Below, piece after piece: positions 1-64,000 of a stretch of DNA of 64,000 nt (position 1 is the first letter of the stretch; the number at the start of each line of letters is the position of its first letter). The notes beneath the pieces were generated by a model, which saw only the letters and a program-made list of their open reading frames with translations, made no database searches and had not been told where the DNA came from. Source of the DNA: Gelidibacter sediminis (lineage in GTDB: Bacteria > Bacteroidota > Bacteroidia > Flavobacteriales > Flavobacteriaceae); assembly GCF_004364975.1 (NCBI RefSeq), contig NZ_SOBW01000008.1, positions 1,362,610-1,426,609 of the forward strand, given 5' to 3'. A program made the position numbers and the translations under genes.

Positions 1-695
1 CATTATATGACGCGGAAGCACCCATTTCTGGTGCTAAAATCATGAATGTCAGTGCCAAAAGTATGACATCAACAGATGCTATTGGGAATTTTGAAATCCA
101 GGCTAAACGCAATGATACACTACTTTTTAGTTCGCTATTTCATCACACCAAGCAACTCGTCGTTATACAATCACATTTAGAAAGCCCTCAAGTTGTTGAG
201 CTCAAAAAAATTCTCAATGAATTGGATGAAGTCAATGTAAAAGGTCCAATTACAGCACAACCAATGGATGAGAAAGAAGTGACCACTCGTGTCAACAAAC
301 AATTCAAATCTGATGTTGAGCGAAATCCGCACTTGTACAGAAGGCCAAATGCAAACGCAGGGCCAATCAATTTTTTAGAAATTGGCAGGCGACTAAAAAA
401 ACTCCTTAAGCGGAAAACGCCTAAAGAAGAAGAACCTGAAGGACTTATTGAAACCACCATTGAGGCTTCAGATTTAGTCACCCTTTTTAAAACAGATCCA
501 TTTTTTAATGACACCTTTTTAATTTTGGATTTAAATATTACCAAAGATTACAGACACCTTTTCTTTGCCTATTGTGAGACTAAAAAGATGTCTTCCTTCT
601 TACTTCAACCGGATAATAAAATTTATCTTATAGATCATCTTCTAGATTATAGCCAGGAATTTAGAGTGATACTCGCCGAAAGTCAACAACGCTAA
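1..695 (+). CDS. Carboxypeptidase-regulatory-like domain protein, 5' truncated
   Basis: The reading frame is already open at the left edge, so the true start is outside the window; at least 231 residues are visible. The first part (PISGAKI, then TSTDAIGNFEI and NDTLLFSS) matches the beta-sandwich carboxypeptidase regulatory-like repeat common in exported Bacteroidetes proteins, where it probably acts as a structural module. The rest is a basic, proline-containing linker followed by a mixed domain that I do not recognise. An exported or periplasmic location is inferred; the signal peptide would lie upstream. The next gene starts about 150 bases on, on the same strand, with its own promoter-like box. 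Confidence 0.7.
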   Translation, partial: LYDAEAPISGAKIMNVSAKSMTSTDAIGNFEIQAKRNDTLLFSSLFHHTKQLVVIQSHLESPQVVELKKILNELDEVNVKGPITAQPMDEKEVTTRVNKQFKSDVERNPHLYRRPNANAGPINFLEIGRRLKKLLKRKTPKEEEPEGLIETTIEASDLVTLFKTDPFFNDTFLILDLNITKDYRHLFFAYCETKKMSSFLLQPDNKIYLIDHLLDYSQEFRVILAESQQR

Positions 696-825
696 TCTGG
701 GTGTCGTCTCTATTTCCCGTTCATAAATCAATACGTTTCAACCTGATTTCTCTTTAAAATCGCTGGAACTATAGCATTGTCAAATTAATTAAACTCTTCA
801 GGTGACTTCATAATTTCAAAAGTTA

Positions 826-833
826 TATTTTTG
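826..833 (+). promoter_or_regulatory. Candidate -7 promoter element
   Basis: TATTTTTG fits the Bacteroidetes -7 consensus TAnnTTTG and lies 16 nt before the ATG at 850. No clear TTG -33 element is seen at the usual distance. Confidence 0.4.
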
Positions 834-849
834 AACTTTATTAGAATTG

Positions 850-2415
850 ATGGTCACGATGAAAAGAAGCCTTTACTTTAGCCTTTTGTGTATTACTATT
901 ATCTTTTGGAGTTCTTGCCGAAAAGATTTTGACTTTCAACCTAGTCAAGGCGCGCTTACCTTCTCTAAGGACACAGTGTACTTAGATACTGTCTTCGCAA
1001 ACATTGGGTCTAGCACCTATAATTTGAAGGTTTACAACCGTTCCAACACTGACATCTCCATTCCCTCTTTACGCCTAAAACAAGGTCAAGCTTCAAATTA
1101 CCGACTAAATGTTGATGGTACAGCTGGCAAAGAATTTAAAAACATCGAAATTTTGGCAAAGGACAGCCTGTTTATTTTTATAGAAACTACTGTAAATCTT
1201 CAAGATGTTGTCACTGCAAAAAATCAATTTTTATATACAGATGCTATCGAGTTCGACAGTGGCGCCAACTTGCAAAAAGTAGAATTGGTTACTTTGGTAA
1301 AGGATGCCATATTTATATATCCCCATAAAAATTCGCAAGGCATTATTGAAACTTTAAATTTTGATATTGACGACGATGGCGTTGAAGACATTACAAATAT
1401 TCAGGGACGTTTTTTAACCGATGCAGAACTCACCTTTACAAAGGATAAACCTTATGTAATTTATGGATACGCGGCTGTGGACGAAAATAAGACGCTGACC
1501 ATTAATGCGGGTGCTCGTGTGCATTTTCATGCCAATTCAGGGTTGTTAATTACAAACAATGCATCTTTAAAGGTGAATGGAGCTTTTAGTTTTAACCAAA
1601 AAACTATGGAGAATGAAGTTGTCTTTGAAAGTGATCGTTTAGAACCCATATTCGAGAATGTTCCGGGACAATGGGGAACCATTTGGCTGTTTCAAGGCAG
1701 CAAGGCAAATGAGATGAATTTTGCAACGATAAAAAATGCCACCATCGGCGTGTTAGCTGAAAACAATCAAAACACCTCTATTCCAAAATTAACCATCAAA
1801 AATTCTAAGATTTATAATTCGAGTAATTTTGGAATATTAGGCCGCGCTACTTCTATTACTGCAGCAAACCTGGTCATTAATAATGCGGGGCAATCATCAT
1901 TTGCAGGTATTTATGGCGGCGTTTATAACTTTACGCACTGTACACTTGCGAATTATTGGACAAATAGTTTTAGACAGTTCCCTGCCCTCTTCCTTAGTAA
2001 TTATCAAGTTATTGATGATAACACCTTAGTTTCTAATCCACTTACTGCTGCAAATTTTAACAACTGTATAATCTATGGAAATGACAACCCTGAGTTTATG
2101 GTAGAGCAATTGGATGGTACAGACTTCAATTTCAAATTCACTAATTGCCTAATTAAATTTGACGATCCAAATAAAAATTTTGGAACAGATCCTAATTACG
2201 ATTTTAAAAATGCCGCCCTATATGATAATGTCGTCTTCAATAAAGATCCTAAATTTAAAAGCCCTTCTAGAAATCAACTGATGATCGGGGAAGGTTCTGC
2301 AGCTGTAAACGTTATTGGGAACAATCCTTTCTCAAATCAAATACCTGTTGACATCCTTAATATTAACAGAACGACTGCGCCCGATTTAGGCGCATACCAA
2401 CATTTGGATTTATAG
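850..2415 (+). CDS. Exported lipoprotein with beta-helix-like repeats
   Basis: About 521 residues. The N-terminus is a lipoprotein signal: a basic MKRS start, a hydrophobic stretch and the lipobox WSSC, so the protein is probably anchored in a membrane on the outside of the inner membrane. After a beta-rich part (TVYLDTVFANIGSS), residues from about 190 contain repeated asparagine-rich beta turns such as LTINAGARVHFH and SGLLITNNASLKVNGAF. These are typical of right-handed parallel beta-helix proteins. Function unknown. The start could be ATG 850, ATG 859 or TTG 847; 859 puts the basic residues right after Met and is equally plausible. The gene ends at a shared terminator facing glyA. Confidence 0.75.
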   Translation: MVTMKRSLYFSLLCITIIFWSSCRKDFDFQPSQGALTFSKDTVYLDTVFANIGSSTYNLKVYNRSNTDISIPSLRLKQGQASNYRLNVDGTAGKEFKNIEILAKDSLFIFIETTVNLQDVVTAKNQFLYTDAIEFDSGANLQKVELVTLVKDAIFIYPHKNSQGIIETLNFDIDDDGVEDITNIQGRFLTDAELTFTKDKPYVIYGYAAVDENKTLTINAGARVHFHANSGLLITNNASLKVNGAFSFNQKTMENEVVFESDRLEPIFENVPGQWGTIWLFQGSKANEMNFATIKNATIGVLAENNQNTSIPKLTIKNSKIYNSSNFGILGRATSITAANLVINNAGQSSFAGIYGGVYNFTHCTLANYWTNSFRQFPALFLSNYQVIDDNTLVSNPLTAANFNNCIIYGNDNPEFMVEQLDGTDFNFKFTNCLIKFDDPNKNFGTDPNYDFKNAALYDNVVFNKDPKFKSPSRNQLMIGEGSAAVNVIGNNPFSNQIPVDILNINRTTAPDLGAYQHLDL

Positions 2416-2460
2416 AGTAATTGGGCTTTATAACTTATAATTCGCATTGCGTAAATCATG

Positions 2461-2498
2461 AAAAAACCTCACAAGTTCAGCAACAAGTGAGGTTTTTT
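2461..2498. terminator. Bidirectional intrinsic terminator
   Basis: The arms AAAAAACCTCAC (2461-2472) and GTGAGGTTTTTT (2487-2498) are perfectly complementary around a 14-nt loop. Each strand has a T-run after the stem, so it can end both the lipoprotein transcript and glyA on the other strand. Confidence 0.85.
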
Positions 2499-2520
2499 CT
2501 ATTTAGTATCGCGCTAATAT

Positions 2521-3792
2521 TTAAGCGAACAAAGGCTTACCTTTCATCATTTCATTTACTTTATCGCCAATAGCGTCAAGTTTGTTATCGTTATCATGAT
2601 TGGTAAGAACCTCATCAATCATTCCAACAATAGCATCCATATCCGCTTCTTTCAAGCCTCTAGTTGTTATTGCTGGAGTACCAATACGAATTCCTGAGGT
2701 TACAAATGGCGACTTATCATCAAATGGCACCATGTTTTTATTAACGGTGATATCTGCTTTTACTAAGGCAAATTCGGCGTCCTTACCTGTAATGTTCTTA
2801 TTTCTTAAATCGATCAACATCATATGGTTGTCAGTTCCGCCAGAAATAATATGGTAATCTCTATCTACAAACGCCTTGGCCATAGCTGCAGCGTTATTTT
2901 TAACTTGTAACATATAATGCATAAATTCATCCGTTAAGGCTTCACCAAATGCAATGGCTTTGGCAGCAATAATATGCTCTAACGGTCCACCTTGATTTCC
3001 TGGGAATACACCAGAATCTAATACAGAAGACATCATTCGTAAATTGCCTTTTGGAGCTTTCATTCCGAAAGGATTCTCAAAATCTTCACCCATCAAAATC
3101 ATTCCTCCTCTTGGTCCTCTTAAGGTTTTATGCGTGGTTGTCGTTACAATATGACAATGCGGCATTGGATCACTCATAATGCCTTTAGCTATCAATCCTG
3201 CAGGATGGGAAATATCTGCCATGAGCACCGCTCCTACCTGATCAGCAACTTGCCTGAAGGCCGCAAAATCCATATCACGCGAATATGCTGAAGCTCCAGC
3301 AATAATCATCTTAGGTTTTTCCTTCTTAGCCGTTTCTTCTAATTTATTATAGTCAATTAACCCAGTCTCTCTATCTACCCCATAAAATGAAGGATTGTAT
3401 AATTTTCCAGAAAAGTTAACTGGCGATCCGTGTGTTAAATGTCCGCCATGCGATAGATCAAAACCAAGAATTTTGTCGCCCGGTTTTAAGCACATGGAAT
3501 ATACAGCCGTATTTGCTTGACTTCCTGAATGCGGTTGCACGTTAGCATAAGCTGCACCAAATAGCGTTTTAGCACGATCAATTGCTATTTGCTCCACTTC
3601 ATCTACAATTTCGCAACCACCATAATAACGCTTTCCAGGATACCCTTCAGCATATTTATTTGTCAATACAGATCCTGCGGCTTCCATTACCTGATTGCTT
3701 ACAAAATTTTCTGAAGCAATAAGCTCTAAACCATGTAATTGTCTTTCTTTTTCAGCTTCAATAAGCTCAAATATTTGTTGGTCACGTTGCAT
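2521..3792 (-). CDS. glyA: Serine hydroxymethyltransferase
   Basis: 423 residues, normal length for bacterial SHMT. The enzyme interconverts serine and glycine using tetrahydrofolate and pyridoxal phosphate, supplying one-carbon units in the cytoplasm. Visible signatures are the N-terminal LELIASENF region, [15 protein letters not shown], the PLP-lysine motif [14 protein letters not shown] and the C-terminal [15 protein letters not shown]. It is a single-gene unit: a good promoter lies upstream at 3852-3885 and the shared terminator at 2461-2498 lies downstream. Nothing is unusual. Confidence 0.97.
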
Positions 3793-3851
3793 AAATGTTG
3801 TGTTTTTTAGTCCTCTTAAAACAAGGATTTAATGAATGTTTTAAATTTACC

Positions 3852-3885
3852 CAAAAGTAATAAATACAATACTTATTTCAGTCAA
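3852..3885 (-). promoter_or_regulatory. glyA promoter, -33/-7 type
   Basis: On the minus strand TTG (3883-3885) is followed after 23 nt by TACTTTTG (3852-3859), matching the Bacteroidetes sigma consensus. The predicted leader to the glyA ATG is about 55 nt. Confidence 0.6.
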
Positions 3886-3956
3886 AAAAAGAATTTTTCG
3901 TCTGAATATAATGTCATGATGAATTGGTCTGGAGCCGCATAATTTTAAGTCTTTTT

Positions 3957-3989
3957 TTGGATTTTAATTAAAAAAAATATGTAGGTTTG
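3957..3989 (+). promoter_or_regulatory. Fumarylacetoacetase promoter, -33/-7 type
   Basis: TTG (3957-3959) and TAGGTTTG (3982-3989) are separated by 22 nt, fitting TTG-N17-23-TAnnTTTG. The -7 box is about 19 nt before the ATG at 4009. Confidence 0.55.
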
Positions 3990-4008
3990 AATACATTTTA
4001 CAAAACTA

Positions 4009-5322
4009 ATGAATCGCAACACTATGCCTTTATCCGCAAATAACCCCGATAGAACATCGTGGCTTCACGTGGGAAAAAATTCTGATTTTCCTATTCAGAA
4101 CATCCCTTTTGGTGTTTTCTTAACACGAGATGACATCATTACCATTGGTACACGAATTGGCGATACCGCCATTGACCTTGGTGCGCTGCATCAACTAGGT
4201 TATTTTGAAGGTATACCTCTTACTGACGATATTTTTCTTCAGGACACCTTAAATGATTTTATTGCTGATGGCCGTAAAACATGGCGTGCCGTAAGAAATA
4301 GAATTGCTGATATTTTTGACAGTAACAATACAACTTTAAAGAATAATACCAAACATAAGGAAATTGTGCTCTTCAGGCTTGACGAGATTGAGATGCAATT
4401 ACCCGTCCAGGTGGGAGATTATACTGATTTTTATTCGAGCAAAGAACATGCTACAAACGTAGGTACCATGTTTAGAGACCCAGACAACGCACTGATGCCA
4501 AATTGGTTGCACATTCCTGTTGGGTATCACGGTCGTAGCTCTTCTATAATTCCGTCTGGCATTCCAATACACAGGCCACAAGGCCAAACAATGCCTGAGG
4601 GTGCCAAAGACCCTGTTTTTGGTCCTTCTAAATTAGTTGACTTCGAATTGGAAATGGCTTTCATTACTACAGATGCTAATGATTTAGGTGAACCGATTCC
4701 CGTAAATGAAGCTGAAGAATATATATTTGGATTGGTACTTTTCAATGATTGGTCAGCCCGTGACATACAGAAATGGGAATATGTGCCATTAGGACCATTC
4801 TTGGCTAAAAACTTCGCGTCCTCTATGTCGCCATGGATTGTGACCCTAGACGCTCTTGAACCTTTTAAGGTAGAGGGCCCAAAACCCATCAAACCTTTGT
4901 TACCATATTTACAATCTAAAGGAAAAAAAGGTTATGATATCAATTTAGAAGTTGCCATCCGTCCAAAAGACGCCAAAGAAACTATTGTGAGTAAATCCAA
5001 TTTTAAGTATATGTATTGGAATATGGCACAACAATTAGCACATCATACGGTTAATGGCTGTCCTGTAAATTCTGGAGATATGATGGGGAGTGGTACCATA
5101 TCAGGTCCTACGGAAGAATCATTCGGATCTATGTTAGAATTGACATGGAAAGGTGAAAAACCCTTAACTATGAAAGATGGCACAGAACGTAAGTTTATTA
5201 ATGATTACGATACGGTAATTATGAGAGGACATTGTGAAAAAGATGGTACCAGAATTGGTTTTGGGGAAGTTTCAACACAACTTTTACCAATTTATAATCC
5301 TCAAAAAAAGAAACAAAAGTAA
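4009..5322 (+). CDS. fahA: Fumarylacetoacetase
   Basis: 437 residues. The enzyme hydrolyses 4-fumarylacetoacetate to fumarate and acetoacetate, the last step of tyrosine degradation through homogentisate. The N-terminal FAH domain (NIPFGVFLTRDD, TRIGD) is followed by the catalytic domain with YTDFYSSKEHATNVGTMFR, the HGR loop (GYHGRSSSIIPSG), the metal-site glutamates in DFELEMAF, and NDWSARDIQKWEY. The initiator may instead be ATG 4024 (MPLSANNP), which gives an N-terminus more like relatives; 4009 is the longer choice. It stands alone with its own promoter and terminator, and no other gene of the pathway is in this window. Confidence 0.95.
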   Translation: MNRNTMPLSANNPDRTSWLHVGKNSDFPIQNIPFGVFLTRDDIITIGTRIGDTAIDLGALHQLGYFEGIPLTDDIFLQDTLNDFIADGRKTWRAVRNRIADIFDSNNTTLKNNTKHKEIVLFRLDEIEMQLPVQVGDYTDFYSSKEHATNVGTMFRDPDNALMPNWLHIPVGYHGRSSSIIPSGIPIHRPQGQTMPEGAKDPVFGPSKLVDFELEMAFITTDANDLGEPIPVNEAEEYIFGLVLFNDWSARDIQKWEYVPLGPFLAKNFASSMSPWIVTLDALEPFKVEGPKPIKPLLPYLQSKGKKGYDINLEVAIRPKDAKETIVSKSNFKYMYWNMAQQLAHHTVNGCPVNSGDMMGSGTISGPTEESFGSMLELTWKGEKPLTMKDGTERKFINDYDTVIMRGHCEKDGTRIGFGEVSTQLLPIYNPQKKKQK

Positions 5323-5344
5323 ATATTTAAAATAGTCATAAGTG

Positions 5345-5385
5345 AAGCACGAACGTCAATTTATACTGATATTCGTGCTTTTTTT
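5345..5385 (+). terminator. Intrinsic terminator after fumarylacetoacetase
   Basis: AAGCACGAA (5345-5353) pairs with TTCGTGCTT (5372-5380) and is followed by a run of T. Confidence 0.85.
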
Positions 5386-5477
5386 ATGAACACCACATCA
5401 CATGTAAATAACCCATAATTATTCATTTGGCACATAATTTGAAACCTACTAACTTTAACCCCCTAACCTTAAGACCT

Positions 5478-6659
5478 ATGACTTCAAAACTACCCTACAT
5501 TTTACTCTTTTTAGTTACTGTTTCTTGCAGCAGTAAGAAACAAATTGAAAAGGCGCTACATTCTGGCAATTATAATCAAGCCATTCAGGAAGCACTCAAA
5601 AAACTTGAAAACAATAAGGATAATGAGCGTAAACAGGATTTTGTCCTGATGTTGCAATCTGCTTACGACAAAGCGAATGAACGTGATTTAAAACAAATTA
5701 AGCATCTTAAGAAAGATGGCAATCCAGAACATTACAAATCAATTTATGATCTTTACCTTGCTTTAGAAGCTCGTCAAAGAGCCGTAAAGCCTGTTATACC
5801 ATTAAAAGTCAATGGAAACATTATTCACTTAGATTTTCCTGATTATACAGATAAGATTGTAGAATCTCGCCGTGCCGTATCCAACTATTTTTATGATCAA
5901 GGCAAAGCACTTCTTAAATCCAATTTTAAAATGGATGCAAAGAAAGCCTACCATACTTTTCAATACATTGAGCGCATCAATCCGAATTTTAAAGATGTGC
6001 GTAGCCTAATGCAGGATGCTCATAATCTTGGGACGGATTATGTTATTGTAACCATTCAGAATCAAACGAGACAAATCATACCAATGCAATTGGAAGATGA
6101 CTTATTGAATTTTGACACCTATGGTTTAAATCAGTTCTGGACAGTATATCACGCCAATCCTGCCCATGATATTGCTTATGATTATGCGATGGAATTGCAA
6201 TTAAAGCAAATTAATGTGTCACCAGAAAAGTTACACCAAAAAGAAATTTTGAGAGAAAAAGAAATTGTAGACGGCTGGAAGTATAAACTTGACGCTGCCG
6301 GCAATGTGGCTAAGGATAGTTTAGGTAAAGACATTAAAATTGACAAAATCGTGAACGTTAAAGCCCGTTACATTGAGTATTCACAATTGAAATCGACCCA
6401 AGTTTTAGCCGATGTTGTTTATGTGGACCTATTGAGCAACCAAACTCTCGATGTGTTCCCAATTAAAAGTGAATTTGTTTTTGAAAACCGTTTTGCAGTT
6501 TACAAAGGCGACAAACGCGCATTAGATCCAACTGATCATGAGCTGCTACGAAATAAAAGACTCCACTTTCCTACTGATGCTGAAATGGTTTATGACACAG
6601 GTGAAGATTTAAAACTACAGCTTAAGCAAATTATTAATTCTTATAATGTGAGGAAGTAG
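5478..6659 (+). CDS. Lipoprotein of unknown function with helical N-terminal repeats
   Basis: 393 residues from ATG 5478. This start gives a clean lipoprotein signal with lipobox VSCS; the frame is open further upstream to 5427, but that extension would bury the signal. Residues of about 20-200 look like TPR-type helices (YNQAIQEALKKLENN, KKAYHTFQYIERINPNFKDV). The C-terminal half is beta-rich and contains a segment on ways of speaking to the polymer surface that I cannot assign. No enzyme motif is seen. It ends convergently with ytxJ, with nested inverted repeats between them. Confidence 0.7.
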   Translation: MTSKLPYILLFLVTVSCSSKKQIEKALHSGNYNQAIQEALKKLENNKDNERKQDFVLMLQSAYDKANERDLKQIKHLKKDGNPEHYKSIYDLYLALEARQRAVKPVIPLKVNGNIIHLDFPDYTDKIVESRRAVSNYFYDQGKALLKSNFKMDAKKAYHTFQYIERINPNFKDVRSLMQDAHNLGTDYVIVTIQNQTRQIIPMQLEDDLLNFDTYGLNQFWTVYHANPAHDIAYDYAMELQLKQINVSPEKLHQKEILREKEIVDGWKYKLDAAGNVAKDSLGKDIKIDKIVNVKARYIEYSQLKSTQVLADVVYVDLLSNQTLDVFPIKSEFVFENRFAVYKGDKRALDPTDHELLRNKRLHFPTDAEMVYDTGEDLKLQLKQIINSYNVRK

Positions 6660-6682
6660 CACTTAACCGTATTCCTAACATC

Positions 6683-6728
6683 AAAGTTGTCAACTTTCAC
6701 TAGTGTGTTTATATCACTAGTGTAAGTT
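6683..6728. repeat. Two overlapping, mutually exclusive hairpins
   Basis: AAAGTTG (6683-6689) pairs with CAACTTT (6691-6697). The same right arm also starts a longer stem: AACTT plus CACTAGTG (6692-6705) against CACTAGTG plus AAGTT (6715-6728), one T·T mismatch, loop 9 nt. CACTAGTG is itself a palindrome. The site is between convergent genes, but there is no T-run, so an ordinary intrinsic terminator is not clear. Confidence 0.6.
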
Positions 6729-6751
6729 ACAGCAATCTAAAGAGCGTTTGT

Positions 6752-7159
6752 TTAAATGAAAGATTTCAGCTCCATTGAATTAATTCCGCTATGGCTGCCA
6801 TGAGACACAACTTTCCCATTTTTAATCACCAATAATTGTGGCGATTCGTGCATCACGTTAAATTGATCAGCAATGGCATTTGAAATATCTCTATGATTCA
6901 ACAAATCCAAATAATAAAGATCAGCTTCATCAACCTGTAACTGATACTCCTTTTTAAATTGATTTATTACCATTCTGCTAATTCCGCAACGCGTGGAATG
7001 TTTAAATATGATTTGTGTTTTGGCGTTGGAGCGCTCTTTAATAGTTTCTAACTGACCTATGTTTTTCAAATCAATCCAAGCCAAATCTGTGTTGCTGTTA
7101 GACACTTCTCCACTTTTTGCGGTAGTTGACGAATTGAATAATTTATCTAATAATCCCAT
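6752..7159 (-). CDS. ytxJ: Bacillithiol-system redox protein YtxJ
   Basis: 135 residues with a thioredoxin-like fold expected. The motif FKHSTRCGISRM carries a single conserved cysteine at residue 58, followed by helix VINQFKKEYQ and the cis-Pro segment HESPQLLVIKNG. This is the YtxJ (DUF2847) pattern: a monothiol bacilliredoxin-like protein thought to remove bacillithiol from modified proteins. Its presence suggests this organism makes bacillithiol, but no bsh gene is in the window. The gene has its own upstream region facing clpB; TAAATTTG on the minus strand (7204-7211) is a possible -7 box. Confidence 0.88.
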   Translation of the reverse strand: MGLLDKLFNSSTTAKSGEVSNSNTDLAWIDLKNIGQLETIKERSNAKTQIIFKHSTRCGISRMVINQFKKEYQLQVDEADLYYLDLLNHRDISNAIADQFNVMHESPQLLVIKNGKVVSHGSHSGINSMELKSFI

Positions 7160-7482
7160 AATATTTCATTTTTAAGTTTTGTAACCACTGATTTATAACA
7201 ATTCAAATTTATATTTTATAAGTAGATGTAATGATCGACTTTCCTATTTTAATTATCTTTATAACATCAGTCGAAACACTTTTTAAATCTTACAACCTGA
7301 CTAAATGTCTTGCTACTAGCGACTTTGACTGACTTTTTGTCGGCTGCTTTCAATTGGTAAGGTAATTGACTTAAACTGAATATCCATGCGTTAGCTAAAT
7401 AAAATGCGTGGCAATTAAGATATAACACACAACAATATAGATATTAACCTATAAAAACATACCCATTATAGGGGAAACAATT
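7160..7482. other. Divergent ytxJ/clpB intergenic region
   Basis: This 323-base stretch between divergent genes has no credible coding frame. It holds a possible ytxJ -7 box (7204-7211, minus strand), a GACTTT direct repeat near 7320-7340, and the hairpin before clpB at 7448-7472. I find no CIRCE-type heat-shock operator and no convincing TAnnTTTG box for clpB. Confidence 0.5.
7448..7472 (+). promoter_or_regulatory. Hairpin over the clpB translation start region
   Basis: CCTATA (7448-7453) pairs with TATAGG (7467-7472), loop 13 nt. A competing small stem pairs CCC (7462-7464) with GGG (7471-7473). Both involve the purine-rich AGGGGAAA just before the ATG at 7483, so ribosome access could depend on stem melting. 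This is inference from sequence only. Confidence 0.35.
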
Positions 7483-10092
7483 ATGAATTTTAACGACTAT
7501 ACAATAAAATCACAAGAGGCCATTCAACATGCACAACAGCTTGCTCAGAGCTTTGGCCACCAACAAATCGAAAATGAGCATATTTTTAAAGCAATTTTTG
7601 AAGTTGACGAAAATGTGTTGCCATTCTTACTTAAAAAATTGAATGTCAATATCAATTTATTACAACAGACTCTAGACAAGCAATTAGAAAGTTTTCCAAA
7701 AGTTTCAGGAGGCGACATTATGCTTTCTAGAGAAGCCAACAAAACACTTAATGAAGCGGCAATCATCGCTAAAAAGCTGAAGGATGATTATGTATCCATA
7801 GAACATCTGATTCTAGCAGTGTTCAAATCCAACAGTAAGATTGCGCAAATGCTCAAGGACCAAGGTGTTACAGAAAAAGCATTGACTGCTGGAATAGAAG
7901 AACTACGTCAAGGCGACCGTGTCACATCCCAAAGTCAGGAAGACACATATAACTCCCTTAACAAATATGCCAAAAATCTCAATGAAATGGCCAAAAGTGG
8001 GAGATTGGACCCCATTATTGGTCGTGATGAGGAAATTAGAAGAATTCTACAAATTCTATCTCGGCGTACCAAAAATAACCCAATTCTTGTAGGAGAACCT
8101 GGTACGGGAAAAACAGCAATTGCAGAAGGTTTGGCCCATCGAATTATTGATGGCGATGTACCAGAAAACTTAAAAGACAAACAAGTGTTTGCCTTAGATA
8201 TGGGCGCACTAATTGCAGGTGCGAAATACAAAGGAGAGTTTGAAGAACGTCTTAAAGCGGTAATCAAGGAAGTAACATCTAGTGAAGGTGATATTGTACT
8301 TTTTATTGATGAAATACACACCCTTGTTGGTGCAGGTGGTGGACAAGGTGCTATGGATGCCGCAAACATATTAAAACCAGCCTTAGCAAGAGGTGAGCTG
8401 CGTGCCATTGGTGCTACAACCTTGGATGAGTATCAAAAATATTTTGAAAAAGACAAGGCTTTAGAACGTCGTTTTCAAAAAGTTATGGTAGATGAGCCTG
8501 ATACTGAAAGTGCCATCTCAATATTACGTGGTATTAAAGAAAAATATGAAACTCACCACAAAGTCCGTATTAAGGATGAGGCCATTATTGGTGCTGTAGA
8601 ACTCTCTGAGCGCTATATAACTAACCGGTTTTTGCCAGATAAGGCCATTGACTTAATGGACGAAGCAGCGTCTAAACTGCGTATGGAAATCAATTCCAAA
8701 CCTGAAGAATTAGACGTTTTAGACAGAAAAATCATGCAATTGGAAATTGAGATTGAAGCCATTAAACGTGAAAAAGACGAAACCAAACTTAAAACTCTAC
8801 GATCAGAACTTGCAAATTTGAAAGAGGAACGTAACGAGATCAATGCGAAATGGAAAAGCGAAAAAGAGGTGGTAGACAATATCCAAAATGCAAAGTCTAG
8901 CATTGAAGAATTTAAGCTTGAAGCTGAACGTGCAGAACGGGATGGTGACTATGGTAAGGTTGCAGAAATACGCTACGGTAAAATTAAAGATACCCAAGAG
9001 CAACTGGAGAAACTCCAAAAAGAATTGCAAGAGAACCAATCTGGCAACTCTTTAATAAAGGAGGAAGTAACCTATGAAGATATTGCTGAGGTAGTAGCTA
9101 AATGGACAGGAATTCCAATAACGAAGATGCTGCAAAGTGACAGAGAGAAGTTGCTTAAATTGGAAGAGCAGCTGCATAAACGTGTAATTGGTCAGGAGGA
9201 AGCGATAACTGCCGTAAGTGATGCTGTAAGACGAAGCCGTGCAGGATTACAAAATCCGCAAAAACCTATTGGAACTTTCCTTTTTTTGGGAACTACAGGG
9301 GTCGGAAAAACAGAATTGGCGAAAGCTTTGGCCGAATACCTATTCGATGATGAGAATTCGATGACACGTATCGACATGAGTGAATATCAGGAGCGTCATA
9401 GCGTGAGCCGTTTGGTTGGTGCGCCTCCAGGATATGTAGGTTATGATGAAGGTGGACAATTGACGGAAGCCGTTAGAAGAAAGCCGTATTCAGTGGTATT
9501 ACTTGACGAGATTGAGAAAGCACACCCTGATACTTTCAACATACTTCTACAAGTATTAGATGAAGGGCGTTTAACGGATAATAAAGGTCGAATTGCCGAT
9601 TTTAAAAATACCATTATCATTATGACATCCAATATGGGAAGTTCTATTATCCAGGAGCGTTTTGAAGCTACAAAAGATATCGAATCTGCTCTTGAATCGG
9701 CAAAAGTTGATGTGCTAGGTTTACTGAAACAAAGTGTAAGACCAGAATTTTTAAACAGAATTGATGACATCATCATGTTTACGCCATTAACGAGAGAAAA
9801 CATTGTGGAGATTGTTGGCTTACAACTAAAAGGCTTAACGCGCATGCTTGCTAACCAAGGTATTACCTTTGATGCTACAAGTGAGGCAACCGCCTATTTG
9901 GCCGAGAAAGGTTATAACCCAGAATATGGTGCACGACCCGTAAAACGTGTCATCCAAAAAGAAGTACTAAATGAATTGAGTAAGGAATTACTTTCAGGCA
10001 ACATAACGTCAGACAGCATAGTTCTTTTAGACTCCTTCAACGATAAACTGGTATTCAGAAACCAAGAACATTTGGCCGAAGAAGTGAAATAA
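7483..10092 (+). CDS. clpB: ATP-dependent disaggregase ClpB
   Basis: 869 residues, full length. ClpB is a hexameric AAA+ machine that pulls polypeptides out of aggregates together with DnaK. Domains in order: ClpN double repeat (about 1-145), AAA-1 with Walker A GEPGTGKT near residue 204 and Walker B FIDEIHTLVGAG, the coiled-coil M-domain (about 400-525) that marks ClpB rather than ClpA/C, and AAA-2 with Walker A GTTGVGKT near 602 and VVLLDEIEKAHPD. The C-terminal D2-small domain includes NPEYGARPVKRVIQ. No internal in-frame start gives an obvious short form. It is monocistronic, with a hairpin at its start and a terminator downstream. Confidence 0.98.
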   Translation: MNFNDYTIKSQEAIQHAQQLAQSFGHQQIENEHIFKAIFEVDENVLPFLLKKLNVNINLLQQTLDKQLESFPKVSGGDIMLSREANKTLNEAAIIAKKLKDDYVSIEHLILAVFKSNSKIAQMLKDQGVTEKALTAGIEELRQGDRVTSQSQEDTYNSLNKYAKNLNEMAKSGRLDPIIGRDEEIRRILQILSRRTKNNPILVGEPGTGKTAIAEGLAHRIIDGDVPENLKDKQVFALDMGALIAGAKYKGEFEERLKAVIKEVTSSEGDIVLFIDEIHTLVGAGGGQGAMDAANILKPALARGELRAIGATTLDEYQKYFEKDKALERRFQKVMVDEPDTESAISILRGIKEKYETHHKVRIKDEAIIGAVELSERYITNRFLPDKAIDLMDEAASKLRMEINSKPEELDVLDRKIMQLEIEIEAIKREKDETKLKTLRSELANLKEERNEINAKWKSEKEVVDNIQNAKSSIEEFKLEAERAERDGDYGKVAEIRYGKIKDTQEQLEKLQKELQENQSGNSLIKEEVTYEDIAEVVAKWTGIPITKMLQSDREKLLKLEEQLHKRVIGQEEAITAVSDAVRRSRAGLQNPQKPIGTFLFLGTTGVGKTELAKALAEYLFDDENSMTRIDMSEYQERHSVSRLVGAPPGYVGYDEGGQLTEAVRRKPYSVVLLDEIEKAHPDTFNILLQVLDEGRLTDNKGRIADFKNTIIIMTSNMGSSIIQERFEATKDIESALESAKVDVLGLLKQSVRPEFLNRIDDIIMFTPLTRENIVEIVGLQLKGLTRMLANQGITFDATSEATAYLAEKGYNPEYGARPVKRVIQKEVLNELSKELLSGNITSDSIVLLDSFNDKLVFRNQEHLAEEVK

Positions 10093-10163
10093 TAAAATTG
10101 GCTCTGTCATGTAAACACACTAAAGGTATTCCTATCATTCAATTTATTGATTGACATTATTAT

Positions 10164-10202
10164 AACAGTACGTATCCCATACTAAGGTGCGTACTGTTTT
10201 TG
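10164..10202 (+). terminator. Intrinsic terminator after clpB
   Basis: AACAGTACG (10164-10172) pairs with CGTACTGTT (10190-10198) around a 17-nt loop, followed by T-rich sequence. Confidence 0.75.
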
Positions 10203-10233
10203 TTTAGTGCTATTATCTGTACGGATTAGGTTA

Positions 10234-10692
10234 ATGTATCTAAAAATTCAAAACTACTTTCATAGACTCAAATTGATATTTCAATCTATGGGCCTTATAA
10301 CCTATTATGACTTTGAAGATAGCGAAGCGTTTGTTTTTGATCATTATATTATTAATCAGGTCAAAGAAGGTGCTGTTATTGGAACTAAACATAACACATT
10401 GCTACACAACTGCATCAAAAAACATTTCAGCGGTAAAAACTTGGTGTACATATCCAACCGCGCGCGGTCATATGCTGTTAATCCATTAGTATATCCGAAG
10501 ACCAAAAAAATACCTAATTTAGTGGCCATTGCAATTGTTGCAAACTCACCACTTACGCGTCAAAATGCAGCCTATGAAGGAGAGTTTTTCGATAAACCCT
10601 ACCAAATATTTGATAATTTACGAGCTGCAATTAATTGGTCCCACTTACAATTGGAAGCTGAAGAAAAGCAATCCTTCAAAAACAAAACTTAA
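10234..10692 (+). CDS. Conserved-looking small protein, unknown function
   Basis: 152 residues from ATG 10234; ATG 10288 (MGLITYYDFEDS) is an alternative and would give about 134 residues. There is no signal peptide. The alternation of short strands and helices (EAFVFDHYIINQVKEGAVI, NLVYISNRARSYAVNP, LVAIAIVANSPLTRQNAAYEGEF) and the ending that resembles a helix before a C-terminal tail recall the small STAS/SpoIIAA-like proteins often seen in flavobacteria. That is only a similarity of pattern, and I claim no function. It follows the clpB terminator and is probably transcribed alone. Confidence 0.6.
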   Translation: MYLKIQNYFHRLKLIFQSMGLITYYDFEDSEAFVFDHYIINQVKEGAVIGTKHNTLLHNCIKKHFSGKNLVYISNRARSYAVNPLVYPKTKKIPNLVAIAIVANSPLTRQNAAYEGEFFDKPYQIFDNLRAAINWSHLQLEAEEKQSFKNKT

Positions 10693-11044
10693 TTGCGCAC
10701 GCTATTATAGGCAATACTCACTTATACGATTTAATTTTTGCTTCTCTATACAGAAGCATTTTATTTTTTAGGATGTATTACCTAAACCAGATTTAGAGTC
10801 AAATATGTTAAGCTATGCTCAATTAAACAGCCATAGTTCTCGTGTCGTTAAGCCTGTAGAGTTATAAAAGGCACAGTTATTAATCATATTATTGAGTTTA
10901 GTGCATTTCACTATACACCTCATACAAAGACACTTAAAAAAAATCGAGTTTATAATTCATTACCATTCGTCTAAAAAACGAAAATAAATCGTCTTAAAAT
11001 AACCGTTTATCGTATTTTTACGACACTTAACCTAAGAAACTACT
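10693..11044. other. Intergenic region before deoC
   Basis: 352 bases without a credible gene. A small inverted repeat TAGTG-cattt-CACTA lies at 10899-10913. The last 60 bases probably hold the deoC promoter: TATTTTTA, one mismatch from TAnnTTTG, lies about 25 nt before the ATG. No tRNA-like or other RNA structure is apparent. Confidence 0.45.
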
Positions 11045-11695
11045 ATGGATATTAATAACTATATTGAGCATACGCTTTTAAAACCTAGCGCTACTGAGCG
11101 ACAAATTATCGATCTATGTAACGGAGCAAAGAAAAATGGACTCTTTGCAGTTTGTGTCAACAGTTGTTATGTGCCCTTAGCCAAACAATTGTTATCAGAA
11201 TCGGAGGTTAAAATTGTATCCGTAATAGGATTCCCTCTAGGGGCAATGGCCACTGAAGTAAAGGTTTTTGAAGCTAAAAATGCTATTAGAGAAGGTGCTG
11301 AAGAGATTGATATGGTTATTAATATTGGTTTTTTGAAAAGCCAGAACTATGTGGCCGTATTTAAAGATTTATCCGATGTTAAAAGAGCTATCGGTAACAC
11401 CCCATTAAAGGTCATCCTTGAAATTAGCGAACTTTCCAAAAATGAGATTGTTAAAGCCTGTGAAATCTGTGTAGATGCAAAAGTAGACTTCATAAAAACC
11501 TCTACTGGGTTCTCTAAAAGTGGCGCTACACTTACTGCAGTAAAAATAATTAAGAAAATTGTTAAGGATAGGGCAAAAATTAAAGCGTCAGGAGGTATAA
11601 CAGATGTAATTACAGCTAAGAAATATATTGAAGCAGGCGCAGATCGTATCGGGACCTCATCAGGTGTTGCAATGATGACTTCAAAGGTACTATAA
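11045..11695 (+). CDS. deoC: Deoxyribose-phosphate aldolase
   Basis: 216 residues, the short bacterial class. The enzyme splits 2-deoxyribose-5-phosphate into glyceraldehyde-3-phosphate and acetaldehyde in deoxynucleoside catabolism. The Schiff-base lysine is in VDFIKTSTGF (K151). Other marks are EHTLLKPSAT, VNSCYV, GFPLGAM, EIDMVINIG and the phosphate-binding RIGTSSG. The purine nucleoside phosphorylase gene follows after 40 bases on the same strand, a natural pairing: phosphorolysis, then (after a phosphopentomutase not present here) aldol cleavage. Confidence 0.97.
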   Translation: MDINNYIEHTLLKPSATERQIIDLCNGAKKNGLFAVCVNSCYVPLAKQLLSESEVKIVSVIGFPLGAMATEVKVFEAKNAIREGAEEIDMVINIGFLKSQNYVAVFKDLSDVKRAIGNTPLKVILEISELSKNEIVKACEICVDAKVDFIKTSTGFSKSGATLTAVKIIKKIVKDRAKIKASGGITDVITAKKYIEAGADRIGTSSGVAMMTSKVL

Positions 11696-11735
11696 GCCGA
11701 TTATAATTTCTATATTTAGGCTTTAATTATACCTT

Positions 11736-12434
11736 ATGAGTGTACATATTGAAGCGAAAAAAGGAGAAATTGCCCAAACTATTCTTCTTCCAGGTGACCC
11801 GTTGCGTGCTAAATGGATTGCTAACACCTACCTTGAATCTCCAAAACTTTTCAATACAGTTAGAGGAATGTTGGGTTATACGGGCACCTATAAGGGCAAG
11901 TCTATTTCAACCATGGGCACCGGAATGGGGGTTCCAAGCATTTCCATATATGCACATGAACTCATATATGAGTTCGGCGTAAAAAATCTGATTAGAGTGG
12001 GCAGCGCAGGCTCCTACCAAAAAGATGTTAAAATTAGGGACATTGTATTTGCCATGGCGGCCTCCTCCACCTCAGGCATCAATAAGCTGCGCTTTGCCAA
12101 TGCGGATTATGCCCCAACAGCCAATTTTGAACTTTTCCAAAAAGCACTCGAGGCCGCAAAAGCTAAAAATATTGCTATTAAAGCGGGAAACGTACTGACC
12201 AGCGATGAATTTTATGGCGATAATTTCGAGTCGTATCACAAATGGTCAGAATTTGGAGTATTGTGTGTTGACATGGAAAGCTCAGGACTTTACACCATTG
12301 CCGCCAAGCACAACGCTAAGGCATTAAGCATTCTCACAATTTCAGACTCATTAGTAACTGGCGAACATACAACAGCTGACGAAAGAGAGACTACATTTAA
12401 AGAAATGATAGAAATCGCCCTAGAACTTGCTTAA
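11736..12434 (+). CDS. deoD: DeoD-type purine-nucleoside phosphorylase
   Basis: 232 residues, the size of the hexameric DeoD family. It phosphorolyses purine (deoxy)nucleosides to base and (deoxy)ribose-1-phosphate. The phosphate site is LLPGDPLRAKWIA, followed by MGTGMGVPSISIYAHEL, the RVGSAGSY strand, CVDMESSGLYTIAAK with the nucleoside-binding Met-Glu, and SDSLVTGE with the catalytic Asp. It forms a likely operon with deoC (40-base gap) and with the downstream histidine phosphatase gene (18-base gap). Confidence 0.97.
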   Translation: MSVHIEAKKGEIAQTILLPGDPLRAKWIANTYLESPKLFNTVRGMLGYTGTYKGKSISTMGTGMGVPSISIYAHELIYEFGVKNLIRVGSAGSYQKDVKIRDIVFAMAASSTSGINKLRFANADYAPTANFELFQKALEAAKAKNIAIKAGNVLTSDEFYGDNFESYHKWSEFGVLCVDMESSGLYTIAAKHNAKALSILTISDSLVTGEHTTADERETTFKEMIEIALELA

Positions 12435-12452
12435 CCACTTAAAACTCTTCTT

Positions 12453-12962
12453 ATGTTAAGACACCTAATTATTTTATGTATTGCTTGTTTCTCTATTAAC
12501 GTGATGTCCCAAATTCAAAACACTGATAACATCACCACATATTATTTTATTCGTCATGCTGAAAAAGATCGCAGTAACCCATCTGAAAAGAACCCACATT
12601 TAACCGCCGTTGGTCATCAAAGAGCAGCTGATTGGAACGACATTTTACAGCATATCACATTTGACGCTGTGTATGCCACAGATTACCATAGAACAAAAGA
12701 AACAGCGCAACCAGTTGCTGAAAAAAATAATCTGCAGTTAACCATCTACAATACAAAGGCCTATTATAATGAAGCCTTTAAATTAGCAACACAAGGAAAA
12801 ACAGTTCTTGTGGTAGGCCATAGCAACACGACTCCTGAATTTGTAAATGCCGTAATTGGCAGAAATAAGTATGGACCTATTGATGATGCCAATAATGGGA
12901 ACCTTTATATTGTTACGATTTCGGATGCGTTTACGAATGCTACTTTACTAACCATCAATTAA
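12453..12962 (+). CDS. Exported histidine-phosphatase-family protein
   Basis: 169 residues. An N-terminal signal peptide (MLRHLIILCIACFSINVMS) is followed by the RHG motif YFIRHAEKDR with the catalytic histidine, the DAVYATDYHRTKETA segment, and the second catalytic site VLVVGHSNTTPEF. Phosphoglycerate-mutase-like histidine phosphatases use such residues to remove phosphate from varied substrates. The substrate here is unknown; a periplasmic phosphatase feeding nucleoside salvage would suit its position 18 bases after deoD. Its stop overlaps by 8 bases the stop of the gene on the other strand. Confidence 0.85.
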   Translation: MLRHLIILCIACFSINVMSQIQNTDNITTYYFIRHAEKDRSNPSEKNPHLTAVGHQRAADWNDILQHITFDAVYATDYHRTKETAQPVAEKNNLQLTIYNTKAYYNEAFKLATQGKTVLVVGHSNTTPEFVNAVIGRNKYGPIDDANNGNLYIVTISDAFTNATLLTIN

Positions 12963-13716
12963 GGATTTCTACTTCAATATTCTTGAGTTCAATTTTTGAT
13001 AACAGTTCAAGTTCTCCTTTATCAAACATCAACCCCAAGTCATCAAAATTAAATTCGAGACGGGTTGGTTTATAGTTATTATAATCCACAAAACGCAGTC
13101 CATTCACCATGCGTTCATTATATGCTTCCCTAAAGCGATAGCCCATACCTTCAATTTCCTCATAAGAATAGGCGAGATACTCCACTTTATAGGTTGTTTG
13201 GTCAACCCAATACAGAAAAACGTCTTCAAAATCTTCGCCGCCACCATCTTCTGAAAAGGTGACTTCTATTTTATGGTAATCTTTGCCTTTAATGGCTTCT
13301 TCACCTAAATAGTTTTTATATACGGCTTTCCCGTTCAATCCGTAAGGCAATACTGAAAAATAATGTACTGAATTTACAGAGGCACTGTAAAGTGCTACCA
13401 ATGAGTCTGATAGCTCAACTTTGACATCATTTTTATAACGTTCAAATCCTGAATTGCTTAATACATCTTTAATGTTATTAACTGAATCTTGAATATAGCG
13501 TTCCAATTGAAATTTACCTCCTTTACGATGCGCTTTATAATGTATGTCTCTAAAATCAAACTCAATATTTGATTTCTCAAACACTTCGCCTCCTGAAACT
13601 TCTATTGATTTTTCGATAATTTCATTCGCAGATGCCTTGGCAACGGATTTCTTATTTTCTTGGTTGCAATTGAAAAGAGTTAATAGCAAGGTTGATACTA
13701 AAAGATGTCGTAACAT
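12955..13716 (-). CDS. DUF6503-type lipoprotein
   Basis: 253 residues with a lipoprotein signal ending in the lipobox LFNC. The body is beta-rich with repeated antiparallel motifs (IEFDFRDIHYKAHRKGGKF, ALYSASVNSVHYFSVLPYGLNGKAVY, HKIEVTFSEDGG, VFLYWVDQTTYKVEYLAYSY). This is the outline of the DUF6503 family, which resembles outer-membrane lipoprotein carrier folds (LolA-like). Function is unproven. Its start is about 90 bases from smpB on the opposite strand. It converges on the phosphatase gene with an 8-base overlap. Confidence 0.72.
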   Translation of the reverse strand: MLRHLLVSTLLLTLFNCNQENKKSVAKASANEIIEKSIEVSGGEVFEKSNIEFDFRDIHYKAHRKGGKFQLERYIQDSVNNIKDVLSNSGFERYKNDVKVELSDSLVALYSASVNSVHYFSVLPYGLNGKAVYKNYLGEEAIKGKDYHKIEVTFSEDGGGEDFEDVFLYWVDQTTYKVEYLAYSYEEIEGMGYRFREAYNERMVNGLRFVDYNNYKPTRLEFNFDDLGLMFDKGELELLSKIELKNIEVEILN

Positions 13717-13790
13717 AGAATTCTTTTTAGATGAGTTTGCAAATTTAAAGATTACAGTTGGGTCTTCTTTAAAAGTTATCCTAAATGTTT

Positions 13791-13798
13791 TACCTTTG
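13791..13798 (+). promoter_or_regulatory. smpB -7 element very close to the start codon
   Basis: TACCTTTG is a full match to TAnnTTTG. Only 7 nt separate it from the smpB ATG at 13806, which predicts an almost leaderless mRNA. No good TTG is seen 17-23 nt upstream. Confidence 0.5.
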
Positions 13799-13805
13799 AC
13801 TCCTT

Positions 13806-14264
13806 ATGCAGAAACACATCAACATAAAAAACAGAAAAGCACGGTTTAATTATGAACTGTTGGATAAATATACCGCTGGAATCGTTTTATCGGGTACAGA
13901 AATTAAATCCATTAGAAGTGGTAAAGCCTCCATTGCTGAAAGTTTTTGTGAATTTAATGATAAGGGCGAACTTTTTGTCATTAACATGAACATTGAAGAG
14001 TATGCTTTTGGCAATTATTATAATCATAGACCTAAGGCGGAACGCAAACTCTTGCTGAATAAGAGAGAACTCAAATCTTTACATAAAGATGTTCAAACCA
14101 AAGGCTACGCGATTGTCCCCCTTCGCTTATTTATTAACGATAGAGGTTTTGCAAAGGTTGAAATCGCTTTAGGGAAAGGTAAAAAACTATATGATAAGCG
14201 TGATACTATAAGAGACCGCGATAACAAGAGAAACCTAGATAGAATTAAAAAAATCTACAAGTAA
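13806..14264 (+). CDS. smpB: SsrA-binding protein SmpB
   Basis: 152 residues. SmpB binds tmRNA and delivers it to stalled ribosomes for trans-translation. The start INIKNRKARFNYELLDKY, then AGIVLSGTEIKSIRSGKASI and the basic C-terminal tail (KLYDKRDTIRDRDNKRNLDR) are characteristic; the tail folds in the mRNA channel. The start is fixed by the conserved N-terminus. The partner RNA gene ssrA is not in this window. The promoter box sits unusually near the start codon. Confidence 0.96.
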   Translation: MQKHINIKNRKARFNYELLDKYTAGIVLSGTEIKSIRSGKASIAESFCEFNDKGELFVINMNIEEYAFGNYYNHRPKAERKLLLNKRELKSLHKDVQTKGYAIVPLRLFINDRGFAKVEIALGKGKKLYDKRDTIRDRDNKRNLDRIKKIYK

Positions 14265-14403
14265 TGTGCTATCTTTCGCGCCTTGTGCCAATTATTAATT
14301 TAAGAGTGTTATAACAAGCAGGAACACTATTTATAGTTAAGTTTGAAATGCTTCTAGACGACTATTCCATTAGAATCTCCATATAGAGGTCTTTAAACCT
14401 AAC

Positions 14404-16887
14404 GTGATGACCAAATTCCTACTCTCACTTTTTTTTGTAACACTCAGTTTTCAGGCGTTCTCGCAGCTTAAAGGACAGATTTCAGACACCAATGGCGCAC
14501 CGCTCCCCTATGTAAATATTTATGTAGAAAACTCCTTTATCGGAACCACAAGTAATGACGAAGGAAACTACGAACTTAATCTTAGTAAAGCTGACACCTA
14601 CAGTATTATTTTTCAATTTTTGGGCTACAAAACTGTCAAAAAAGAAGTTGAAATAACCCACTTTCCTTTCACATTAAATGCAACACTTATAGAGGAACAG
14701 ATTTCATTAAATGAAGTTGTGATTAATTCAGATGAGAATCCTGCCGATATCATCATGAGAAAAGCTATCGCTTCTCGAAAAACAAATCTAGAAAAGATAC
14801 AGGCTTTTAAAGCTAATTTTTACTCCCGTGGATTAATTCGCATAAAAAATGCCCCAGAAAAGTTTTTTGGTCAAACCATGGACGATTTTATGGTAGGCCT
14901 AGATTCGACACGGAGCGGCATCTTGTACTTATCTGAAACCATTTCAGAAATTGACTATATGCATCCCGACAAGCTGAAGGAAAAAATTATTGCCTCAAAA
15001 GTAAGTGGCGATAGTAATGGTTTTAGCTTTAATACGGCAAGTGATGTCGATTTCAATTTTTATAATAATACGATCGAACTGGGCAATCACATCATCTCAC
15101 CAATTGCAGATTTTGCTTTTGATTATTACAACTATAAATTAGAAGGTGTTTTTTATGATGATAAAGGTAACCTTATCAATAAAATCAGAGTAATTCCGAA
15201 GCGAGAAAACGATCGCATTTTTTCTGGCAGCATTTACATTGTAGACAACCAATGGACCATTTATGCCGTCGAATTGGGTATTACAGGAATTCAAGCGCAA
15301 ATTCCGCCAGCAGAAGTGATCACCATCACACAAAACTTCTCGTATTCAGAGAAAGATCAACTCTGGGTCATTATTTCTCAGGGCATTGATTTTAGTTATG
15401 CGCTATTCGGGTTTAAAGGTGATGGCCGTTATACTGCTGTATACAGCAATTACAATTTCGCACCGCAATTGAGCAAAAAATCATTCGGCAAGGAAATATT
15501 ATCATTTGCAACCGAAGCAAACCAAAAAGATTCCGCCTATTGGAAAAGTGTTAGACCAGTACCTTTAACTGATGAAGAAGTTAGCGACTATTTGGTAAAA
15601 GACAGTATCCAAACGCTTAGGAAATCTAAATCCTACCTCGATTCTATTGATGCAAAAAATAACGTTTTCAAAATACAAAACCTTCTTTTTGGATATAACC
15701 ACAAAAACTCTTTCAAAGATTGGAGCTTAGGTTATAGCTCCCCATTATCTGGTTTGCAATTCAATACCGTTCAAGGCTATAACTCAAAATTAATTTTCTC
15801 TTACCGTAAAAATCAGGATGAGTATAAACGTTATTTTTCAGCCAATACAACTTTACAATATGGTATCTCTGAGGAGCGCTTAAGAGCAACTGCTACATTC
15901 AGGTATAAATTCAATAATGTTAACAAACCATTCTTGACGGTGTCTGGAGGTGTCCAAGTACAGCAATTTAATGAGGCTCAACCTATTTCTCCCTTAGTAA
16001 ATTCAGTGAGTTCCTTGTTTTTTGAGGATAATTATATGAAGGTTTATGATAAAAGCTACGCCGAAGTGACTTATTCTCAAGAAATTTTTAATGGCACTAC
16101 TATTTATAGCCGTATAGCTTATGAGCGCCGCAAAGCCTTATTAAATACTACTGCCCAGGTGTTTCTTAATGACCAAAAGGATGCTTACACTAGCAATCAT
16201 CCACTCAATCCGATGGCCTATGGAGTTCCTGCTTTTGAAACGTATCAACTTTTAAAATTAAATCTGAATGCGCGTTTTAATTTTGGACAGGAATATTTGA
16301 GTTATCCAGATAGCAAGATTAATATCCCCAACAGTAAATACCCTACGCTATATTTGGGCTATGAAAAAGGATTTGCCGGTTCAGAACAACAGTATAATTT
16401 TGATCAACTCAAGTTAGGACTGACACAACGTTTTAATGTAAGCAATAAAGGCGATTTTAAATATAACCTTAAAGCAGGAACCTTTATTAATGCTGATGGA
16501 ATAGGGTTAATGGATTTTTACCACCCAAATGGAAACCAAACCCATGTGGGGACGGCAAGTTCTTATTTAAACGTGTTTAACAACTTGCCGTATTATGCAT
16601 TAAGCACCAACAATTCATATGTAGAACTGCATGCCGAACATGATTTTAAAGGTTTACTATTAAGTCGCGTGCCATTACTCAATAAATTAAATTATAACCT
16701 GGTAATTGGCGCACACGCCTTTGCTACAGAGCACCAAAAACCATATCAGGAATTTTCAGTGGGCTTAGACAATATAGGTTTTAAGAAATTTAGACTATTA
16801 AGAATTGATTATGTGCGGTCCTATCAAAATGGCTACCAAGGCGATGCGGTAATTTTTGGATTGAAGTTTTTAAATTTTATTGAATAA
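14404..16887 (+). CDS. DUF5686 outer-membrane protein with carboxypeptidase-regulatory domain
   Basis: 827 residues. A signal peptide ending near FQAFSQ is followed by a carboxypeptidase-regulatory-like beta-sandwich (about 22-110: LKGQISDTNGAPLPYVNIYVENSFIGTTS, TNDEGNYEL-type turn, FLGYKTVKKEVE). The remainder fits the DUF5686 family: a long region with alternating aromatic beta strands in its second half that ends in FGLKFLNFIE, a pattern typical of outer-membrane barrels with a C-terminal aromatic residue. This family resembles TonB-dependent receptor accessories, but the function is unknown. It is the last gene before the 2-kb hairpin array, and its stop codon is 38 bases from the first unit. 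Confidence 0.85.
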   Translation: MMTKFLLSLFFVTLSFQAFSQLKGQISDTNGAPLPYVNIYVENSFIGTTSNDEGNYELNLSKADTYSIIFQFLGYKTVKKEVEITHFPFTLNATLIEEQISLNEVVINSDENPADIIMRKAIASRKTNLEKIQAFKANFYSRGLIRIKNAPEKFFGQTMDDFMVGLDSTRSGILYLSETISEIDYMHPDKLKEKIIASKVSGDSNGFSFNTASDVDFNFYNNTIELGNHIISPIADFAFDYYNYKLEGVFYDDKGNLINKIRVIPKRENDRIFSGSIYIVDNQWTIYAVELGITGIQAQIPPAEVITITQNFSYSEKDQLWVIISQGIDFSYALFGFKGDGRYTAVYSNYNFAPQLSKKSFGKEILSFATEANQKDSAYWKSVRPVPLTDEEVSDYLVKDSIQTLRKSKSYLDSIDAKNNVFKIQNLLFGYNHKNSFKDWSLGYSSPLSGLQFNTVQGYNSKLIFSYRKNQDEYKRYFSANTTLQYGISEERLRATATFRYKFNNVNKPFLTVSGGVQVQQFNEAQPISPLVNSVSSLFFEDNYMKVYDKSYAEVTYSQEIFNGTTIYSRIAYERRKALLNTTAQVFLNDQKDAYTSNHPLNPMAYGVPAFETYQLLKLNLNARFNFGQEYLSYPDSKINIPNSKYPTLYLGYEKGFAGSEQQYNFDQLKLGLTQRFNVSNKGDFKYNLKAGTFINADGIGLMDFYHPNGNQTHVGTASSYLNVFNNLPYYALSTNNSYVELHAEHDFKGLLLSRVPLLNKLNYNLVIGAHAFATEHQKPYQEFSVGLDNIGFKKFRLLRIDYVRSYQNGYQGDAVIFGLKFLNFIE

Positions 16888-16924
16888 CACTATCACTGCA
16901 AGTCTTTTCAAACAACTATGCTGT

Positions 16925-18963
16925 TGTCACTTCGAGTATTTTTCAAGAACGATAGTGATTGAAAAATATATCGAGAAGCGATCTTTATATTTACTTCCTT
17001 TCTATCACGGTTCTCGATACATTTTAAACAGCTTTCTTTCAGACGCTATTTAAAACACTCGAACTGACATTATTTTTTTCAAACAACTATCCTGTTGTCA
17101 CTTCGAGTGTTTTTCAAGAACGACAGTGATTGAAAAATGTATCGAGAAGCGATCTATAATATATACTTCCATACTAACACGGTTCTCGATACATTTTAAA
17201 CAGCTTTCATTCAGACGCTATTTAAAACACTCGAACTGACATTATTTTTTTCAAACAACTATCCTGTTGTCACTTCGAGTGTTTTTCAAGAACGACAGTG
17301 ATTGAAAAATGTATCGAGAAGCGATCTAATAATATTTACCACCTTACTAACACTGTTCTCGATACATTTTAAACAGCTCTCTATCAGACGCTATTTAAAA
17401 CACTCGAACTGACATTATTTTTTAAAAAAACTACCATGTTGTCACTTCGAGTGTTTTTCAAGAACGACAGTGATTGGAAAATGTATCGAGAAGCGATCTT
17501 TAAGATTTACTTCCTTTCTATCACGGTTCTCGATACATTTTAAACAGCTTTCTTTCAGACGCTATTTAAAACACTCGAACTGACATTATTTTTTAAAAAA
17601 ACTACCATGTTGTCACTTCGAGTGTTTTTCAAGAACGACAGTGATTGGAAAATGTATCGAGAAGCGATCTTTAAGATTTACTTCCTTTCTATCACGGTTC
17701 TCGATACATTTTAAACAGCTTTCTTTCAGACGCTATTTAAAACACTCGAACTGACATTATTTTTTAAAAAAACTACCATGTTGTCACTTCGAGTGTTTTT
17801 CAAGAACGACAGTGATTGGAAAATGTATCGAGAAGCGATCTTTAATATTTACTTCCTTTCTATCACGGTTCTCGATACATTTTAAATAGCTTTCTTTCAG
17901 ACGCTATTTAAAACACTCAAACTGACATTATTTTTTAAATAAAACTACCATGTTGACACTTCGAGTGTTTTTCAAGAACGATAGTGATTGAAAAATATAT
18001 CGAGAAGCGATTTAATAATAATCATCTCCAAATCTAACACGGTTCTCGATACATTTTAAATAGCTTTCTTTCAGACGCTATTTAAAACACTCAAACTGAC
18101 ATTATTTTTTAAAAAAACTACCATGTTGTCACTTCGAGTGTTTTTCATGAACGACAGTGATTGGAAAATGTATCGAGAAGCGATCTTTAATATTTACTTC
18201 CTTTCTATCACGGTTCTCGATACATTTTAAATAGCTTTCTTTCAGACGCTATTTAAAACACTCAAACTGACATTATTTTTTAAATAAAACTACCATGTTG
18301 ACACTTCGAGTGTTTTTCAAGAACGATAGTGATTGAAAAATATATCGAGAAGCGATTTAATAATAATCATCTCCAAATCTAACACGGTTCTCGATACATT
18401 TTAAATAGCTTTCTTTCAGACGCTATTTAAAACACTCAAACTGACATTATTTTTTAAAAAAACTACCATGTTGTCACTTCGAGTGTTTTTCAAGAACGAC
18501 AGTGATTGAAAAATGTATCGAGAAGCGATCTAATAATATTTACCACCTTACTAACACTGTTCTCGATACATTTTAAACAGCTCTCTATCAGACGCTATTT
18601 AAAACACTCGAACTGACATTATTTTATTCAAGCAACGTCCTTATTGTCACTTCGAGTGTTTTTCAAGAACGACAGTGATTGAAAAATGTATCGAGAAGCG
18701 ATCTTTTATATTTACTTCCTTACTAACACTGTTCTCAATAAATTTCAAACAGCTCTCTTTCAGACGCTATTTAAAACACTCAAACTGACATTATTTTTTA
18801 AAAAAACTACCATGTTGTCACTTCGAGTGTTTTTCAAGAACGACAGTGATTGAAAAATGTATCGAGAAGCGATTTAATAATAATCATCTCCAAATCTAAC
18901 ACGGTTCTCGATACATTTTAAATAGCTTTCTTTCAGACGCTATTTAAAACACTTGAACTGACA
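16925..18963. repeat. Tandem array of 12 long inverted-repeat units, period 171-173 bp
   Basis: Units start at 16925, 17096, 17268, 17440, 17611, 17782, 17954, 18127, 18299, 18472, 18645 and 18816. Each has an outer arm pair (TGTCACTTCGAGTGTTTT against AAAACACTCGAACTGACA, one mismatch) and an inner perfect 15-bp pair (AAAATGTATCGAGAA against TTCTCGATACATTTT). Unpaired stretches of about 19 and 26 nt lie between the arms, with a central segment of about 30-35 nt and a T/A-rich spacer of 25-27 nt between units. Units 4 and 5 are identical over 171 bp; units 6-7 and 8-9 form a 345-bp duplication with one difference. No open frame of useful length is present. The array fills the space between two convergent genes. 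Short single versions of such hairpins are familiar between flavobacterial genes; 12 in tandem is unusual. Confidence 0.95.
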
Positions 18964-18984
18964 ATGCAATAATTTTAGAAACAC

Positions 18985-19626
18985 TTAGTTTTTATCTTCC
19001 AAAAGTGGTACAAACCTAAACTCACCGAACTCGTGCTTTTCAAAATCTTTTGGTCCTTTTCTGATAAATAAAGTCATGGTCTGTACCTGGTCTCCAACAG
19101 GAATAACCAACCGGCCACCAATTTTTAATTGGCTCATCAAGGGTTTAGGGACAAATGGGGCCCCTGCAGTTACAATAATACTATCAAACGGGGCTTCGTC
19201 CTTTAAGCCTTTATAACCATCTCCAAAAATTAGTTTTTTGGGACGGTACCCTAGTTTAGGAAGAAATTTACTAGTAATTTTAAACAGTTCTAATTGACGT
19301 TCAATACTGTAGACCTTTGCTCCTAATTCGCACAGCACAGCAGTTTGATAACCGCTACCTGTACCAATTTCAAGAACATTATCTCCTGGCTTAATCTGCA
19401 TAAGCTCTGTTTGAAAAGCAACGGTATAAGGTTGTGAGATGGTTTGGTCAGCCGCAATAGGAAACGCTTTGTCTTGATACGCATGGTCTAGAAAGCTCGA
19501 ATCCATAAAAAGATGTCTCGGAATTTTACCGATGGCCTTTAATACTTTTTCATCAGTAATCCCTTTATCCTTTACAATGCCAACAAGTTGCTGGCGCAAG
19601 CCCTTATGTATAAATGTATCTTTCAA
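18985..19626 (-). CDS. pcm: Protein-L-isoaspartate O-methyltransferase
   Basis: 213 residues, standard size. It methylates isoaspartyl residues in aged proteins with S-adenosylmethionine, starting their repair. Signs are the N-terminal MxxHxGLRxQLVG-like segment, IPRHLFM, the family motif ADQTISQPYTVAFQTELM, and the SAM-binding VLEIGTGSGYQTAVL followed by YSIERQ and LIFGDGYKG. It is transcribed toward the hairpin array, and its stop is only 21 bases from the last unit. Any readthrough from pcm would therefore copy the array into RNA. Confidence 0.96.
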   Translation of the reverse strand: MKDTFIHKGLRQQLVGIVKDKGITDEKVLKAIGKIPRHLFMDSSFLDHAYQDKAFPIAADQTISQPYTVAFQTELMQIKPGDNVLEIGTGSGYQTAVLCELGAKVYSIERQLELFKITSKFLPKLGYRPKKLIFGDGYKGLKDEAPFDSIIVTAGAPFVPKPLMSQLKIGGRLVIPVGDQVQTMTLFIRKGPKDFEKHEFGEFRFVPLLEDKN

Positions 19627-19888
19627 AGCGGTGATGTTTGCTGGCTAAACTACTTCAAATAAAAGCAAATCACAAATTCAAAATCCCAAAATACACCCTC
19701 AAAAGTAAAACTGACATTTTGATTTTAAAGCATTTTAATCATGAGATACTTTACAAAAATTTGTCTAAAAACTTACCATTTTATCAGTGTTTATGAGTGT
19801 ACTAAAAATAACAATATTGATTATCTTACAATGGGGCACCCTTCATCTTTCTCATTTCTTTTTCTTTTTTCTGCCTTAAAAAAAGGCT

Positions 19889-19896
19889 ATTTTTGT
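19889..19896 (+). promoter_or_regulatory. Candidate -7 element for the oxidoreductase gene
   Basis: TATTTTTG, a full TAnnTTTG match, lies 16 nt before the ATG at 19913. The upstream DNA is a pyrimidine-rich tract without an obvious TTG. Confidence 0.5.
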
Positions 19897-19912
19897 ATAA
19901 AACGTATAATCT

Positions 19913-20872
19913 ATGTTAAAAGCAGGAGTTCTTGGTGCTGGTCATCTTGGAAAAATTCACTTACGCCTTTTAAATCAGTCCGAAAAATATGATTTAATTG
20001 GTTTTTATGATGCTGATGAAACCAATGCCAAAAAGATTGAGGCTGAATTGGGCTATAAATATTTTGATACTATTGAAGGCCTTATTGATGCTGTAGATGT
20101 TGTCGATATTGTCACTCCAACCTTATCGCATTATGAATGTGCTAAATTAGCCATCTCTAAAGGCAAGCACATCTTTATTGAAAAACCAATCACCAATACC
20201 GTTGAAGAAGCTGAAACCATCCGCACACTTGTGGCTGAAAACAACGTCAAAGGCCAAGTAGGTCATGTGGAACGATTTAATCCTGCATTTAAAGCAGTAA
20301 AACATCAAATTCACAATCCGATGTTTATAGAAACCCATAGGTTGGCAGAGTTCAATCCACGAGGTACTGATGTACCCGTGGTGTTAGATTTAATGATTCA
20401 TGATATTGACATTATCTTGAGTGTCGTAGATTCTAAAGTCAAAAATATATCGGCAAGCGGTGTGTCAGTAATTAGTGATACGCCTGACATTGCAAATGCG
20501 CGCATCGAATTTGAAAATGGCTGTGTTGCTAATTTAACGGCGAGTAGAATCTCTTTGAAAAACATGCGAAAAACTCGGTTTTTCCAAAAGGACGCCTACA
20601 TCTCGGTAGACTTTCTAGAGAAAAAATGTGAAGTGGTTAAAATGAAGGATGCGCCTTCCAATCCTGGTGATTTTGATATGATTCTTCAAAATGCTGAAGG
20701 TGTGAAGAAACAAATCTATTTTGATAACCCTGATGTTGCAGATAATAATGCGATTTTGGACGAACTAGAAACGTTCGCAGATGCCATAAATACTAACACG
20801 AAACCCATTGTTACACTTCACGACGGAACAGAAGCATTGCGTGTAGCGACCAGGATTATTGAACAGTTTTAA
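19913..20872 (+). CDS. Gfo/Idh/MocA-family oxidoreductase
   Basis: 319 residues. The N-terminal Rossmann fold binds NAD(P): AGVLGAGHLGKIHLRLL, then the acidic residue in GFYDAD. The family signature FIEKPITNTVEEAE contains the active-site EKP. The C-terminal alpha/beta domain has HVERFNPAFKAV, LMIHDIDIIL with the usual histidine, and a final ALRVATRIIEQF helix. Such enzymes oxidise or reduce sugars and related alcohols, and the substrate cannot be read from sequence. It starts the rightward run 19.9-29.4 kb; 87 bases separate it from the next gene. Confidence 0.9.
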   Translation: MLKAGVLGAGHLGKIHLRLLNQSEKYDLIGFYDADETNAKKIEAELGYKYFDTIEGLIDAVDVVDIVTPTLSHYECAKLAISKGKHIFIEKPITNTVEEAETIRTLVAENNVKGQVGHVERFNPAFKAVKHQIHNPMFIETHRLAEFNPRGTDVPVVLDLMIHDIDIILSVVDSKVKNISASGVSVISDTPDIANARIEFENGCVANLTASRISLKNMRKTRFFQKDAYISVDFLEKKCEVVKMKDAPSNPGDFDMILQNAEGVKKQIYFDNPDVADNNAILDELETFADAINTNTKPIVTLHDGTEALRVATRIIEQF

Positions 20873-20959
20873 GTTCAGAATCACATCGCTTCACCAAAAT
20901 CAAATTTATAGAAACACAAATAAGACCCCTAATTCGAGGGAATTAAAAATAAATTTTTA

Positions 20960-21847
20960 ATGAAAAACATAGCAGTAATTGGTGCCGGAACCATGGGTAA
21001 TGGCATTGCGCACACCTTCGCACAAAGCGGATTTAAAGTACAACTCATTGATATTAGTAAAGCATCGCTTCAAAAAGGTATGGATACCATCACGAATAAT
21101 TTAGATCGTATGGTTGCCAAAGAAAAAATTAATAACGCTCAAAAAAATGACACTTTAAACAATATCACCACCCATACTGATATTTCTAAAGGTGTTAAGG
21201 ATGTGGATTTGGTAGTAGAAGCTGCTACTGAAAATAGCGAACTCAAACTTAAAATATTCAAACAATTGGATGAGGTGTGCTCAAAAGACACCATTTTGGC
21301 AACCAACACCTCCTCTATCTCAATAACCCAGATTGCTGCCGCAACTTCTAGGCCCAAACAAGTTATCGGGATGCATTTTATGAACCCTGTGCCTATTATG
21401 AAATTGGTTGAAATTATTCGTGGTTACACCACAAGTGATGAGGTGACTAAAACCATAATGGATCTTTCTAAGACCTTAGGTAAAGAACCTGTAGAAGTCA
21501 ATGATTATCCAGGTTTCGTAGCTAACAGAATCCTTATGCCAATGCTTAATGAGTCTATTGAAACACTATATAATGGTGTTGCTGGTGTTACAGAAATTGA
21601 TACCGTTATGAAGTTGGGAATGGCGCATCCTATGGGGCCATTACAATTGGCGGATTTTATTGGGTTAGACGTATGTCTTTCCATATTGAATGTGATGTAT
21701 GACGGTTTCAAAAACCCTAAGTATGCACCTTGCCCTCTATTGGTAAATATGGTTCGCGCCGGAAAACTAGGCGTTAAATCTGGTGAAGGTTTTTATGATT
21801 ATTCGGAAAGCCGAAAAGCAGAAAACGTATCACAACAATTCTTATAG
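20960..21847 (+). CDS. 3-hydroxyacyl-CoA (3-hydroxybutyryl-CoA) dehydrogenase
   Basis: 295 residues, the size of the free-standing monofunctional enzyme. NAD binding: IAVIGAGTMGNGIAHTFAQSG with VQLIDIS. The catalytic dyad region reads MHFMNPVPIMKLVEIIRG (His) with the Glu in that segment, and TNTSSISITQIA holds the substrate loop. The C-terminal domain includes NDYPGFVANRILMPMLNE and GMAHPMGPLQLADFIGLD. It oxidises (S)-3-hydroxyacyl-CoA in fatty-acid, butanoate or phenylacetate degradation. The neighbours do not say which, so no symbol is given. DUF1015 follows after 18 bases. Confidence 0.94.
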   Translation: MKNIAVIGAGTMGNGIAHTFAQSGFKVQLIDISKASLQKGMDTITNNLDRMVAKEKINNAQKNDTLNNITTHTDISKGVKDVDLVVEAATENSELKLKIFKQLDEVCSKDTILATNTSSISITQIAAATSRPKQVIGMHFMNPVPIMKLVEIIRGYTTSDEVTKTIMDLSKTLGKEPVEVNDYPGFVANRILMPMLNESIETLYNGVAGVTEIDTVMKLGMAHPMGPLQLADFIGLDVCLSILNVMYDGFKNPKYAPCPLLVNMVRAGKLGVKSGEGFYDYSESRKAENVSQQFL

Positions 21848-21865
21848 TCCCTTTACACGACATAA

Positions 21866-23104
21866 ATGGCTAACATTATTCCTTTTAAAGCAGTAAGGCC
21901 CACGCGAGACAAGGTGACTCTCGTAGCGGCGCGATCCTACCAAAGCTACACATTAGAGCAACGTGAATCGCGTTTGAGGGATAATCCGTTTTCGTTTTTG
22001 CACATTGTTAATCCAGGCTACAAATTTGACAAACAAATTTCAGGAGAAGCCCGCTACAATTTAGTTAGAAATAGGTATTTAGAATTTAAAGAAGATTCTA
22101 TTTTTATTCAAGACGCCCAACCTTGTTACTACATTTATCAAATTAAAGATAGGGATCATCAAGTTTTTAACGGCATAGTTGCCGCTACGAGTGCTGAAGA
22201 TTATGAAAATGACGTCATCAAAAAACATGAGGATACCATTGAGTTTCGCGAGGTTATTTTTAAGGACTATCTAAAAACGGTAGGCTTTAATGCTGAACCT
22301 GTACTCCTCACCTATCCTGATAATGATGTTATTGCTGATATAATTAGCGAGGTACAAAAAGCACGTTCAGAATATGAATTCACAACCACGTATAGGGATA
22401 CCCATTTATTATGGAAAGTAGAAGACGCCGATCAAATTAAAAAGATATCCCAAGAATTTCAGCAGATGGAAACGGTCTATATTGCCGATGGACATCACAG
22501 ATCATCTTCTTCCTATCTATTGTACAAAGATTTAAAAGAAACTAATCCAAAACACACTGGAAAGGAGCCCTATAACTTTTTTATGAGTTATTTAATTCCT
22601 GAATCAAACTTGAGAATCCATGAATTCAATCGTGTGATCAAAGATCTGAACGGATTGACCAAGGAGGAATTTCTAATTCAACTGGACATGATGTTTCGTA
22701 TTGAAAATAGAGGACCTGTACCCTATCACCCTTCTAAAAAACACCATTTTAGCATGTATTTGGACGGCGAATTCTACTCGCTATATTTGAGAAAAACGAG
22801 TTATAATATTGACACTTCACTTGATGCTTTGGATGCCCAAATTTTATATAAAACTATATTAGAGCCTATATTAGGTGTAATAGATCTACGAAACGACGAT
22901 CGCATTGGCTACATCAATGGGAAGAAAGATATCATATCAATGAAAAGCGCTATAGACAATGGTAATTACAGAGTCGGTTTTGGAATGGTACCTGTGTTTA
23001 TCGAAGAAATGAAAACTATTGCTGACGATGGCTTTAAAATGCCTCCCAAAAGCACATTTATTGAACCAAAACTAAGATGTGGCGTCACGATTTATGAATT
23101 TTAA
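21866..23104 (+). CDS. DUF1015 family protein
   Basis: 412 residues, full length for the DUF1015 family (sometimes labelled SpoVS-like or HTH-associated, without firm function). Motifs characteristic of the family: FKAVRPTRDKV at the N-terminus, SRLRDNPFSFLHIVNPG, the central YIADGHHRSSSSYLLYKD, and the C-terminal RIGYINGKKDI and MPPKSTFIEPKLRCG. The HHR cluster looks like an active or metal site, but no reaction has been established that I know of. It sits between the hydroxyacyl-CoA dehydrogenase and the YggS gene (about 57 bases from its likely start). This order is common in flavobacteria. Confidence 0.9.
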   Translation: MANIIPFKAVRPTRDKVTLVAARSYQSYTLEQRESRLRDNPFSFLHIVNPGYKFDKQISGEARYNLVRNRYLEFKEDSIFIQDAQPCYYIYQIKDRDHQVFNGIVAATSAEDYENDVIKKHEDTIEFREVIFKDYLKTVGFNAEPVLLTYPDNDVIADIISEVQKARSEYEFTTTYRDTHLLWKVEDADQIKKISQEFQQMETVYIADGHHRSSSSYLLYKDLKETNPKHTGKEPYNFFMSYLIPESNLRIHEFNRVIKDLNGLTKEEFLIQLDMMFRIENRGPVPYHPSKKHHFSMYLDGEFYSLYLRKTSYNIDTSLDALDAQILYKTILEPILGVIDLRNDDRIGYINGKKDIISMKSAIDNGNYRVGFGMVPVFIEEMKTIADDGFKMPPKSTFIEPKLRCGVTIYEF

Positions 23105-23161
23105 AATTAAAATATGTTTGTAGGACTATTAGAAGTGTACGACAAACACAAATGCATTGAA

Positions 23162-23830
23162 ATGAGTATACCAGAAAATCTACACTATATTAAATCATCA
23201 TTACCGGAACAGGTTACCCTAGTAGCGGTTTCAAAAACAAAATCGGTAAATGAAATCATGGAAGCTTATGATGCTGGCCAACGTATTTTTGGAGAAAATA
23301 AAATCCAAGAAATGGTTGATAAAGAAGCACAAATGCCAAAAGATATAGAATGGCATATGATTGGCCATGTTCAGCGCAATAAGGTTAAATATATGGCAGA
23401 GTTTGTGAGTCTTATACATGGGGTTGACAATTTCAAACTCCTAAAAGAAATCAACAAACAAGCAAAAAAACATCATAGGACCATTAACTGTTTGCTTCAA
23501 ATTAAAATTGCTGATGAGGACTCCAAATTTGGCATGACAGCTAAGGAAGCACAAGATATTCTACAATCAGATGAATTATCAGAATTGAATAATGTTGCTG
23601 TTGTTGGCGTTATGGGCATGGCAACGTTCACAGAGAACACTCAACAAGTGGAAGATGAATTTAAAAGATTGAAGATGATCTTTGATGACCTCAGTAACTT
23701 GGAGCCTAAAGACTCCAAGTTCAAAATTATTAGTATGGGAATGAGTGGCGATTATCAAATTGCAATATCATGTGGCAGCACTTTGGTTAGAATTGGAAGT
23801 AGTATATTTGGAGAGCGAAATTATAAATAA
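23162..23830 (+). CDS. YggS-family pyridoxal phosphate homeostasis protein
   Basis: 222 residues from ATG 23162 (MSIPENLHYIKSS); the frame is open back to 23114, but the extension does not look like the family. YggS/PROSC proteins are single-domain PLP-binding TIM barrels without known catalysis that buffer free PLP and affect amino-acid pools. The PLP lysine is in LVAVSKTKSVNEI. Other marks are GQRIFGENKIQE, WHMIGHVQRNKVKY, LLQIKIADEDSKFGM and the phosphate-binding SMGMSGDYQIAISCGSTLVRIGSSIFG. Confidence 0.95.
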   Translation: MSIPENLHYIKSSLPEQVTLVAVSKTKSVNEIMEAYDAGQRIFGENKIQEMVDKEAQMPKDIEWHMIGHVQRNKVKYMAEFVSLIHGVDNFKLLKEINKQAKKHHRTINCLLQIKIADEDSKFGMTAKEAQDILQSDELSELNNVAVVGVMGMATFTENTQQVEDEFKRLKMIFDDLSNLEPKDSKFKIISMGMSGDYQIAISCGSTLVRIGSSIFGERNYK

Positions 23831-23954
23831 CTTAATGTATTGCATACCCCTCAACTAACTTCCTTATACTAACACACTCAAATAATTTTACAAAAACACC
23901 ACGTTTCTTGTATATTAGAAACAAGTTAAGAGACGTCCAAAAAAAATCAAGCTC

Positions 23955-25322
23955 ATTTACGCAATATTAGACATAGAAACCACTGGCGGTAAATTCAATG
24001 AAGAAGGCATCACTGAAATCGCTATTTACAAATTTGATGGTCATACGGTAGTGGACCAATTTATCAGTCTTGTCAATCCTGAACGGGAAATACAACCTTT
24101 TGTAGTCAACTTAACTGGAATCAATAGCAATATGCTCCGCTCAGCACCAAAATTTTATGAGGTTGCCAAACGGATTGTTGAAATGACGGAAGACTGCATT
24201 ATAGTAGCACATAATTCAGAATTTGATTATCGTATTTTACGCACTGAATTCAGCCGACTTGGCTTTGAATTCGAACGTAAGACACTTTGTACGGTTGAAC
24301 TGTCCAAACAGCTAATGCCCGAACAGGATTCGTATAGTTTGGGCAAGCTTACCAGAGCGTTAGGCATCCCGGTAAGTGATAGGCATAGAGCATCTGGAGA
24401 CGCATTAGCTACCGTAAAATTGTTTAAAATTCTGCTTGCTAAAGATCTTAATAAACAAATCATTCAAGACGCGGTAAAGGCGGAACCAAAGTACAAGATA
24501 TCAACAAATCATAAGCATATCCTAGACGATTTACCATCTATTACAGGAGTATATTATCTACATGATACCTATGGTAAAATCATTTTTATTGGCAAGAGTA
24601 AAAACATTAGGAACAGAGTCAATCAACATTTTACAAGCTCCAATCCTAAATCAAAAAAAATGCAGAACCAAGTAGCCGCCGTAACTTATGAAGCTACAGG
24701 TAGTGAATTGGTAGCTATGCTAAAAGAGAGTGCAGAAATAAAAAAAACCAAGCCCTCTTTTAATAGGACCATGAGAAGAAACAAATTTACGCATGCACTC
24801 TATTGTTTTACAGATGAGAAGGGGTATATTAATTTAAGGATTGATGCGGCAGATGGTAGAAAAAAAGCCATCACTACATTCACCAATTATCAAAGTGGTA
24901 AGCAGTTTTTGATAAACGTTATTGAAAAGTATAAGCTGTGTCCCAAATTAGTGGGTCTGGACGCTACAAAGAAAAGCTGCTTTAAATTTTCTATTGGTGA
25001 ATGCGCAGGCGCGTGTATAGGTGAAGAAACTTCAGAAAGCTATAATCTCAGAGTACAAGAGGTAATAGCTGCAAACATTTTTGATAATCAAGACTTTATT
25101 TTAATTGACAAAGGAAGAGCCGTAGACGAACATAGTGTATTATTAATTGAAGACGGCATTTTTAAAGGACTTGGTTATTACAACCTCAATTATCAAATTA
25201 CCAATAAAAAAGTATTGGAATCCATAATTACCCCAATGGAAAACAATAGAGACACCATACATATTATTCAAACTTATCTCAGAAAAAACAAACAAATTAA
25301 ACGCATTAACCTAACTCAATGA
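23955..25322 (+). CDS. DEDDh exonuclease fused to GIY-YIG/UvrC-like nuclease
   Basis: About 455 residues if translation begins at ATT 23955. Domains: a DNA polymerase III epsilon-like 3'-5' exonuclease (1-165) with D6 and E8 in LDIETTGG, NSEFDYRIL and HRASGDALATV supplying DEDDh; then GIY-YIG (about 198-275: TGVYYLHDTYGKIIFIGKSKN, NRVNQHF); then a UvrC-like cysteine segment (KSCFKFSIGECAGACIGE). A role in DNA repair incision is inferred. No ATG, GTG or TTG exists in this frame between the TAG at 23916 and D6. The first standard candidate, GTG 24051, would remove the catalytic motif, so a rare start or a length error in the A8 run (23939-23946) is needed. Its stop overlaps the next ATG by 4 bases. 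Confidence 0.85.
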   Translation: MYAILDIETTGGKFNEEGITEIAIYKFDGHTVVDQFISLVNPEREIQPFVVNLTGINSNMLRSAPKFYEVAKRIVEMTEDCIIVAHNSEFDYRILRTEFSRLGFEFERKTLCTVELSKQLMPEQDSYSLGKLTRALGIPVSDRHRASGDALATVKLFKILLAKDLNKQIIQDAVKAEPKYKISTNHKHILDDLPSITGVYYLHDTYGKIIFIGKSKNIRNRVNQHFTSSNPKSKKMQNQVAAVTYEATGSELVAMLKESAEIKKTKPSFNRTMRRNKFTHALYCFTDEKGYINLRIDAADGRKKAITTFTNYQSGKQFLINVIEKYKLCPKLVGLDATKKSCFKFSIGECAGACIGEETSESYNLRVQEVIAANIFDNQDFILIDKGRAVDEHSVLLIEDGIFKGLGYYNLNYQITNKKVLESIITPMENNRDTIHIIQTYLRKNKQIKRINLTQ

Positions 25323-27277
25323 AACACCTTTACCTTGCCTCGCTTTTCCTACTTAGCTCATTTTCCTTTGCACAATCAACTTTTAATTCAGATACTTATT
25401 CCGTAAGTAGAAATGATATTACTACCAACACATATTCTAAAGATTCAACTGCCACTGCATTAGTAATCTATGAATACGGAAACAGCTATATTGATCGGGA
25501 TACTTATACTCTTAAAACGGAGATCAAGAAAAAAATTAAGATTTTAAATAGGAATGGATTTGATAGGGCTACAGAAACCATTTATCTCTACAATAACAAT
25601 AAAGGAAAAGAAAAAGTGTCTAAAATTTTTGCTACCACCTCTAATTTAGAGAATGGTGCAATTACCAAAACGGAACTCAAACGTGATGAGGTTTTTGAAG
25701 AAAAATATAATGAGCAATATACCTTGGTAAAATTTACCTTGCCTAACATTAAAGAAGGATCGGTCATAACGTATAGCTATCAGTTGGAATCACCTTTTAT
25801 TTACAAATTCCATCCTTGGGAATTTCAGGACGACATTCCGAAATTGTACAGCGAATACAATACTAGTATCCCTGGCAACTACGACTACCATATTAAATTA
25901 GTAGGCACTCAAAAATTAAACAAATCAGAGTCTAAAATCGTGAAAAACTGTCTGAGTGCCTTCAATGGTGCCTCAGCAGATTGCGTGAATACTATTTATG
26001 CAATGTCTAATATTCCTGCTTTTATTGAGGAAGACTACATGACTGCAAGGCAAAATTACCTCTCAAGGTTAGAGTATGAACTTAAAGTGTTTAGAGGATT
26101 TGATGGCAGTGTTGATAACATTACAAAGTCCTGGAAAGATGCGGATAATGAGCTCAGATCAGACGCAAATATTGGAAGACAATTAAGAAGGAATACCTCC
26201 TTAAAAGACGAGGTAGCTAACCTGATTACAGGTGCCCAAAACCCTTTAATAGTGGCACAAAACCTTTATACATACGTACAGAACAACTATACATGGAATG
26301 GCGATCATAAAATATTCACAGATGTTTCGATCAAAGATTTGATAAAATCAAAATCTGGTAACGTGTCTGAAATCAACATTCTTCTACACAACCTTCTCTA
26401 CGAACATGGCATTGAAGTTAAGCCCGTATTATTGTCTACAAGAGCAAACGGACTACCAACGCAGCTTTTTCCTGTTATTTCAGAGTTTAATTACCTTATT
26501 GTACAAGCCACTATAAATGGCGATACATACTTATTAGACGCTACTGATCCGTATTTAGGATTTGGAGAATTACCTTATAAATGTTTAAATCATTATGGTC
26601 GACTTTTAGATTTTGACAATGGAAGCACATGGCTTCCTATTGAGGCAAGCAACCCTTCTAGCATCCATTATCAAGTAGACCTAAAGATAACAGACCAACT
26701 GGTAAATGGCGAGGTAAAAGCTCATTATCTAGGTTATGATGCCTTGAGTAAAAAGAAGGAATTTTTTGTCAATAAAGATGCCTATATCAAAAATAATGCT
26801 GACAGACAATCTGATATTACCGTAACAAATCATGAGGTTCCGGTTGCTGATAAAAATTCAGAAGCGTTTCATGAGACTTATGATGTTGTATTAAATGACA
26901 GCCATAATACCCAAGATATGGTTTATTTGAATCCTTTTATTTATAAATTTTTCAAGGAGAATCCATTTAAATTGCAACAGCGTACCTATCCCATAGATTT
27001 TGGGCATCAGAAGACATACCTGTATAGTGTACAAATAGATTTTGGAGAAACTTACGACATTGTAGAAATACCAAAATCAATCCAAGCCAAACTTCCAAAT
27101 AATGGTGGAGATCTCATCTTAAATACGACGGTAAACGCACAAAAAGTAATGTTGTTCTTTAAGTTTAGTTTAAAAAATAGTATTTATGAGCCTGAACACT
27201 ATGAACTATTTAAATTATACCTTAACAAGGTATTGGAAGTACAGCAAAATTCATTAGTCGTATTAAAGAAGAAATAG
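25319..27277 (+). CDS. Exported DUF3857 / transglutaminase-like protein
   Basis: 652 residues with a signal peptide (MKHLYLASLFLLSSFSFAQ). Residues of about 55-200 form the DUF3857 domain (KIKILNRNGFDRATETIYLY, KEGSVITYSYQLESPFIYKFHPWEFQDDIPKLYSEY). A transglutaminase-like region follows around 300-420 (YTYVQNNYTWNGDH, SGNVSEINILLHNLLYEHGIEVKPVLLSTRANG, TYLLDATDPYLGFGELP). The usual Cys of the catalytic triad is replaced: the motif reads SGNVSEIN where active members have G-x-C. The His and Asp (LIVQ...DATDPY) remain only partly. It is probably a non-catalytic, cell-surface protein. It overlaps the exonuclease gene by 4 bases (ATGA). Confidence 0.85.
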   Translation: MKHLYLASLFLLSSFSFAQSTFNSDTYSVSRNDITTNTYSKDSTATALVIYEYGNSYIDRDTYTLKTEIKKKIKILNRNGFDRATETIYLYNNNKGKEKVSKIFATTSNLENGAITKTELKRDEVFEEKYNEQYTLVKFTLPNIKEGSVITYSYQLESPFIYKFHPWEFQDDIPKLYSEYNTSIPGNYDYHIKLVGTQKLNKSESKIVKNCLSAFNGASADCVNTIYAMSNIPAFIEEDYMTARQNYLSRLEYELKVFRGFDGSVDNITKSWKDADNELRSDANIGRQLRRNTSLKDEVANLITGAQNPLIVAQNLYTYVQNNYTWNGDHKIFTDVSIKDLIKSKSGNVSEINILLHNLLYEHGIEVKPVLLSTRANGLPTQLFPVISEFNYLIVQATINGDTYLLDATDPYLGFGELPYKCLNHYGRLLDFDNGSTWLPIEASNPSSIHYQVDLKITDQLVNGEVKAHYLGYDALSKKKEFFVNKDAYIKNNADRQSDITVTNHEVPVADKNSEAFHETYDVVLNDSHNTQDMVYLNPFIYKFFKENPFKLQQRTYPIDFGHQKTYLYSVQIDFGETYDIVEIPKSIQAKLPNNGGDLILNTTVNAQKVMLFFKFSLKNSIYEPEHYELFKLYLNKVLEVQQNSLVVLKKK

Positions 27278-27302
27278 GCAATCTTTTATTATTTTTGAGC
27301 AT

Positions 27303-28169
27303 ATGCGTGATAAAGATCAGAAAAGAGATTGGAAGTTTAAGCTTCATGAGATCATCTACGAAGCAGATACACCAACGGGCAAACTATTTGATGTTGTCCT
27401 TCTTATTACCATTATTGCGAGTATTATTTTTGTGATGTTAGAAAGTGTCAAGGAGTTTGACGCCGAGTATCACAATTACTTAAATATTGCTGAATGGGTA
27501 GTAACCATCATTTTCAGTATAGAATATATATTGCGAATTATATCCGTTAAAAAGCCTTGGAAATATATATTCAGTTTTTATGGTATTATAGATTTCCTTT
27601 CTACCATACCAAAATATCTATCCTTAATTTTTATGGGTACCCAAGTGCTTATCGCGCTTCGTGCATTACGGTTGTTAAGGGTTTTTAGAATCTTAAAATT
27701 GGCACGATATGTAGGTGCTTCCAATTTGTTGGCCAATTCATTAAAGGCCAGTCGCGCTAAAATCCTAGTATTTTTATTTACCGTCCTAATTATCAGTGTT
27801 ATTTTTGGCACCGTAATGTATTTTGTAGAAGGCGATCAAAGTGGTTTTACCAGCATTCCAGTAAGTGTATATTGGAGTATCGTTACTTTAACAACTGTAG
27901 GTTTTGGTGATATTGCCCCAGTAACGCCATTAGGTCAATTTATAGCCTCAATGATTATGATTTTAGGTTACGGAATTATTGCCGTACCTACTGGCATTGT
28001 ATCGGCGGAATATGCTGCCCAACATAGAGGTCAACTTCCACAAGTGCCACCGCAGCTTCCTAAGGTAGATATGAACACAGAATCTTGCCCTAATTGTTCG
28101 GCAGAAAGACATAAAGATAACGCCAAATTTTGCTACAATTGCGGTCACATATTAAATGAGCATCGGTAG
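27303..28169 (+). CDS. Voltage-gated-type potassium channel with C-terminal zinc ribbon
   Basis: 288 residues. Six membrane segments of the ion-transport family are visible. S4 carries regularly spaced arginines (LRALRLLRVFRILKLARY), and the pore loop and filter read TLTTVGFGDIAP, a TVGFGD potassium selectivity filter. S6 contains MIMILGYGIIAVPTGIVSAEYA. After a proline-rich linker the C-terminus has CPNC and CYNCG pairs, a zinc-ribbon-like module of about 25 residues that may serve as a cytoplasmic sensor or assembly element. It lies 25 bases after the DUF3857 gene and 16 bases before the likely miaA start. Confidence 0.93.
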   Translation: MRDKDQKRDWKFKLHEIIYEADTPTGKLFDVVLLITIIASIIFVMLESVKEFDAEYHNYLNIAEWVVTIIFSIEYILRIISVKKPWKYIFSFYGIIDFLSTIPKYLSLIFMGTQVLIALRALRLLRVFRILKLARYVGASNLLANSLKASRAKILVFLFTVLIISVIFGTVMYFVEGDQSGFTSIPVSVYWSIVTLTTVGFGDIAPVTPLGQFIASMIMILGYGIIAVPTGIVSAEYAAQHRGQLPQVPPQLPKVDMNTESCPNCSAERHKDNAKFCYNCGHILNEHR

Positions 28170-28185
28170 GAATAGTTCAATACAC

Positions 28186-29097
28186 ATGTCAAATCAAAAG
28201 CATCTTATTAGTATTATTGGGCCAACAGCCATAGGTAAAACCAATTTGAGTATTGCCATTGCAAACCATTTTAAAACCGAAATTATTTCAGCCGATTCAC
28301 GCCAATTTTTTAAAGAAATGCAAATTGGCACTGCTGCGCCTACAGCGGAAGAGTTAAATGCTGCACCTCATCATTTCATTCATCATAAATCTGTATTAGA
28401 AAACTATAATGTTGGCACATTTGAAAAAGATGCACTTCATAAATTGGACCAACTCTATAAAACACACCAAAGCGTCGTAATGGTTGGTGGGTCTGGCCTT
28501 TATATTGATGCGGTAACCAAAGGACTCGATTATTTTCCACAAATAGATCCTACTATTCGCAAAAAATTGAATAGAGAGCTTGCAATATCCGGATTGGAAC
28601 CTCTTCAGCAACAACTGAAATCTGTAGATCCACAATCATTTGAAAATATTGCCCTTAACAATCCACAGCGTGTTATCAGAGCTTTGGAAATTTCTATTGG
28701 CAGCGGTCAGCCTTATTCGTCATTTTTAAAGAAAGACAAATCGAAACGATCGTTTAAAACCATCACTATAGGGCTAACGGCGGAACGTGCTATTATTTAC
28801 CAACGCATTAATGAACGGGTTGATTTGATGATGAGTAACGGTTTATTAGCGGAGGCTGAAAGTCTAAGGCAACTACAACACCTAAATGCGCTCAACACAG
28901 TAGGCTATAGTGAATTGTTTAAGTACTTGAATGGTGAATGGACTTTAGAATTTGCTGTTTCAGAAATTAAGAAGAATTCTAGAAGGTTTGCGAAGAGACA
29001 ATTGACTTGGTTTAAAAAGACAGAAGATACGCATTGGTTTGACTTCCAAACTCCTGTTGCAAATATAATAGCAACCATCTCTCAGGAAATGAACTAA
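28186..29097 (+). CDS. miaA: tRNA dimethylallyltransferase
   Basis: 303 residues from ATG 28186 (MSNQKHLISIIG); an in-frame ATG at 28156 would overlap the channel gene and is less likely. MiaA transfers dimethylallyl from DMAPP to A37 of tRNAs that read codons starting with U. The P-loop GPTAIGKTNLSI, SADSRQFFKEMQIGTA (catalytic Asp), the VMVGGSGLYIDAV segment, NNPQRVIRALEI, and the C-terminal NTVGYSELFKYLNGEW with KRQLTWFKK are all present. The gene ends the dense rightward run; a cold-shock gene with its own promoter follows. Confidence 0.97.
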   Translation: MSNQKHLISIIGPTAIGKTNLSIAIANHFKTEIISADSRQFFKEMQIGTAAPTAEELNAAPHHFIHHKSVLENYNVGTFEKDALHKLDQLYKTHQSVVMVGGSGLYIDAVTKGLDYFPQIDPTIRKKLNRELAISGLEPLQQQLKSVDPQSFENIALNNPQRVIRALEISIGSGQPYSSFLKKDKSKRSFKTITIGLTAERAIIYQRINERVDLMMSNGLLAEAESLRQLQHLNALNTVGYSELFKYLNGEWTLEFAVSEIKKNSRRFAKRQLTWFKKTEDTHWFDFQTPVANIIATISQEMN

Positions 29098-29174
29098 GAA
29101 AGTTTCAACTAGACAACAAATAATTTAAAATTGAAATTAAAATTGAAAATACCTGTATTTCAATTAATTAATTC

Positions 29175-29182
29175 TACCTTTG
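29175..29182 (+). promoter_or_regulatory. Cold-shock gene -7 element
   Basis: TACCTTTG, a perfect TAnnTTTG, lies 26 nt before the ATG at 29209; the implied leader is short and AT-rich (about 22 nt). It lacks the long structured leader known from E. coli cspA. Confidence 0.55.
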
Positions 29183-29208
29183 TCGCTTAATTAACATTAA
29201 TATTTATT

Positions 29209-29400
29209 ATGAATAAAGGTACCGTAAAATTCTTCAATGACGCTAAAGGTTTTGGTTTTATTACTGAAGAAGGAAACAACAATGAACATTTTGTACACAT
29301 TTCTGGTTTAATCGACGAAGTTCGTGAAGGTGATGCTGTGGAATTTGATTTAACAGAAGGAAAAAAAGGTTTGAACGCAGTAAACGTAAGAGTTATATAA
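29209..29400 (+). CDS. Cold-shock domain protein
   Basis: 63 residues, a single OB-fold cold-shock domain. RNP1 is KGFGFIT and RNP2 is HFVHISGL. The sequence begins MNKGTVKFFNDAK and ends GLNAVNVRVI. Such proteins bind single-stranded RNA and DNA and melt secondary structure. The gene is monocistronic: it has a -7 box 26 nt upstream and a strong terminator 22 bases downstream, so high-level expression is plausible. Bacteroidetes members may act constitutively as well as in the cold. Confidence 0.96.
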   Translation: MNKGTVKFFNDAKGFGFITEEGNNNEHFVHISGLIDEVREGDAVEFDLTEGKKGLNAVNVRVI

Positions 29401-29421
29401 TCGCTTCAATTTTTTAAAACA

Positions 29422-29451
29422 AAAAGCCTATCTTATCGATAGGCTTTTTTT
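29422..29451. terminator. Bidirectional intrinsic terminator
   Basis: GCCTATC (29426-29432) and GATAGGC (29438-29444) form a stem with a 5-nt loop, flanked by A-run and T-run so both strands end in T. It serves the cold-shock gene and the response-regulator operon on the opposite strand. Confidence 0.9.
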
Positions 29452-29466
29452 ATGGCTTGATTTGAT

Positions 29467-30177
29467 TTAATCATTTCTATTGACTACCAATCTAAAACCT
29501 TCTCCATGAATGTTCAAGATTTCAACATTCTCATCTGGTTTTAAGTACTTTCTTAATTTGGCAATATACACATCCATACTCCTAGATGTAAAATAGTTAT
29601 CATCTCTCCATATTTTTGTCAGCGCTAATTCGCGCGGCATCAAATCATTTTCATGTAATGCCAGTAAGCGTAGCAACTCATTTTCTTTAGGAGATAGTTT
29701 CACGGGGGTCTCGTCTTTAAATTTCAAGAAACGTAGTTTGGAGTTCAAATCAAAATTACCAATCTTAAATTCAAACTGTTTACTGTCTGCTACAGTATCT
29801 GTAGCCTTACGCTGCATGATAGCCTTGATTTTCATTAAGAGCACCTCACTATCAAACGGTTTATTTAAATAATCATCTGCACCAACTTTGTAACCTTTTA
29901 AGACATCTTCTTTCATCGCTTTTGCGGTTAAAAAAATGATGGGAACATCACTGTTTTTTTCCCTAATTTCCTTAGCTAAAGTAAATCCATCTTTATATGG
30001 CATCATCACATCCAGGATGCAAAGGTCATAATCATCCTTTTTAAACTTTTCAAAACCTTCCATTCCATTCTTAGCATGAACCACATCGTAATCATTCATA
30101 TTAAGGTAATCTTTTAGGACGGTTCCGAAATTTGGATCATCTTCTACTAATAAAATCTTTTTGTTTTGTTCTTCCAT
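29467..30177 (-). CDS. OmpR-family response regulator (RprY-like)
   Basis: 236 residues. The receiver domain has the acidic pocket VEDD, phospho-acceptor D56 in LCILDVMMP, T in IFLTAKAM and K in NKPFD. The C-terminal winged helix (about 130-232) includes LSPKENELLRLLALHEND and DVYIAKLRKYLK. The pattern resembles RprY of Bacteroides, a regulator linked there to stress and redox responses; orthology is inferred. It is the last gene of a minus-strand run and lies 3 bases after its kinase gene, so the two form a two-component system. Confidence 0.93.
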   Translation of the reverse strand: MEEQNKKILLVEDDPNFGTVLKDYLNMNDYDVVHAKNGMEGFEKFKKDDYDLCILDVMMPYKDGFTLAKEIREKNSDVPIIFLTAKAMKEDVLKGYKVGADDYLNKPFDSEVLLMKIKAIMQRKATDTVADSKQFEFKIGNFDLNSKLRFLKFKDETPVKLSPKENELLRLLALHENDLMPRELALTKIWRDDNYFTSRSMDVYIAKLRKYLKPDENVEILNIHGEGFRLVVNRND

Positions 30178-30180
30178 AAT

Positions 30181-31758
30181 CTATGATATTAATGGTAGTT
30201 TAATTATAAAAGTGCTACCTTTTCCTTTTTCACTTTCAACGCTAACATGCCCTTGGTGGTCTTCAACCATGCGTTTAACATAGGCTAATCCTAACCCATG
30301 ACCTTTAACATTGTGCACATTTCCGGTATGTTCTCGATAAAACTTCTCAAACACTCTTTTTTGAACCTGTTTTGACATACCATTGCCATGATCGGCAATT
30401 TTCACTATTATATTATTTCCTACATTTTCTGTAGTGATATCTATTTTTGGAGCATCATCTGAATATTTTATCGCATTGTCTAAAATATTGACCAATACAT
30501 TCGTAAAGTGGGTCTCGTTTGCCAAAACTGAAGATTTTTCAGCTTTTAAATCGGCATTAACATAACCTTGCCTATCTTCAATAATTAATTCTACATGACT
30601 TATGGCATCTTCAATTAGGTCGTGAAGCTTTACTCTATCCTTACTAATATTGAGTTCATTTCGTTCTAACTTAGAAATCCGTAACACATTTTCTACTTGG
30701 GCATGCATCCGTTTATTTTCATCCTTAATCATCTGCAAATAACGGGCTGTTTTCTCCTTATCTTCAATCATCTTAGGATTTTTCATCGCATCCAATGCTA
30801 GATTTATCGTGGCAATTGGTGTTTTAAATTCGTGCGTCATATTATTTATGAAATCCGTTTTAATTTGGGATATCTGACGTTGTTTGATAATTTGATAAAT
30901 AGCATTGGTATATGCCAAAATGATAATTATTGTAAAAATGATTGATAAAACCGTCATCGTGAGGATAGAAGACCACAAAAATTTTCTACGCTCAGGAAAA
31001 TTAACATACAAATTAAAATTACTTTCATTGTTGTTATTCAAGAACATGGGTACACCATAAGTGGTTGCCGGATCCAAATCAAAATTACTTGACTGTACTT
31101 TTGTGGCTAAGTCTTTATCATATATAGCAAATTCAAAATCTATCTCGATCCCGTTCTCATTAAACTGTCTAGATAAATAGCGTTCAATATCTTCAGTTTT
31201 TATTCTTTTATATATAGGATAGTTATTGAATAAATCTCGATAACTAATTTCAAACATCTTTTTATCAAGCTCATCCATCCTCCTGTATTCTGAAATTGTT
31301 TTCTCAGGAGCTATATTTATGGTATTTTCAAAGGTATTCTTTTTAAACACCTTCATTTCCTTTTGGTTTGTTATACGGCTGATATTCAAACTATCTAATC
31401 CTCCAATGTCAAAGAACAGGGATGGTACTTTAAAACTCTCTTCAAGAATTCCATTTTGATATACAGTTGTTTCATTAGAAACATCGTCATAGCTGTACAA
31501 GAGTATACCTCTAATATTAGTGGTATCGGGACTTTTGCCGCTATTTAACATTTCCTGATACTTATCACTATACAACTTAAACTCCCTGTCTTCTACCAAT
31601 TTAGAAACATTACTCAAAGCGCGTTTAACGTTTAGTGTAAATTGCTTCTTCTCGTTAGAAAGGGTGTTATCAATAAAATAAATCTGAACGAAAATGATTC
31701 CTATAAGCGATAAACTCATCAGAATCACTAATAAAATGAATAGCTTTCTGCCCATCAT
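30181..31758 (-). CDS. Membrane sensor histidine kinase (RprX-like)
   Basis: 525 residues. TM1 (about 5-27, FILLVILMSLSLIGIIFVQIYF) and TM2 (about 264-288) bracket a periplasmic region of roughly 235 residues without a recognised sensor domain. HisKA has phospho-acceptor H309 in NNMTHEFKTPIATI. HATPase_c follows with VLVNILDNAIKYSDD (N box), KIADHGNGMS (G1), FEKFYREHTG (F box) and KGHGLGLAYVKRM (G2). It phosphorylates the adjacent response regulator. ATG 31755 is an alternative start one codon inside. Confidence 0.94.
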   Translation of the reverse strand: MMGRKLFILLVILMSLSLIGIIFVQIYFIDNTLSNEKKQFTLNVKRALSNVSKLVEDREFKLYSDKYQEMLNSGKSPDTTNIRGILLYSYDDVSNETTVYQNGILEESFKVPSLFFDIGGLDSLNISRITNQKEMKVFKKNTFENTINIAPEKTISEYRRMDELDKKMFEISYRDLFNNYPIYKRIKTEDIERYLSRQFNENGIEIDFEFAIYDKDLATKVQSSNFDLDPATTYGVPMFLNNNNESNFNLYVNFPERRKFLWSSILTMTVLSIIFTIIIILAYTNAIYQIIKQRQISQIKTDFINNMTHEFKTPIATINLALDAMKNPKMIEDKEKTARYLQMIKDENKRMHAQVENVLRISKLERNELNISKDRVKLHDLIEDAISHVELIIEDRQGYVNADLKAEKSSVLANETHFTNVLVNILDNAIKYSDDAPKIDITTENVGNNIIVKIADHGNGMSKQVQKRVFEKFYREHTGNVHNVKGHGLGLAYVKRMVEDHQGHVSVESEKGKGSTFIIKLPLIS

Positions 31759-31824
31759 CCAAATTTAACATTTTAACATTTAGATGTAACTTGCTTTAAC
31801 CTTACCTTAACACATTATGAAGAT

Positions 31825-32418
31825 TTAAGTGTTATCAATGGTTTTTAGTAGATATTGATGAATTATATTTACTTGATCTTTAGTTTGATCTAAATCGTGA
31901 TTGGTAATTACAAAATCTGATTGTTTGGATTTCACTTCATCCGGTAATTGGTTATTAACGATAGCCATAATCTTGTCTTCAGTAGTGTTATCGCGCTGTT
32001 TTACACGTGCAATCCGTTTATCAAGATCAGCTACCACATTAATTATGAAATCATATTGTGAAGCCATGTCATTTTCAAAAATAATTGCGGCTTCTTTTAA
32101 CACATACGGGAAGTTTTGTTCCGATTGCCATTTTAAGAAATCCTCACCTACTCTAGGATGGATAATACCATTCATTTGCTTTAAAAGCTCTGGATTGTCA
32201 AAAATTTTAGACGCTAAAAAAGGACGGTTCGGTTGGTTGTCTTTATAAGCTTCCTCCCCAAACAAGGCTATGAGTTCGTTTTTGACTGCTTTAGAAGTGT
32301 TCATTAAATGTTTTGCCCTTTCATCTGCAATATATAAAGGCACCCCCAGACCTTGAAATATTTTTGCTACAGTAGTTTTACCACTACCAATACCCCCCGT
32401 AATTCCAATAATTTTCAT
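31825..32418 (-). CDS. coaE: Dephospho-CoA kinase
   Basis: 197 residues. It phosphorylates the ribose 3'-OH of dephospho-CoA, the last step of coenzyme A synthesis. The P-loop is GITGGIGSGKTTVAK; further marks are YIADERAKHLM, IIHPRVGEDFLKW and VVADLDKRIARVKQRD. It follows the YbbR gene with a 3-base gap. The window also carries coaBC at 38-39 kb, so two of the CoA steps are close but in separate operons. Confidence 0.96.
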   Translation of the reverse strand: MKIIGITGGIGSGKTTVAKIFQGLGVPLYIADERAKHLMNTSKAVKNELIALFGEEAYKDNQPNRPFLASKIFDNPELLKQMNGIIHPRVGEDFLKWQSEQNFPYVLKEAAIIFENDMASQYDFIINVVADLDKRIARVKQRDNTTEDKIMAIVNNQLPDEVKSKQSDFVITNHDLDQTKDQVNIIHQYLLKTIDNT

Positions 32419-32421
32419 ATC

Positions 32422-33390
32422 TCATTGCATTAAAATAAATTCCACTTTATGCTGTTTTAGGCGGGCACTTTTAACAATTTCAGGCACTTTGACCAATTTG
32501 GGGATTAAAAATGATTTTTCAGTATTATCAATATCCTTATAATTACATTCAACCCTAAAATCTGAAGGCTTTACCATCTTATAATTATTTAAACTAACAT
32601 TGTAAGCCACCGGAATGGTTTTAGGGAAGAAATTGATATTAGTATCGGCCGGCAAATTAATTATCGTAACAGGAACATTAAAAGTACCCTCAGTAAATTT
32701 CTCAACATGCCCTGTTACAGTCACGGTTTTATCAGATATTTTTAACTGTTTGAGAGCTTCTGTCATTTCAATTTGTATCACATTTTTTATATCAGACTTG
32801 ATATTTTTTAGGTCCACTTTTTTGGTCGTGACCTCGTCAATATTTGCGATTATTTTTTTCGAACCTATTATACGGACGGAATCCGGAGTTATTTTTAATT
32901 TAGAGGACATATCGTATCCTGGTGTGTAAGCAATTGAAATATTTGTTTTAACCGGAACCTTTTTAACCGCTAAAGATTGATACGGAAAGCGCAAAGTATC
33001 GGGCTGAATGGACAGCACATCTACTGAGTTTTTAAACTTAGCATTTATCTTAGCTACATTTTGCTTAGCATTCCAGATATACATGTTATTTTTAAGGGAT
33101 ACGTCAGATTTAAAATCTATCTGAAAAGTGGGTTTAAAAAATGAATATTTAAGTAGATTGAACCCATAAGCCTTAACGCCTACCTTCACTTTTTTGCTAC
33201 TGTCAATTTCTACATGATGCTGTTCTGGAACATTTTTGTAAATAATCTCAAATGCAATGGTCTCAGTATAACTTTTAGACAATTTTGTCAACGCCCAAAA
33301 ACAAAAAGATAATACCAAAAAAGCTCCGAAAACATTTAATTTTCGACTTTTTAAAGATTTAGAGAGCTGAGCCTTAAGTTTATTGAACAT
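32422..33390 (-). CDS. YbbR-domain protein, single membrane anchor
   Basis: 322 residues. One N-terminal membrane segment (NVFGAFLVLSFCFWALTKL) precedes beta-rich YbbR-like repeats (EIIYKNVPEQHHVEIDSSKKVKVGVKAYGF, VPVKTNISIAYTPGY, TPDSVRIIGSKKIIANI, FNVPVTIINLPADTNINFFP). In firmicutes the related CdaR regulates the diadenylate cyclase CdaA; here no CdaA gene is adjacent, so function is open. It overlaps the 3' end of the glycosyltransferase gene by 11 bases, and coaE follows it. Confidence 0.85.
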   Translation of the reverse strand: MFNKLKAQLSKSLKSRKLNVFGAFLVLSFCFWALTKLSKSYTETIAFEIIYKNVPEQHHVEIDSSKKVKVGVKAYGFNLLKYSFFKPTFQIDFKSDVSLKNNMYIWNAKQNVAKINAKFKNSVDVLSIQPDTLRFPYQSLAVKKVPVKTNISIAYTPGYDMSSKLKITPDSVRIIGSKKIIANIDEVTTKKVDLKNIKSDIKNVIQIEMTEALKQLKISDKTVTVTGHVEKFTEGTFNVPVTIINLPADTNINFFPKTIPVAYNVSLNNYKMVKPSDFRVECNYKDIDNTEKSFLIPKLVKVPEIVKSARLKQHKVEFILMQ

Positions 33391-34387
33391 GTTTGAAAAA
33401 CAATTTAGGGAACCTTTTTCGGGGATCTACTTTTAAAAATTTTATAGCTACGGTCGATTTAAGGAACCCATAACCATAACCAAAAAACTGAATAAATATT
33501 GCCATTACAGACAATCCTGCTATAATCAGGCTTTTTGAACTAGCAAGGGCAACTATAAACGCAACAAGAATATATAATATATAAATGTACATCAACCATT
33601 CCATATTAAAAACAAGTAAAATTATGCCGAGCACAAAGCCAAGCGAAAATAAGGTTGGAAGCCAAAACACAAGCCGTTCTGAGGTAGGGTGCCACAAATT
33701 TAATATTGGTCTAACCAAACCAAATTTATAAACTTGCTGATAAAATTTACGCCAAGAAATTCTTCTTTTATGATAGACATAGGCGTTTTTAATAAGTTGC
33801 GTTTTAAAGCCCAACTTTGTCAAGCGTAATGCAAGGTCAGGATCTTCACCTGGATGAATAGACCCAAAGCCTCCCGACGCTTCAAATGCCTTTTTTGACA
33901 GCCCCATATTGAAACTACGCGGTTGAAACTTTTTAGACTCCTTCCCTCCGCGTATACCACCAGTCGTAATAAATGAGGTCATTGCAAAATTAATAGCTTT
34001 CTGCAACTTTGAAAATGAAGCGTGTGCGGCATCTGGTCCACCGTAGCAATCTGTATAAGTTTCAGTTAAACTAGCATGAACAATCTGCAAGTAATCTTCA
34101 GGAAGTAACACATCAGAATCCAAGATTATAAAATAATTTCCAGAGGCTCGAGACATACCGTAATTGCGAGAATCGCCAGGCCCAGAATTTTCCTTAACAT
34201 AGTAGGAAATGTCTAACTGACCATACTGTTTGATAATGTCATATGACGGAATTGTGGAACCATCCTCTACAATACATATACTATAGTTAAAATCGCCTTT
34301 TAATTTGCCAAAGCTTTCCAAAAGCTCACCAATTTCGTCAGGTCTATTGTAAACAGGAATAATAAATGAAAAATGTAAGGGCTCCAT
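33380..34387 (-). CDS. Family 2 glycosyltransferase with C-terminal membrane helices
   Basis: 335 residues from ATG 34387 (MEPLHFSFIIPVYNR); an upstream in-frame TTG at 34396 lies inside the promoter box. The GT-A domain shows FSFIIPVYNRPDEIGELLESF, IVEDGS, the DxD-like ILDSDVLLP, and GEDPDLALRL. After about residue 230 there are two or three hydrophobic helices (LVFWLPTLFSLGFVLGIILLV, YIYILYILVAFIVALASS), then a short basic tail. A membrane-associated transferase for surface polysaccharide or glycolipid is inferred. It heads the operon GT-YbbR-coaE-kinase-regulator, and its -7 box lies 6 nt before the start. Confidence 0.9.
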   Translation of the reverse strand: MEPLHFSFIIPVYNRPDEIGELLESFGKLKGDFNYSICIVEDGSTIPSYDIIKQYGQLDISYYVKENSGPGDSRNYGMSRASGNYFIILDSDVLLPEDYLQIVHASLTETYTDCYGGPDAAHASFSKLQKAINFAMTSFITTGGIRGGKESKKFQPRSFNMGLSKKAFEASGGFGSIHPGEDPDLALRLTKLGFKTQLIKNAYVYHKRRISWRKFYQQVYKFGLVRPILNLWHPTSERLVFWLPTLFSLGFVLGIILLVFNMEWLMYIYILYILVAFIVALASSKSLIIAGLSVMAIFIQFFGYGYGFLKSTVAIKFLKVDPRKRFPKLFFKHVQ

Positions 34388-34393
34388 AACATA

Positions 34394-34401
34394 CAAAGGT
34401 A
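34394..34401 (-). promoter_or_regulatory. Glycosyltransferase operon -7 element next to start codon
   Basis: On the minus strand TACCTTTG is followed by 6 nt and the ATG at 34387. This is a full TAnnTTTG match and predicts a leaderless or nearly leaderless mRNA. Confidence 0.45.
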
Positions 34402-34470
34402 ACGAATCAAATCACAAATTTTATCCAATTGCATGCTTTCAAATCTAAAAATATGGAAGCATCGCCTTAC

Positions 34471-34502
34471 AAATAAAAAACCCTTTCAAATATTTGAAAG
34501 GG
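34471..34502 (-). terminator. Intrinsic terminator after fabI
   Basis: A perfect 22-bp palindrome at 34481-34502 (arm CCCTTTCAAAT) is followed, on the minus strand, by a T-run (complement of 34471-34480). Confidence 0.85.
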
Positions 34503-34533
34503 CTTAATAGTTATGTTTGATTTCGAATTAAAA

Positions 34534-35349
34534 TTATTCTTTTACAAAAGCCTCCATGACCTCATTACTTACACCCATATTGCTGAAACCTCCATCATTA
34601 AACAAGTTTTGAAGTGTTACTCGTTTTGTAAGGTCACTAAATAAAGTCACCGTATAATTTGCGCAATCTAAAGCTGTAGCGTTGCCTAATGGAGACATCT
34701 TTTCAGCATACGCTATAAACCCATCAAACCCTTTAACACCTTGACCAGCCGTTGTAGGTGTTGGTGATTGAGAGATGGTATTGACTCTTACCTTTTTATC
34801 CTTTCCGAAGAAATAACCGAAACTACGCGCTATACTTTCTAAGTATGCTTTATTATCAGCCATATCGTTATAATCAGGAAATACACGTTGCGCCGCCATA
34901 TACGTTAACGCCACGATACTACCCCACTCATTCATAGCATCTGCTTTATAAAGGGTTTGCATCACCTTATGAAAAGACATTGCAGAAACATCAGTCCCTT
35001 TTTGCGTCCAATCATAATTTTGGTCAGTATAGTGCTTGCCTTTTCTCACGTTAACAGACATTCCAATGGAATGTAGCACAAAATCAATCTTACCGCCTAA
35101 AATTTCTGTAGACTTAGCAACTAAATTCTCCAAATCCTCTAAAGAAGTAGCATCTGCAGGAATGATTTGGGAACCGGTTTTCTTTGCCAATTCGTCAATT
35201 TGTCCCATACGCATAGCAATTGGTGCGTTTGTTAAGACAAAAGTACCGCCTTCTTCATGAACGCGTTCTGCAGTTTTCCAAGCAATTGAATTCTCATCCA
35301 ACGCTCCAAAAATAATTCCTCGTTTTCCTTTTAATAAATTGTATGCCAT
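34534..35349 (-). CDS. fabI: Enoyl-[acyl-carrier-protein] reductase (NADH), FabI type
   Basis: 271 residues, SDR fold. It reduces trans-2-enoyl-ACP in the last step of the fatty-acid elongation cycle. Visible are the FabI-type nucleotide loop GIIFGALDENSIAWKTAERV, SIGMSVNVRKGKHY, and the catalytic Y-x6-K arrangement in the VFPDYNDMADNKAYLES region, with ISQSPTPTTAGQGVKGF as the flexible substrate-binding loop. It is monocistronic with a -7 box and a terminator. Confidence 0.96.
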   Translation of the reverse strand: MAYNLLKGKRGIIFGALDENSIAWKTAERVHEEGGTFVLTNAPIAMRMGQIDELAKKTGSQIIPADATSLEDLENLVAKSTEILGGKIDFVLHSIGMSVNVRKGKHYTDQNYDWTQKGTDVSAMSFHKVMQTLYKADAMNEWGSIVALTYMAAQRVFPDYNDMADNKAYLESIARSFGYFFGKDKKVRVNTISQSPTPTTAGQGVKGFDGFIAYAEKMSPLGNATALDCANYTVTLFSDLTKRVTLQNLFNDGGFSNMGVSNEVMEAFVKE

Positions 35350-35391
35350 GTTTTTAAATGTTTTTTAAGTAATGCTAAGCAATTGAGAAGT

Positions 35392-35399
35392 CAAAGTTA
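35392..35399 (-). promoter_or_regulatory. fabI -7 element
   Basis: On the minus strand TAACTTTG, a full TAnnTTTG match, lies 42 nt before the fabI ATG. Confidence 0.5.
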
Positions 35400-35503
35400 A
35401 TAAAACTTTAAACGTATCGCTCTCTTTTGATTTGTAAATCTTCAATTAATTGATTGCTTCCTCCCCTCAAAATGCCCTTTGGATACGACTTTTACCGAAA
35501 ATA

Positions 35504-37156
35504 TTAATTCAGTAATTGTTTGGCATGTTCAATGGCCGAAGTCGACATATTTAAGCCTCCTAACATTTGAGCAATCTCTACTACGCGCTCGTCAGGATTT
35601 AAACGTTTTAACTGCGTTTGGGTCACTTCATCAATATCTTCTTTAAACACTTTAAAATGTGTGTCTCCTTTAGCTGCAATTTGAGGCAAATGTGTAATCG
35701 TAAACACTTGCATGGTCGTACTCATTTGTTGCATAATGGACGCCATTTTATTTGAAATTTCGCCAGATACACCAGTGTCAATTTCATCAAACATAATGGT
35801 TGGAAGTTGGGTGTAATTGGTTAAAATAGATTTTATGGCCAACATTATTCGAGACAACTCGCCACCGGAGGCTGCTTTTTTCAGTTCATTTAATTGTCCA
35901 CCTTTATTAGCAGAGAATAAAAATTTCAACTCATCTTTACCGTTACTTAAAAAAGAATCTGACCTATTTAACTCAACATTAAAGCGGGCATTAGGCATCC
36001 CTAAGGTATCTAAAAGCACTTCCAACTGTTTGACCAACCCAGGAATAGCTTTTTCTCTATTTGTATGTAATTGCAATGCCAACGTATTGAGTTGGTTTTC
36101 AACAGTCAACATTTCATGCTCCTTATCTTCAATAACTGCGTCCAAATTTTCTGTTACCGCAACATTTTCTTTAAGCGCATTCTTAATTTGAATCAGATCA
36201 GCCACCTCTGCAACAGCATGTTTCTGCAACAAATTGTTAATGATCTGCAATTTTGCATTCACACTGTTCAATCGATTTGGATCAGCCTCAAGAGTGTCCT
36301 GAAGAGCTTCTATTTCAGCAAAAATATCGTCTAGTTCAATTAAACTGCTACCAATCCGATCAGAAACAGATTTGTAATCAGCAGCATAGGGCGCCAGTTT
36401 GGACAATTGATTTTTAACTTCTGTCAGCTGTGTCAATACACCTATTTCTGTATTTCCCAATAGTTCGTGAGTGGCTGTAAGGCGCTCACCTATTTCTTCA
36501 ATATTATTTAAGGTTTCATATTCTTCCTCCAAAGCTTCCAATTCACCTTCAACCAAATTGGCATCTTCTAATTCTTTTAATAGAAACAAATTATAATCCA
36601 ATTCTTTTGCAGCTTCAATCTTTTGGTTTTGAAATTTTTTCAGTTCAGATTTTACCCGCTTGAAAGTCTGTAACTGTCTAACGTAATCTTGTAAAACCGC
36701 AGCATTGTTAGCTAGAGCATCTATAACCTGAAATTGGAAATCGTCATTGGTTAATTGTAAGGTTTGATGCTGCGAATGGATATCCAGCAACTGTGCTCCT
36801 AACACTTGCAAACTATCTAAATTTACTGGGGTATCATTAACAAATGCTCTCGATTTTCCAGATGGCAATATTTCTCTACGGATGATGGTTTGCGGTTCAT
36901 AATCTAAATCTTCTGTTTTGAATAGTGCTTTTAGATTGTAGTTGGAGATATCAAAGGTAGCCTCAATAACACATTTTTCTGATGGATTTTTGACACTACT
37001 CAAATCCGCACGTTTGCCTAAAATAAGAGATAATCCTCCTAATAGAATTGATTTACCTGCACCTGTCTCTCCTGTGATAATGGTCAATCCGTTGTTGAAG
37101 TTGACTTGAAGGCTGTCAATTAACGCATAGTTTTTTATAGAGAGAGCTGTAAGCAT
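35504..37156 (-). CDS. recN: DNA repair protein RecN
   Basis: 550 residues, an SMC-like ATPase that acts at double-strand breaks. The N-terminal half-site has LTALSIKNYALIDSLQVNF, Walker A GETGAGKSILL and GKRADLSSVKN. A central coiled coil covers about residues 160-370 (heptads such as LEALEEEYETLNNIEEIGERL). The C-terminal half has the ABC signature AASGGELSRIMLAIKSI, Walker B TIMFDEIDTGVSG and the H-loop ITHLPQIAAKGD. It is the last gene of the bamD-rpoZ-coaBC-porD-recN minus-strand group, a gene order I recognise from many Bacteroidetes. Confidence 0.97.
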   Translation of the reverse strand: MLTALSIKNYALIDSLQVNFNNGLTIITGETGAGKSILLGGLSLILGKRADLSSVKNPSEKCVIEATFDISNYNLKALFKTEDLDYEPQTIIRREILPSGKSRAFVNDTPVNLDSLQVLGAQLLDIHSQHQTLQLTNDDFQFQVIDALANNAAVLQDYVRQLQTFKRVKSELKKFQNQKIEAAKELDYNLFLLKELEDANLVEGELEALEEEYETLNNIEEIGERLTATHELLGNTEIGVLTQLTEVKNQLSKLAPYAADYKSVSDRIGSSLIELDDIFAEIEALQDTLEADPNRLNSVNAKLQIINNLLQKHAVAEVADLIQIKNALKENVAVTENLDAVIEDKEHEMLTVENQLNTLALQLHTNREKAIPGLVKQLEVLLDTLGMPNARFNVELNRSDSFLSNGKDELKFLFSANKGGQLNELKKAASGGELSRIMLAIKSILTNYTQLPTIMFDEIDTGVSGEISNKMASIMQQMSTTMQVFTITHLPQIAAKGDTHFKVFKEDIDEVTQTQLKRLNPDERVVEIAQMLGGLNMSTSAIEHAKQLLN

Positions 37157-37222
37157 TGTTAGGATTTGAATTTTGCTAATATAGAAATAAAATATGACGG
37201 CAATCTGAGCTAATCACTTAGA

Positions 37223-38110
37223 CTAGAATTTAATTTCGCGCCATTTTGCAGCGTGCATAGGCGCTACCTTATTAAGAATATCTTTAACGTCTGTAATGTT
37301 GACTTTTGGGCCATCACTGAAAATATCAAGAATTTCATTGGCTTTGGCATCAAAAAATACACGCATTAAAAAAGAATTTGGTCGTCTACTGTTCATTGTT
37401 GACAAATCATCAAAAACATCAGCAATAGTTTCTTTTGCTTTTTTATCATTCTCGGCCATGACATCCAATCCTTTTCGATGGTAGTTATACATCACCGTTC
37501 TAAATTCCTTGAAGGTTGGAGAGAGCACATTATCAATCAGGGCAAACCTTGATTGCTGGCCATCTTCCAATTTCCACCCTTTAAAATTACCTTGTTGAGA
37601 ATAATTGGTAATGGTTTGCGCCTGTTTGTAATATGGATCGCCACCATTCAGCTCGAAGGTGTCTGCGTCCAATCCTAAAATCATAAAAACATGATATGCC
37701 AAAACGGACACGAGGTTAGATTCAAATTGTGTGGGATTATACACGAGATTTTGAAACTCTAAATATTGAAACGTAAAATTCCTATCGTTAAAGTTGTATA
37801 CTGGTGTATTGTACGAAGAGTTAAAAACAGGTCTTGACGACTGCACCTGAATGGTAGCCTGAAACGAATCACTGTTATAATCTACCACATTAATCACCAT
37901 ACTGCAATCAATACGCTCTTGTGGACCATACGTTTTATTAGTCCATTGCGTATTATTGATAAACTCTGTTAATTGACGTTCTAAGGTTTTAAAAACCTGC
38001 ACATTTTCATTACCTGTTTGTTGCGCATTAACCACCAAATTACAATTCAATTCTTGCGAAAACATGAATGAAGTGCAGCACAAAAAGAATATACAAAGAA
38101 ATTTATGCAT
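37223..38110 (-). CDS. porD: DUF4835 protein, probable type IX secretion protein PorD
   Basis: 295 residues with a signal peptide (MHKFLCIFFLCCTSFMFS, cleavage near SQELNCN). The body begins LNCNLVVNAQQTGNENVQVFKTLERQLTEFINNTQWT and contains QERIDCSMVINV and FNDRNFTFQYLEFQNLVYNP, the hallmark of DUF4835. Recent annotation calls this family PorD and links it to type IX secretion; I use the name on recall and its biochemical role is not clear. It overlaps coaBC by 8 bases. The BamD gene in the same operon also concerns outer-membrane assembly. Confidence 0.82.
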   Translation of the reverse strand: MHKFLCIFFLCCTSFMFSQELNCNLVVNAQQTGNENVQVFKTLERQLTEFINNTQWTNKTYGPQERIDCSMVINVVDYNSDSFQATIQVQSSRPVFNSSYNTPVYNFNDRNFTFQYLEFQNLVYNPTQFESNLVSVLAYHVFMILGLDADTFELNGGDPYYKQAQTITNYSQQGNFKGWKLEDGQQSRFALIDNVLSPTFKEFRTVMYNYHRKGLDVMAENDKKAKETIADVFDDLSTMNSRRPNSFLMRVFFDAKANEILDIFSDGPKVNITDVKDILNKVAPMHAAKWREIKF

Positions 38111-39314
38111 GGATTTGCTTTATAATTTGATTCATTAAATCTGCAGCGACGTCTTCTTTAGATTTTAAGTCGTGCTCAATGATGTCTTGTCCGTCAGTTA
38201 TAAATGTAACCTTATTTGTGGCCCCTCCAAAACCAGCGCCATCATCATTTAACGAATTTAATACAATTAAATTTAAATTCTTCGCTTTTAATTTTCCTTT
38301 TGCATTTTCCAATTCGTTATTAGTTTCCAATGCAAAACCAACCAGAAATTGATGTTTCTTAATCTGCCCTAAGGATTTGAGTATGTCTTGGGTTTTCTCC
38401 ATTTCAATAGTGAATGAGTCCGCCTGTTTCTTAATTTTTATATCAGACACATGCTTCGGTCTATAATCTGCTACTGCTGCCGAAAGAATAGCAATATCTA
38501 CATACTCGAAATGCTCATGCACCGCAGCATACATTTGTGCGGCGCTCACCACTTTAATGACTTTTATAAGACTGTGTGACACGGTTTCGTGTGATGGTCC
38601 CGAAACTAAAATAACCTCAGCTCCTAAATTAGCGGACGCCTTGGCAATTTCGAATCCCATTTTTCCACTAGAATGATTCCCTATAAAACGGACGGGATCA
38701 ATAGCTTCAAAAGTTGGACCTGCAGTAATTAGAACTGTTTTTCCTTTAAGCGGTAATTGATCTAAAACGTCTTGCTCAATAAAAGAGACTATATCTTCAG
38801 GCTCTGCCATACGGCCCTCTCCTACCAATCCACTTGCCAGTTCGCCACTGGTAGCAGGGATCATGGTATTTCCAAAACTTTTAAGAATGTCAAAAGATGA
38901 TTTAGTACTCTGATGTTTATACATATCCAAGTCCATTGCAGGCGCAAAATACACCGGGCATTTAGCGGATAGATAAGTGGCCATCAACAAATTATCGCAC
39001 ACCCCATTGGCCATTTTAGCCATAGTATTTGCAGTAGCTGGTGCAATCACAAAAAGATCCGCCCATAACCCCAATTCGACGTGGTTATTCCAGGTACCAT
39101 TTTCATCATCGTCATTGACAAATGAAGAGAAAACAGGGTTTTTAGATAAGGTAGAAAGTGTTAAAGGTGTAATGAAGTCTTTAGAAGCAGGCGTCATCAC
39201 AACCTTTACGTGTGCGCCTGCTTTTATAAATAACCTAACTAGGTTTGCTGTTTTATAAGCAGCAATACCGGCACTAATGCCTAGGAGTATATGTTTGCCG
39301 CTTAAAATTGACAT
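38103..39314 (-). CDS. coaBC: Bifunctional phosphopantothenoylcysteine decarboxylase/synthetase
   Basis: 403 residues. The N-terminal CoaC flavoprotein domain has GISAGIAAYKTANLVRL, the active-site His in TWNNHVELGLWAD, PATANTMAKMANGVCDNLL and PAMDLDMYKH. The CoaB domain (from about 185) has KTVLITAGPTFEAIDPVRFIGNHSSGKMG, AAVADYRP and the KxKK-like loop DIKIKKQ. It makes phosphopantothenoylcysteine and decarboxylates it to phosphopantetheine for CoA. The rpoZ gene precedes it by 5 bases and porD overlaps it by 8, so the genes are co-transcribed. Confidence 0.97.
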   Translation of the reverse strand: MSILSGKHILLGISAGIAAYKTANLVRLFIKAGAHVKVVMTPASKDFITPLTLSTLSKNPVFSSFVNDDDENGTWNNHVELGLWADLFVIAPATANTMAKMANGVCDNLLMATYLSAKCPVYFAPAMDLDMYKHQSTKSSFDILKSFGNTMIPATSGELASGLVGEGRMAEPEDIVSFIEQDVLDQLPLKGKTVLITAGPTFEAIDPVRFIGNHSSGKMGFEIAKASANLGAEVILVSGPSHETVSHSLIKVIKVVSAAQMYAAVHEHFEYVDIAILSAAVADYRPKHVSDIKIKKQADSFTIEMEKTQDILKSLGQIKKHQFLVGFALETNNELENAKGKLKAKNLNLIVLNSLNDDGAGFGGATNKVTFITDGQDIIEHDLKSKEDVAADLMNQIIKQIHA

Positions 39315-39319
39315 CTTAA

Positions 39320-39652
39320 TTATGCTTCTGTAATGTCGTCTTCAGTATTTCTGAAATAGATTTTATCATCTAACCATTCTTGCACAGCAAGCGCGTGCGG
39401 TTTTGGCAATTTTTCATAAAATTTAGACACTTCAATTTGTTCTTTGTTTTCAAAGATTTCTTCAAGGCTATCATTGTAAGTTGCGAATTCTTCCAACTTA
39501 TCAACAAGTTCTCTACGGATGTCTGTATTGATTTGTTCCGCTCTTCTTGAGATGACAGAGATGGCCTCATAGATGTTTCCGGTTGGCGCATCAATTTCAT
39601 TACGGTTGTAAGTTATAGAACTTACTGGAGCATTTGTCTTTTTTAAATCCAT
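39320..39652 (-). CDS. rpoZ: RNA polymerase omega subunit (RpoZ/Rpb6 family)
   Basis: 110 residues. Bacteroidetes omega is divergent, but the Rpb6-type core is visible: GNIYEAISVISRRAEQINTDIRRELVDKLEEFA, followed by a helical acidic segment and a C-terminal QEWLDDKIYFRN. It helps assemble the beta' subunit. It lies between bamD (13 bases upstream) and coaBC (5 bases downstream), the usual setting in this phylum. Confidence 0.88.
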   Translation of the reverse strand: MDLKKTNAPVSSITYNRNEIDAPTGNIYEAISVISRRAEQINTDIRRELVDKLEEFATYNDSLEEIFENKEQIEVSKFYEKLPKPHALAVQEWLDDKIYFRNTEDDITEA

Positions 39653-39665
39653 CGTATATATAAAA

Positions 39666-40481
39666 TTAACTTTGTGTATTATAGGTTTGAATTGCTGCCT
39701 GCAATTCTTTATTCATTTTTTCAGCTTCAGCGCTGTACTTAGATTCTGGATATGCTTTGTTAAAAGCGTTGTAATATTTTGCGGCAATATCCAAACGCTC
39801 TTTACGCTTGTATTCAACACTGTTGATTCCTAATTTAAAAGCAGAATCAAATCGGTAATACATTGCATCTTCTCGAAAACTTGTTCCTGGGTATTCTACT
39901 AGAAAATTATCGAAAGCCTTAATGGACGCTTCGTAATCTTCAGATTCAAAATTGGCAATTTGATTGTAAAGCTTGGCAATTTCAAAAGCTTTCTTTTCCA
40001 ATTTATAATCCAATTCCTTAATTAATGAATTTGCTTCTGGCAGGTACTCAGAATCTGGGTATTTATTAATAAACAATTGCAATTTTTCAATTGCAACTTT
40101 AGTTTCTTTTTGCTCTTTACTATAAACCGGAGACAGTTTGTAAAAGCTTTTAGCCGCTAAAAACAAAGCTTCTTCAGCCTTCTCACTTTTGGGATATTGA
40201 CTTTCAAAACGCTCAAAGTGATATCCTGCAAGATAATAATCCCTCATGTTGTAAAATGAGTTCGAGTACATATATATCAACTTCTCAGCTTGTGGTTTTC
40301 CTCTGTATTGCGGAACGATTTGTGCAAATAATCTGTTGGCTTTGCCATATTTTCCAGCATCATATAATTCGGTACCCATTTTAAATTTTGTGGCAATATC
40401 TTCAGATTTCAAGGCCTTTTGATATTCGCTACATGAGGAAAATAATACTGTGATCAATAAAATATAACAAATGTTCTTCAT
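39666..40481 (-). CDS. bamD: Outer membrane protein assembly factor BamD
   Basis: 271 residues from ATG 40481, which gives a lipoprotein signal with lipobox FSSC; an in-frame ATG at 40538 would place 19 extra residues before it. TPR-like helices follow (ELYDAGKYGKANRLFAQIVPQY, YYLAGYHFERFESQYPKSEKAEEALFLAAK, KLQLFINKYPDSEYLPEA, AIKAFDNFLVEYPGTSFREDAMYYRF). BamD works with BamA to insert beta-barrel proteins into the outer membrane. It heads the operon bamD-rpoZ-coaBC-porD-recN and has the best promoter in this part of the window. Confidence 0.95.
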   Translation of the reverse strand: MKNICYILLITVLFSSCSEYQKALKSEDIATKFKMGTELYDAGKYGKANRLFAQIVPQYRGKPQAEKLIYMYSNSFYNMRDYYLAGYHFERFESQYPKSEKAEEALFLAAKSFYKLSPVYSKEQKETKVAIEKLQLFINKYPDSEYLPEANSLIKELDYKLEKKAFEIAKLYNQIANFESEDYEASIKAFDNFLVEYPGTSFREDAMYYRFDSAFKLGINSVEYKRKERLDIAAKYYNAFNKAYPESKYSAEAEKMNKELQAAIQTYNTQS

Positions 40482-40586
40482 CCAATAAATGTGCTTATCT
40501 GTATTTTTAAAATGTACTACCTGATTCAATGTGTTCATAAAATAGAATTATGTTTCAACGGTACTTCGACATTTTTAAACAGAATG

Positions 40587-40620
40587 CAAAAGTACACATT
40601 TATAACGTATAATAAAACAA
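40587..40620 (-). promoter_or_regulatory. bamD operon promoter, -33/-7 type
   Basis: On the minus strand TTG (40618-40620) and TACTTTTG (40587-40594) are 23 nt apart, fitting the Bacteroidetes consensus. The leader to ATG 40481 is about 100 nt. Confidence 0.6.
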
Positions 40621-40692
40621 AAAAATTTAAGCTAAAATAAGGGTTGAATTCACGCAAGCCGGACGTTTAAGTATAATTTAACGTTTCTCGTA

Positions 40693-41571
40693 CTAATTAA
40701 GTTGTGCAACACTTTTCTTAATTTTTAATTTCAGTGCATCAGAAGCGACAACTAGCGGCAACCTCACTGTATCTCTGGATAAGTTTAGCGCCTCAAACAC
40801 CGCTTTAATACCTGCTGGATTGTTTTCCTCAAATATTTGGGACGTAACCTCCATGAATTTAAAATGAATTGGATAGGCTTCCTTGGCATTTCCTTGTAAT
40901 CCTAGGCGGATCATATGTGAAAAATCTTTAGGAAAAGCTTGCCCTAATACCGAGATAACACCTGCACCACCAGCCAGGACTACGCCTAAAGCCAAATCAT
41001 CATCGCCTGAAATAATTAAAAAGTCTTCAGGTTTAGCTTTTAAAAGTTGCAAATACTGTCCTATATTATTTCCTGCTTCTTTAATTCCGATAATATTTTT
41101 AAAATCATTGGCTAAGCGTAAGGTTGTAGTTGGCAACATATTAACCATCGTTCTCCCTGGCACGTTATACAATATGATAGGTTTAGGTGATACAGCTGCA
41201 ATAGCTTTAAAATGTTGGTAAATTCCTTCTTGTGTTGGTTTCGTGTAATATGGGGCTACTGATAGGATGGCATCTATCCCGTCAAAATCTGTCGTTTCAA
41301 TTTCTTCAATAATAGCTCCAGTATTACTGCCTCCAATACCAAGAACCAACGGAACCCTTCCATTGGTAGCATTCTTTATAGTTGCTGTCACATCTTTCTT
41401 TTCCTGTTTCGAGAGCGTCACACTTTCTGCAGTGGTTCCACAAATGACCAAATACTCTGTACCATTGTCAATATTGTAATTAACAATTGTAGCAAGCGCA
41501 TCATGATCAATACTCAAATCAGAATTGAACGGTGTAATCAAGGCTACACCGGTTCCAAGAAATTTTGTCAT
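40693..41571 (-). CDS. dapA: 4-hydroxy-tetrahydrodipicolinate synthase
   Basis: 292 residues, standard size. It condenses pyruvate with aspartate semialdehyde in the lysine/diaminopimelate pathway. Visible: GTGVALITPF, the CGTTAESVTLS pyruvate-site motif, the Tyr-containing APYYTKPTQEGIYQHF, LYNVPGRTMVNM, and the Schiff-base lysine in NIIGIKEAGNN. dapF is at 62 kb, so two DAP-pathway genes are in the window but apart. The start codon overlaps the DUF6913 stop by one base (TAATG), implying translational coupling. Confidence 0.97.
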   Translation of the reverse strand: MTKFLGTGVALITPFNSDLSIDHDALATIVNYNIDNGTEYLVICGTTAESVTLSKQEKKDVTATIKNATNGRVPLVLGIGGSNTGAIIEEIETTDFDGIDAILSVAPYYTKPTQEGIYQHFKAIAAVSPKPIILYNVPGRTMVNMLPTTTLRLANDFKNIIGIKEAGNNIGQYLQLLKAKPEDFLIISGDDDLALGVVLAGGAGVISVLGQAFPKDFSHMIRLGLQGNAKEAYPIHFKFMEVTSQIFEENNPAGIKAVFEALNLSRDTVRLPLVVASDALKLKIKKSVAQLN

Positions 41572-42089
41572 TATATTTTATTTAATATGGTTAAGTACTT
41601 TTGTAGTTCTGTTTTAAATAAATCAAACTGGTGTGTAGTGACATCCAGAATAAAATCATAGAGTCTGTCATCAACATTTGAAAGTCCAATTCTGAAATTT
41701 GCTTTAGATACTGCAGTAGTCAATTTTAATTCTAAAGCATCATTGTTATAGAAACTGATTAAGGCGTCAAATTTGGTATCTAAAAAAGATTGAAGTTCAG
41801 CATGTTTAATGCCTCCATTCCAACCAAAATCCTTTTTGCTGAAATAATTACCCCACAATTTTTCAGTCTTTTTCTCATCCTCAACAAAAATGATGATTTT
41901 AATTTTGGGCAATTGCACCCCCAATTCATTAAAATAATTTTTAAATGCTTCAGCGTCAGAAAACTCGCGTGCATCAAGGATAACCCCTACTGATTCCAAT
42001 TTTTTATCGCTAATTGCAACGTTCTTAGAATTTAACAGTCTGTTGGTGTATTTTTGAATGGATTTTGTCCTAAATGCCTTTAAAATCAT
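41571..42089 (-). CDS. DUF6913 family protein
   Basis: 172 residues, no signal peptide. The sequence (SIQKYTNRLLNSKN, VGVILDAREFSDAEAFKNYFNELG, IKIIIFVEDEKKTEKLWGNYFSKKDFGWNGG, FDALISFYNNDALELKLTTAVSKANFRIGLSN, YDFILDVTTHQFDLFKTELQKYL) matches the flavobacterial DUF6913 pattern. It looks like an alpha/beta cytosolic protein with no metal or nucleotide motif. Function unknown. It is coupled to dapA by the one-base overlap. Its promoter overlaps an opposing promoter for the 5'-nucleotidase genes. Confidence 0.85.
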   Translation of the reverse strand: MILKAFRTKSIQKYTNRLLNSKNVAISDKKLESVGVILDAREFSDAEAFKNYFNELGVQLPKIKIIIFVEDEKKTEKLWGNYFSKKDFGWNGGIKHAELQSFLDTKFDALISFYNNDALELKLTTAVSKANFRIGLSNVDDRLYDFILDVTTHQFDLFKTELQKYLTILNKI

Positions 42090-42098
42090 TTACTTTTG
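42065..42098 (+). promoter_or_regulatory. 5'-nucleotidase promoter overlapping the opposing DUF6913 promoter
   Basis: TTG (42065-42067) and TACTTTTG (42091-42098) are 23 nt apart. The -33 element lies inside the DUF6913 coding start. Predicted transcription begins near 42103. Confidence 0.55.
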
Positions 42099-42104
42099 TT
42101 TTCA

Positions 42105-42112
42105 CAAAGGTA
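42105..42112 (-). promoter_or_regulatory. DUF6913-dapA -7 element
   Basis: On the minus strand TACCTTTG lies 15 nt before the DUF6913 ATG (42089). It faces the plus-strand -7 box, with only 6 bp between the two. Confidence 0.5.
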
Positions 42113-42156
42113 CTAAACACGCTACATTTATCTATAATCATTTGACAAGTTATTCA

Positions 42157-42915
42157 ATGAAATTTAAAAACTTTTTATTGGTTTTGGGACTTCTATTAAG
42201 CGTCTCCTGTAAAACACCAACTGATATATTCAAAATTGAAGCTAAAAATGTAAATATTAATGATAGTCTACAAGCTGACGCCAGCATCGAAAGCTTCATT
42301 AAGCCGTACAGAGAACACATTACGAAAGATTTGGATAGCGTTTTAGGTTATGCCGTGGACACTTATTCTAAAACTGACGGCCATTTAAATACCGCTATTG
42401 GAAATCTTATGGCAGATGTGGTTCTTCAAGAAGCTGACCCTGTGTTTTTTAAGAAAACAGGAGAACACATTGACTTTGTATTGTTGAATCATGGTGGCAT
42501 CCGCTCTATTATTTCTAAAGGACCAATTACAAAAAGAACCGCTTATGAAATTATGCCTTTTGAGAATTCAATTGTTGTTTCAAAATTACCAGGTGCACAG
42601 ATCCAAGAATTATTGGAGTATCTATCTAAAGCCAAACGCGCACATCCTATTTCTAAATTAAAAATAGTTTTGGATAAAGATGCCAGGGTGGTAAAAAGTA
42701 CTGTGAATAACACGCCTATAGATTTCAATAAAACCTATTATATTGCCACTAATGATTACCTCATTAATGGTGGCGATGGCATGGACTTTTTTAAAGGTAG
42801 TGAAGAGGTCATTATTTTAGACTACAAGATTAGAAACGCACTCATTGATTATTTTATGAAAACTGACACTATAAATCCTGTGGCCGACGACCGATTTATA
42901 CAGTTAAACGATTAG
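42157..42915 (+). CDS. 5'-nucleotidase C-terminal-domain lipoprotein
   Basis: 252 residues from ATG 42157, giving a lipoprotein signal with lipobox VSC; a longer frame back to 42058 would run over the promoter. The body is the substrate-binding domain of UshA-type 5'-nucleotidases: LNTAIGNLMADVVLQEADP, NHGGIRSIISKGPITKRTAYEIMPFENSIVVSKLPGAQIQELLEYL and YYIATNDYLINGGDGMDFFKG. It lacks the metal-binding catalytic domain, which is in the next gene. The two probably work as a pair in the periplasm to remove phosphate from nucleotides. Confidence 0.92.
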   Translation: MKFKNFLLVLGLLLSVSCKTPTDIFKIEAKNVNINDSLQADASIESFIKPYREHITKDLDSVLGYAVDTYSKTDGHLNTAIGNLMADVVLQEADPVFFKKTGEHIDFVLLNHGGIRSIISKGPITKRTAYEIMPFENSIVVSKLPGAQIQELLEYLSKAKRAHPISKLKIVLDKDARVVKSTVNNTPIDFNKTYYIATNDYLINGGDGMDFFKGSEEVIILDYKIRNALIDYFMKTDTINPVADDRFIQLND

Positions 42916-42944
42916 CTCCCATATTGTAAGTAAAATGTAAAATT

Positions 42945-43856
42945 ATGAAAAGAAGAGAATTTATTCAGCAAACAACTGCTGCTTCCGCTTTGATAGGTTT
43001 GGGAGGAATAGGTCTGCAATCATTTACTAGTCCTCCTAAAAAGATTACTATTTTACATACCAATGATGTGCATAGTCATATAGACGCCTTCGGACCAGAA
43101 AATGGACGAAACCCTAACCAAGGTGGTGTTGCAAGACGGGCTACTCTAATAGAAAGCATCAGATCTGAAAATCCGCATACCTTATTATTGGATGCAGGCG
43201 ACATTTTTCAAGGCACGCCATATTTTAACTACTATGGTGGCGAATTGGAATTTAAACTTATGAGCATGCTTAAATATGACGCTGCCACCATAGGCAATCA
43301 TGATTTTGATAATGGATTGGACGGCCTCTATGCCCAATTACCGCACGCTAAATTTGATTTTGTAAGTGCCAATTATGATTTCTCAAATACGATAATGGAC
43401 AGCCATTCTAAACCCTATAAGACTTTTGTGAAAAACGGTATTAAAATAGGCGTTTTTGGCTTAGGAATTGAACTTGCAGGTCTAGTTGATAAACAAATGT
43501 ATAAAGAAACGGTTTATCTTGACCCTCTTGAAATTGCCCAAGACATGTCGCGATTATTAAAGGAAAATGAAAAATGTGATTTAATAATTTGCCTGTCGCA
43601 TTTAGGATATAATTATAGAAACAACGATCAGAAGCCAAGTGATCTTTCATTGGCAAAGCAAAGTAAGGATATTGATCTATTTATTGGTGGCCACACCCAT
43701 ACCTTTCTTCCAAAGCCAACCATAGTTAAAAACAGCATTGGCAAAAACGTTCTGGTAAATCAGGTGGGTTGTTTTGGAATTAATCTCGGTAAAATTGATT
43801 TCTATTTTGATCGTGCTAAGAACAAATCGGCCGAAGGCACATCAATTTTAATCTAA
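42945..43856 (+). CDS. 5'-nucleotidase N-terminal metallophosphatase, Tat-type signal
   Basis: 303 residues. MKRREFIQQTTAASALIGLGG is a Tat-like signal, so the protein is probably folded before export. The calcineurin-like fold has the dimetal motifs ILHTNDVHSHID, LLDAGDIFQGT, TIGNHDFDNG, SHLGY and GGHTHTF. The C-terminal nucleoside-binding domain found in full-length UshA is missing and is encoded by the gene just upstream, in reverse domain order. The 29-base gap supports co-expression. It overlaps the convergent membrane gene by 4 bases. Confidence 0.93.
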   Translation: MKRREFIQQTTAASALIGLGGIGLQSFTSPPKKITILHTNDVHSHIDAFGPENGRNPNQGGVARRATLIESIRSENPHTLLLDAGDIFQGTPYFNYYGGELEFKLMSMLKYDAATIGNHDFDNGLDGLYAQLPHAKFDFVSANYDFSNTIMDSHSKPYKTFVKNGIKIGVFGLGIELAGLVDKQMYKETVYLDPLEIAQDMSRLLKENEKCDLIICLSHLGYNYRNNDQKPSDLSLAKQSKDIDLFIGGHTHTFLPKPTIVKNSIGKNVLVNQVGCFGINLGKIDFYFDRAKNKSAEGTSILI

Positions 43857-44617
43857 CTTTGAATGGTTAGATGGTTAGAATTATTGAGCGATTTTCTGCG
43901 TTCTTTTAAAAACTCATCTTTAGAAAGTTGTTGGTGGTTAAACACGTATATACAAAGCATGAACAAACCAAGTCCTTGTAGTATATTATGGAAGCTCTCA
44001 AACAACCAAAACTGAACATATACCGTTGTGGTAAAGCTTAAAACATCAGCAAACACAAAACAGCAAACAATAGACAGGAATAGTATAGATTGTGACGTTT
44101 CCTGACTTAAGTTGACGGCAAAAGCTACAAATCCCATTATTAACAAAGCAATGCCTTTACATACCGCTAAGGTTAAAATGACACTGTCCATAAAATTATC
44201 CTGGACATTGGAAAACATAGCATACATAAGATAGGCATTAACCAATAGCACGATAATAAGATACCAAGATACTACGCCCTCAAATTTAATGTGTTTTAAA
44301 CTTCCCAATAACACAAAGATCATCATTAAATATGTGCCTAATAGGAATGACTCAGATAGTTTAGTTGATAGGGCAAAATTATCAAACACCTGAAATATAA
44401 TACCTAAAAAATAGAGTAGAAATATGGAGAAAAAAACATTCGCCATAAATCGTTGTCTGTAAAAGTATAATGTGAGTAGCGCAGGAATTAATAGTAAGGC
44501 TATCGCATTGGATAATGGTAACACATTATAGAAATATGCAAGGAAATTGCAGATTACAATAATAGTGAGCAACGTAATTATTGCCCAATTTGAGAATAAG
44601 GCATGCCATCTTTCCAT
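43853..44617 (-). CDS. Multi-helix membrane protein, possible YhhN/TMEM86 relative
   Basis: 254 residues with about seven or eight hydrophobic segments and no signal peptide cleavage site. I do not recognise it firmly. Near residues 180-205 it contains SILFLSIVCCFVFADVLS, which resembles the G-x-LF-x-x-SD segment of YhhN (lysoplasmalogenase) proteins, and the size fits. The gene at 44945 has the same topology and an aligned segment, so the two look like paralogues. The C-terminus is charged (QQLSKDEFLKERRKS). A minus-strand TATATTTG lies 26 nt upstream. Confidence 0.6.
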   Translation of the reverse strand: MERWHALFSNWAIITLLTIIVICNFLAYFYNVLPLSNAIALLLIPALLTLYFYRQRFMANVFFSIFLLYFLGIIFQVFDNFALSTKLSESFLLGTYLMMIFVLLGSLKHIKFEGVVSWYLIIVLLVNAYLMYAMFSNVQDNFMDSVILTLAVCKGIALLIMGFVAFAVNLSQETSQSILFLSIVCCFVFADVLSFTTTVYVQFWLFESFHNILQGLGLFMLCIYVFNHQQLSKDEFLKERRKSLNNSNHLTIQS

Positions 44618-44944
44618 GGTAGATTTGGGTTAAGTAGGTCCTACAAATATAACAAAAAAACTGAACTTTATCGCCATTATTATGCGTTTCATCGAATAAA
44701 ATGTTAAATTTTAAAGATAAAATGTTAAATCTAATTTGGGCAACACACTGCAAATTCTAACTTGTAACTGATGTGAGTTTGGTAAGCTTTAAAAGTTAAA
44801 TGTTGAAGATTGCCTTAAAGAAAGAATGCCAATAAATTAATTTATTGAGGAAACAATTATAGTCTAGAGCATATGAAAGTTATGAGTAAATACTTTACCA
44901 TTTCGATACCTAGCTCGGTATAATCTCAGGAATTTTTGTTGGTA
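44618..44944. other. Intergenic region between two membrane-protein genes
   Basis: 327 AT-rich bases. Near its left end a -7 box (44644-44651, minus strand) serves the 43853-44617 gene. The rest shows no convincing gene, RNA or terminator; a short cysteine-containing frame at 44526-44753 is not supported. Confidence 0.5.
44644..44651 (-). promoter_or_regulatory. -7 element for the membrane-protein gene
   Basis: On the minus strand TATATTTG matches TAnnTTTG and lies 26 nt before the ATG at 44617. Confidence 0.45.
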
Positions 44945-45703
44945 TTAGGAGATCAAGTCTTGGTAAATAGGACCTCTATCATGTTTTTCATAACCTAATC
45001 TTGATTGCTGGTAGAAAAACCAAAATGCTATAACAAGAAACAGAGAACAACATACGTTTAGAATATTAATATCAGTAATATAAAAATAAGCCAATTGTAT
45101 AACTTCAGAAAACACTATAAAAATGGAACCAATAAGCAAATTGATGGATTTTAAATCATCTTTGTGCAAATAGTTGATTAAAGCCACCGTCAATAAAATC
45201 ATGACTACGGCATTGTATAAAAATTCCATAAAATATTGTGCATAAGAAAGTCTGTGAAGCGCTGTATCTGTAACTATCACTACGAAAAACACATCCAATA
45301 CTATCATAATAAAAATATGGAATGGGAATTTTTTAATAATTTCAAAAAAGTCCATTGTTCTTAACATCAACAATATTAAAAATACATAAGACAGGATATA
45401 TAAGGAGTTGACGGTATAATAGAGATAATCTATTTGTACGGCACGCATTTCTGGAAATAGCAAACTCACGAAGTTTATTATTTCAGCGACACAGAAGGTC
45501 ACTAGAAAGGATAAAAAAAGTGGGCGTTTGTAATTAACGTAATAATAATATAACACGTTAAGAAGAATCAATAACGATACCCTTAAACCAGCAGCTCCTA
45601 CTTCTAATTGCATAATTTGAAAAGCTACAAATAGTAGGGACAGCGCAATTAAAACGCTTGATAAAATTCTTTTTATAATCATAAATACTGCTTGATTATT
45701 CAA
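44945..45703 (-). CDS. Multi-helix membrane protein, paralogue of the neighbouring gene
   Basis: 252 residues from ATG 45703; ATG 45682 (MIIKRILSS) gives 245 and a more usual N-terminus with basic residues near the first helix. There are about seven or eight hydrophobic segments (SVLIALSLLFVAFQIMQL, LFLSFLVTFCVAEIINFVSLLF, FHIFIMIVLDVFFVVIVTD). The segment SINLLIGSIFIVFSEVIQL aligns with SILFLSIVCCFVFADVLS in the 43853 gene, including the F-V-F-[AS]-[DE] core, at the same place in the topology. A divergent YhhN-like enzyme or a sensor membrane domain are possibilities; no function is claimed. Confidence 0.6.
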   Translation of the reverse strand: MNNQAVFMIIKRILSSVLIALSLLFVAFQIMQLEVGAAGLRVSLLILLNVLYYYYVNYKRPLFLSFLVTFCVAEIINFVSLLFPEMRAVQIDYLYYTVNSLYILSYVFLILLMLRTMDFFEIIKKFPFHIFIMIVLDVFFVVIVTDTALHRLSYAQYFMEFLYNAVVMILLTVALINYLHKDDLKSINLLIGSIFIVFSEVIQLAYFYITDINILNVCCSLFLVIAFWFFYQQSRLGYEKHDRGPIYQDLIS

Positions 45704-45714
45704 ATAAACAAGGA

Positions 45715-45722
45715 CAAATATA
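45715..45722 (-). promoter_or_regulatory. -7 element for the second membrane-protein gene
   Basis: On the minus strand TATATTTG lies 11 nt before ATG 45703 and 32 nt before ATG 45682. The distance to the inner ATG favours 45682 if a leader is needed. Confidence 0.4.
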
Positions 45723-45788
45723 TAAAATTTTACATATAAACCGAAAAGATAGACACTTAATCGATAAAATCATCAATTATGTAAGTAA

Positions 45789-47903
<2,115 letters not shown>

Positions 47904-47930
47904 CTATCATCTTATAATTTAAAAAAGTCT

Positions 47931-48656
47931 ATGATCCTCGAAATTTGCGCCTCCAATTACCAATCAGCCATCAATGCAGAGGCGGCCGGTGCGCACCGTA
48001 TTGAATTGTGTTCTGAATTAGCCGTTGGAGGTGTTACCCCCTCTTATGGATTACTAAAACAGGTTATGCAGAAACTTACAATTCCTGTATTTGTACTTAT
48101 CAGACCTCGAAGTGGTGATTTTAATTATTCCGAAGCAGATTTTGGAATAATGAAACAGGATATTCAATTGTGCAAAGAATTGGGCTGTCAAGGTATCGTT
48201 TCTGGGGTTTTAAATCCCGACAACAGTATTGATATAGACCGCACAAAAGAACTCATAGCATTAGCAAGACCAATGAAGTTTACCTTTCATCGCGCATTTG
48301 ATTGGACGCCAAACCCGTTTGAAGCCTTGGATACACTGATTGATTTAAAGGTGGATCGCATCCTCACTTCAGGCCAGTGTAGTTCAGCTGAAAAAGGTAT
48401 TTTAATCTTAAATCAATTGCAGAAATTGGCGCAGGGCAAGCTGATTATTTTACCAGGATCAGGAATTAACCCAAATAATGTATTAATTTTTAAAGGCGCC
48501 GGATTCTCAGAAGTACATTGTTCTGCCGTACTTTCGCCAGATGTACCAACCAGCCCACCACTGCCAATGAACACTCAAAAACTTTTAAATGATGGGCAAG
48601 AAATGGCTTCCAATCCTGAAGTAATGATTTCCATATTGCAACGAATCAATGATTAA
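47931..48656 (+). CDS. cutC: Copper homeostasis protein CutC (TIM-barrel family)
   Basis: 241 residues from ATG 47931 (MILEICASNYQSA); an upstream in-frame ATG at 47844 would overlap the ligA start region and encode an unlikely prefix. Motifs: SAINAEAAGAHRIELCSEL, GGVTPSYGLLKQV, VFVLIRPRSGDFNYSEAD, FHRAFDW, DRILTSGQ and IILPGSGINPNNV. The CutC role in copper homeostasis is debated; members are single-domain TIM barrels. The stop lies 8 bases inside the beta-mannosidase gene, so the two are probably translated from one mRNA. Confidence 0.94.
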   Translation: MILEICASNYQSAINAEAAGAHRIELCSELAVGGVTPSYGLLKQVMQKLTIPVFVLIRPRSGDFNYSEADFGIMKQDIQLCKELGCQGIVSGVLNPDNSIDIDRTKELIALARPMKFTFHRAFDWTPNPFEALDTLIDLKVDRILTSGQCSSAEKGILILNQLQKLAQGKLIILPGSGINPNNVLIFKGAGFSEVHCSAVLSPDVPTSPPLPMNTQKLLNDGQEMASNPEVMISILQRIND

Positions 48657-51126
48657 CCGTTTATTTTTTATTGCCCTTGTAGTATTATGTTGTGGATGTC
48701 AGCATAAGGATATGCCAGACACCATTGCCTTAGTTAACAATTGGCAGTTTAAAAACTATACGGATTCTACTTGGTCCAAAGCGAGTGTACCGGGAAATAT
48801 CCATTCTGACCTTTTGAGAAATAATTTTATTAAAGATCCATTTATAGGCAGCAATGCTTTGGAATTACAGTGGATTTCAGATACGGACTGGGAATACCGT
48901 ACAGAATTCCAACTTGATAATGCAACATTAAGTAAAAAACATGTTGAACTTACTTTTGAAGGTCTGGACACCTACGCTACGGTCTATTTAAATGACAGTA
49001 TCATTCTGAAATCGAATAACGCTTTTCGGACATTTAAAATAGACGTCACTAAATTGCTGAGAAAGGATAATTATTTACACATCATATTTGAAAAAACGTC
49101 AACTTATGAAACCTTGGCAAAAGCCAAATTACCCTATGAACTCCCAGAAGGCAATCGTATATTTACCAGAAAGGCTCAATTTCAATATGGCTGGGATTGG
49201 GGACCCGTACTCAACACCTCTGGAATCTGGAGACCTATAACTCTTTCTTCTTGGAATGATTTTAAAATTCGTAATGCGTATATTGAACAAACTGAACTTT
49301 CAGAGGACCTTGCTACTTTTCGAGTCGATTTAGAAGTTTCTTCAACCCTTCAAGACCCTATTTCGTACGAAATTTACATTAATGACACCCTGAACGCTGA
49401 AGTTTTAACAACAAACCCTTCTGAAATAAACTTTCAAATTGAAAACCCAACCTTATGGTGGCCACACAACATAGGCACACCTTATTTGTATGATATTAAA
49501 ATCATCGCTAAAAAAAACAGAACCGTACTTGATACTATTTCTATAAAAAAAGGTATCCGAACCATTGAACTTATTACCGAAAAAGACAGCATCGGTCAAT
49601 CATTTTATTTTAAAGTGAATGGTGTAGACGTTTTCATGAAAGGTTCTAATTATATTCCGCAACACAGTTTACAAGATCAGGTATCACCTGCCCATTATGA
49701 ACAACTCATCCAGAACGTGGTTGATGCCAATATGAACATGCTTCGAGTTTGGGGTGGCGGCATATATGAGGACGATTTGTTTTATGATCTTTGCGATGAA
49801 AAAGGCATTTTAGTTTGGCAAGATTTCATGTTTGCTTGCGCCATGTATCCCGGTGACACGGAATTTTTAGAAAATCTAAAACAAGAAGCGATAGACAATG
49901 TAAAACGCCTGCGCAACCATGTTTCTATTGCGCTATGGTGTGGAAATAACGAAATTAATGAGGCTTGGCATAATTGGGGCTGGCAACGAGGACGTTCAGC
50001 CGAAGAGAAAACTGAAATTTGGGACAATTATTTGAAGGTTTTTGACACCCTGCTTCCTAATATTGTAAAATCACACACAAACACTGATTATTGGGAGAGC
50101 TCGCCAAAATACGGACGCCTGAACCCGTTATATAAAACAGAAGGAGACGCCCACGATTGGTGGCTTTGGCACAGTGGCTATCCGTTTGAACATCTGGAAG
50201 AAAACGTACCGCGGTTTATGAGCGAATTTGGATTTCAAGGTTTTCCAAGCCATGAAGTGATGCGCTATATAAATCAATCGGAAGCGATTAGCATGTCATC
50301 TATCGGGTTTATGTCCCATCAAAAACATAATCGTGGTTTTGAATTGATAAAGGAATACATGCAGCGTGACTTTCCTGTTCCTAATCAGCCCGAAGATTAT
50401 GTTTACATGAGTCAGTTGTTACAAGCTTACGGAATGACCAAAGGACTTGAGGCGCACAGGCGCGCTAGACCCTATACCATGGGTACTTTATATTGGCAGC
50501 TCAATGACGTTTGGCCCTCCGTATCTTGGTCAAGCCTTGACCATTTTGGCAATTGGAAAGCCCTACATTATTTTACGAAGAAAGCATTCAAAAATGTATT
50601 GATTTCTTCTCACACTCAAAACGATACCTTAAAAACTTACGTCATCAATGACATGCCTCATCCTTTACAAGGTGAACTGCATATACAAATTAAAGATTTT
50701 AACGGGCATGAATTATGGTCGAAAAAGAGCACTATTGATGTTGCAAAAAATAGCAGTGAAGTGAAACATGTTTTAGATTTAAAACACTTAGAATTTGATT
50801 ATAGCAGCATTATTATTGTGTCCTCATTTAATAATGAAACTTCCTATTATTATTTAGAAAGCCCTAAAAACTTAAAATTAAAGAAGGAGGAAATCAAGAA
50901 GCGAATTACTAAGACAGAATCAGGTTTTACCGTAGAAATGACTTCGAAAACCCTGCAGAAAGGAGTGTTTTTGCACACCTCGGAACAAGGACATTTTAGC
51001 GACAATTTTTTCGATCTACTCCCAAACCAAATCCATCAGATTGATTTCAAAACTGACGCAACAACCCTGAAAGATTTAAAAATTAAAACACTTAATGATT
51101 TTATTGATGTTGAAGAAAATTTATAA
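48649..51126 (+). CDS. Lipoprotein GH2 beta-mannosidase
   Basis: 825 residues with a lipoprotein signal (lipobox CGC). It hydrolyses terminal beta-mannosides, probably on the cell surface or in the periplasm. Jelly-roll N-terminal domain (HVELTFEGLDTYATVYLND), immunoglobulin-like middle, then a TIM barrel with the acid/base E435 in CGNNEINEAWHNWG and the nucleophile E526 in MSEFGFQGF, plus GTLYWQLNDVWPSVSWSSLD, which marks mannosidases. C-terminal beta domains follow. No susC/susD pair, mannanase or other glycan-degradation gene is in the window, so it is not part of an obvious polysaccharide-utilisation locus. It overlaps cutC by 8 bases. Confidence 0.94.
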   Translation: MINRLFFIALVVLCCGCQHKDMPDTIALVNNWQFKNYTDSTWSKASVPGNIHSDLLRNNFIKDPFIGSNALELQWISDTDWEYRTEFQLDNATLSKKHVELTFEGLDTYATVYLNDSIILKSNNAFRTFKIDVTKLLRKDNYLHIIFEKTSTYETLAKAKLPYELPEGNRIFTRKAQFQYGWDWGPVLNTSGIWRPITLSSWNDFKIRNAYIEQTELSEDLATFRVDLEVSSTLQDPISYEIYINDTLNAEVLTTNPSEINFQIENPTLWWPHNIGTPYLYDIKIIAKKNRTVLDTISIKKGIRTIELITEKDSIGQSFYFKVNGVDVFMKGSNYIPQHSLQDQVSPAHYEQLIQNVVDANMNMLRVWGGGIYEDDLFYDLCDEKGILVWQDFMFACAMYPGDTEFLENLKQEAIDNVKRLRNHVSIALWCGNNEINEAWHNWGWQRGRSAEEKTEIWDNYLKVFDTLLPNIVKSHTNTDYWESSPKYGRLNPLYKTEGDAHDWWLWHSGYPFEHLEENVPRFMSEFGFQGFPSHEVMRYINQSEAISMSSIGFMSHQKHNRGFELIKEYMQRDFPVPNQPEDYVYMSQLLQAYGMTKGLEAHRRARPYTMGTLYWQLNDVWPSVSWSSLDHFGNWKALHYFTKKAFKNVLISSHTQNDTLKTYVINDMPHPLQGELHIQIKDFNGHELWSKKSTIDVAKNSSEVKHVLDLKHLEFDYSSIIIVSSFNNETSYYYLESPKNLKLKKEEIKKRITKTESGFTVEMTSKTLQKGVFLHTSEQGHFSDNFFDLLPNQIHQIDFKTDATTLKDLKIKTLNDFIDVEENL

Positions 51127-51999
51127 TTAGGTTTTTTTGACACCAGATACCATTCGGTCGTTCCCAAACATGTCCTTTTTAAGTATAACATTCTCAAATC
51201 CTGATTGTTTAAGTAATGCTACCATCTCATCTCCTAAATATTGGTTGATTTCAAAAAATAGTCGTCCATTTTTCTTGAGATACTTGTTGGAAAATTCAGT
51301 AATGGCAGAATAGAAAATAAGCGCATCGTCATCTTCCACATAAAGTGCCAAGGCTGGTTCATGTTTTAATACGTTGGCATCCATCTCTGCCTTTTCCAAT
51401 TCCCTAACATAGGGAGGATTTGAAACAATGACATCAAAAAAAGAATGGTCAACTGCTAAGTCAGTCTTATGGTGTTTCCAATTGAGGATATCAAACTCCA
51501 TAAACTGTGTTTGAACCCCGTTTAATTTAGCGTTTATTTTAGCTACATCCAATGCCTTTTTACTAACATCCATCGCATATACAGTGGCATCTTGATGGTG
51601 TTTTGCCAAGGAGATGGCAATGCACCCAGTTCCCGTACCAATATCCAAAATAGAAATCGCATCCATTCTATCGGTTGTTTCTGTAACCCATCGCACCAAT
51701 TCTTCGGTTTCTGGTCTAGGTATTAATGTGTTTTCATTAACCTTAAACGGAAGTCCGTAAAATTCTGTAGCCCCAATAATGTATTGAATAGGCTCATGTT
51801 TTTTGAGTCGCTTAATGGCGTTATCAAACTTATCATACTTCTTTCCGGAAATGGACGCGTAAAGATTCAAAGGAACTTCAAAACCTTTCAGTTTTAAAAA
51901 ACATTCAGACAATAAATTAAAAAATGACTGTATTTCTGTTTCTGGATAGTCGTTTTCTAATGACGCATAAAAATGATCTCGTAGTGTTTTTAATAGCAT
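51127..51999 (-). CDS. prmC: Release factor glutamine methyltransferase PrmC
   Basis: 290 residues from ATG 51999; an ATG 7 codons upstream at 52020 is inside the previous gene. It methylates the GGQ glutamine of peptide release factors. The SAM-binding ILDIGTGTGCIAISLAKHH and the catalytic FDVIVSNPPYVRE are clear, with the N-terminal helical domain carrying PIQYIIGATEFYG and LIPRPETEELV. The start overlaps the GNAT stop by one base (TAATG). It converges on the beta-mannosidase gene with abutting stops. Confidence 0.96.
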   Translation of the reverse strand: MLLKTLRDHFYASLENDYPETEIQSFFNLLSECFLKLKGFEVPLNLYASISGKKYDKFDNAIKRLKKHEPIQYIIGATEFYGLPFKVNENTLIPRPETEELVRWVTETTDRMDAISILDIGTGTGCIAISLAKHHQDATVYAMDVSKKALDVAKINAKLNGVQTQFMEFDILNWKHHKTDLAVDHSFFDVIVSNPPYVRELEKAEMDANVLKHEPALALYVEDDDALIFYSAITEFSNKYLKKNGRLFFEINQYLGDEMVALLKQSGFENVILKKDMFGNDRMVSGVKKT

Positions 52000-52490
52000 T
52001 ATAAAGTTTTTATCATCCAAACATTACAAGAATAATGTCCTGTGTCTCCTAATGGGCCATCCAAATTCTTGAAACCAGATTTAGCGTAAAGTTTTGTGGC
52101 ATCTTTCATATACGGCAAAGTTTCTAAATAGCATTTTTCATAGCCAAGAGATTTCGCCTTTTCTAGGCACACTTCCATCATCTTAGCGCCATACCCCTTA
52201 CCTCTAGCCTCGGGTAAAAAATACATTTTTTGCAGCTCACAAATAGAGCCTTCAAAGTTTTGGAGGGGCGCAACACCGGCACCTCCTATAACTTTGCCGT
52301 TACCATGTATCACAAAATAGGCACTGTCATCCTTGGCATACGTAGCTGTCATCATATCTAGCGCTTTATCAGCATAAGCAGTTCCCACTTTTGGGACTCC
52401 CATTTCAATCAATACAGTACGAATAACCTTTGCAACCTGTGCATCATCTTTCGTTTTAATTTCTCTGATAAGGAAAGCTGCTTTGCTCAC
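51999..52490 (-). CDS. GNAT-family N-acetyltransferase
   Basis: 163 residues. The acetyl-CoA site is LQKMYFLPEARGKGYGAKMMEVCLEKAKSLG, with the usual Q/R-x-x-G-x-G/A pattern, and the C-terminal strand YLETLPYMKDATKLYAKSGFKNL completes the GNAT fold. The amine acceptor is unknown. It is translated with prmC through a TAATG overlap. Its start is divergent from ribD, 36 bases away, so the two promoters are close. Confidence 0.9.
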   Translation of the reverse strand: MSKAAFLIREIKTKDDAQVAKVIRTVLIEMGVPKVGTAYADKALDMMTATYAKDDSAYFVIHGNGKVIGGAGVAPLQNFEGSICELQKMYFLPEARGKGYGAKMMEVCLEKAKSLGYEKCYLETLPYMKDATKLYAKSGFKNLDGPLGDTGHYSCNVWMIKTL

Positions 52491-52500
52491 GATATTATGT

Positions 52501-52508
52501 TATTTTTG
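52501..52508 (+). promoter_or_regulatory. ribD -7 element
   Basis: TATTTTTG lies 18 nt before the GTG start at 52527; a TTTG with TTG at 52483-52485 is 15 nt upstream. The predicted leader is about 12-15 nt and is nearly all hairpin. Confidence 0.5.
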
Positions 52509-52509
52509 T

Positions 52510-52525
52510 CCCGATAATTTTCGGG
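52510..52525 (+). promoter_or_regulatory. Hairpin directly before the ribD start
   Basis: CCCGA (52510-52514) pairs with TCGGG (52521-52525), loop TAATTT, ending one base before the GTG at 52527. It covers the region where a ribosome would bind. No FMN riboswitch (which is much larger) is present. Confidence 0.6.
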
Positions 52526-52526
52526 A

Positions 52527-53579
52527 GTGAATATACATGAAAAATACATAAAACGCTGCATAGACATTGGCAAAAATGGTTTGGGCACAACAGCTCCTAA
52601 TCCTATGGTGGGATGCGTTATTGTTCACGACCACAAGATAATTGGAGAGGGCTACACAAGTCCCTATGGAGGCGCTCATGCTGAAGTAAATGCTATAAAC
52701 AGCGTTAAAAATCTAGCGCTACTCTCATCTGCAACACTGTATGTTACTTTAGAACCTTGCTCCCATTTTGGTAAAACACCACCCTGCGCTGATGCAATAA
52801 TAAAATATCATATTCCTAAGGTCGTAATTGGCACCATTGACACCCACAGTAAAGTTGGCGGTAAAGGTGTGGAGAAACTCAAATTTTCTGGATGCGATGT
52901 GATTGTTGGGGTTTTGGAGGACGAAGTAAAATTACATCACAAACGCTTTTTTACATTTCATAATAAGAAACGCCCTTACATCATTTTAAAATGGGCAGAA
53001 ACGGCGGATGGTTTTATCGCACCACAAACTAAAAGTGAAAAGAAACCAGTTTGGATTACCAATCCTATATCTAGACAATTGGTTCATAAATGGCGCGCTG
53101 AAGAACACGCTATTTTAGTGGGGACCAATACCGTCTTAGAGGACAATCCGAGTTTAACGGTAAGAGATTGGACAGGTAAAAATCCTACACGCGTGGTTTT
53201 GGACAAGCAGTTAAGGATTCCAAAAGATTTGAGTATATATGACAACCAAGCACACACCATCATAATTTCAGATAAAGAGTCTGCCGAAGTTGTTCAAACT
53301 GGCAACACAGTATTTAAACACATAAATTGGAATTTAAAAAACACCATTGCACAACAAATTTGCGATGTGCTATTTGACAATGACATCAATTCCGTAATCA
53401 TTGAAGGTGGATGCCAAACCTTGCAAACTTTTATAAATGAAGGCTTATGGGATGAAGCGCGCGTATTTACAGGTCCTACAACTTTTGGCTCAGGAACTAA
53501 AGCGCCACAATGCATGGGTAAACTACTATCAGAAGAAACTATATTAGACGATAATTTAAAAATTTTTGTAAATGATTAA
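52527..53579 (+). CDS. ribD: Bifunctional riboflavin biosynthesis deaminase/reductase
   Basis: 350 residues with a GTG start. The N-terminal zinc deaminase has H51-A-E53 and the cysteines C78 and C87 in EPCSHFGKTPPC. The C-terminal reductase (from about 150) has KKRPYIILKWAETADGFIA, EEHAILVGTNTVLEDNPSLTVR and VIIEGGCQTLQTFINEGLWDE. Together they convert the pyrimidine from GTP cyclohydrolase II into 5-amino-6-ribitylamino-uracil phosphate. Other rib genes are not nearby. The HAD gene overlaps its end by 8 bases. Confidence 0.97.
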   Translation: MNIHEKYIKRCIDIGKNGLGTTAPNPMVGCVIVHDHKIIGEGYTSPYGGAHAEVNAINSVKNLALLSSATLYVTLEPCSHFGKTPPCADAIIKYHIPKVVIGTIDTHSKVGGKGVEKLKFSGCDVIVGVLEDEVKLHHKRFFTFHNKKRPYIILKWAETADGFIAPQTKSEKKPVWITNPISRQLVHKWRAEEHAILVGTNTVLEDNPSLTVRDWTGKNPTRVVLDKQLRIPKDLSIYDNQAHTIIISDKESAEVVQTGNTVFKHINWNLKNTIAQQICDVLFDNDINSVIIEGGCQTLQTFINEGLWDEARVFTGPTTFGSGTKAPQCMGKLLSEETILDDNLKIFVND

Positions 53580-54183
53580 AAATTTAATTTTTGATTTTGG
53601 TGATGTGTTTATCAACCTCGACAAAAATGGCGCCATGGAAAGGGCTCTCAATTTATTTGGAATGGACACGCTATCAGAAGAAATTAACGCCATAAACATC
53701 CTGTACGAACAAGGATTAATGTCTACAGAAGAATTTGTAGAATTCTATATGGACAACTTTCCTCATCTTGATGAAGATGAGATTGTGGGCACTTGGAATT
53801 ATATCTTAAGAGATTTTCCAAACCATAGATTGGAATATGTACAACAATTGGCCTCCGAGAAGAAGTACAAATTAATTTTATTGAGCAATACCAATGAATT
53901 GCACATCAATTGGATAAAAGAAAATGTGGGCTTTTTTGAAGAATTTAAGGCGCATTTTGACGCCTTCTACCTGTCTCACGAAATTCAATTGCGCAAACCA
54001 AACCCTAACATCTACGAGTTTGTTCTAAATGAAAACAATTTAAAAGCGGAGGAATCCTTGTTTATTGATGATACTGAAGAAAATATCATTTCAGCTGCCA
54101 AATTAGGCATCCATACCTGGCATATCAACCCGGAAACTGACGACATTACTTCATTGTTCTCAACCAAAAGCGAGTTGTTTTGA
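53572..54183 (+). CDS. HAD-superfamily hydrolase
   Basis: 203 residues. Motif I is FDFGDVFINLDKNG (the nucleophile Asp region DFGDV), motif II LILLSNTNELH, motif III lysine in SHEIQLRKPNPNIYEFV, and motif IV LFIDDTEENIISAAKLG. The small helical cap and these motifs place it with the HAD phosphatases of the haloacid-dehalogenase/yihX type. Substrate unknown; overlap with ribD by 8 bases suggests it might be the phosphatase missing after RibD, but that is only inference from position. Confidence 0.9.
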   Translation: MIKNLIFDFGDVFINLDKNGAMERALNLFGMDTLSEEINAINILYEQGLMSTEEFVEFYMDNFPHLDEDEIVGTWNYILRDFPNHRLEYVQQLASEKKYKLILLSNTNELHINWIKENVGFFEEFKAHFDAFYLSHEIQLRKPNPNIYEFVLNENNLKAEESLFIDDTEENIISAAKLGIHTWHINPETDDITSLFSTKSELF

Positions 54184-55043
54184 CATATCTAATTCTCAGT
54201 GTTGCAGCATCCGTACTTATTGTAGTCATTTTTAAACTGCTGCAAAAATTTGAGGTCAACACTTTTCAAACCATCGTAGTTAATTATTTGGTAGCCTTTG
54301 GTTTTGGAATAAGCGCCAATACAAGTGCTATAGGGGTTGCTGACGTATTTGAAGCCAAATGGTTTTATGGCAGTGTGATTGTTGGCGCTATGTTTATTGG
54401 CCTTTTCAATCTAATGGCCTGGACGGCTCAAAAGAACGGGCTTTCAGTAGTGTCAGTTGCTTCAAAAATGAGTGTGATTATTCCCATTGTTTTTGGGATA
54501 TTTTTGTATCAAGAAAGTGTCGGTTATCAAAAAATTATCGGAATTATTTTAGCATTGCTATCGGTTTATATGGTTTCTGTAAAATCAAAAACCAGCATCA
54601 ACTTTAAAAAAAACCTATTACTACCGCTGTTACTCTTCTTCGGCTCCGGAATTAGTGATACTTATATTAACTACCTTCAGAATACGGCCATTTCAGAAGA
54701 TAACATTCCGTTGTTCTTAGCTTGTGTATTCGGTTTTGCAGGCAGCATAGGCCTCATCATCTTAGCCATTAAGAAATTCCGTAATGAGATTCAACTGGAT
54801 GCGAAAAGCATTGTGGGAGGCCTCATTTTAGGCTTAACCAATTATGCATCCTTGTATTATGTGATCAAGTCTCTACAATTACCTAATATGGAAAGTTCGA
54901 CGTTTTTTACCTTAAATAATGTTGCCATCGTAATGGCGTCAACACTTACTGGACTTTGGGTTTTTAAAGAGCATTTGACCAAGAAGAATTGGATAGGGAT
55001 TGGAATGGCCCTCATTGCCATATTTTTAGTAACTTTTGCCTGA
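54180..55043 (+). CDS. EamA-family drug/metabolite transporter
   Basis: 287 residues, about ten membrane helices in two EamA halves (first half TYLILSVAASVLIVVIFKLL onward, second from LLLPLLLFFGSGISDTYINYL). The start is TTG 54180, overlapping the HAD stop by 4 bases (TTGA); no ATG is available in that place. Members export or import small metabolites, and the substrate is unknown. Polar and glycine-rich features (MAWTAQKNGLSVVSVASKMSVIIPI) agree with the family. Confidence 0.88.
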   Translation: MTYLILSVAASVLIVVIFKLLQKFEVNTFQTIVVNYLVAFGFGISANTSAIGVADVFEAKWFYGSVIVGAMFIGLFNLMAWTAQKNGLSVVSVASKMSVIIPIVFGIFLYQESVGYQKIIGIILALLSVYMVSVKSKTSINFKKNLLLPLLLFFGSGISDTYINYLQNTAISEDNIPLFLACVFGFAGSIGLIILAIKKFRNEIQLDAKSIVGGLILGLTNYASLYYVIKSLQLPNMESSTFFTLNNVAIVMASTLTGLWVFKEHLTKKNWIGIGMALIAIFLVTFA

Positions 55044-55044
55044 A

Positions 55045-55665
55045 ATGATAGAAAAAGACACCTATAAAACAATTACCAAAGCATCACCGGAAGTGTTGTT
55101 TAAGGAGAAAAATAGCAAATTCTTTGGCTACGCATTTCCAGTCCACTCAGAAGACGTTGTAAAGCTTCATATAGAAGAACTGAAAAAACAGCACCATTCC
55201 GCAAGACATTGGTGTTATGCGTATCAATTGGGAAAAGAAGAACGCAATTATCAATTTAGAGCAAATGACGATGGCGAACCTAACAACAGTGCAGGCATGC
55301 CTATTTATGGACAAATTCAGTCATTTGACGTTACCAATGTACTGATTGTAGTAGTGCGCTATTTTGGCGGCATTAAACTGGGTGTTGGCGGGTTAATTTC
55401 CGCATATAAGACCACAGCCCAAATGGCCTTAGAGCAATCAAAAATTGTTAGGCGCACCATTAATCAGGACATAGAACTGAAATTTGAGTATAAGGACATG
55501 AACAAAGTAATGCGGGTCATAAAAGAAAAGAATCTAAAAATTAAATCACAGACCTTAGAGTTAGATTGTAAAATCATTATTTCAGTACGCTTAAAAAACT
55601 CAGAAGCCGTTTTTGAGGCTTTCCAGTCTATATTCGGAGTTCAGGTAAAATGTCTGGAATCTTAA
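55045..55665 (+). CDS. YigZ/IMPACT-family protein
   Basis: 206 residues from ATG 55045; a TTG three codons upstream is within the previous gene. The UPF0029 domain has HHSARHWCYAYQLGKEERNYQFRANDDGEPNNSAGMPIYGQIQSFDVTNVLIVVVRYFGGIKLGVGGLISAYK. The C-terminal ferredoxin-like domain is shorter. YigZ proteins associate with ribosomes or RNA and relate to yeast Yih1/IMPACT; their cellular task in bacteria is not well defined. Its start is one base after the transporter stop (TGAAATG), and its stop overlaps the thioesterase on the other strand by 4 bases. Confidence 0.93.
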   Translation: MIEKDTYKTITKASPEVLFKEKNSKFFGYAFPVHSEDVVKLHIEELKKQHHSARHWCYAYQLGKEERNYQFRANDDGEPNNSAGMPIYGQIQSFDVTNVLIVVVRYFGGIKLGVGGLISAYKTTAQMALEQSKIVRRTINQDIELKFEYKDMNKVMRVIKEKNLKIKSQTLELDCKIIISVRLKNSEAVFEAFQSIFGVQVKCLES

Positions 55666-56072
55666 TTTTGAAGTTTGTCCATTAAAAACTTTGGACATCG
55701 CGTAGGCCTATTTGTTTCGACATCCATGAACACTAAAACTGTATTTCCCAAGGTTAAAATTTCGCCTGATTGGTTGGTGATTTCGTAGTTGAATTCTATA
55801 CTTGCAGAAGGTAATTTTACCAATTGGGTTTTTACTTTAATTAAGTCGTCATAAAGCGCTGGCTTTTTGAACTCTACAGTCATTTTGATTACGGGAAGCA
55901 TCAAACCATCTTGTTCCATCTGCTTATACGAAACCCCTAATTTTCTTAACCATTCCACGCGTCCTACCTCAAAATACTGCGCATAATTGCCATAATATAC
56001 GATACCCATCTGGTCGGTTTCGCCATAACGTACTCGAAGTTGTATTTCGTCGGAAAATAAAGGTTTTGACAT
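55662..56072 (-). CDS. Hot-dog acyl-CoA thioesterase (YbgC/FadM type)
   Basis: 136 residues from ATG 56072 (MSKPLFSDEIQLRVRYGETDQMG); ATG 56102 would add ten residues. It has the 4-hydroxybenzoyl-CoA-thioesterase fold: the catalytic Asp in GETDQMGIVYYGNYAQYFEVGRVEWLR and the beta strand KVKTQLVKLPSASIEFNYEI. Such enzymes hydrolyse short- or long-chain acyl-CoA or acyl-ACP. The gene diverges from dnaA, with 191 bases between starts. It converges on the YigZ gene with a 4-base overlap. Confidence 0.93.
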   Translation of the reverse strand: MSKPLFSDEIQLRVRYGETDQMGIVYYGNYAQYFEVGRVEWLRKLGVSYKQMEQDGLMLPVIKMTVEFKKPALYDDLIKVKTQLVKLPSASIEFNYEITNQSGEILTLGNTVLVFMDVETNRPTRCPKFLMDKLQN

Positions 56073-56263
56073 GTTTCTTTGATTTATTTTTTGTACTTTC
56101 ATCGGGATTTAAACATGGGGAAAAAATACTGTAAATTCAAGAGCATTTGATTTTTTTTTTCAGAATTTTGTTCACATATTTGTCTCAGAAAATATTCTAG
56201 AGAAAACACGAATTTCTCTTCATTTTGCTAATCTGACTAACAAACAAAAAACTAACTTTTATA

Positions 56264-57691
56264 ATGGAGATAACTGCGCAATCGGTTTGGAATAATTGTC
56301 TGTCTTTTATAAAGGACAATATACAACCCCAAGCATACAAAACTTGGTTTGAACCTATTACAGCAGTCAAGCTCACTGACAAGGCTTTAAGTATTCAGGT
56401 ACCTAGTAAGTTCTTTTACGAATGGTTGGAAGAGCATTACGTCAAAATTCTTAAAGTAGCACTAAATAAGGAGCTTGGAGAACGCGCAAAATTAGTATAT
56501 GTCATTAAGATGGAAAACACTTATGGCAATAAACAACCTTTTACGGAAAGAATCCCAAGTTCAAACAGAGGCGCCGTAAAATCTCAAAATGTTGATATCC
56601 CCTTAAAAAATAAGAATCCAGAATTAAAAAATCCATTTGTAATTCCTGGAATTAGAAATGTTAAGATTGAATCTCAACTCAATCCTAATTACAGTTTTGA
56701 TAACTTTTTAGAAGGAGACTCCAACAGATTGGCGAGAAATGCAGGTCTAGCAGTTGCCAACAAACCAGGTGGAACCTCATTTAATCCGTTATTAATCTTT
56801 GGCGGGGTCGGTTTGGGCAAAACACATTTAGCACATGCTATTGGTATTGATATTAAGGATAAATATCCTGAAAAGACTGTTCTTTATATATCCGCTGAAA
56901 AATTTACACAACAATACATTGACTCTGTAAAGAAAAATAACAGAAATGATTTCATACATTTTTATCAAATCATTGACGTTCTAATTATTGATGATGTTCA
57001 ATTTCTATCAGGAAAGTCAGGTACTCAAGATGTATTCTTCCATATCTTTAATCACTTGCATCAAAACGGCAAACAAGTCATTTTAACCAGTGACAAAGCA
57101 CCTGTAGACATGCAGGATATTGAACAACGCTTATTATCAAGGTTTAAATGGGGATTATCGGCAGAATTACAAAGTCCGGATTTTGAAACACGTGTTTCTA
57201 TTTTAAAGAACAAACTTTATCGTGATGGTGTAGAAATGCCGGATGATATTATTGAGTACGTTGCAAAACACATTAAGACTAACGTTAGAGAACTGGAAGG
57301 CGCTATCATTTCATTAATCGCACAATCATCATTTAACAAAAAAGAGATCACAATTAATCTTGCTAAGGAGATTGTTGAAAAATTTGTTAAGAATACAAAA
57401 CGTGAAGTATCCATTGATTACATTCAAAAAGTAGTTTCAGATTACTTCCAAATGGATGTGAGTACATTACAATCTAAAACCCGTAAAAGACATATAGTTC
57501 AAGCAAGGCAGCTTGCAATGTTTTTCGCCAAGAAATTTACCAAAGCATCATTAGCAAGTATCGGATCGCAGATTGGCAAACGCGATCATGCTACTGTATT
57601 GCACGCCTGTAAAACTGTGGATAACCTCTCCTCTACTGACAAACAATTTAGAAAGTACGTTGAAGATATTTCCAAAAAATTGGCACTTTAA
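56264..57691 (+). CDS. dnaA: Chromosomal replication initiator DnaA
   Basis: 475 residues, standard length. DnaA-N (SVWNNCLSFIKDNIQPQAYKTWFEPI), a linker, then AAA+ with Walker A GGVGLGKTHLAHAIG at about residue 180, Walker B LIIDDVQFLSGK, the arginine-finger region and KTNVRELEGAI, and the C-terminal DNA-binding helix-turn-helix with the signature IGKRDHATVLHACKTV. It opens the origin by binding DnaA boxes. The 161 bases upstream contain only one weak box-like site (TTGTTCACA near 56168), so an origin in this gap is not supported; oriC may lie elsewhere. Confidence 0.98.
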   Translation: MEITAQSVWNNCLSFIKDNIQPQAYKTWFEPITAVKLTDKALSIQVPSKFFYEWLEEHYVKILKVALNKELGERAKLVYVIKMENTYGNKQPFTERIPSSNRGAVKSQNVDIPLKNKNPELKNPFVIPGIRNVKIESQLNPNYSFDNFLEGDSNRLARNAGLAVANKPGGTSFNPLLIFGGVGLGKTHLAHAIGIDIKDKYPEKTVLYISAEKFTQQYIDSVKKNNRNDFIHFYQIIDVLIIDDVQFLSGKSGTQDVFFHIFNHLHQNGKQVILTSDKAPVDMQDIEQRLLSRFKWGLSAELQSPDFETRVSILKNKLYRDGVEMPDDIIEYVAKHIKTNVRELEGAIISLIAQSSFNKKEITINLAKEIVEKFVKNTKREVSIDYIQKVVSDYFQMDVSTLQSKTRKRHIVQARQLAMFFAKKFTKASLASIGSQIGKRDHATVLHACKTVDNLSSTDKQFRKYVEDISKKLAL

Positions 57692-57738
57692 TCTAACTTC
57701 TACACAAATAAGTTCGTAAATAAAATTCACAAAGTATC

Positions 57739-58194
57739 ATGACAAAAATACTAATGGTTTGCTTAGGCAACATTTGCCGATCGCCATTAGCGCACGGTAT
57801 TTTAGAATCTAAACTTCCTTCAGATACGTTTATAGTAGACTCTGCTGGCACAGGAGATTACCACATAGGAAAATCACCAGACCACCGTTCTATTGCCACT
57901 GCAAAACAAAATGGTATTGACATTTCCAATCAGAAATGCCGCCAATTTAAACCCTCTGATTTTGATACTTATGACATCATTTACGTGATGGACCAGTCCA
58001 ATTATGCCAATGTCATAAAACTGGCGCGAGATACTGATGATAGAGCTAAAGTTAAACTCATTTTGGAAGACGCTGAAATTGAAGATGGTTTAGAGGTTCC
58101 GGATCCGTATTGGGGTGATGCTGAAGATTTCGACAAAGTCTATGCACTTTTAGATGACGCCTGTACTAAAATAGCAGCAAAATTAACCACCTAA
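57739..58194 (+). CDS. Low-molecular-weight protein-tyrosine phosphatase
   Basis: 151 residues. The P-loop is VCLGNICRSPLAHG with nucleophile C8 and R14. The catalytic Asp is in the VPDPYWG motif near residue 120, followed by the family end FDKVYALLDDACTKIAAKL. It removes phosphate from tyrosine residues or small aryl phosphates. Expression with dnaA (47-base gap) or alone is possible; no tyrosine kinase gene is present. Confidence 0.94.
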   Translation: MTKILMVCLGNICRSPLAHGILESKLPSDTFIVDSAGTGDYHIGKSPDHRSIATAKQNGIDISNQKCRQFKPSDFDTYDIIYVMDQSNYANVIKLARDTDDRAKVKLILEDAEIEDGLEVPDPYWGDAEDFDKVYALLDDACTKIAAKLTT

Positions 58195-58288
58195 AAATTT
58201 CATAATCAAACAATTATTTTAATTTGAGTTTTGATTAAAATCTATTAGAGCCTGAGAATAGCGTACGTCTCAATCATAAAAGAAACAT

Positions 58289-59005
58289 ATGGATACACAA
58301 TTTGGAAAACTCTATTTAATTCCTACTGGTTTAGGTGATAATCCAATGTGGGACGTTTTGCCACAATCGATCCAAAAAATTATCGACTTTACAGATGATT
58401 ATATTGTTGAAAACGAAAAAACAGCACGCCGATTTATAAAACAGGTACATCCTGAAAAATCACAACCTGCCTTACACTTTAAAGTTTTAAATAAATATAC
58501 AGAAGATTCAGAAAAATCGACATTTTTAGAAGCATGTAAAACTGGGAGACCTATGGGGTTACTCTCTGAAGCGGGATGTCCTGCAATTGCTGATCCGGGT
58601 TCTGATATTGTCAAATTAGCACACGACAATAACATTCAAGTAGTTCCACTGGTTGGCCCTTCTTCAATAATTATGGCCCTTATGGGGTCTGGGATGAATG
58701 GCCAGAGCTTTGCTTTTAATGGCTATCTTCCCATAGACAAGCAAGACCGGAAAGCAGAATTAAAACGTTTAGAACGACTTTCACAAGAACAAAATCAAAG
58801 TCAACTGTTCATAGAAACCCCCTATCGTAACAATAAAATGCTGGAAGATTTATGCAATGTATTACACCCTCAAACCAGAATTTGCGTGGCCTGCGATTTA
58901 ACCCTTTCTACAGAATATATTAAAACCTTTATCGCGAAAGATTGGAAGCATACAAAAGTAGACTTACACAAACGCCCAGCAATCTTCATCATTCACAAAG
59001 ACTGA
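58289..59005 (+). CDS. RsmI-like SAM-dependent tetrapyrrole-methylase-fold protein
   Basis: 238 residues. The fold is that of tetrapyrrole methylases/RsmI: LYLIPTGLGDN, GRPMGLLSEAGCPAIADPGSDIVKLAH (SAM/ligand loops), VVPLVGPSSIIMALMGSGMNGQSFAFNGYLP, FIETPYRNNKMLEDL, RICVACDLTLSTE. RsmI 2'-O-methylates C1402 of 16S rRNA. The Bacteroidetes short form usually has this annotation without experimental proof. Its stop abuts the stop of the lysozyme-like gene on the other strand. Confidence 0.88.
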   Translation: MDTQFGKLYLIPTGLGDNPMWDVLPQSIQKIIDFTDDYIVENEKTARRFIKQVHPEKSQPALHFKVLNKYTEDSEKSTFLEACKTGRPMGLLSEAGCPAIADPGSDIVKLAHDNNIQVVPLVGPSSIIMALMGSGMNGQSFAFNGYLPIDKQDRKAELKRLERLSQEQNQSQLFIETPYRNNKMLEDLCNVLHPQTRICVACDLTLSTEYIKTFIAKDWKHTKVDLHKRPAIFIIHKD

Positions 59006-59674
59006 TTAAAGTACCGCTTTCGCCTTTCGGTTTGGTTTGATAAATGAAGTATCATACCCCGAAAAACGCTTCATATAATGTGAGATAGAAGAACCATAAG
59101 CATCAGAAAAATTATAACCTCCAAAACTCCTTAGAAATTTCTTAACACTTCCTGGTCCTGCCAAATGTGCAGCGGCTAGAATGCCTGATTCTGTGATGGT
59201 GATTCCGTGAATTTCTTTACCTACAAATCGAGCTATATCTTTTCGTAATATCCATTTGTTACGCTCTGAATTGGCTAAAAATGCCTTTTCCTGCAATTCT
59301 GGGGTGTACAAAAAGAATTGGGGATTGTAAACACCCAACAACTTTAGCGTTTCCGCACCAAATTGGTACTTTCCTAAATACCCAAAATCATTTACAGTAA
59401 AATAATTACCTCTAGATTCTTTAAAAGCAAGTGCTTCTTTAAAGCCTAAGTAGGATTTTCCCAAATAAGGAAAATATTTATCATATGTAAGTGTTGGGTT
59501 TGTTCCTTCTGCTGCAGACAATAGTGCGATGTCTTCAGAAACGGTGTAATTTAGTTCTAATCCTTCCGTAGAAAAATTAGTCATATCCACAGTCGTTTTT
59601 GGAAAAAGTGCCGTCATTAATATGACACAAATTGCAAAAGGAATAACAAAATAATTAGTGATTTTTTTTAACAT
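59006..59674 (-). CDS. Lysozyme-like (lytic transglycosylase fold) exported protein
   Basis: 222 residues, with an N-terminal signal or anchor (FVIPFAICVILMTALF). A lysozyme-like domain covers about 75-200: ALAFKESRGNYFTVNDFGYLGKYQFGAETLKLLG with the candidate catalytic Glu in FKESRGNY, then SERNKWILRKDIARFV and GILAAAHLAGPGSVKKFLRSFGG. It probably cleaves or binds peptidoglycan in the periplasm. The C-terminal basic tail (RKAKAVL) has no LysM. Whether it is active is not certain. Confidence 0.75.
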   Translation of the reverse strand: MLKKITNYFVIPFAICVILMTALFPKTTVDMTNFSTEGLELNYTVSEDIALLSAAEGTNPTLTYDKYFPYLGKSYLGFKEALAFKESRGNYFTVNDFGYLGKYQFGAETLKLLGVYNPQFFLYTPELQEKAFLANSERNKWILRKDIARFVGKEIHGITITESGILAAAHLAGPGSVKKFLRSFGGYNFSDAYGSSISHYMKRFSGYDTSFIKPNRKAKAVL

Positions 59675-59780
59675 TTTTCCTAATATTTGTAAAGCCTTTT
59701 ATAGTTTTAAGCAGACTTAAATTTCAGCGTGCAAAGATACACCATTTTATTAAAGCCTCAAAATTAATCGATTAAGCTCT

Positions 59781-60692
59781 CTAAAAATAGATACCGCGTA
59801 GCTTTATGCCATTTTTATCGGTAAACTCCACGGTAGGAAAAGGCACCTTAATTACGTTTAAAACGTCAAAAACAGATCTCCAAAAATGAGATTTTGTTTT
59901 GATCCGCGACATGTCAATATCCAAACTTAAATAGAACTGTCGGGTCCTGTTTTTACTCATATTAAGGTCATTAACAACCCCACTATTACTAAACATCATG
60001 CCATCAGCCCCATAACCCACGGCAACATTCAACCACTTAGGAATATGATCGTTATTTATGAAAGAATAAATATTAAAACTCAACCAATAAGTCTGACCGT
60101 TATAGTCCTTAAGAAGTTCTTCTAAGAACCCGTCACCTAATTTGTCAGGTTGAGAGGAAGCATATTTAGTTTGATGAAAGGAGTATTTTAAGGTGATACG
60201 CTGCTCCTTCCACAGGATATCTTGACCAACGTAAAGTCCAGTACCGGTAGCATTGGCTATCATATCTCCCCAAGAGAAACCCCATTCTTTACTAAAGCCA
60301 TCCAAAACCTCAACAGCGGTTAAAAATGTAAAGCCCAGCGTAGCTCCATATAATAATTGATCCTTTTTACTTGCCCCACTCCACTGTAGTGCATTGGCAC
60401 CTATATTGCCTAATTGATAAGATGAGAAAACATGTCCCATTTTATCCATTTGCAACCATTGATTATTATCATTAACAGTATGAAACTTAGATTGCTCATA
60501 ATCTGCATACCATAACTGTTGCAGACCTAATAAGGCAAGTCCACCTACAGCTGCTTCAGTTACGTATACTGATGTACGACGCGCCACATGTAGTGTATCG
60601 CTAGGTTGAAGAAATTGTTCAAGTTTTGATTGAGAAAATGATTCTGCGGCCACTAGTAAGAATACAAATGAACCTAGTAATAGCCGCCTCAT
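59781..60692 (-). CDS. DUF2279 (YfiM-type) exported protein
   Basis: 303 residues with a signal peptide (RLLLGSFVFLLVAAESFSQ). The DUF2279 domain shows QLWYADYEQSKFHTVNDNNQWLQMDKMGHVFSSYQLGNIGANAL, then EWGFSWGDMIANATGTGLYVGQ, matching YfiM-like proteins of the periplasm or outer membrane; the second half is beta-rich (FYLSLDIDMSRI). The role is unknown. The mltG stop is 2 bases upstream, so both come from the dapF operon and may act on the cell wall. Confidence 0.82.
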   Translation of the reverse strand: MRRLLLGSFVFLLVAAESFSQSKLEQFLQPSDTLHVARRTSVYVTEAAVGGLALLGLQQLWYADYEQSKFHTVNDNNQWLQMDKMGHVFSSYQLGNIGANALQWSGASKKDQLLYGATLGFTFLTAVEVLDGFSKEWGFSWGDMIANATGTGLYVGQDILWKEQRITLKYSFHQTKYASSQPDKLGDGFLEELLKDYNGQTYWLSFNIYSFINNDHIPKWLNVAVGYGADGMMFSNSGVVNDLNMSKNRTRQFYLSLDIDMSRIKTKSHFWRSVFDVLNVIKVPFPTVEFTDKNGIKLRGIYF

Positions 60693-60694
60693 GT

Positions 60695-61738
60695 TTACCT
60701 ATTTACACCTTGCTGATTGATCCAGCGCACATATTCCTGTCTATTGACATTATGCTGAGCCAAGGTTTTAGCGAATTTGTGATAGCCAAAATTCGTTACG
60801 TCAGCCACAAAATAAAGGTAATCATGCTTTTCATAATTCAGCACCGCATCTATGGATGAAATATCAGGCATAGTAATTAAGCCTGGAGGTAATCCCGCAT
60901 ATTTATAGGTATTATAGGGTGAGTCTAAAACCAAATCTTTGTAAAGCACACGTTTAATGACCTGGTCAAAATTTCCTGAAGTCTTTTTGATGGCATAGAT
61001 AACTGTTGGATCGGCCTGAAGTGGCATACCTATATTTAATCGATTCATATACACTCCGGCAACCCTTTTGCGCTCATCTACTTTAGCGGTTTCCTTTTGT
61101 ACAATAGAGGCCAGTGTCATCACCTTTTCTGGTGTCAGACCAATCGTTTTGGCGTTAGCTAAGCGCGCATCATTCCAAAAACGATGGTATTCCTTAAGCA
61201 TACGTTCTCTAAATTGTTCTGCAGAAGTGTTCCAAAAGAACTCGTAGCTATTCGGAATGTACATTCCCAATGCTGTTTGTGAAGAAAAGTTATTTGCCTT
61301 TAAAAATTCAGGAGAAGACATTACGGTAAACAATTCTAAACTATCTGCTTCAATTTGGGTGGATATACGTCCTGCCAAACGTTCTAAAGATTCCTGATTA
61401 TTAAAGGAAAGTTTAACGGGAATATTATTACTGCGGATGGAATTGACAATATCATTGTTATTCATCCCTTTTTTAATAACAAATTTCCCTGCTTTGATAT
61501 TGTTTGGGTATTTTTTGCGCTCCGCCAGAGCATCAAACTTATCCAAATCCTTTAAAAGCGGCTCCAATTGTACTCTCACATCCTGATAGGTCGCATTTGT
61601 TGGAATAAACACGTACGCCTCGTCATTGTTAAAGGCTGTATTAGAGACAAACATGGTTTGGTAAATGTTGTAAGCGATGATTGCAGCTACAACCAATCCA
61701 ATAAGCGCTATGGCTACGAAAATTTTCTTGAAATACAT
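60695..61738 (-). CDS. mltG: Endolytic transglycosylase MltG
   Basis: 347 residues. One N-terminal membrane helix (IFVAIALIGLVVAAIIAYNIY) is followed by a LysM-like region and the YceG domain with ASIVQKETAKVDERKRVAGVYMNRLNIGMPLQADPTVIYAI (catalytic Glu in QKE), SPYNTYKYAGLPPGLITMPD and DYLYFVADVTNFGYHKFAKTLAQHN. MltG cuts nascent glycan strands in the inner membrane and sets their length. Its start codon directly follows the stop of the GNAT gene. Confidence 0.96.
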   Translation of the reverse strand: MYFKKIFVAIALIGLVVAAIIAYNIYQTMFVSNTAFNNDEAYVFIPTNATYQDVRVQLEPLLKDLDKFDALAERKKYPNNIKAGKFVIKKGMNNNDIVNSIRSNNIPVKLSFNNQESLERLAGRISTQIEADSLELFTVMSSPEFLKANNFSSQTALGMYIPNSYEFFWNTSAEQFRERMLKEYHRFWNDARLANAKTIGLTPEKVMTLASIVQKETAKVDERKRVAGVYMNRLNIGMPLQADPTVIYAIKKTSGNFDQVIKRVLYKDLVLDSPYNTYKYAGLPPGLITMPDISSIDAVLNYEKHDYLYFVADVTNFGYHKFAKTLAQHNVNRQEYVRWINQQGVNR

Positions 61739-62263
61739 TTATTTATTGATAAGTTGTAAAAGATATTCGTTTTTATATACTTTATTGCTGAAGAGCCAAT
61801 CTTTTTTTACACCCACTACCTCAAAGCCTTGATTAGTGAATAAGTTCATGCTGGCCTGGTTACCTTCAGTAATATTACAATAAAGCTGATGCAAATTTAA
61901 ATGATTAAAACTGTAATTGACCAACAATTGCAGTGCTTCCTTCCCAAATCCCTGTCGCCTGTCTCCGGGTTCCCGAATTAAAATACCCACACCCGCATGA
62001 CTGTTTTGAAAATCAAAATCGAACAAATCAATTAGCCCAATGGCTTTATGTTGATAATTGGAGATTACCAATCGCAATTGCTTTACCTCATAGAGATCTC
62101 TATGCGAATTTTCTAAATATTGCTCAAGAATGTATCTCGAATATGGAATTTGGGTACTGCTAAGCTCCCATAGATGTTCATCGTTTTCTATGGCATAAAG
62201 AAAATGTATATCTTCAGGCTCTAATGCTCGCAAATAGATATGGGCTCCTTTTAAGGTCTCCAT
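61739..62263 (-). CDS. GNAT-family (RimJ/RimL-like) N-acetyltransferase
   Basis: 174 residues. It begins METLKGAHIYLRALEPEDIHFLYAIEND and has the acetyl-CoA motif GILIREPGDRRQGFGKEALQLLVNYSFNHLNLHQLYCNITEGNQASMNLFTNQGFEVVGVKKD. This is the pattern of RimJ/RimL and spermidine-type enzymes; the acceptor is unknown. It sits between dapF (one-base TAATG overlap) and mltG (no gap), so translation is likely coupled through the whole group. Confidence 0.92.
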   Translation of the reverse strand: METLKGAHIYLRALEPEDIHFLYAIENDEHLWELSSTQIPYSRYILEQYLENSHRDLYEVKQLRLVISNYQHKAIGLIDLFDFDFQNSHAGVGILIREPGDRRQGFGKEALQLLVNYSFNHLNLHQLYCNITEGNQASMNLFTNQGFEVVGVKKDWLFSNKVYKNEYLLQLINK

Positions 62264-63036
62264 TAAATTGTTCCTTTAAAAACCTGAATTGCAGGACCTA
62301 TGAGCCAAATATCTGAATACCCACCTCCTTTTTTCTTAAAAGTAACCTTTAATTCGCCACCTTCTGTATTTAGACTTATTAAATTTTTATCTGTTTCTCC
62401 CAAATAATTCATTGCAAGTGCTACAGCGGTTACACCTGTTCCACAAGACAAAGTTTCATCTTCAACACCCCTCTCATAGGTTCTAACTGAAAATTTGTCA
62501 TCTGATATTTTTGAAACAAAATTTACATTCGTACCGCTTTGATGATAAGGAGAACCATATCTTATATTACTCCCGGATTCCTTAATATTAAGCGCTTGAA
62601 GATCTGATTCCATCTGTACATGGTGGGGAGACCCAGTATTCAAAAACACATGCGAATCAAATTTTTCTATTGTTGATACATTTTGCATTTGCAATTGCAC
62701 ATGATCTGCTTCAATCTTAGCGTGGTGTGTGCCGTCTATAGCCTCAAAAGTTGTCGTTTTCTCAATAATGCCAAGAAATTTAGCAAAGGCTACAATACAT
62801 CTACCGCCATTGCCACACATAGAACTTTCATTCCCATCAGCATTGTAATACACCATTTTAAAATCGAAGTCATTATGACGTTCCAATAAGATCAAACCAT
62901 CCGCACCAATGCCAAATCGTCTGTTACATAAGAATTTAACATAATTGGTATCATTTTTGTCAAATGTTAAATGACGATTATCAATCATCACAAAATCATT
63001 ACCGGTTCCTTGGTATTTGTAAAAAGTCTGTTTCAT
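62263..63036 (-). CDS. dapF: Diaminopimelate epimerase
   Basis: 257 residues. It converts LL- to meso-diaminopimelate for peptidoglycan and lysine. The two catalytic cysteines are C74 in SSMCGNGGRC and C198 in ETLSCGTGVTAVALA. Further marks are QGTGNDFVMIDNR and FGIGADGLILL. Its operon continues with mltG, joining a precursor step and a glycan-processing step in wall synthesis. The promoter -7 box is 8 nt before the start. Confidence 0.97.
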   Translation of the reverse strand: MKQTFYKYQGTGNDFVMIDNRHLTFDKNDTNYVKFLCNRRFGIGADGLILLERHNDFDFKMVYYNADGNESSMCGNGGRCIVAFAKFLGIIEKTTTFEAIDGTHHAKIEADHVQLQMQNVSTIEKFDSHVFLNTGSPHHVQMESDLQALNIKESGSNIRYGSPYHQSGTNVNFVSKISDDKFSVRTYERGVEDETLSCGTGVTAVALAMNYLGETDKNLISLNTEGGELKVTFKKKGGGYSDIWLIGPAIQVFKGTI

Positions 63037-63044
63037 AGATTTGA

Positions 63045-63052
63045 CAAATATA
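63045..63052 (-). promoter_or_regulatory. dapF -7 element next to start codon
   Basis: On the minus strand TATATTTG is followed by 8 nt and the dapF ATG at 63036. A full TAnnTTTG match; it predicts a leader of only a few bases. Confidence 0.45.
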
Positions 63053-63087
63053 GCAAATATCGATGGTTTATTACCGAACTCCGCATG

Positions 63088-63149
63088 CGTTAAAAATCGT
63101 TAAATGGAGGGTTTGCAATCACATAAAAATTTAATTTTAATCGTTAAAT
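63088..63149. repeat. Three CGTTAAA repeats upstream of the protease gene
   Basis: CGTTAAAA at 63088-63095 and CGTTAAAT at 63098-63105 and 63142-63149; the last two belong to an exact 11-base repeat AATCGTTAAAT 44 bp apart. They lie between divergent dapF and the HtrA gene and could be an operator. This is inferred from repetition only. Confidence 0.4.
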
Positions 63150-63201
63150 TATAGAACATCTATATCATAAATACATACAACACTAATAAATTCTAATTAA
63201 A

Positions 63202-64000
63202 ATGAAGAAGATTTTAACCCTAATTTTAGTATCTGCATTAGGTGGAATCATGACATTATCTGCCTATAAACTATTTTTAGAAGAAGATTATACCAATAAT
63301 TCAGAGCAGAACACTAGCTCTAAATCTAGTGTATCCTATTTTCCAACCAGTAATACTGCCGTAACCTCATATGGTACTCTTAATGCTCCTGATTTTACAG
63401 AAGCCGCTGAAAATGCCGTACATGCTGTTGTACACGTAAAAAATACAACTATAAGTAGAGCACCAATGACATTGCAAGATCTGTTTATGGGCAGAAGTAC
63501 AGAGCGTGCCCAGGTAGGAACTGGTAGTGGCGTTATCATTTCGCCTGACGGTTATATCATTACAAACAATCATGTAATTAATGGATCTCAAAAATTGTCC
63601 ATCACATTAAATGATAATAAAACTTATGACGCCGAATTGATTGGAACTGATGAAAAAACGGACATTGCATTATTGAAAATTGATGCCAATGAAGATTTAC
63701 CTTTTGCTACATTTGGTAACTCAGATCAAGTTAAGGTTGGCGAGTGGGTATTAGCAGTTGGAAATCCATTTAATCTTACCTCTACAGTAACTGCAGGTAT
63801 TATTAGTGCCAAATCTAGAGATTTGTCCGGCATCAATTCGCAATCGTTTCTTCAGACGGATGCTGCTGTTAACCCTGGAAACTCAGGTGGTGCGTTGGTG
63901 AACACCCGTGGTGAACTTATAGGAATCAATACAGCCATTACCAGTCAAACCGGTTCTTATATTGGTTACTCCTTTGCCGTTCCTAGTAACATTGCCAGAA
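63202..64000 (+). CDS. HtrA/DegP-type serine protease, 3' truncated
   Basis: At least 266 residues are visible and the frame is open at the right edge. A signal-anchor region (KKILTLILVSALGGIMTLSAYKLF) precedes a linker and the trypsin-like domain. The catalytic triad is H124 (TNNHVING), D154 (EKTDIALLKID) and S228 (NPGNSGGALV), with VGTGSGVIISPDGYIITN at the start. PDZ domains expected in this family would lie beyond the window. It degrades or refolds damaged envelope proteins in the periplasm. ATG 63202 follows an AT-rich leader with repeated CGTTAAA motifs upstream. Confidence 0.95.
   Translation, partial: MKKILTLILVSALGGIMTLSAYKLFLEEDYTNNSEQNTSSKSSVSYFPTSNTAVTSYGTLNAPDFTEAAENAVHAVVHVKNTTISRAPMTLQDLFMGRSTERAQVGTGSGVIISPDGYIITNNHVINGSQKLSITLNDNKTYDAELIGTDEKTDIALLKIDANEDLPFATFGNSDQVKVGEWVLAVGNPFNLTSTVTAGIISAKSRDLSGINSQSFLQTDAAVNPGNSGGALVNTRGELIGINTAITSQTGSYIGYSFAVPSNIAR

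What the first reader, a model, noticed from the sequence alone, without database searches (positions are those of the whole stretch)
16925..18963. Twelve-copy tandem array of about 172-bp hairpin units
Seen directly: 12 consecutive units at a period of 171-173 bp, with no coding frame, filling a convergent gene junction of 2.1 kb. Single hairpins of similar design occur between genes in flavobacteria (family knowledge), but a long tandem array is much rarer in bacteria, where such satellites tend to be unstable. Possible roles: transcription barrier, nucleoid- or gyrase-binding site, source of structured RNA, or a selfish repeat. None is proven.
Basis: seen in the sequence. Interest (0 to 1): 0.8.

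Follow-up and report, generated by a model that had tools for sequence, protein, structure and literature searches.

The report
Hairpin repeat array with nuclease partner
A run of twelve near-identical DNA hairpins between two genes looks like local copies of a selfish element whose relatives carry a small DNA-cutting (GIY-YIG) enzyme gene inside the hairpin, which suggests an enzyme for a large class of bacterial repeats that so far had none.

Summary
In detail: 12 units of 145-148 bp at a 171-173 bp period, 16925-18963, no frame over 57 aa. Each unit is an inverted pair of TGTCA-tagged hairpins. The genome holds other arrays of this design with their own interiors; in one, 2 of 11 units carry an intact 96-aa GIY-YIG nuclease gene in the hairpin tip. 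The junction array is lineage-limited: 12 units here, 7 and about 1.5 in two congeners, none of the repeat motifs in six. Small GIY-YIG genes often lie between palindromes: flank inverted repeats in 37 of 91 loci from relatives and 55 of 78 from wider searches, controls 0 of 77, 1 of 56, 0 of 61 and 2 of 123. Repeat type follows nuclease clade; repeat pairs found by DNA pattern enclose GIY-YIG genes in 9 of 13 cases. Best reading: a tandem array of gene-less elements of a GIY-YIG/palindrome system that works like REP-RAYT with another enzyme. Linkage is shown; cutting and mobilisation are inferred. The units fail strict CGTC-REP criteria, and one genome has 68 repeat tags without a detected partner.

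The parts
16925..17069 (+). unit 1 (TGTCA...TGACA inverted pair of hairpins)
17096..17241 (+). unit 2
17268..17414 (+). unit 3 (scored 100% identical to unit 10)
17440..17585 (+). unit 4 (scored 100% identical to unit 5)
17611..17756 (+). unit 5
17782..17927 (+). unit 6
17954..18101 (+). unit 7 (scored 100% identical to unit 9)
18127..18272 (+). unit 8
18299..18446 (+). unit 9
18472..18618 (+). unit 10
18645..18790 (+). unit 11, inner stem damaged (fold z -1.2)
18816..18963 (+). unit 12
16891..16924 (+). left border; with the start of unit 1 it recurs (92 bp, 92% identity) at a single half-unit elsewhere in the genome (C2:1191998, L012)
14404..16887 (+). upstream gene of the convergent pair, 827 aa (function not searched)
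   Evidence: its orthologue lies beside the other gene in the 8 congeners
18985..19626 (-). downstream gene of the convergent pair, 213 aa, a predicted protein-L-isoaspartate methyltransferase (name recalled, not searched)

Best explanation
The array is a local tandem amplification of a non-autonomous mobile palindromic element. The element is a head-to-head pair of TGTCA-tagged hairpins; complete relatives carry a small GIY-YIG (UPF0213-like) nuclease gene in the tip of the inner stem. Proposed working: the nuclease recognises the tagged hairpin, perhaps when single-stranded at the replication fork, and cuts it; repair from another copy inserts or converts copies, so that elements spread, form tandem arrays and stay uniform within an array. 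Shown here: the anatomy, the gene in the hairpin tip of the sister array, presence/absence and copy-number change at the same junction between species, the wide linkage of GIY-YIG genes with palindromes that mostly bear a [C/T]GTCA tag, and agreement of repeat type with nuclease clade. Inferred: that the nuclease cuts these hairpins and drives their spread. The array itself probably has no dedicated function at this junction.
For: (1) Sister array C1:664763-667311: 11 units, 2 of which (480-481 bp) hold an intact 96-aa GIY-YIG ORF in the inner-stem tip (L009:1552-1842 and 2579-2869); gene-less unit 3 matches the ORF unit exactly for its first 60 bases. (2) Junction history: 12 units here, 7 in G001, about 1.5 in G006, none of the motifs in 6 other congeners; at the sister-array site 11 units here, at least 13 in G001 (2 with ORF), 2 without ORF in G006, no motif in 6 others. 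(3) Within-array identity 92%, against 69% to the sister array and 80% to the G001 array at the same junction. (4) Flank test: inverted-repeat score >=14 in 37 of 91 GIY-YIG loci; control genes 0 of 77, 1 of 56, 0 of 61; shuffles 1 of 910. Nearest tag inward in 95 flanks, outward in 25; both sides inward 35 of 91, controls 1 of 77, 0 of 56, 1 of 61. (5) 80 loci of genome contigs: score >=14 in 55 of 78, neighbour ORFs 2 of 123, shuffles 0 of 780; both tags inward 40 of 80, neighbour ORFs 8 of 123, shuffles 31 of 800. (6) The base after the tag follows the nuclease clade: 3 T / 37 other against 40 T / 15 other flanks, Fisher p 7e-11; 15 changes on a protein tree of 114 rows, shuffled mean 33, 0 of 500 as low. 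(7) Reverse test: 13 repeat pairs found by pattern in 397 genomes; 9 of 13 enclose a GIY-YIG ORF. (8) The conserved Tyr, Tyr, Arg, His and Glu stand in 166-169 of 169 proteins. (9) No match to the Y1/RAYT transposase family in the genome.
Against: No cutting or transposition was observed; no target-site duplication was recognised by eye at the junction (none was computed). 56 of 91 loci from relatives and 40 of 80 from genome contigs lack the full two-sided inward tag. The inward rule is not general: of 6 alphaproteobacterial plasmid loci 4 have flank score >=14 but only 1 has both nearest tags inward; in Azospirillum the gene lies between two complete pairs, so the nearest tags point outward. 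A strict tagged-hairpin test was weak: either side 18 of 91 against 2 of 77, 4 of 56, 6 of 61 and shuffles 32 of 910; both sides 9 of 91 against 0 in each. By group in the 80-locus set, score >=14: both Nitrospirae loci and the one Ignavibacteriales locus fail, Bacteroidota 1 of 3, candidate phyla 5 of 9. Genome G035 has 68 tag copies, some in tandem arrays, but only three GIY-YIG matches: frames of 602 and 728 aa and a 68-aa frame beside tRNA pieces. G006 has 11 copies and no close relative of the cognate ORF (best E 4e-22). Presence of the exact motif fits presence of a close GIY-YIG (E <= 1e-30) only partly: 8 of 14 genomes with one, 10 of 84 without. Five GIY-YIG loci from E. coli, B. subtilis, Radiobacillus, Vibrio and Cetobacterium score 7-10.5 and none has both tags inward, so part of the family has another role. 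Slippage or recombination alone could build the array.
Confidence: 0.68

Rival explanations
1. Passenger model: ordinary unequal recombination and replication slippage build and homogenise the arrays; the GIY-YIG gene is only a frequent passenger that favours hairpins as a safe landing site.
For: Units are near-identical and duplicated (units 3=10, 4=5, 7=9), as slippage or crossover would give. Arrays exist without an ORF among them (this window; G006; G035). Other GIY-YIG genes sit in or beside tRNA genes, also as tandem units.
Against: It does not by itself explain why repeat type follows nuclease clade or why the ORF often lies between two inward-facing tags.
Confidence: 0.2
2. Function in place: the array is a two-way transcription barrier or terminator, or a nucleoid or gyrase site, between convergent genes.
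For: Convergent junction; strong hairpins; T-rich spacers.
Against: None of the motifs at the same gene pair in 6 of 8 congeners; sister array between co-directional genes; terminator scan 0 found, 0.7 expected, though that scan cannot see long-looped stems.
Confidence: 0.08
3. REPIN mobilised by a RAYT/IS200-type Y1 transposase.
For: Inverted pairs of tagged palindromes resemble REP dimers (passages of PMC3733652).
Against: No Y1_Tnp match in the genome, while the same search rings in 5 of 14 control genomes; the tag is TGTC, not GTAG.
Confidence: 0.02
4. Assembly artefact.
For: No reads were available.
Against: Inside a 1.45-Mb contig, non-identical units, a separate array in a congener.
Confidence: 0.02

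Closest known systems
CGTC-tagged REPs (Di Nocera et al. 2013, PMC3733652; passages and section 6 read)
   Same: TGTC variant of the tag; palindromes; mostly head-to-head dimers. The AT-type repeats round many GIY-YIG genes of the other clade match the description more closely by eye (tag, AT, short stem, CCA tail).
   Different: The window units are longer (145-148 bp), without AT at the stem base and without a CCA tail, and stand in a 12-unit head-to-tail array; that paper reports no associated transposase, whereas here a GIY-YIG gene is linked.
REP/REPIN with RAYT (REPtron; as described in passages of PMC3733652)
   Same: Nuclease gene flanked by the repeats that also occur without it; repeat and enzyme vary together.
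   Different: GIY-YIG instead of HUH/Y1 enzyme; TGTC instead of GTAG tag; in the sister array the gene is inside the inverted pair.
GIY-YIG homing endonucleases and prokaryotic Slx1-like GIY-YIG proteins (PMC1564403, passages read); UPF0213 structures 1zg2 and 1ywl
   Same: GIY-YIG catalytic domain only (PF01541); small standalone proteins.
   Different: Linked to palindromic repeats, a word that the 2006 survey does not use ('palindrom' 0 times). Introns, inteins and NUMOD domains were not searched for beyond the Pfam scan of three proteins.
MITEs (described from memory and from passages of PMC3733652)
   Same: Gene-less, inverted-repeat relatives of a gene-bearing element.
   Different: No recognised target duplication; tandem arrays; no classical transposase found.

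Membership tests
CGTC-tagged REP (Di Nocera 2013) | CGTC, TGTC or CCTC unpaired tag at one end | tested here: inconclusive
   TGTC present at the ends of the units, TGAC in two left ends, but in most folds it pairs within the outer stem
CGTC-tagged REP (Di Nocera 2013) | stem of 8-9 bp with AT first, loop 4-5, CCA tail | tested here: not met
   window units: longer arms, CT after TGTCA, GAAG/GAAC after the arm
CGTC-tagged REP (Di Nocera 2013) | head-to-head dimers predominate | tested here: met
   all 12 units are inverted pairs
CGTC-tagged REP (Di Nocera 2013) | no associated transposase gene | tested here: inconclusive
   a GIY-YIG gene is linked to related repeats; it is a nuclease, not a known transposase
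REP-RAYT / REPIN | Y1 tyrosine transposase partner | tested here: not met
   0 matches to PF01797 in the genome
REP-RAYT / REPIN | GTAG tag | tested here: not met
   tag is TGTC
GIY-YIG nuclease superfamily (for the sister-array ORF) | PF01541 match with conserved catalytic residues | tested here: met
   60.7 bits, cut-off 22.6; Y, Y, R, H, E present
Homing endonuclease | cuts the empty allele and is copied into it | not testable with these tools
   needs biochemistry or crosses
MITE | inverted ends shared with a gene-bearing element | tested here: met
   in the sister array gene-less and ORF-bearing units share ends, one with a 60-base exact prefix; the window units share the end motifs with them
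MITE | target-site duplication | tested here: inconclusive
   junction flanks compared by eye only

The most novel reading that the evidence does not exclude
Standalone UPF0213-like GIY-YIG nucleases are the dedicated mobilising enzymes of the CGTC/TGTC superfamily of palindromic repeats across bacteria: a second kind of REP system, parallel to REP-RAYT but with unrelated chemistry, whose gene-less elements include satellite-like arrays such as this one.
Probability: 0.55. Interest if true: 0.92.

Novelty: new variant of a known kind. Interest (0 to 1): 0.8.

Why it matters
[quoted passage not shown] If the link found here is causal, that question becomes testable with one small protein and one hairpin substrate, and many genes annotated only as 'GIY-YIG nuclease family protein' gain a likely role. 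It would also explain how long satellite-like arrays can arise in bacteria. Literature: searches that demanded all terms gave no paper joining GIY-YIG with such repeats (and 120, whose single paper, read in two passages, does not join them). The wider searches were ranked listings of which I saw only the top 10-20 titles and abstract starts, out of 142, 148, 32, 23, 55 and 10 papers; nothing there pointed to it. The library holds open-licence PMC papers only.

Tried and rejected
Rfam: nothing at gathering score; 10 matches at E up to 1 lie far below their family cut-offs and were dropped. Sigma-70 scan: 23 promoter-like sites against 9.3 expected, a by-product of motifs repeated per unit; 0 terminators, in a scan limited to loops of 3-8. 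RAYT: none. NCBIfam: no model fits the three proteins. Strict tagged-hairpin test: too insensitive for imperfect stems. First flank tests were replaced: one search stopped on an error after three loci and its control windows lay partly in arrays; one search read only plus-strand genes (16 loci); one search covered 31 loci. Between-array identities used mixed orientation and were recomputed; the G006 junction unit is a 205-base composite and its identities are not used, and the orientation of the C2:962 kb units is arbitrary. In alignment A2 two rows were given wrong coordinates; A3 replaces them. Viral-contig pattern scans: 39 pairs, of which 37 lacked tags and GIY-YIG; the 2 with tags both held one. 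Spacing control: at 235-265 bp 4 pairs in 395 genomes, one with a GIY-YIG remnant, against 13 pairs in 397 genomes at 335-365. The 91-locus set is 30 best-per-genome loci, L015, and 60 further matches taken down the (capped) listing; I skipped frames with stops, contig-end matches, matches in a stretch already taken, and two more matches (on G066:C8 and G011:C28). Of 171 loci, 169 proteins went into the residue count and 114, those with agreeing inward tags, into the tree. Neighbour ORFs lean outward (p 2e-4), as expected when the nearest tag belongs to the GIY-YIG element next door.

Full report
Observation. The stretch 16922-18963 is a tandem array of 11.9 copies at period 171; by script 12 units of 145-148 bp start 171-173 bp apart between 16925 and 18963. 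It fills the gap between two convergent genes ending at 16887 and 18985 and holds no frame above 57 aa. The end motif CACTCGAACTGACA has 24 matches with up to 2 mismatches in the window, all in the array; mean 0.20 in shuffles.

Anatomy. Each unit is an inverted pair: TGTCA-N-TTCGAGTG, a side-arm hairpin, TATCGAGAA, a tip of roughly 35-40 bases, TTCTCGATA, a second side-arm hairpin, CACTCGAA-N-TGACA, with single-base departures in some units. Folded as single-stranded DNA, 9 of the 10 units given have z -5.4 to -8.3; unit 11 has -1.2 because its inner stem is damaged. Across 18 units from three species (10 of the window, 7 of G001, 1 of G006) the consensus has 42 pairs, of which 4 show at least one change on both sides: modest covariation, since most pairs do not vary.

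The same genome. A search with the array found further loci of this design with other interiors: C1:664763-667311 (11 units), C2:961.8-964.8 kb (clusters of 119-bp units), C1:430.4-430.9 kb and C1:761.7-762.1 kb (looser copies), and a half unit at C2:1191998. In the array at C1:664763, 2 of 11 units are 480-481 bp and hold an intact 96-aa GIY-YIG ORF in the inner-stem tip. The ORF matches PF01541 at 60.7 bits; a profile of an 11-protein alignment that includes it finds the UPF0213 structures 1zg2 and 1ywl. This array stands between an ahcY-like gene (name recalled) and a 160-aa ORF on the same strand. A second small GIY-YIG gene of the genome (L015) is flanked by a different palindrome, TGTCAGGCTGAGCGCAGTCGAAGCC. 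There is no match to the Y1/RAYT transposase family.

History of the junction. At the same gene pair in 8 congeners, G001 has 7 units, G006 about 1.5, and six show none of four repeat motifs within 1.5 kb (three nearly empty spacers of 7-36 bp, three unrelated longer spacers). At the sister-array site this genome has 11 units, G001 at least 13 with 2 ORF units, G006 has 2 without ORF, and six show no motif within about 1.5 kb. Units are 92% alike within this array, 80% to the G001 array at the same place and 69% to the sister array. So the element arrived in, or was kept by, one sub-clade, and each array is then homogenised locally.

Is the nuclease a partner or a chance neighbour? I tested flanks of 150 bp on each side. 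Among 91 GIY-YIG loci drawn from 98 searched relatives, the upstream and downstream flanks form an inverted repeat of score >=14 in 37, against 0 of 77, 1 of 56 and 0 of 61 control genes and 1 of 910 shuffles. The nearest [C/T]GTCA tag points inward in 95 flanks and outward in 25; both sides inward in 35 of 91, controls 1 of 77, 0 of 56, 1 of 61. Of 48 loci with score >=12, 26 have the tags aligned with each other. A scan of genome contigs gave 80 loci: score >=14 in 55 of 78, neighbour ORFs 2 of 123, shuffles 0 of 780; both tags inward 40 of 80, neighbour ORFs 8 of 123, shuffles 31 of 800. By record title, score >=14 is met in 4 of 5 deltaproteobacterial, 5 of 9 candidate-phylum, 1 of 3 Bacteroidota, 1 of 1 Anaerolineae, 0 of 2 Nitrospirae and 0 of 1 Ignavibacteriales loci (groups assigned by me from the titles); most of the rest are Proteobacteria. 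A frequent flank reads [C/T]GTCATTCCCGCGAAGGCGGGAATCCAG ... GIY-YIG ... CTGGATTCCCGCCTTCGCGGGAATGAC[A/G], which fits the published description of CGTC REPs (tag, AT, short stem, CCA tail). In 6 alphaproteobacterial plasmid loci the score is >=14 in 4, both tags inward in 1. One of them, in Azospirillum lipoferum 4B, a species named in the 2013 survey, stands between sufB and sufC with a complete head-to-head pair on each side, so its nearest tags point outward.

Specificity. In the 91-locus set the base after the tag depends on the nuclease clade: C-x-D proteins 3 T and 37 other, remaining proteins 40 T and 15 other (two flanks per gene are not independent). On a protein tree of the 114 rows with agreeing inward tags the label needs 15 changes, shuffled mean 33, 0 of 500 as low; the tree is poorly resolved (98 columns).

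Reverse test. Searching DNA pattern alone, GCAGGAATC and its complement 335-365 bp apart, gave 13 pairs in 11 of 397 genomes; 9 of 13 enclose a GIY-YIG ORF at E <= 4e-40, 4 of 13 do not. In viral contigs 39 pairs included 2 with real tags; both of these, and none of the other 37, hold GIY-YIG. At 235-265 bp there were 4 pairs in 395 genomes, one holding a GIY-YIG remnant.

Results against. Genome G035 has 68 tag copies, some in tandem arrays, and no small cognate GIY-YIG detected in its assembly; G006 has 11 copies and only more distant GIY-YIG genes. Presence of the exact motif fits presence of a close GIY-YIG only partly: 8 of 14 against 10 of 84, p 4e-4. 56 of 91 loci lack the full two-sided arrangement; some of these are another kind that lies among tRNA pieces or at the start of an epimerase-like gene (names recalled). 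Five GIY-YIG loci from other groups, among them B. subtilis yazA in its operon, score 7-10.5 and none has both tags inward. No cutting has been shown.

Mechanism, in steps. Shown: element anatomy, gene in the tip, linkage, clade-repeat agreement, lineage-limited arrays that are uniform locally. Inferred: the nuclease recognises the tagged hairpin; a cut is repaired from another copy; this inserts, multiplies and homogenises units; loss of the ORF leaves gene-less units that can be served in trans. A passenger model, in which slippage makes arrays and the gene only rides along, stays possible (about 0.2).

Known relatives. It works like REP-RAYT but is not a member: no Y1 enzyme, no GTAG tag. 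The window units also fail the short AT-based stem and the CCA tail of CGTC REPs, so I do not file them there; they share the tag sequence and the head-to-head order. [quoted passage not shown] The 2006 GIY-YIG survey does not use the word palindrome (word count and passages).

Verdict. The enzyme-repeat link is well supported, the mechanism is inferred.

Noticed in passing
L239:567-1716, L240:734-1676, L241:773-1509, L242:729-1668: Other GIY-YIG genes form tandem arrays of 304-364 bp units that carry pieces of tRNA genes, as if tRNA arms replaced the palindromes (tRNA pieces recognised by eye, L241 and L242 seen only as consensus units).
   Followed up: partly
L018:1440-1850 (own genome C1:740.7 kb), L126, L142: GIY-YIG ORFs between repeated pieces of what looks like a tRNA gene (by eye).
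   Followed up: no
L114, L123, L133: GIY-YIG ORFs lying between two copies of a conserved GGNGGNGCNGGNTT-like stretch at the start of an epimerase-like gene, in three genera (by eye).
   Followed up: no
G035 (L276, L278): 68 copies of TGTCASTTCGAGTG, some in tandem arrays, without a detected cognate nuclease gene.
   Followed up: partly
L246:1019-4023 (own genome C2:961.8-964.8 kb): Two clusters of 119-120 bp units on either side of a 523-aa ORF.
   Followed up: no
L252, L255, L256 (downstream of ahcY in three congeners): The site that holds the ORF-bearing array here carries single repeats of other palindrome families (ATTGCGAGG and ATTCCTGCG types) in species without the array (by eye).
   Followed up: no
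L012:1485-1576 (own genome C2:1191998): A half unit with the left border of the window array at another locus: a dispersed partial copy.
   Followed up: partly
window 24051-25322: A 423-aa ORF whose reading frame holds a GIY-YIG domain (frame of 467 aa); none of four repeat motifs in the 3.2 kb round it.
   Followed up: no
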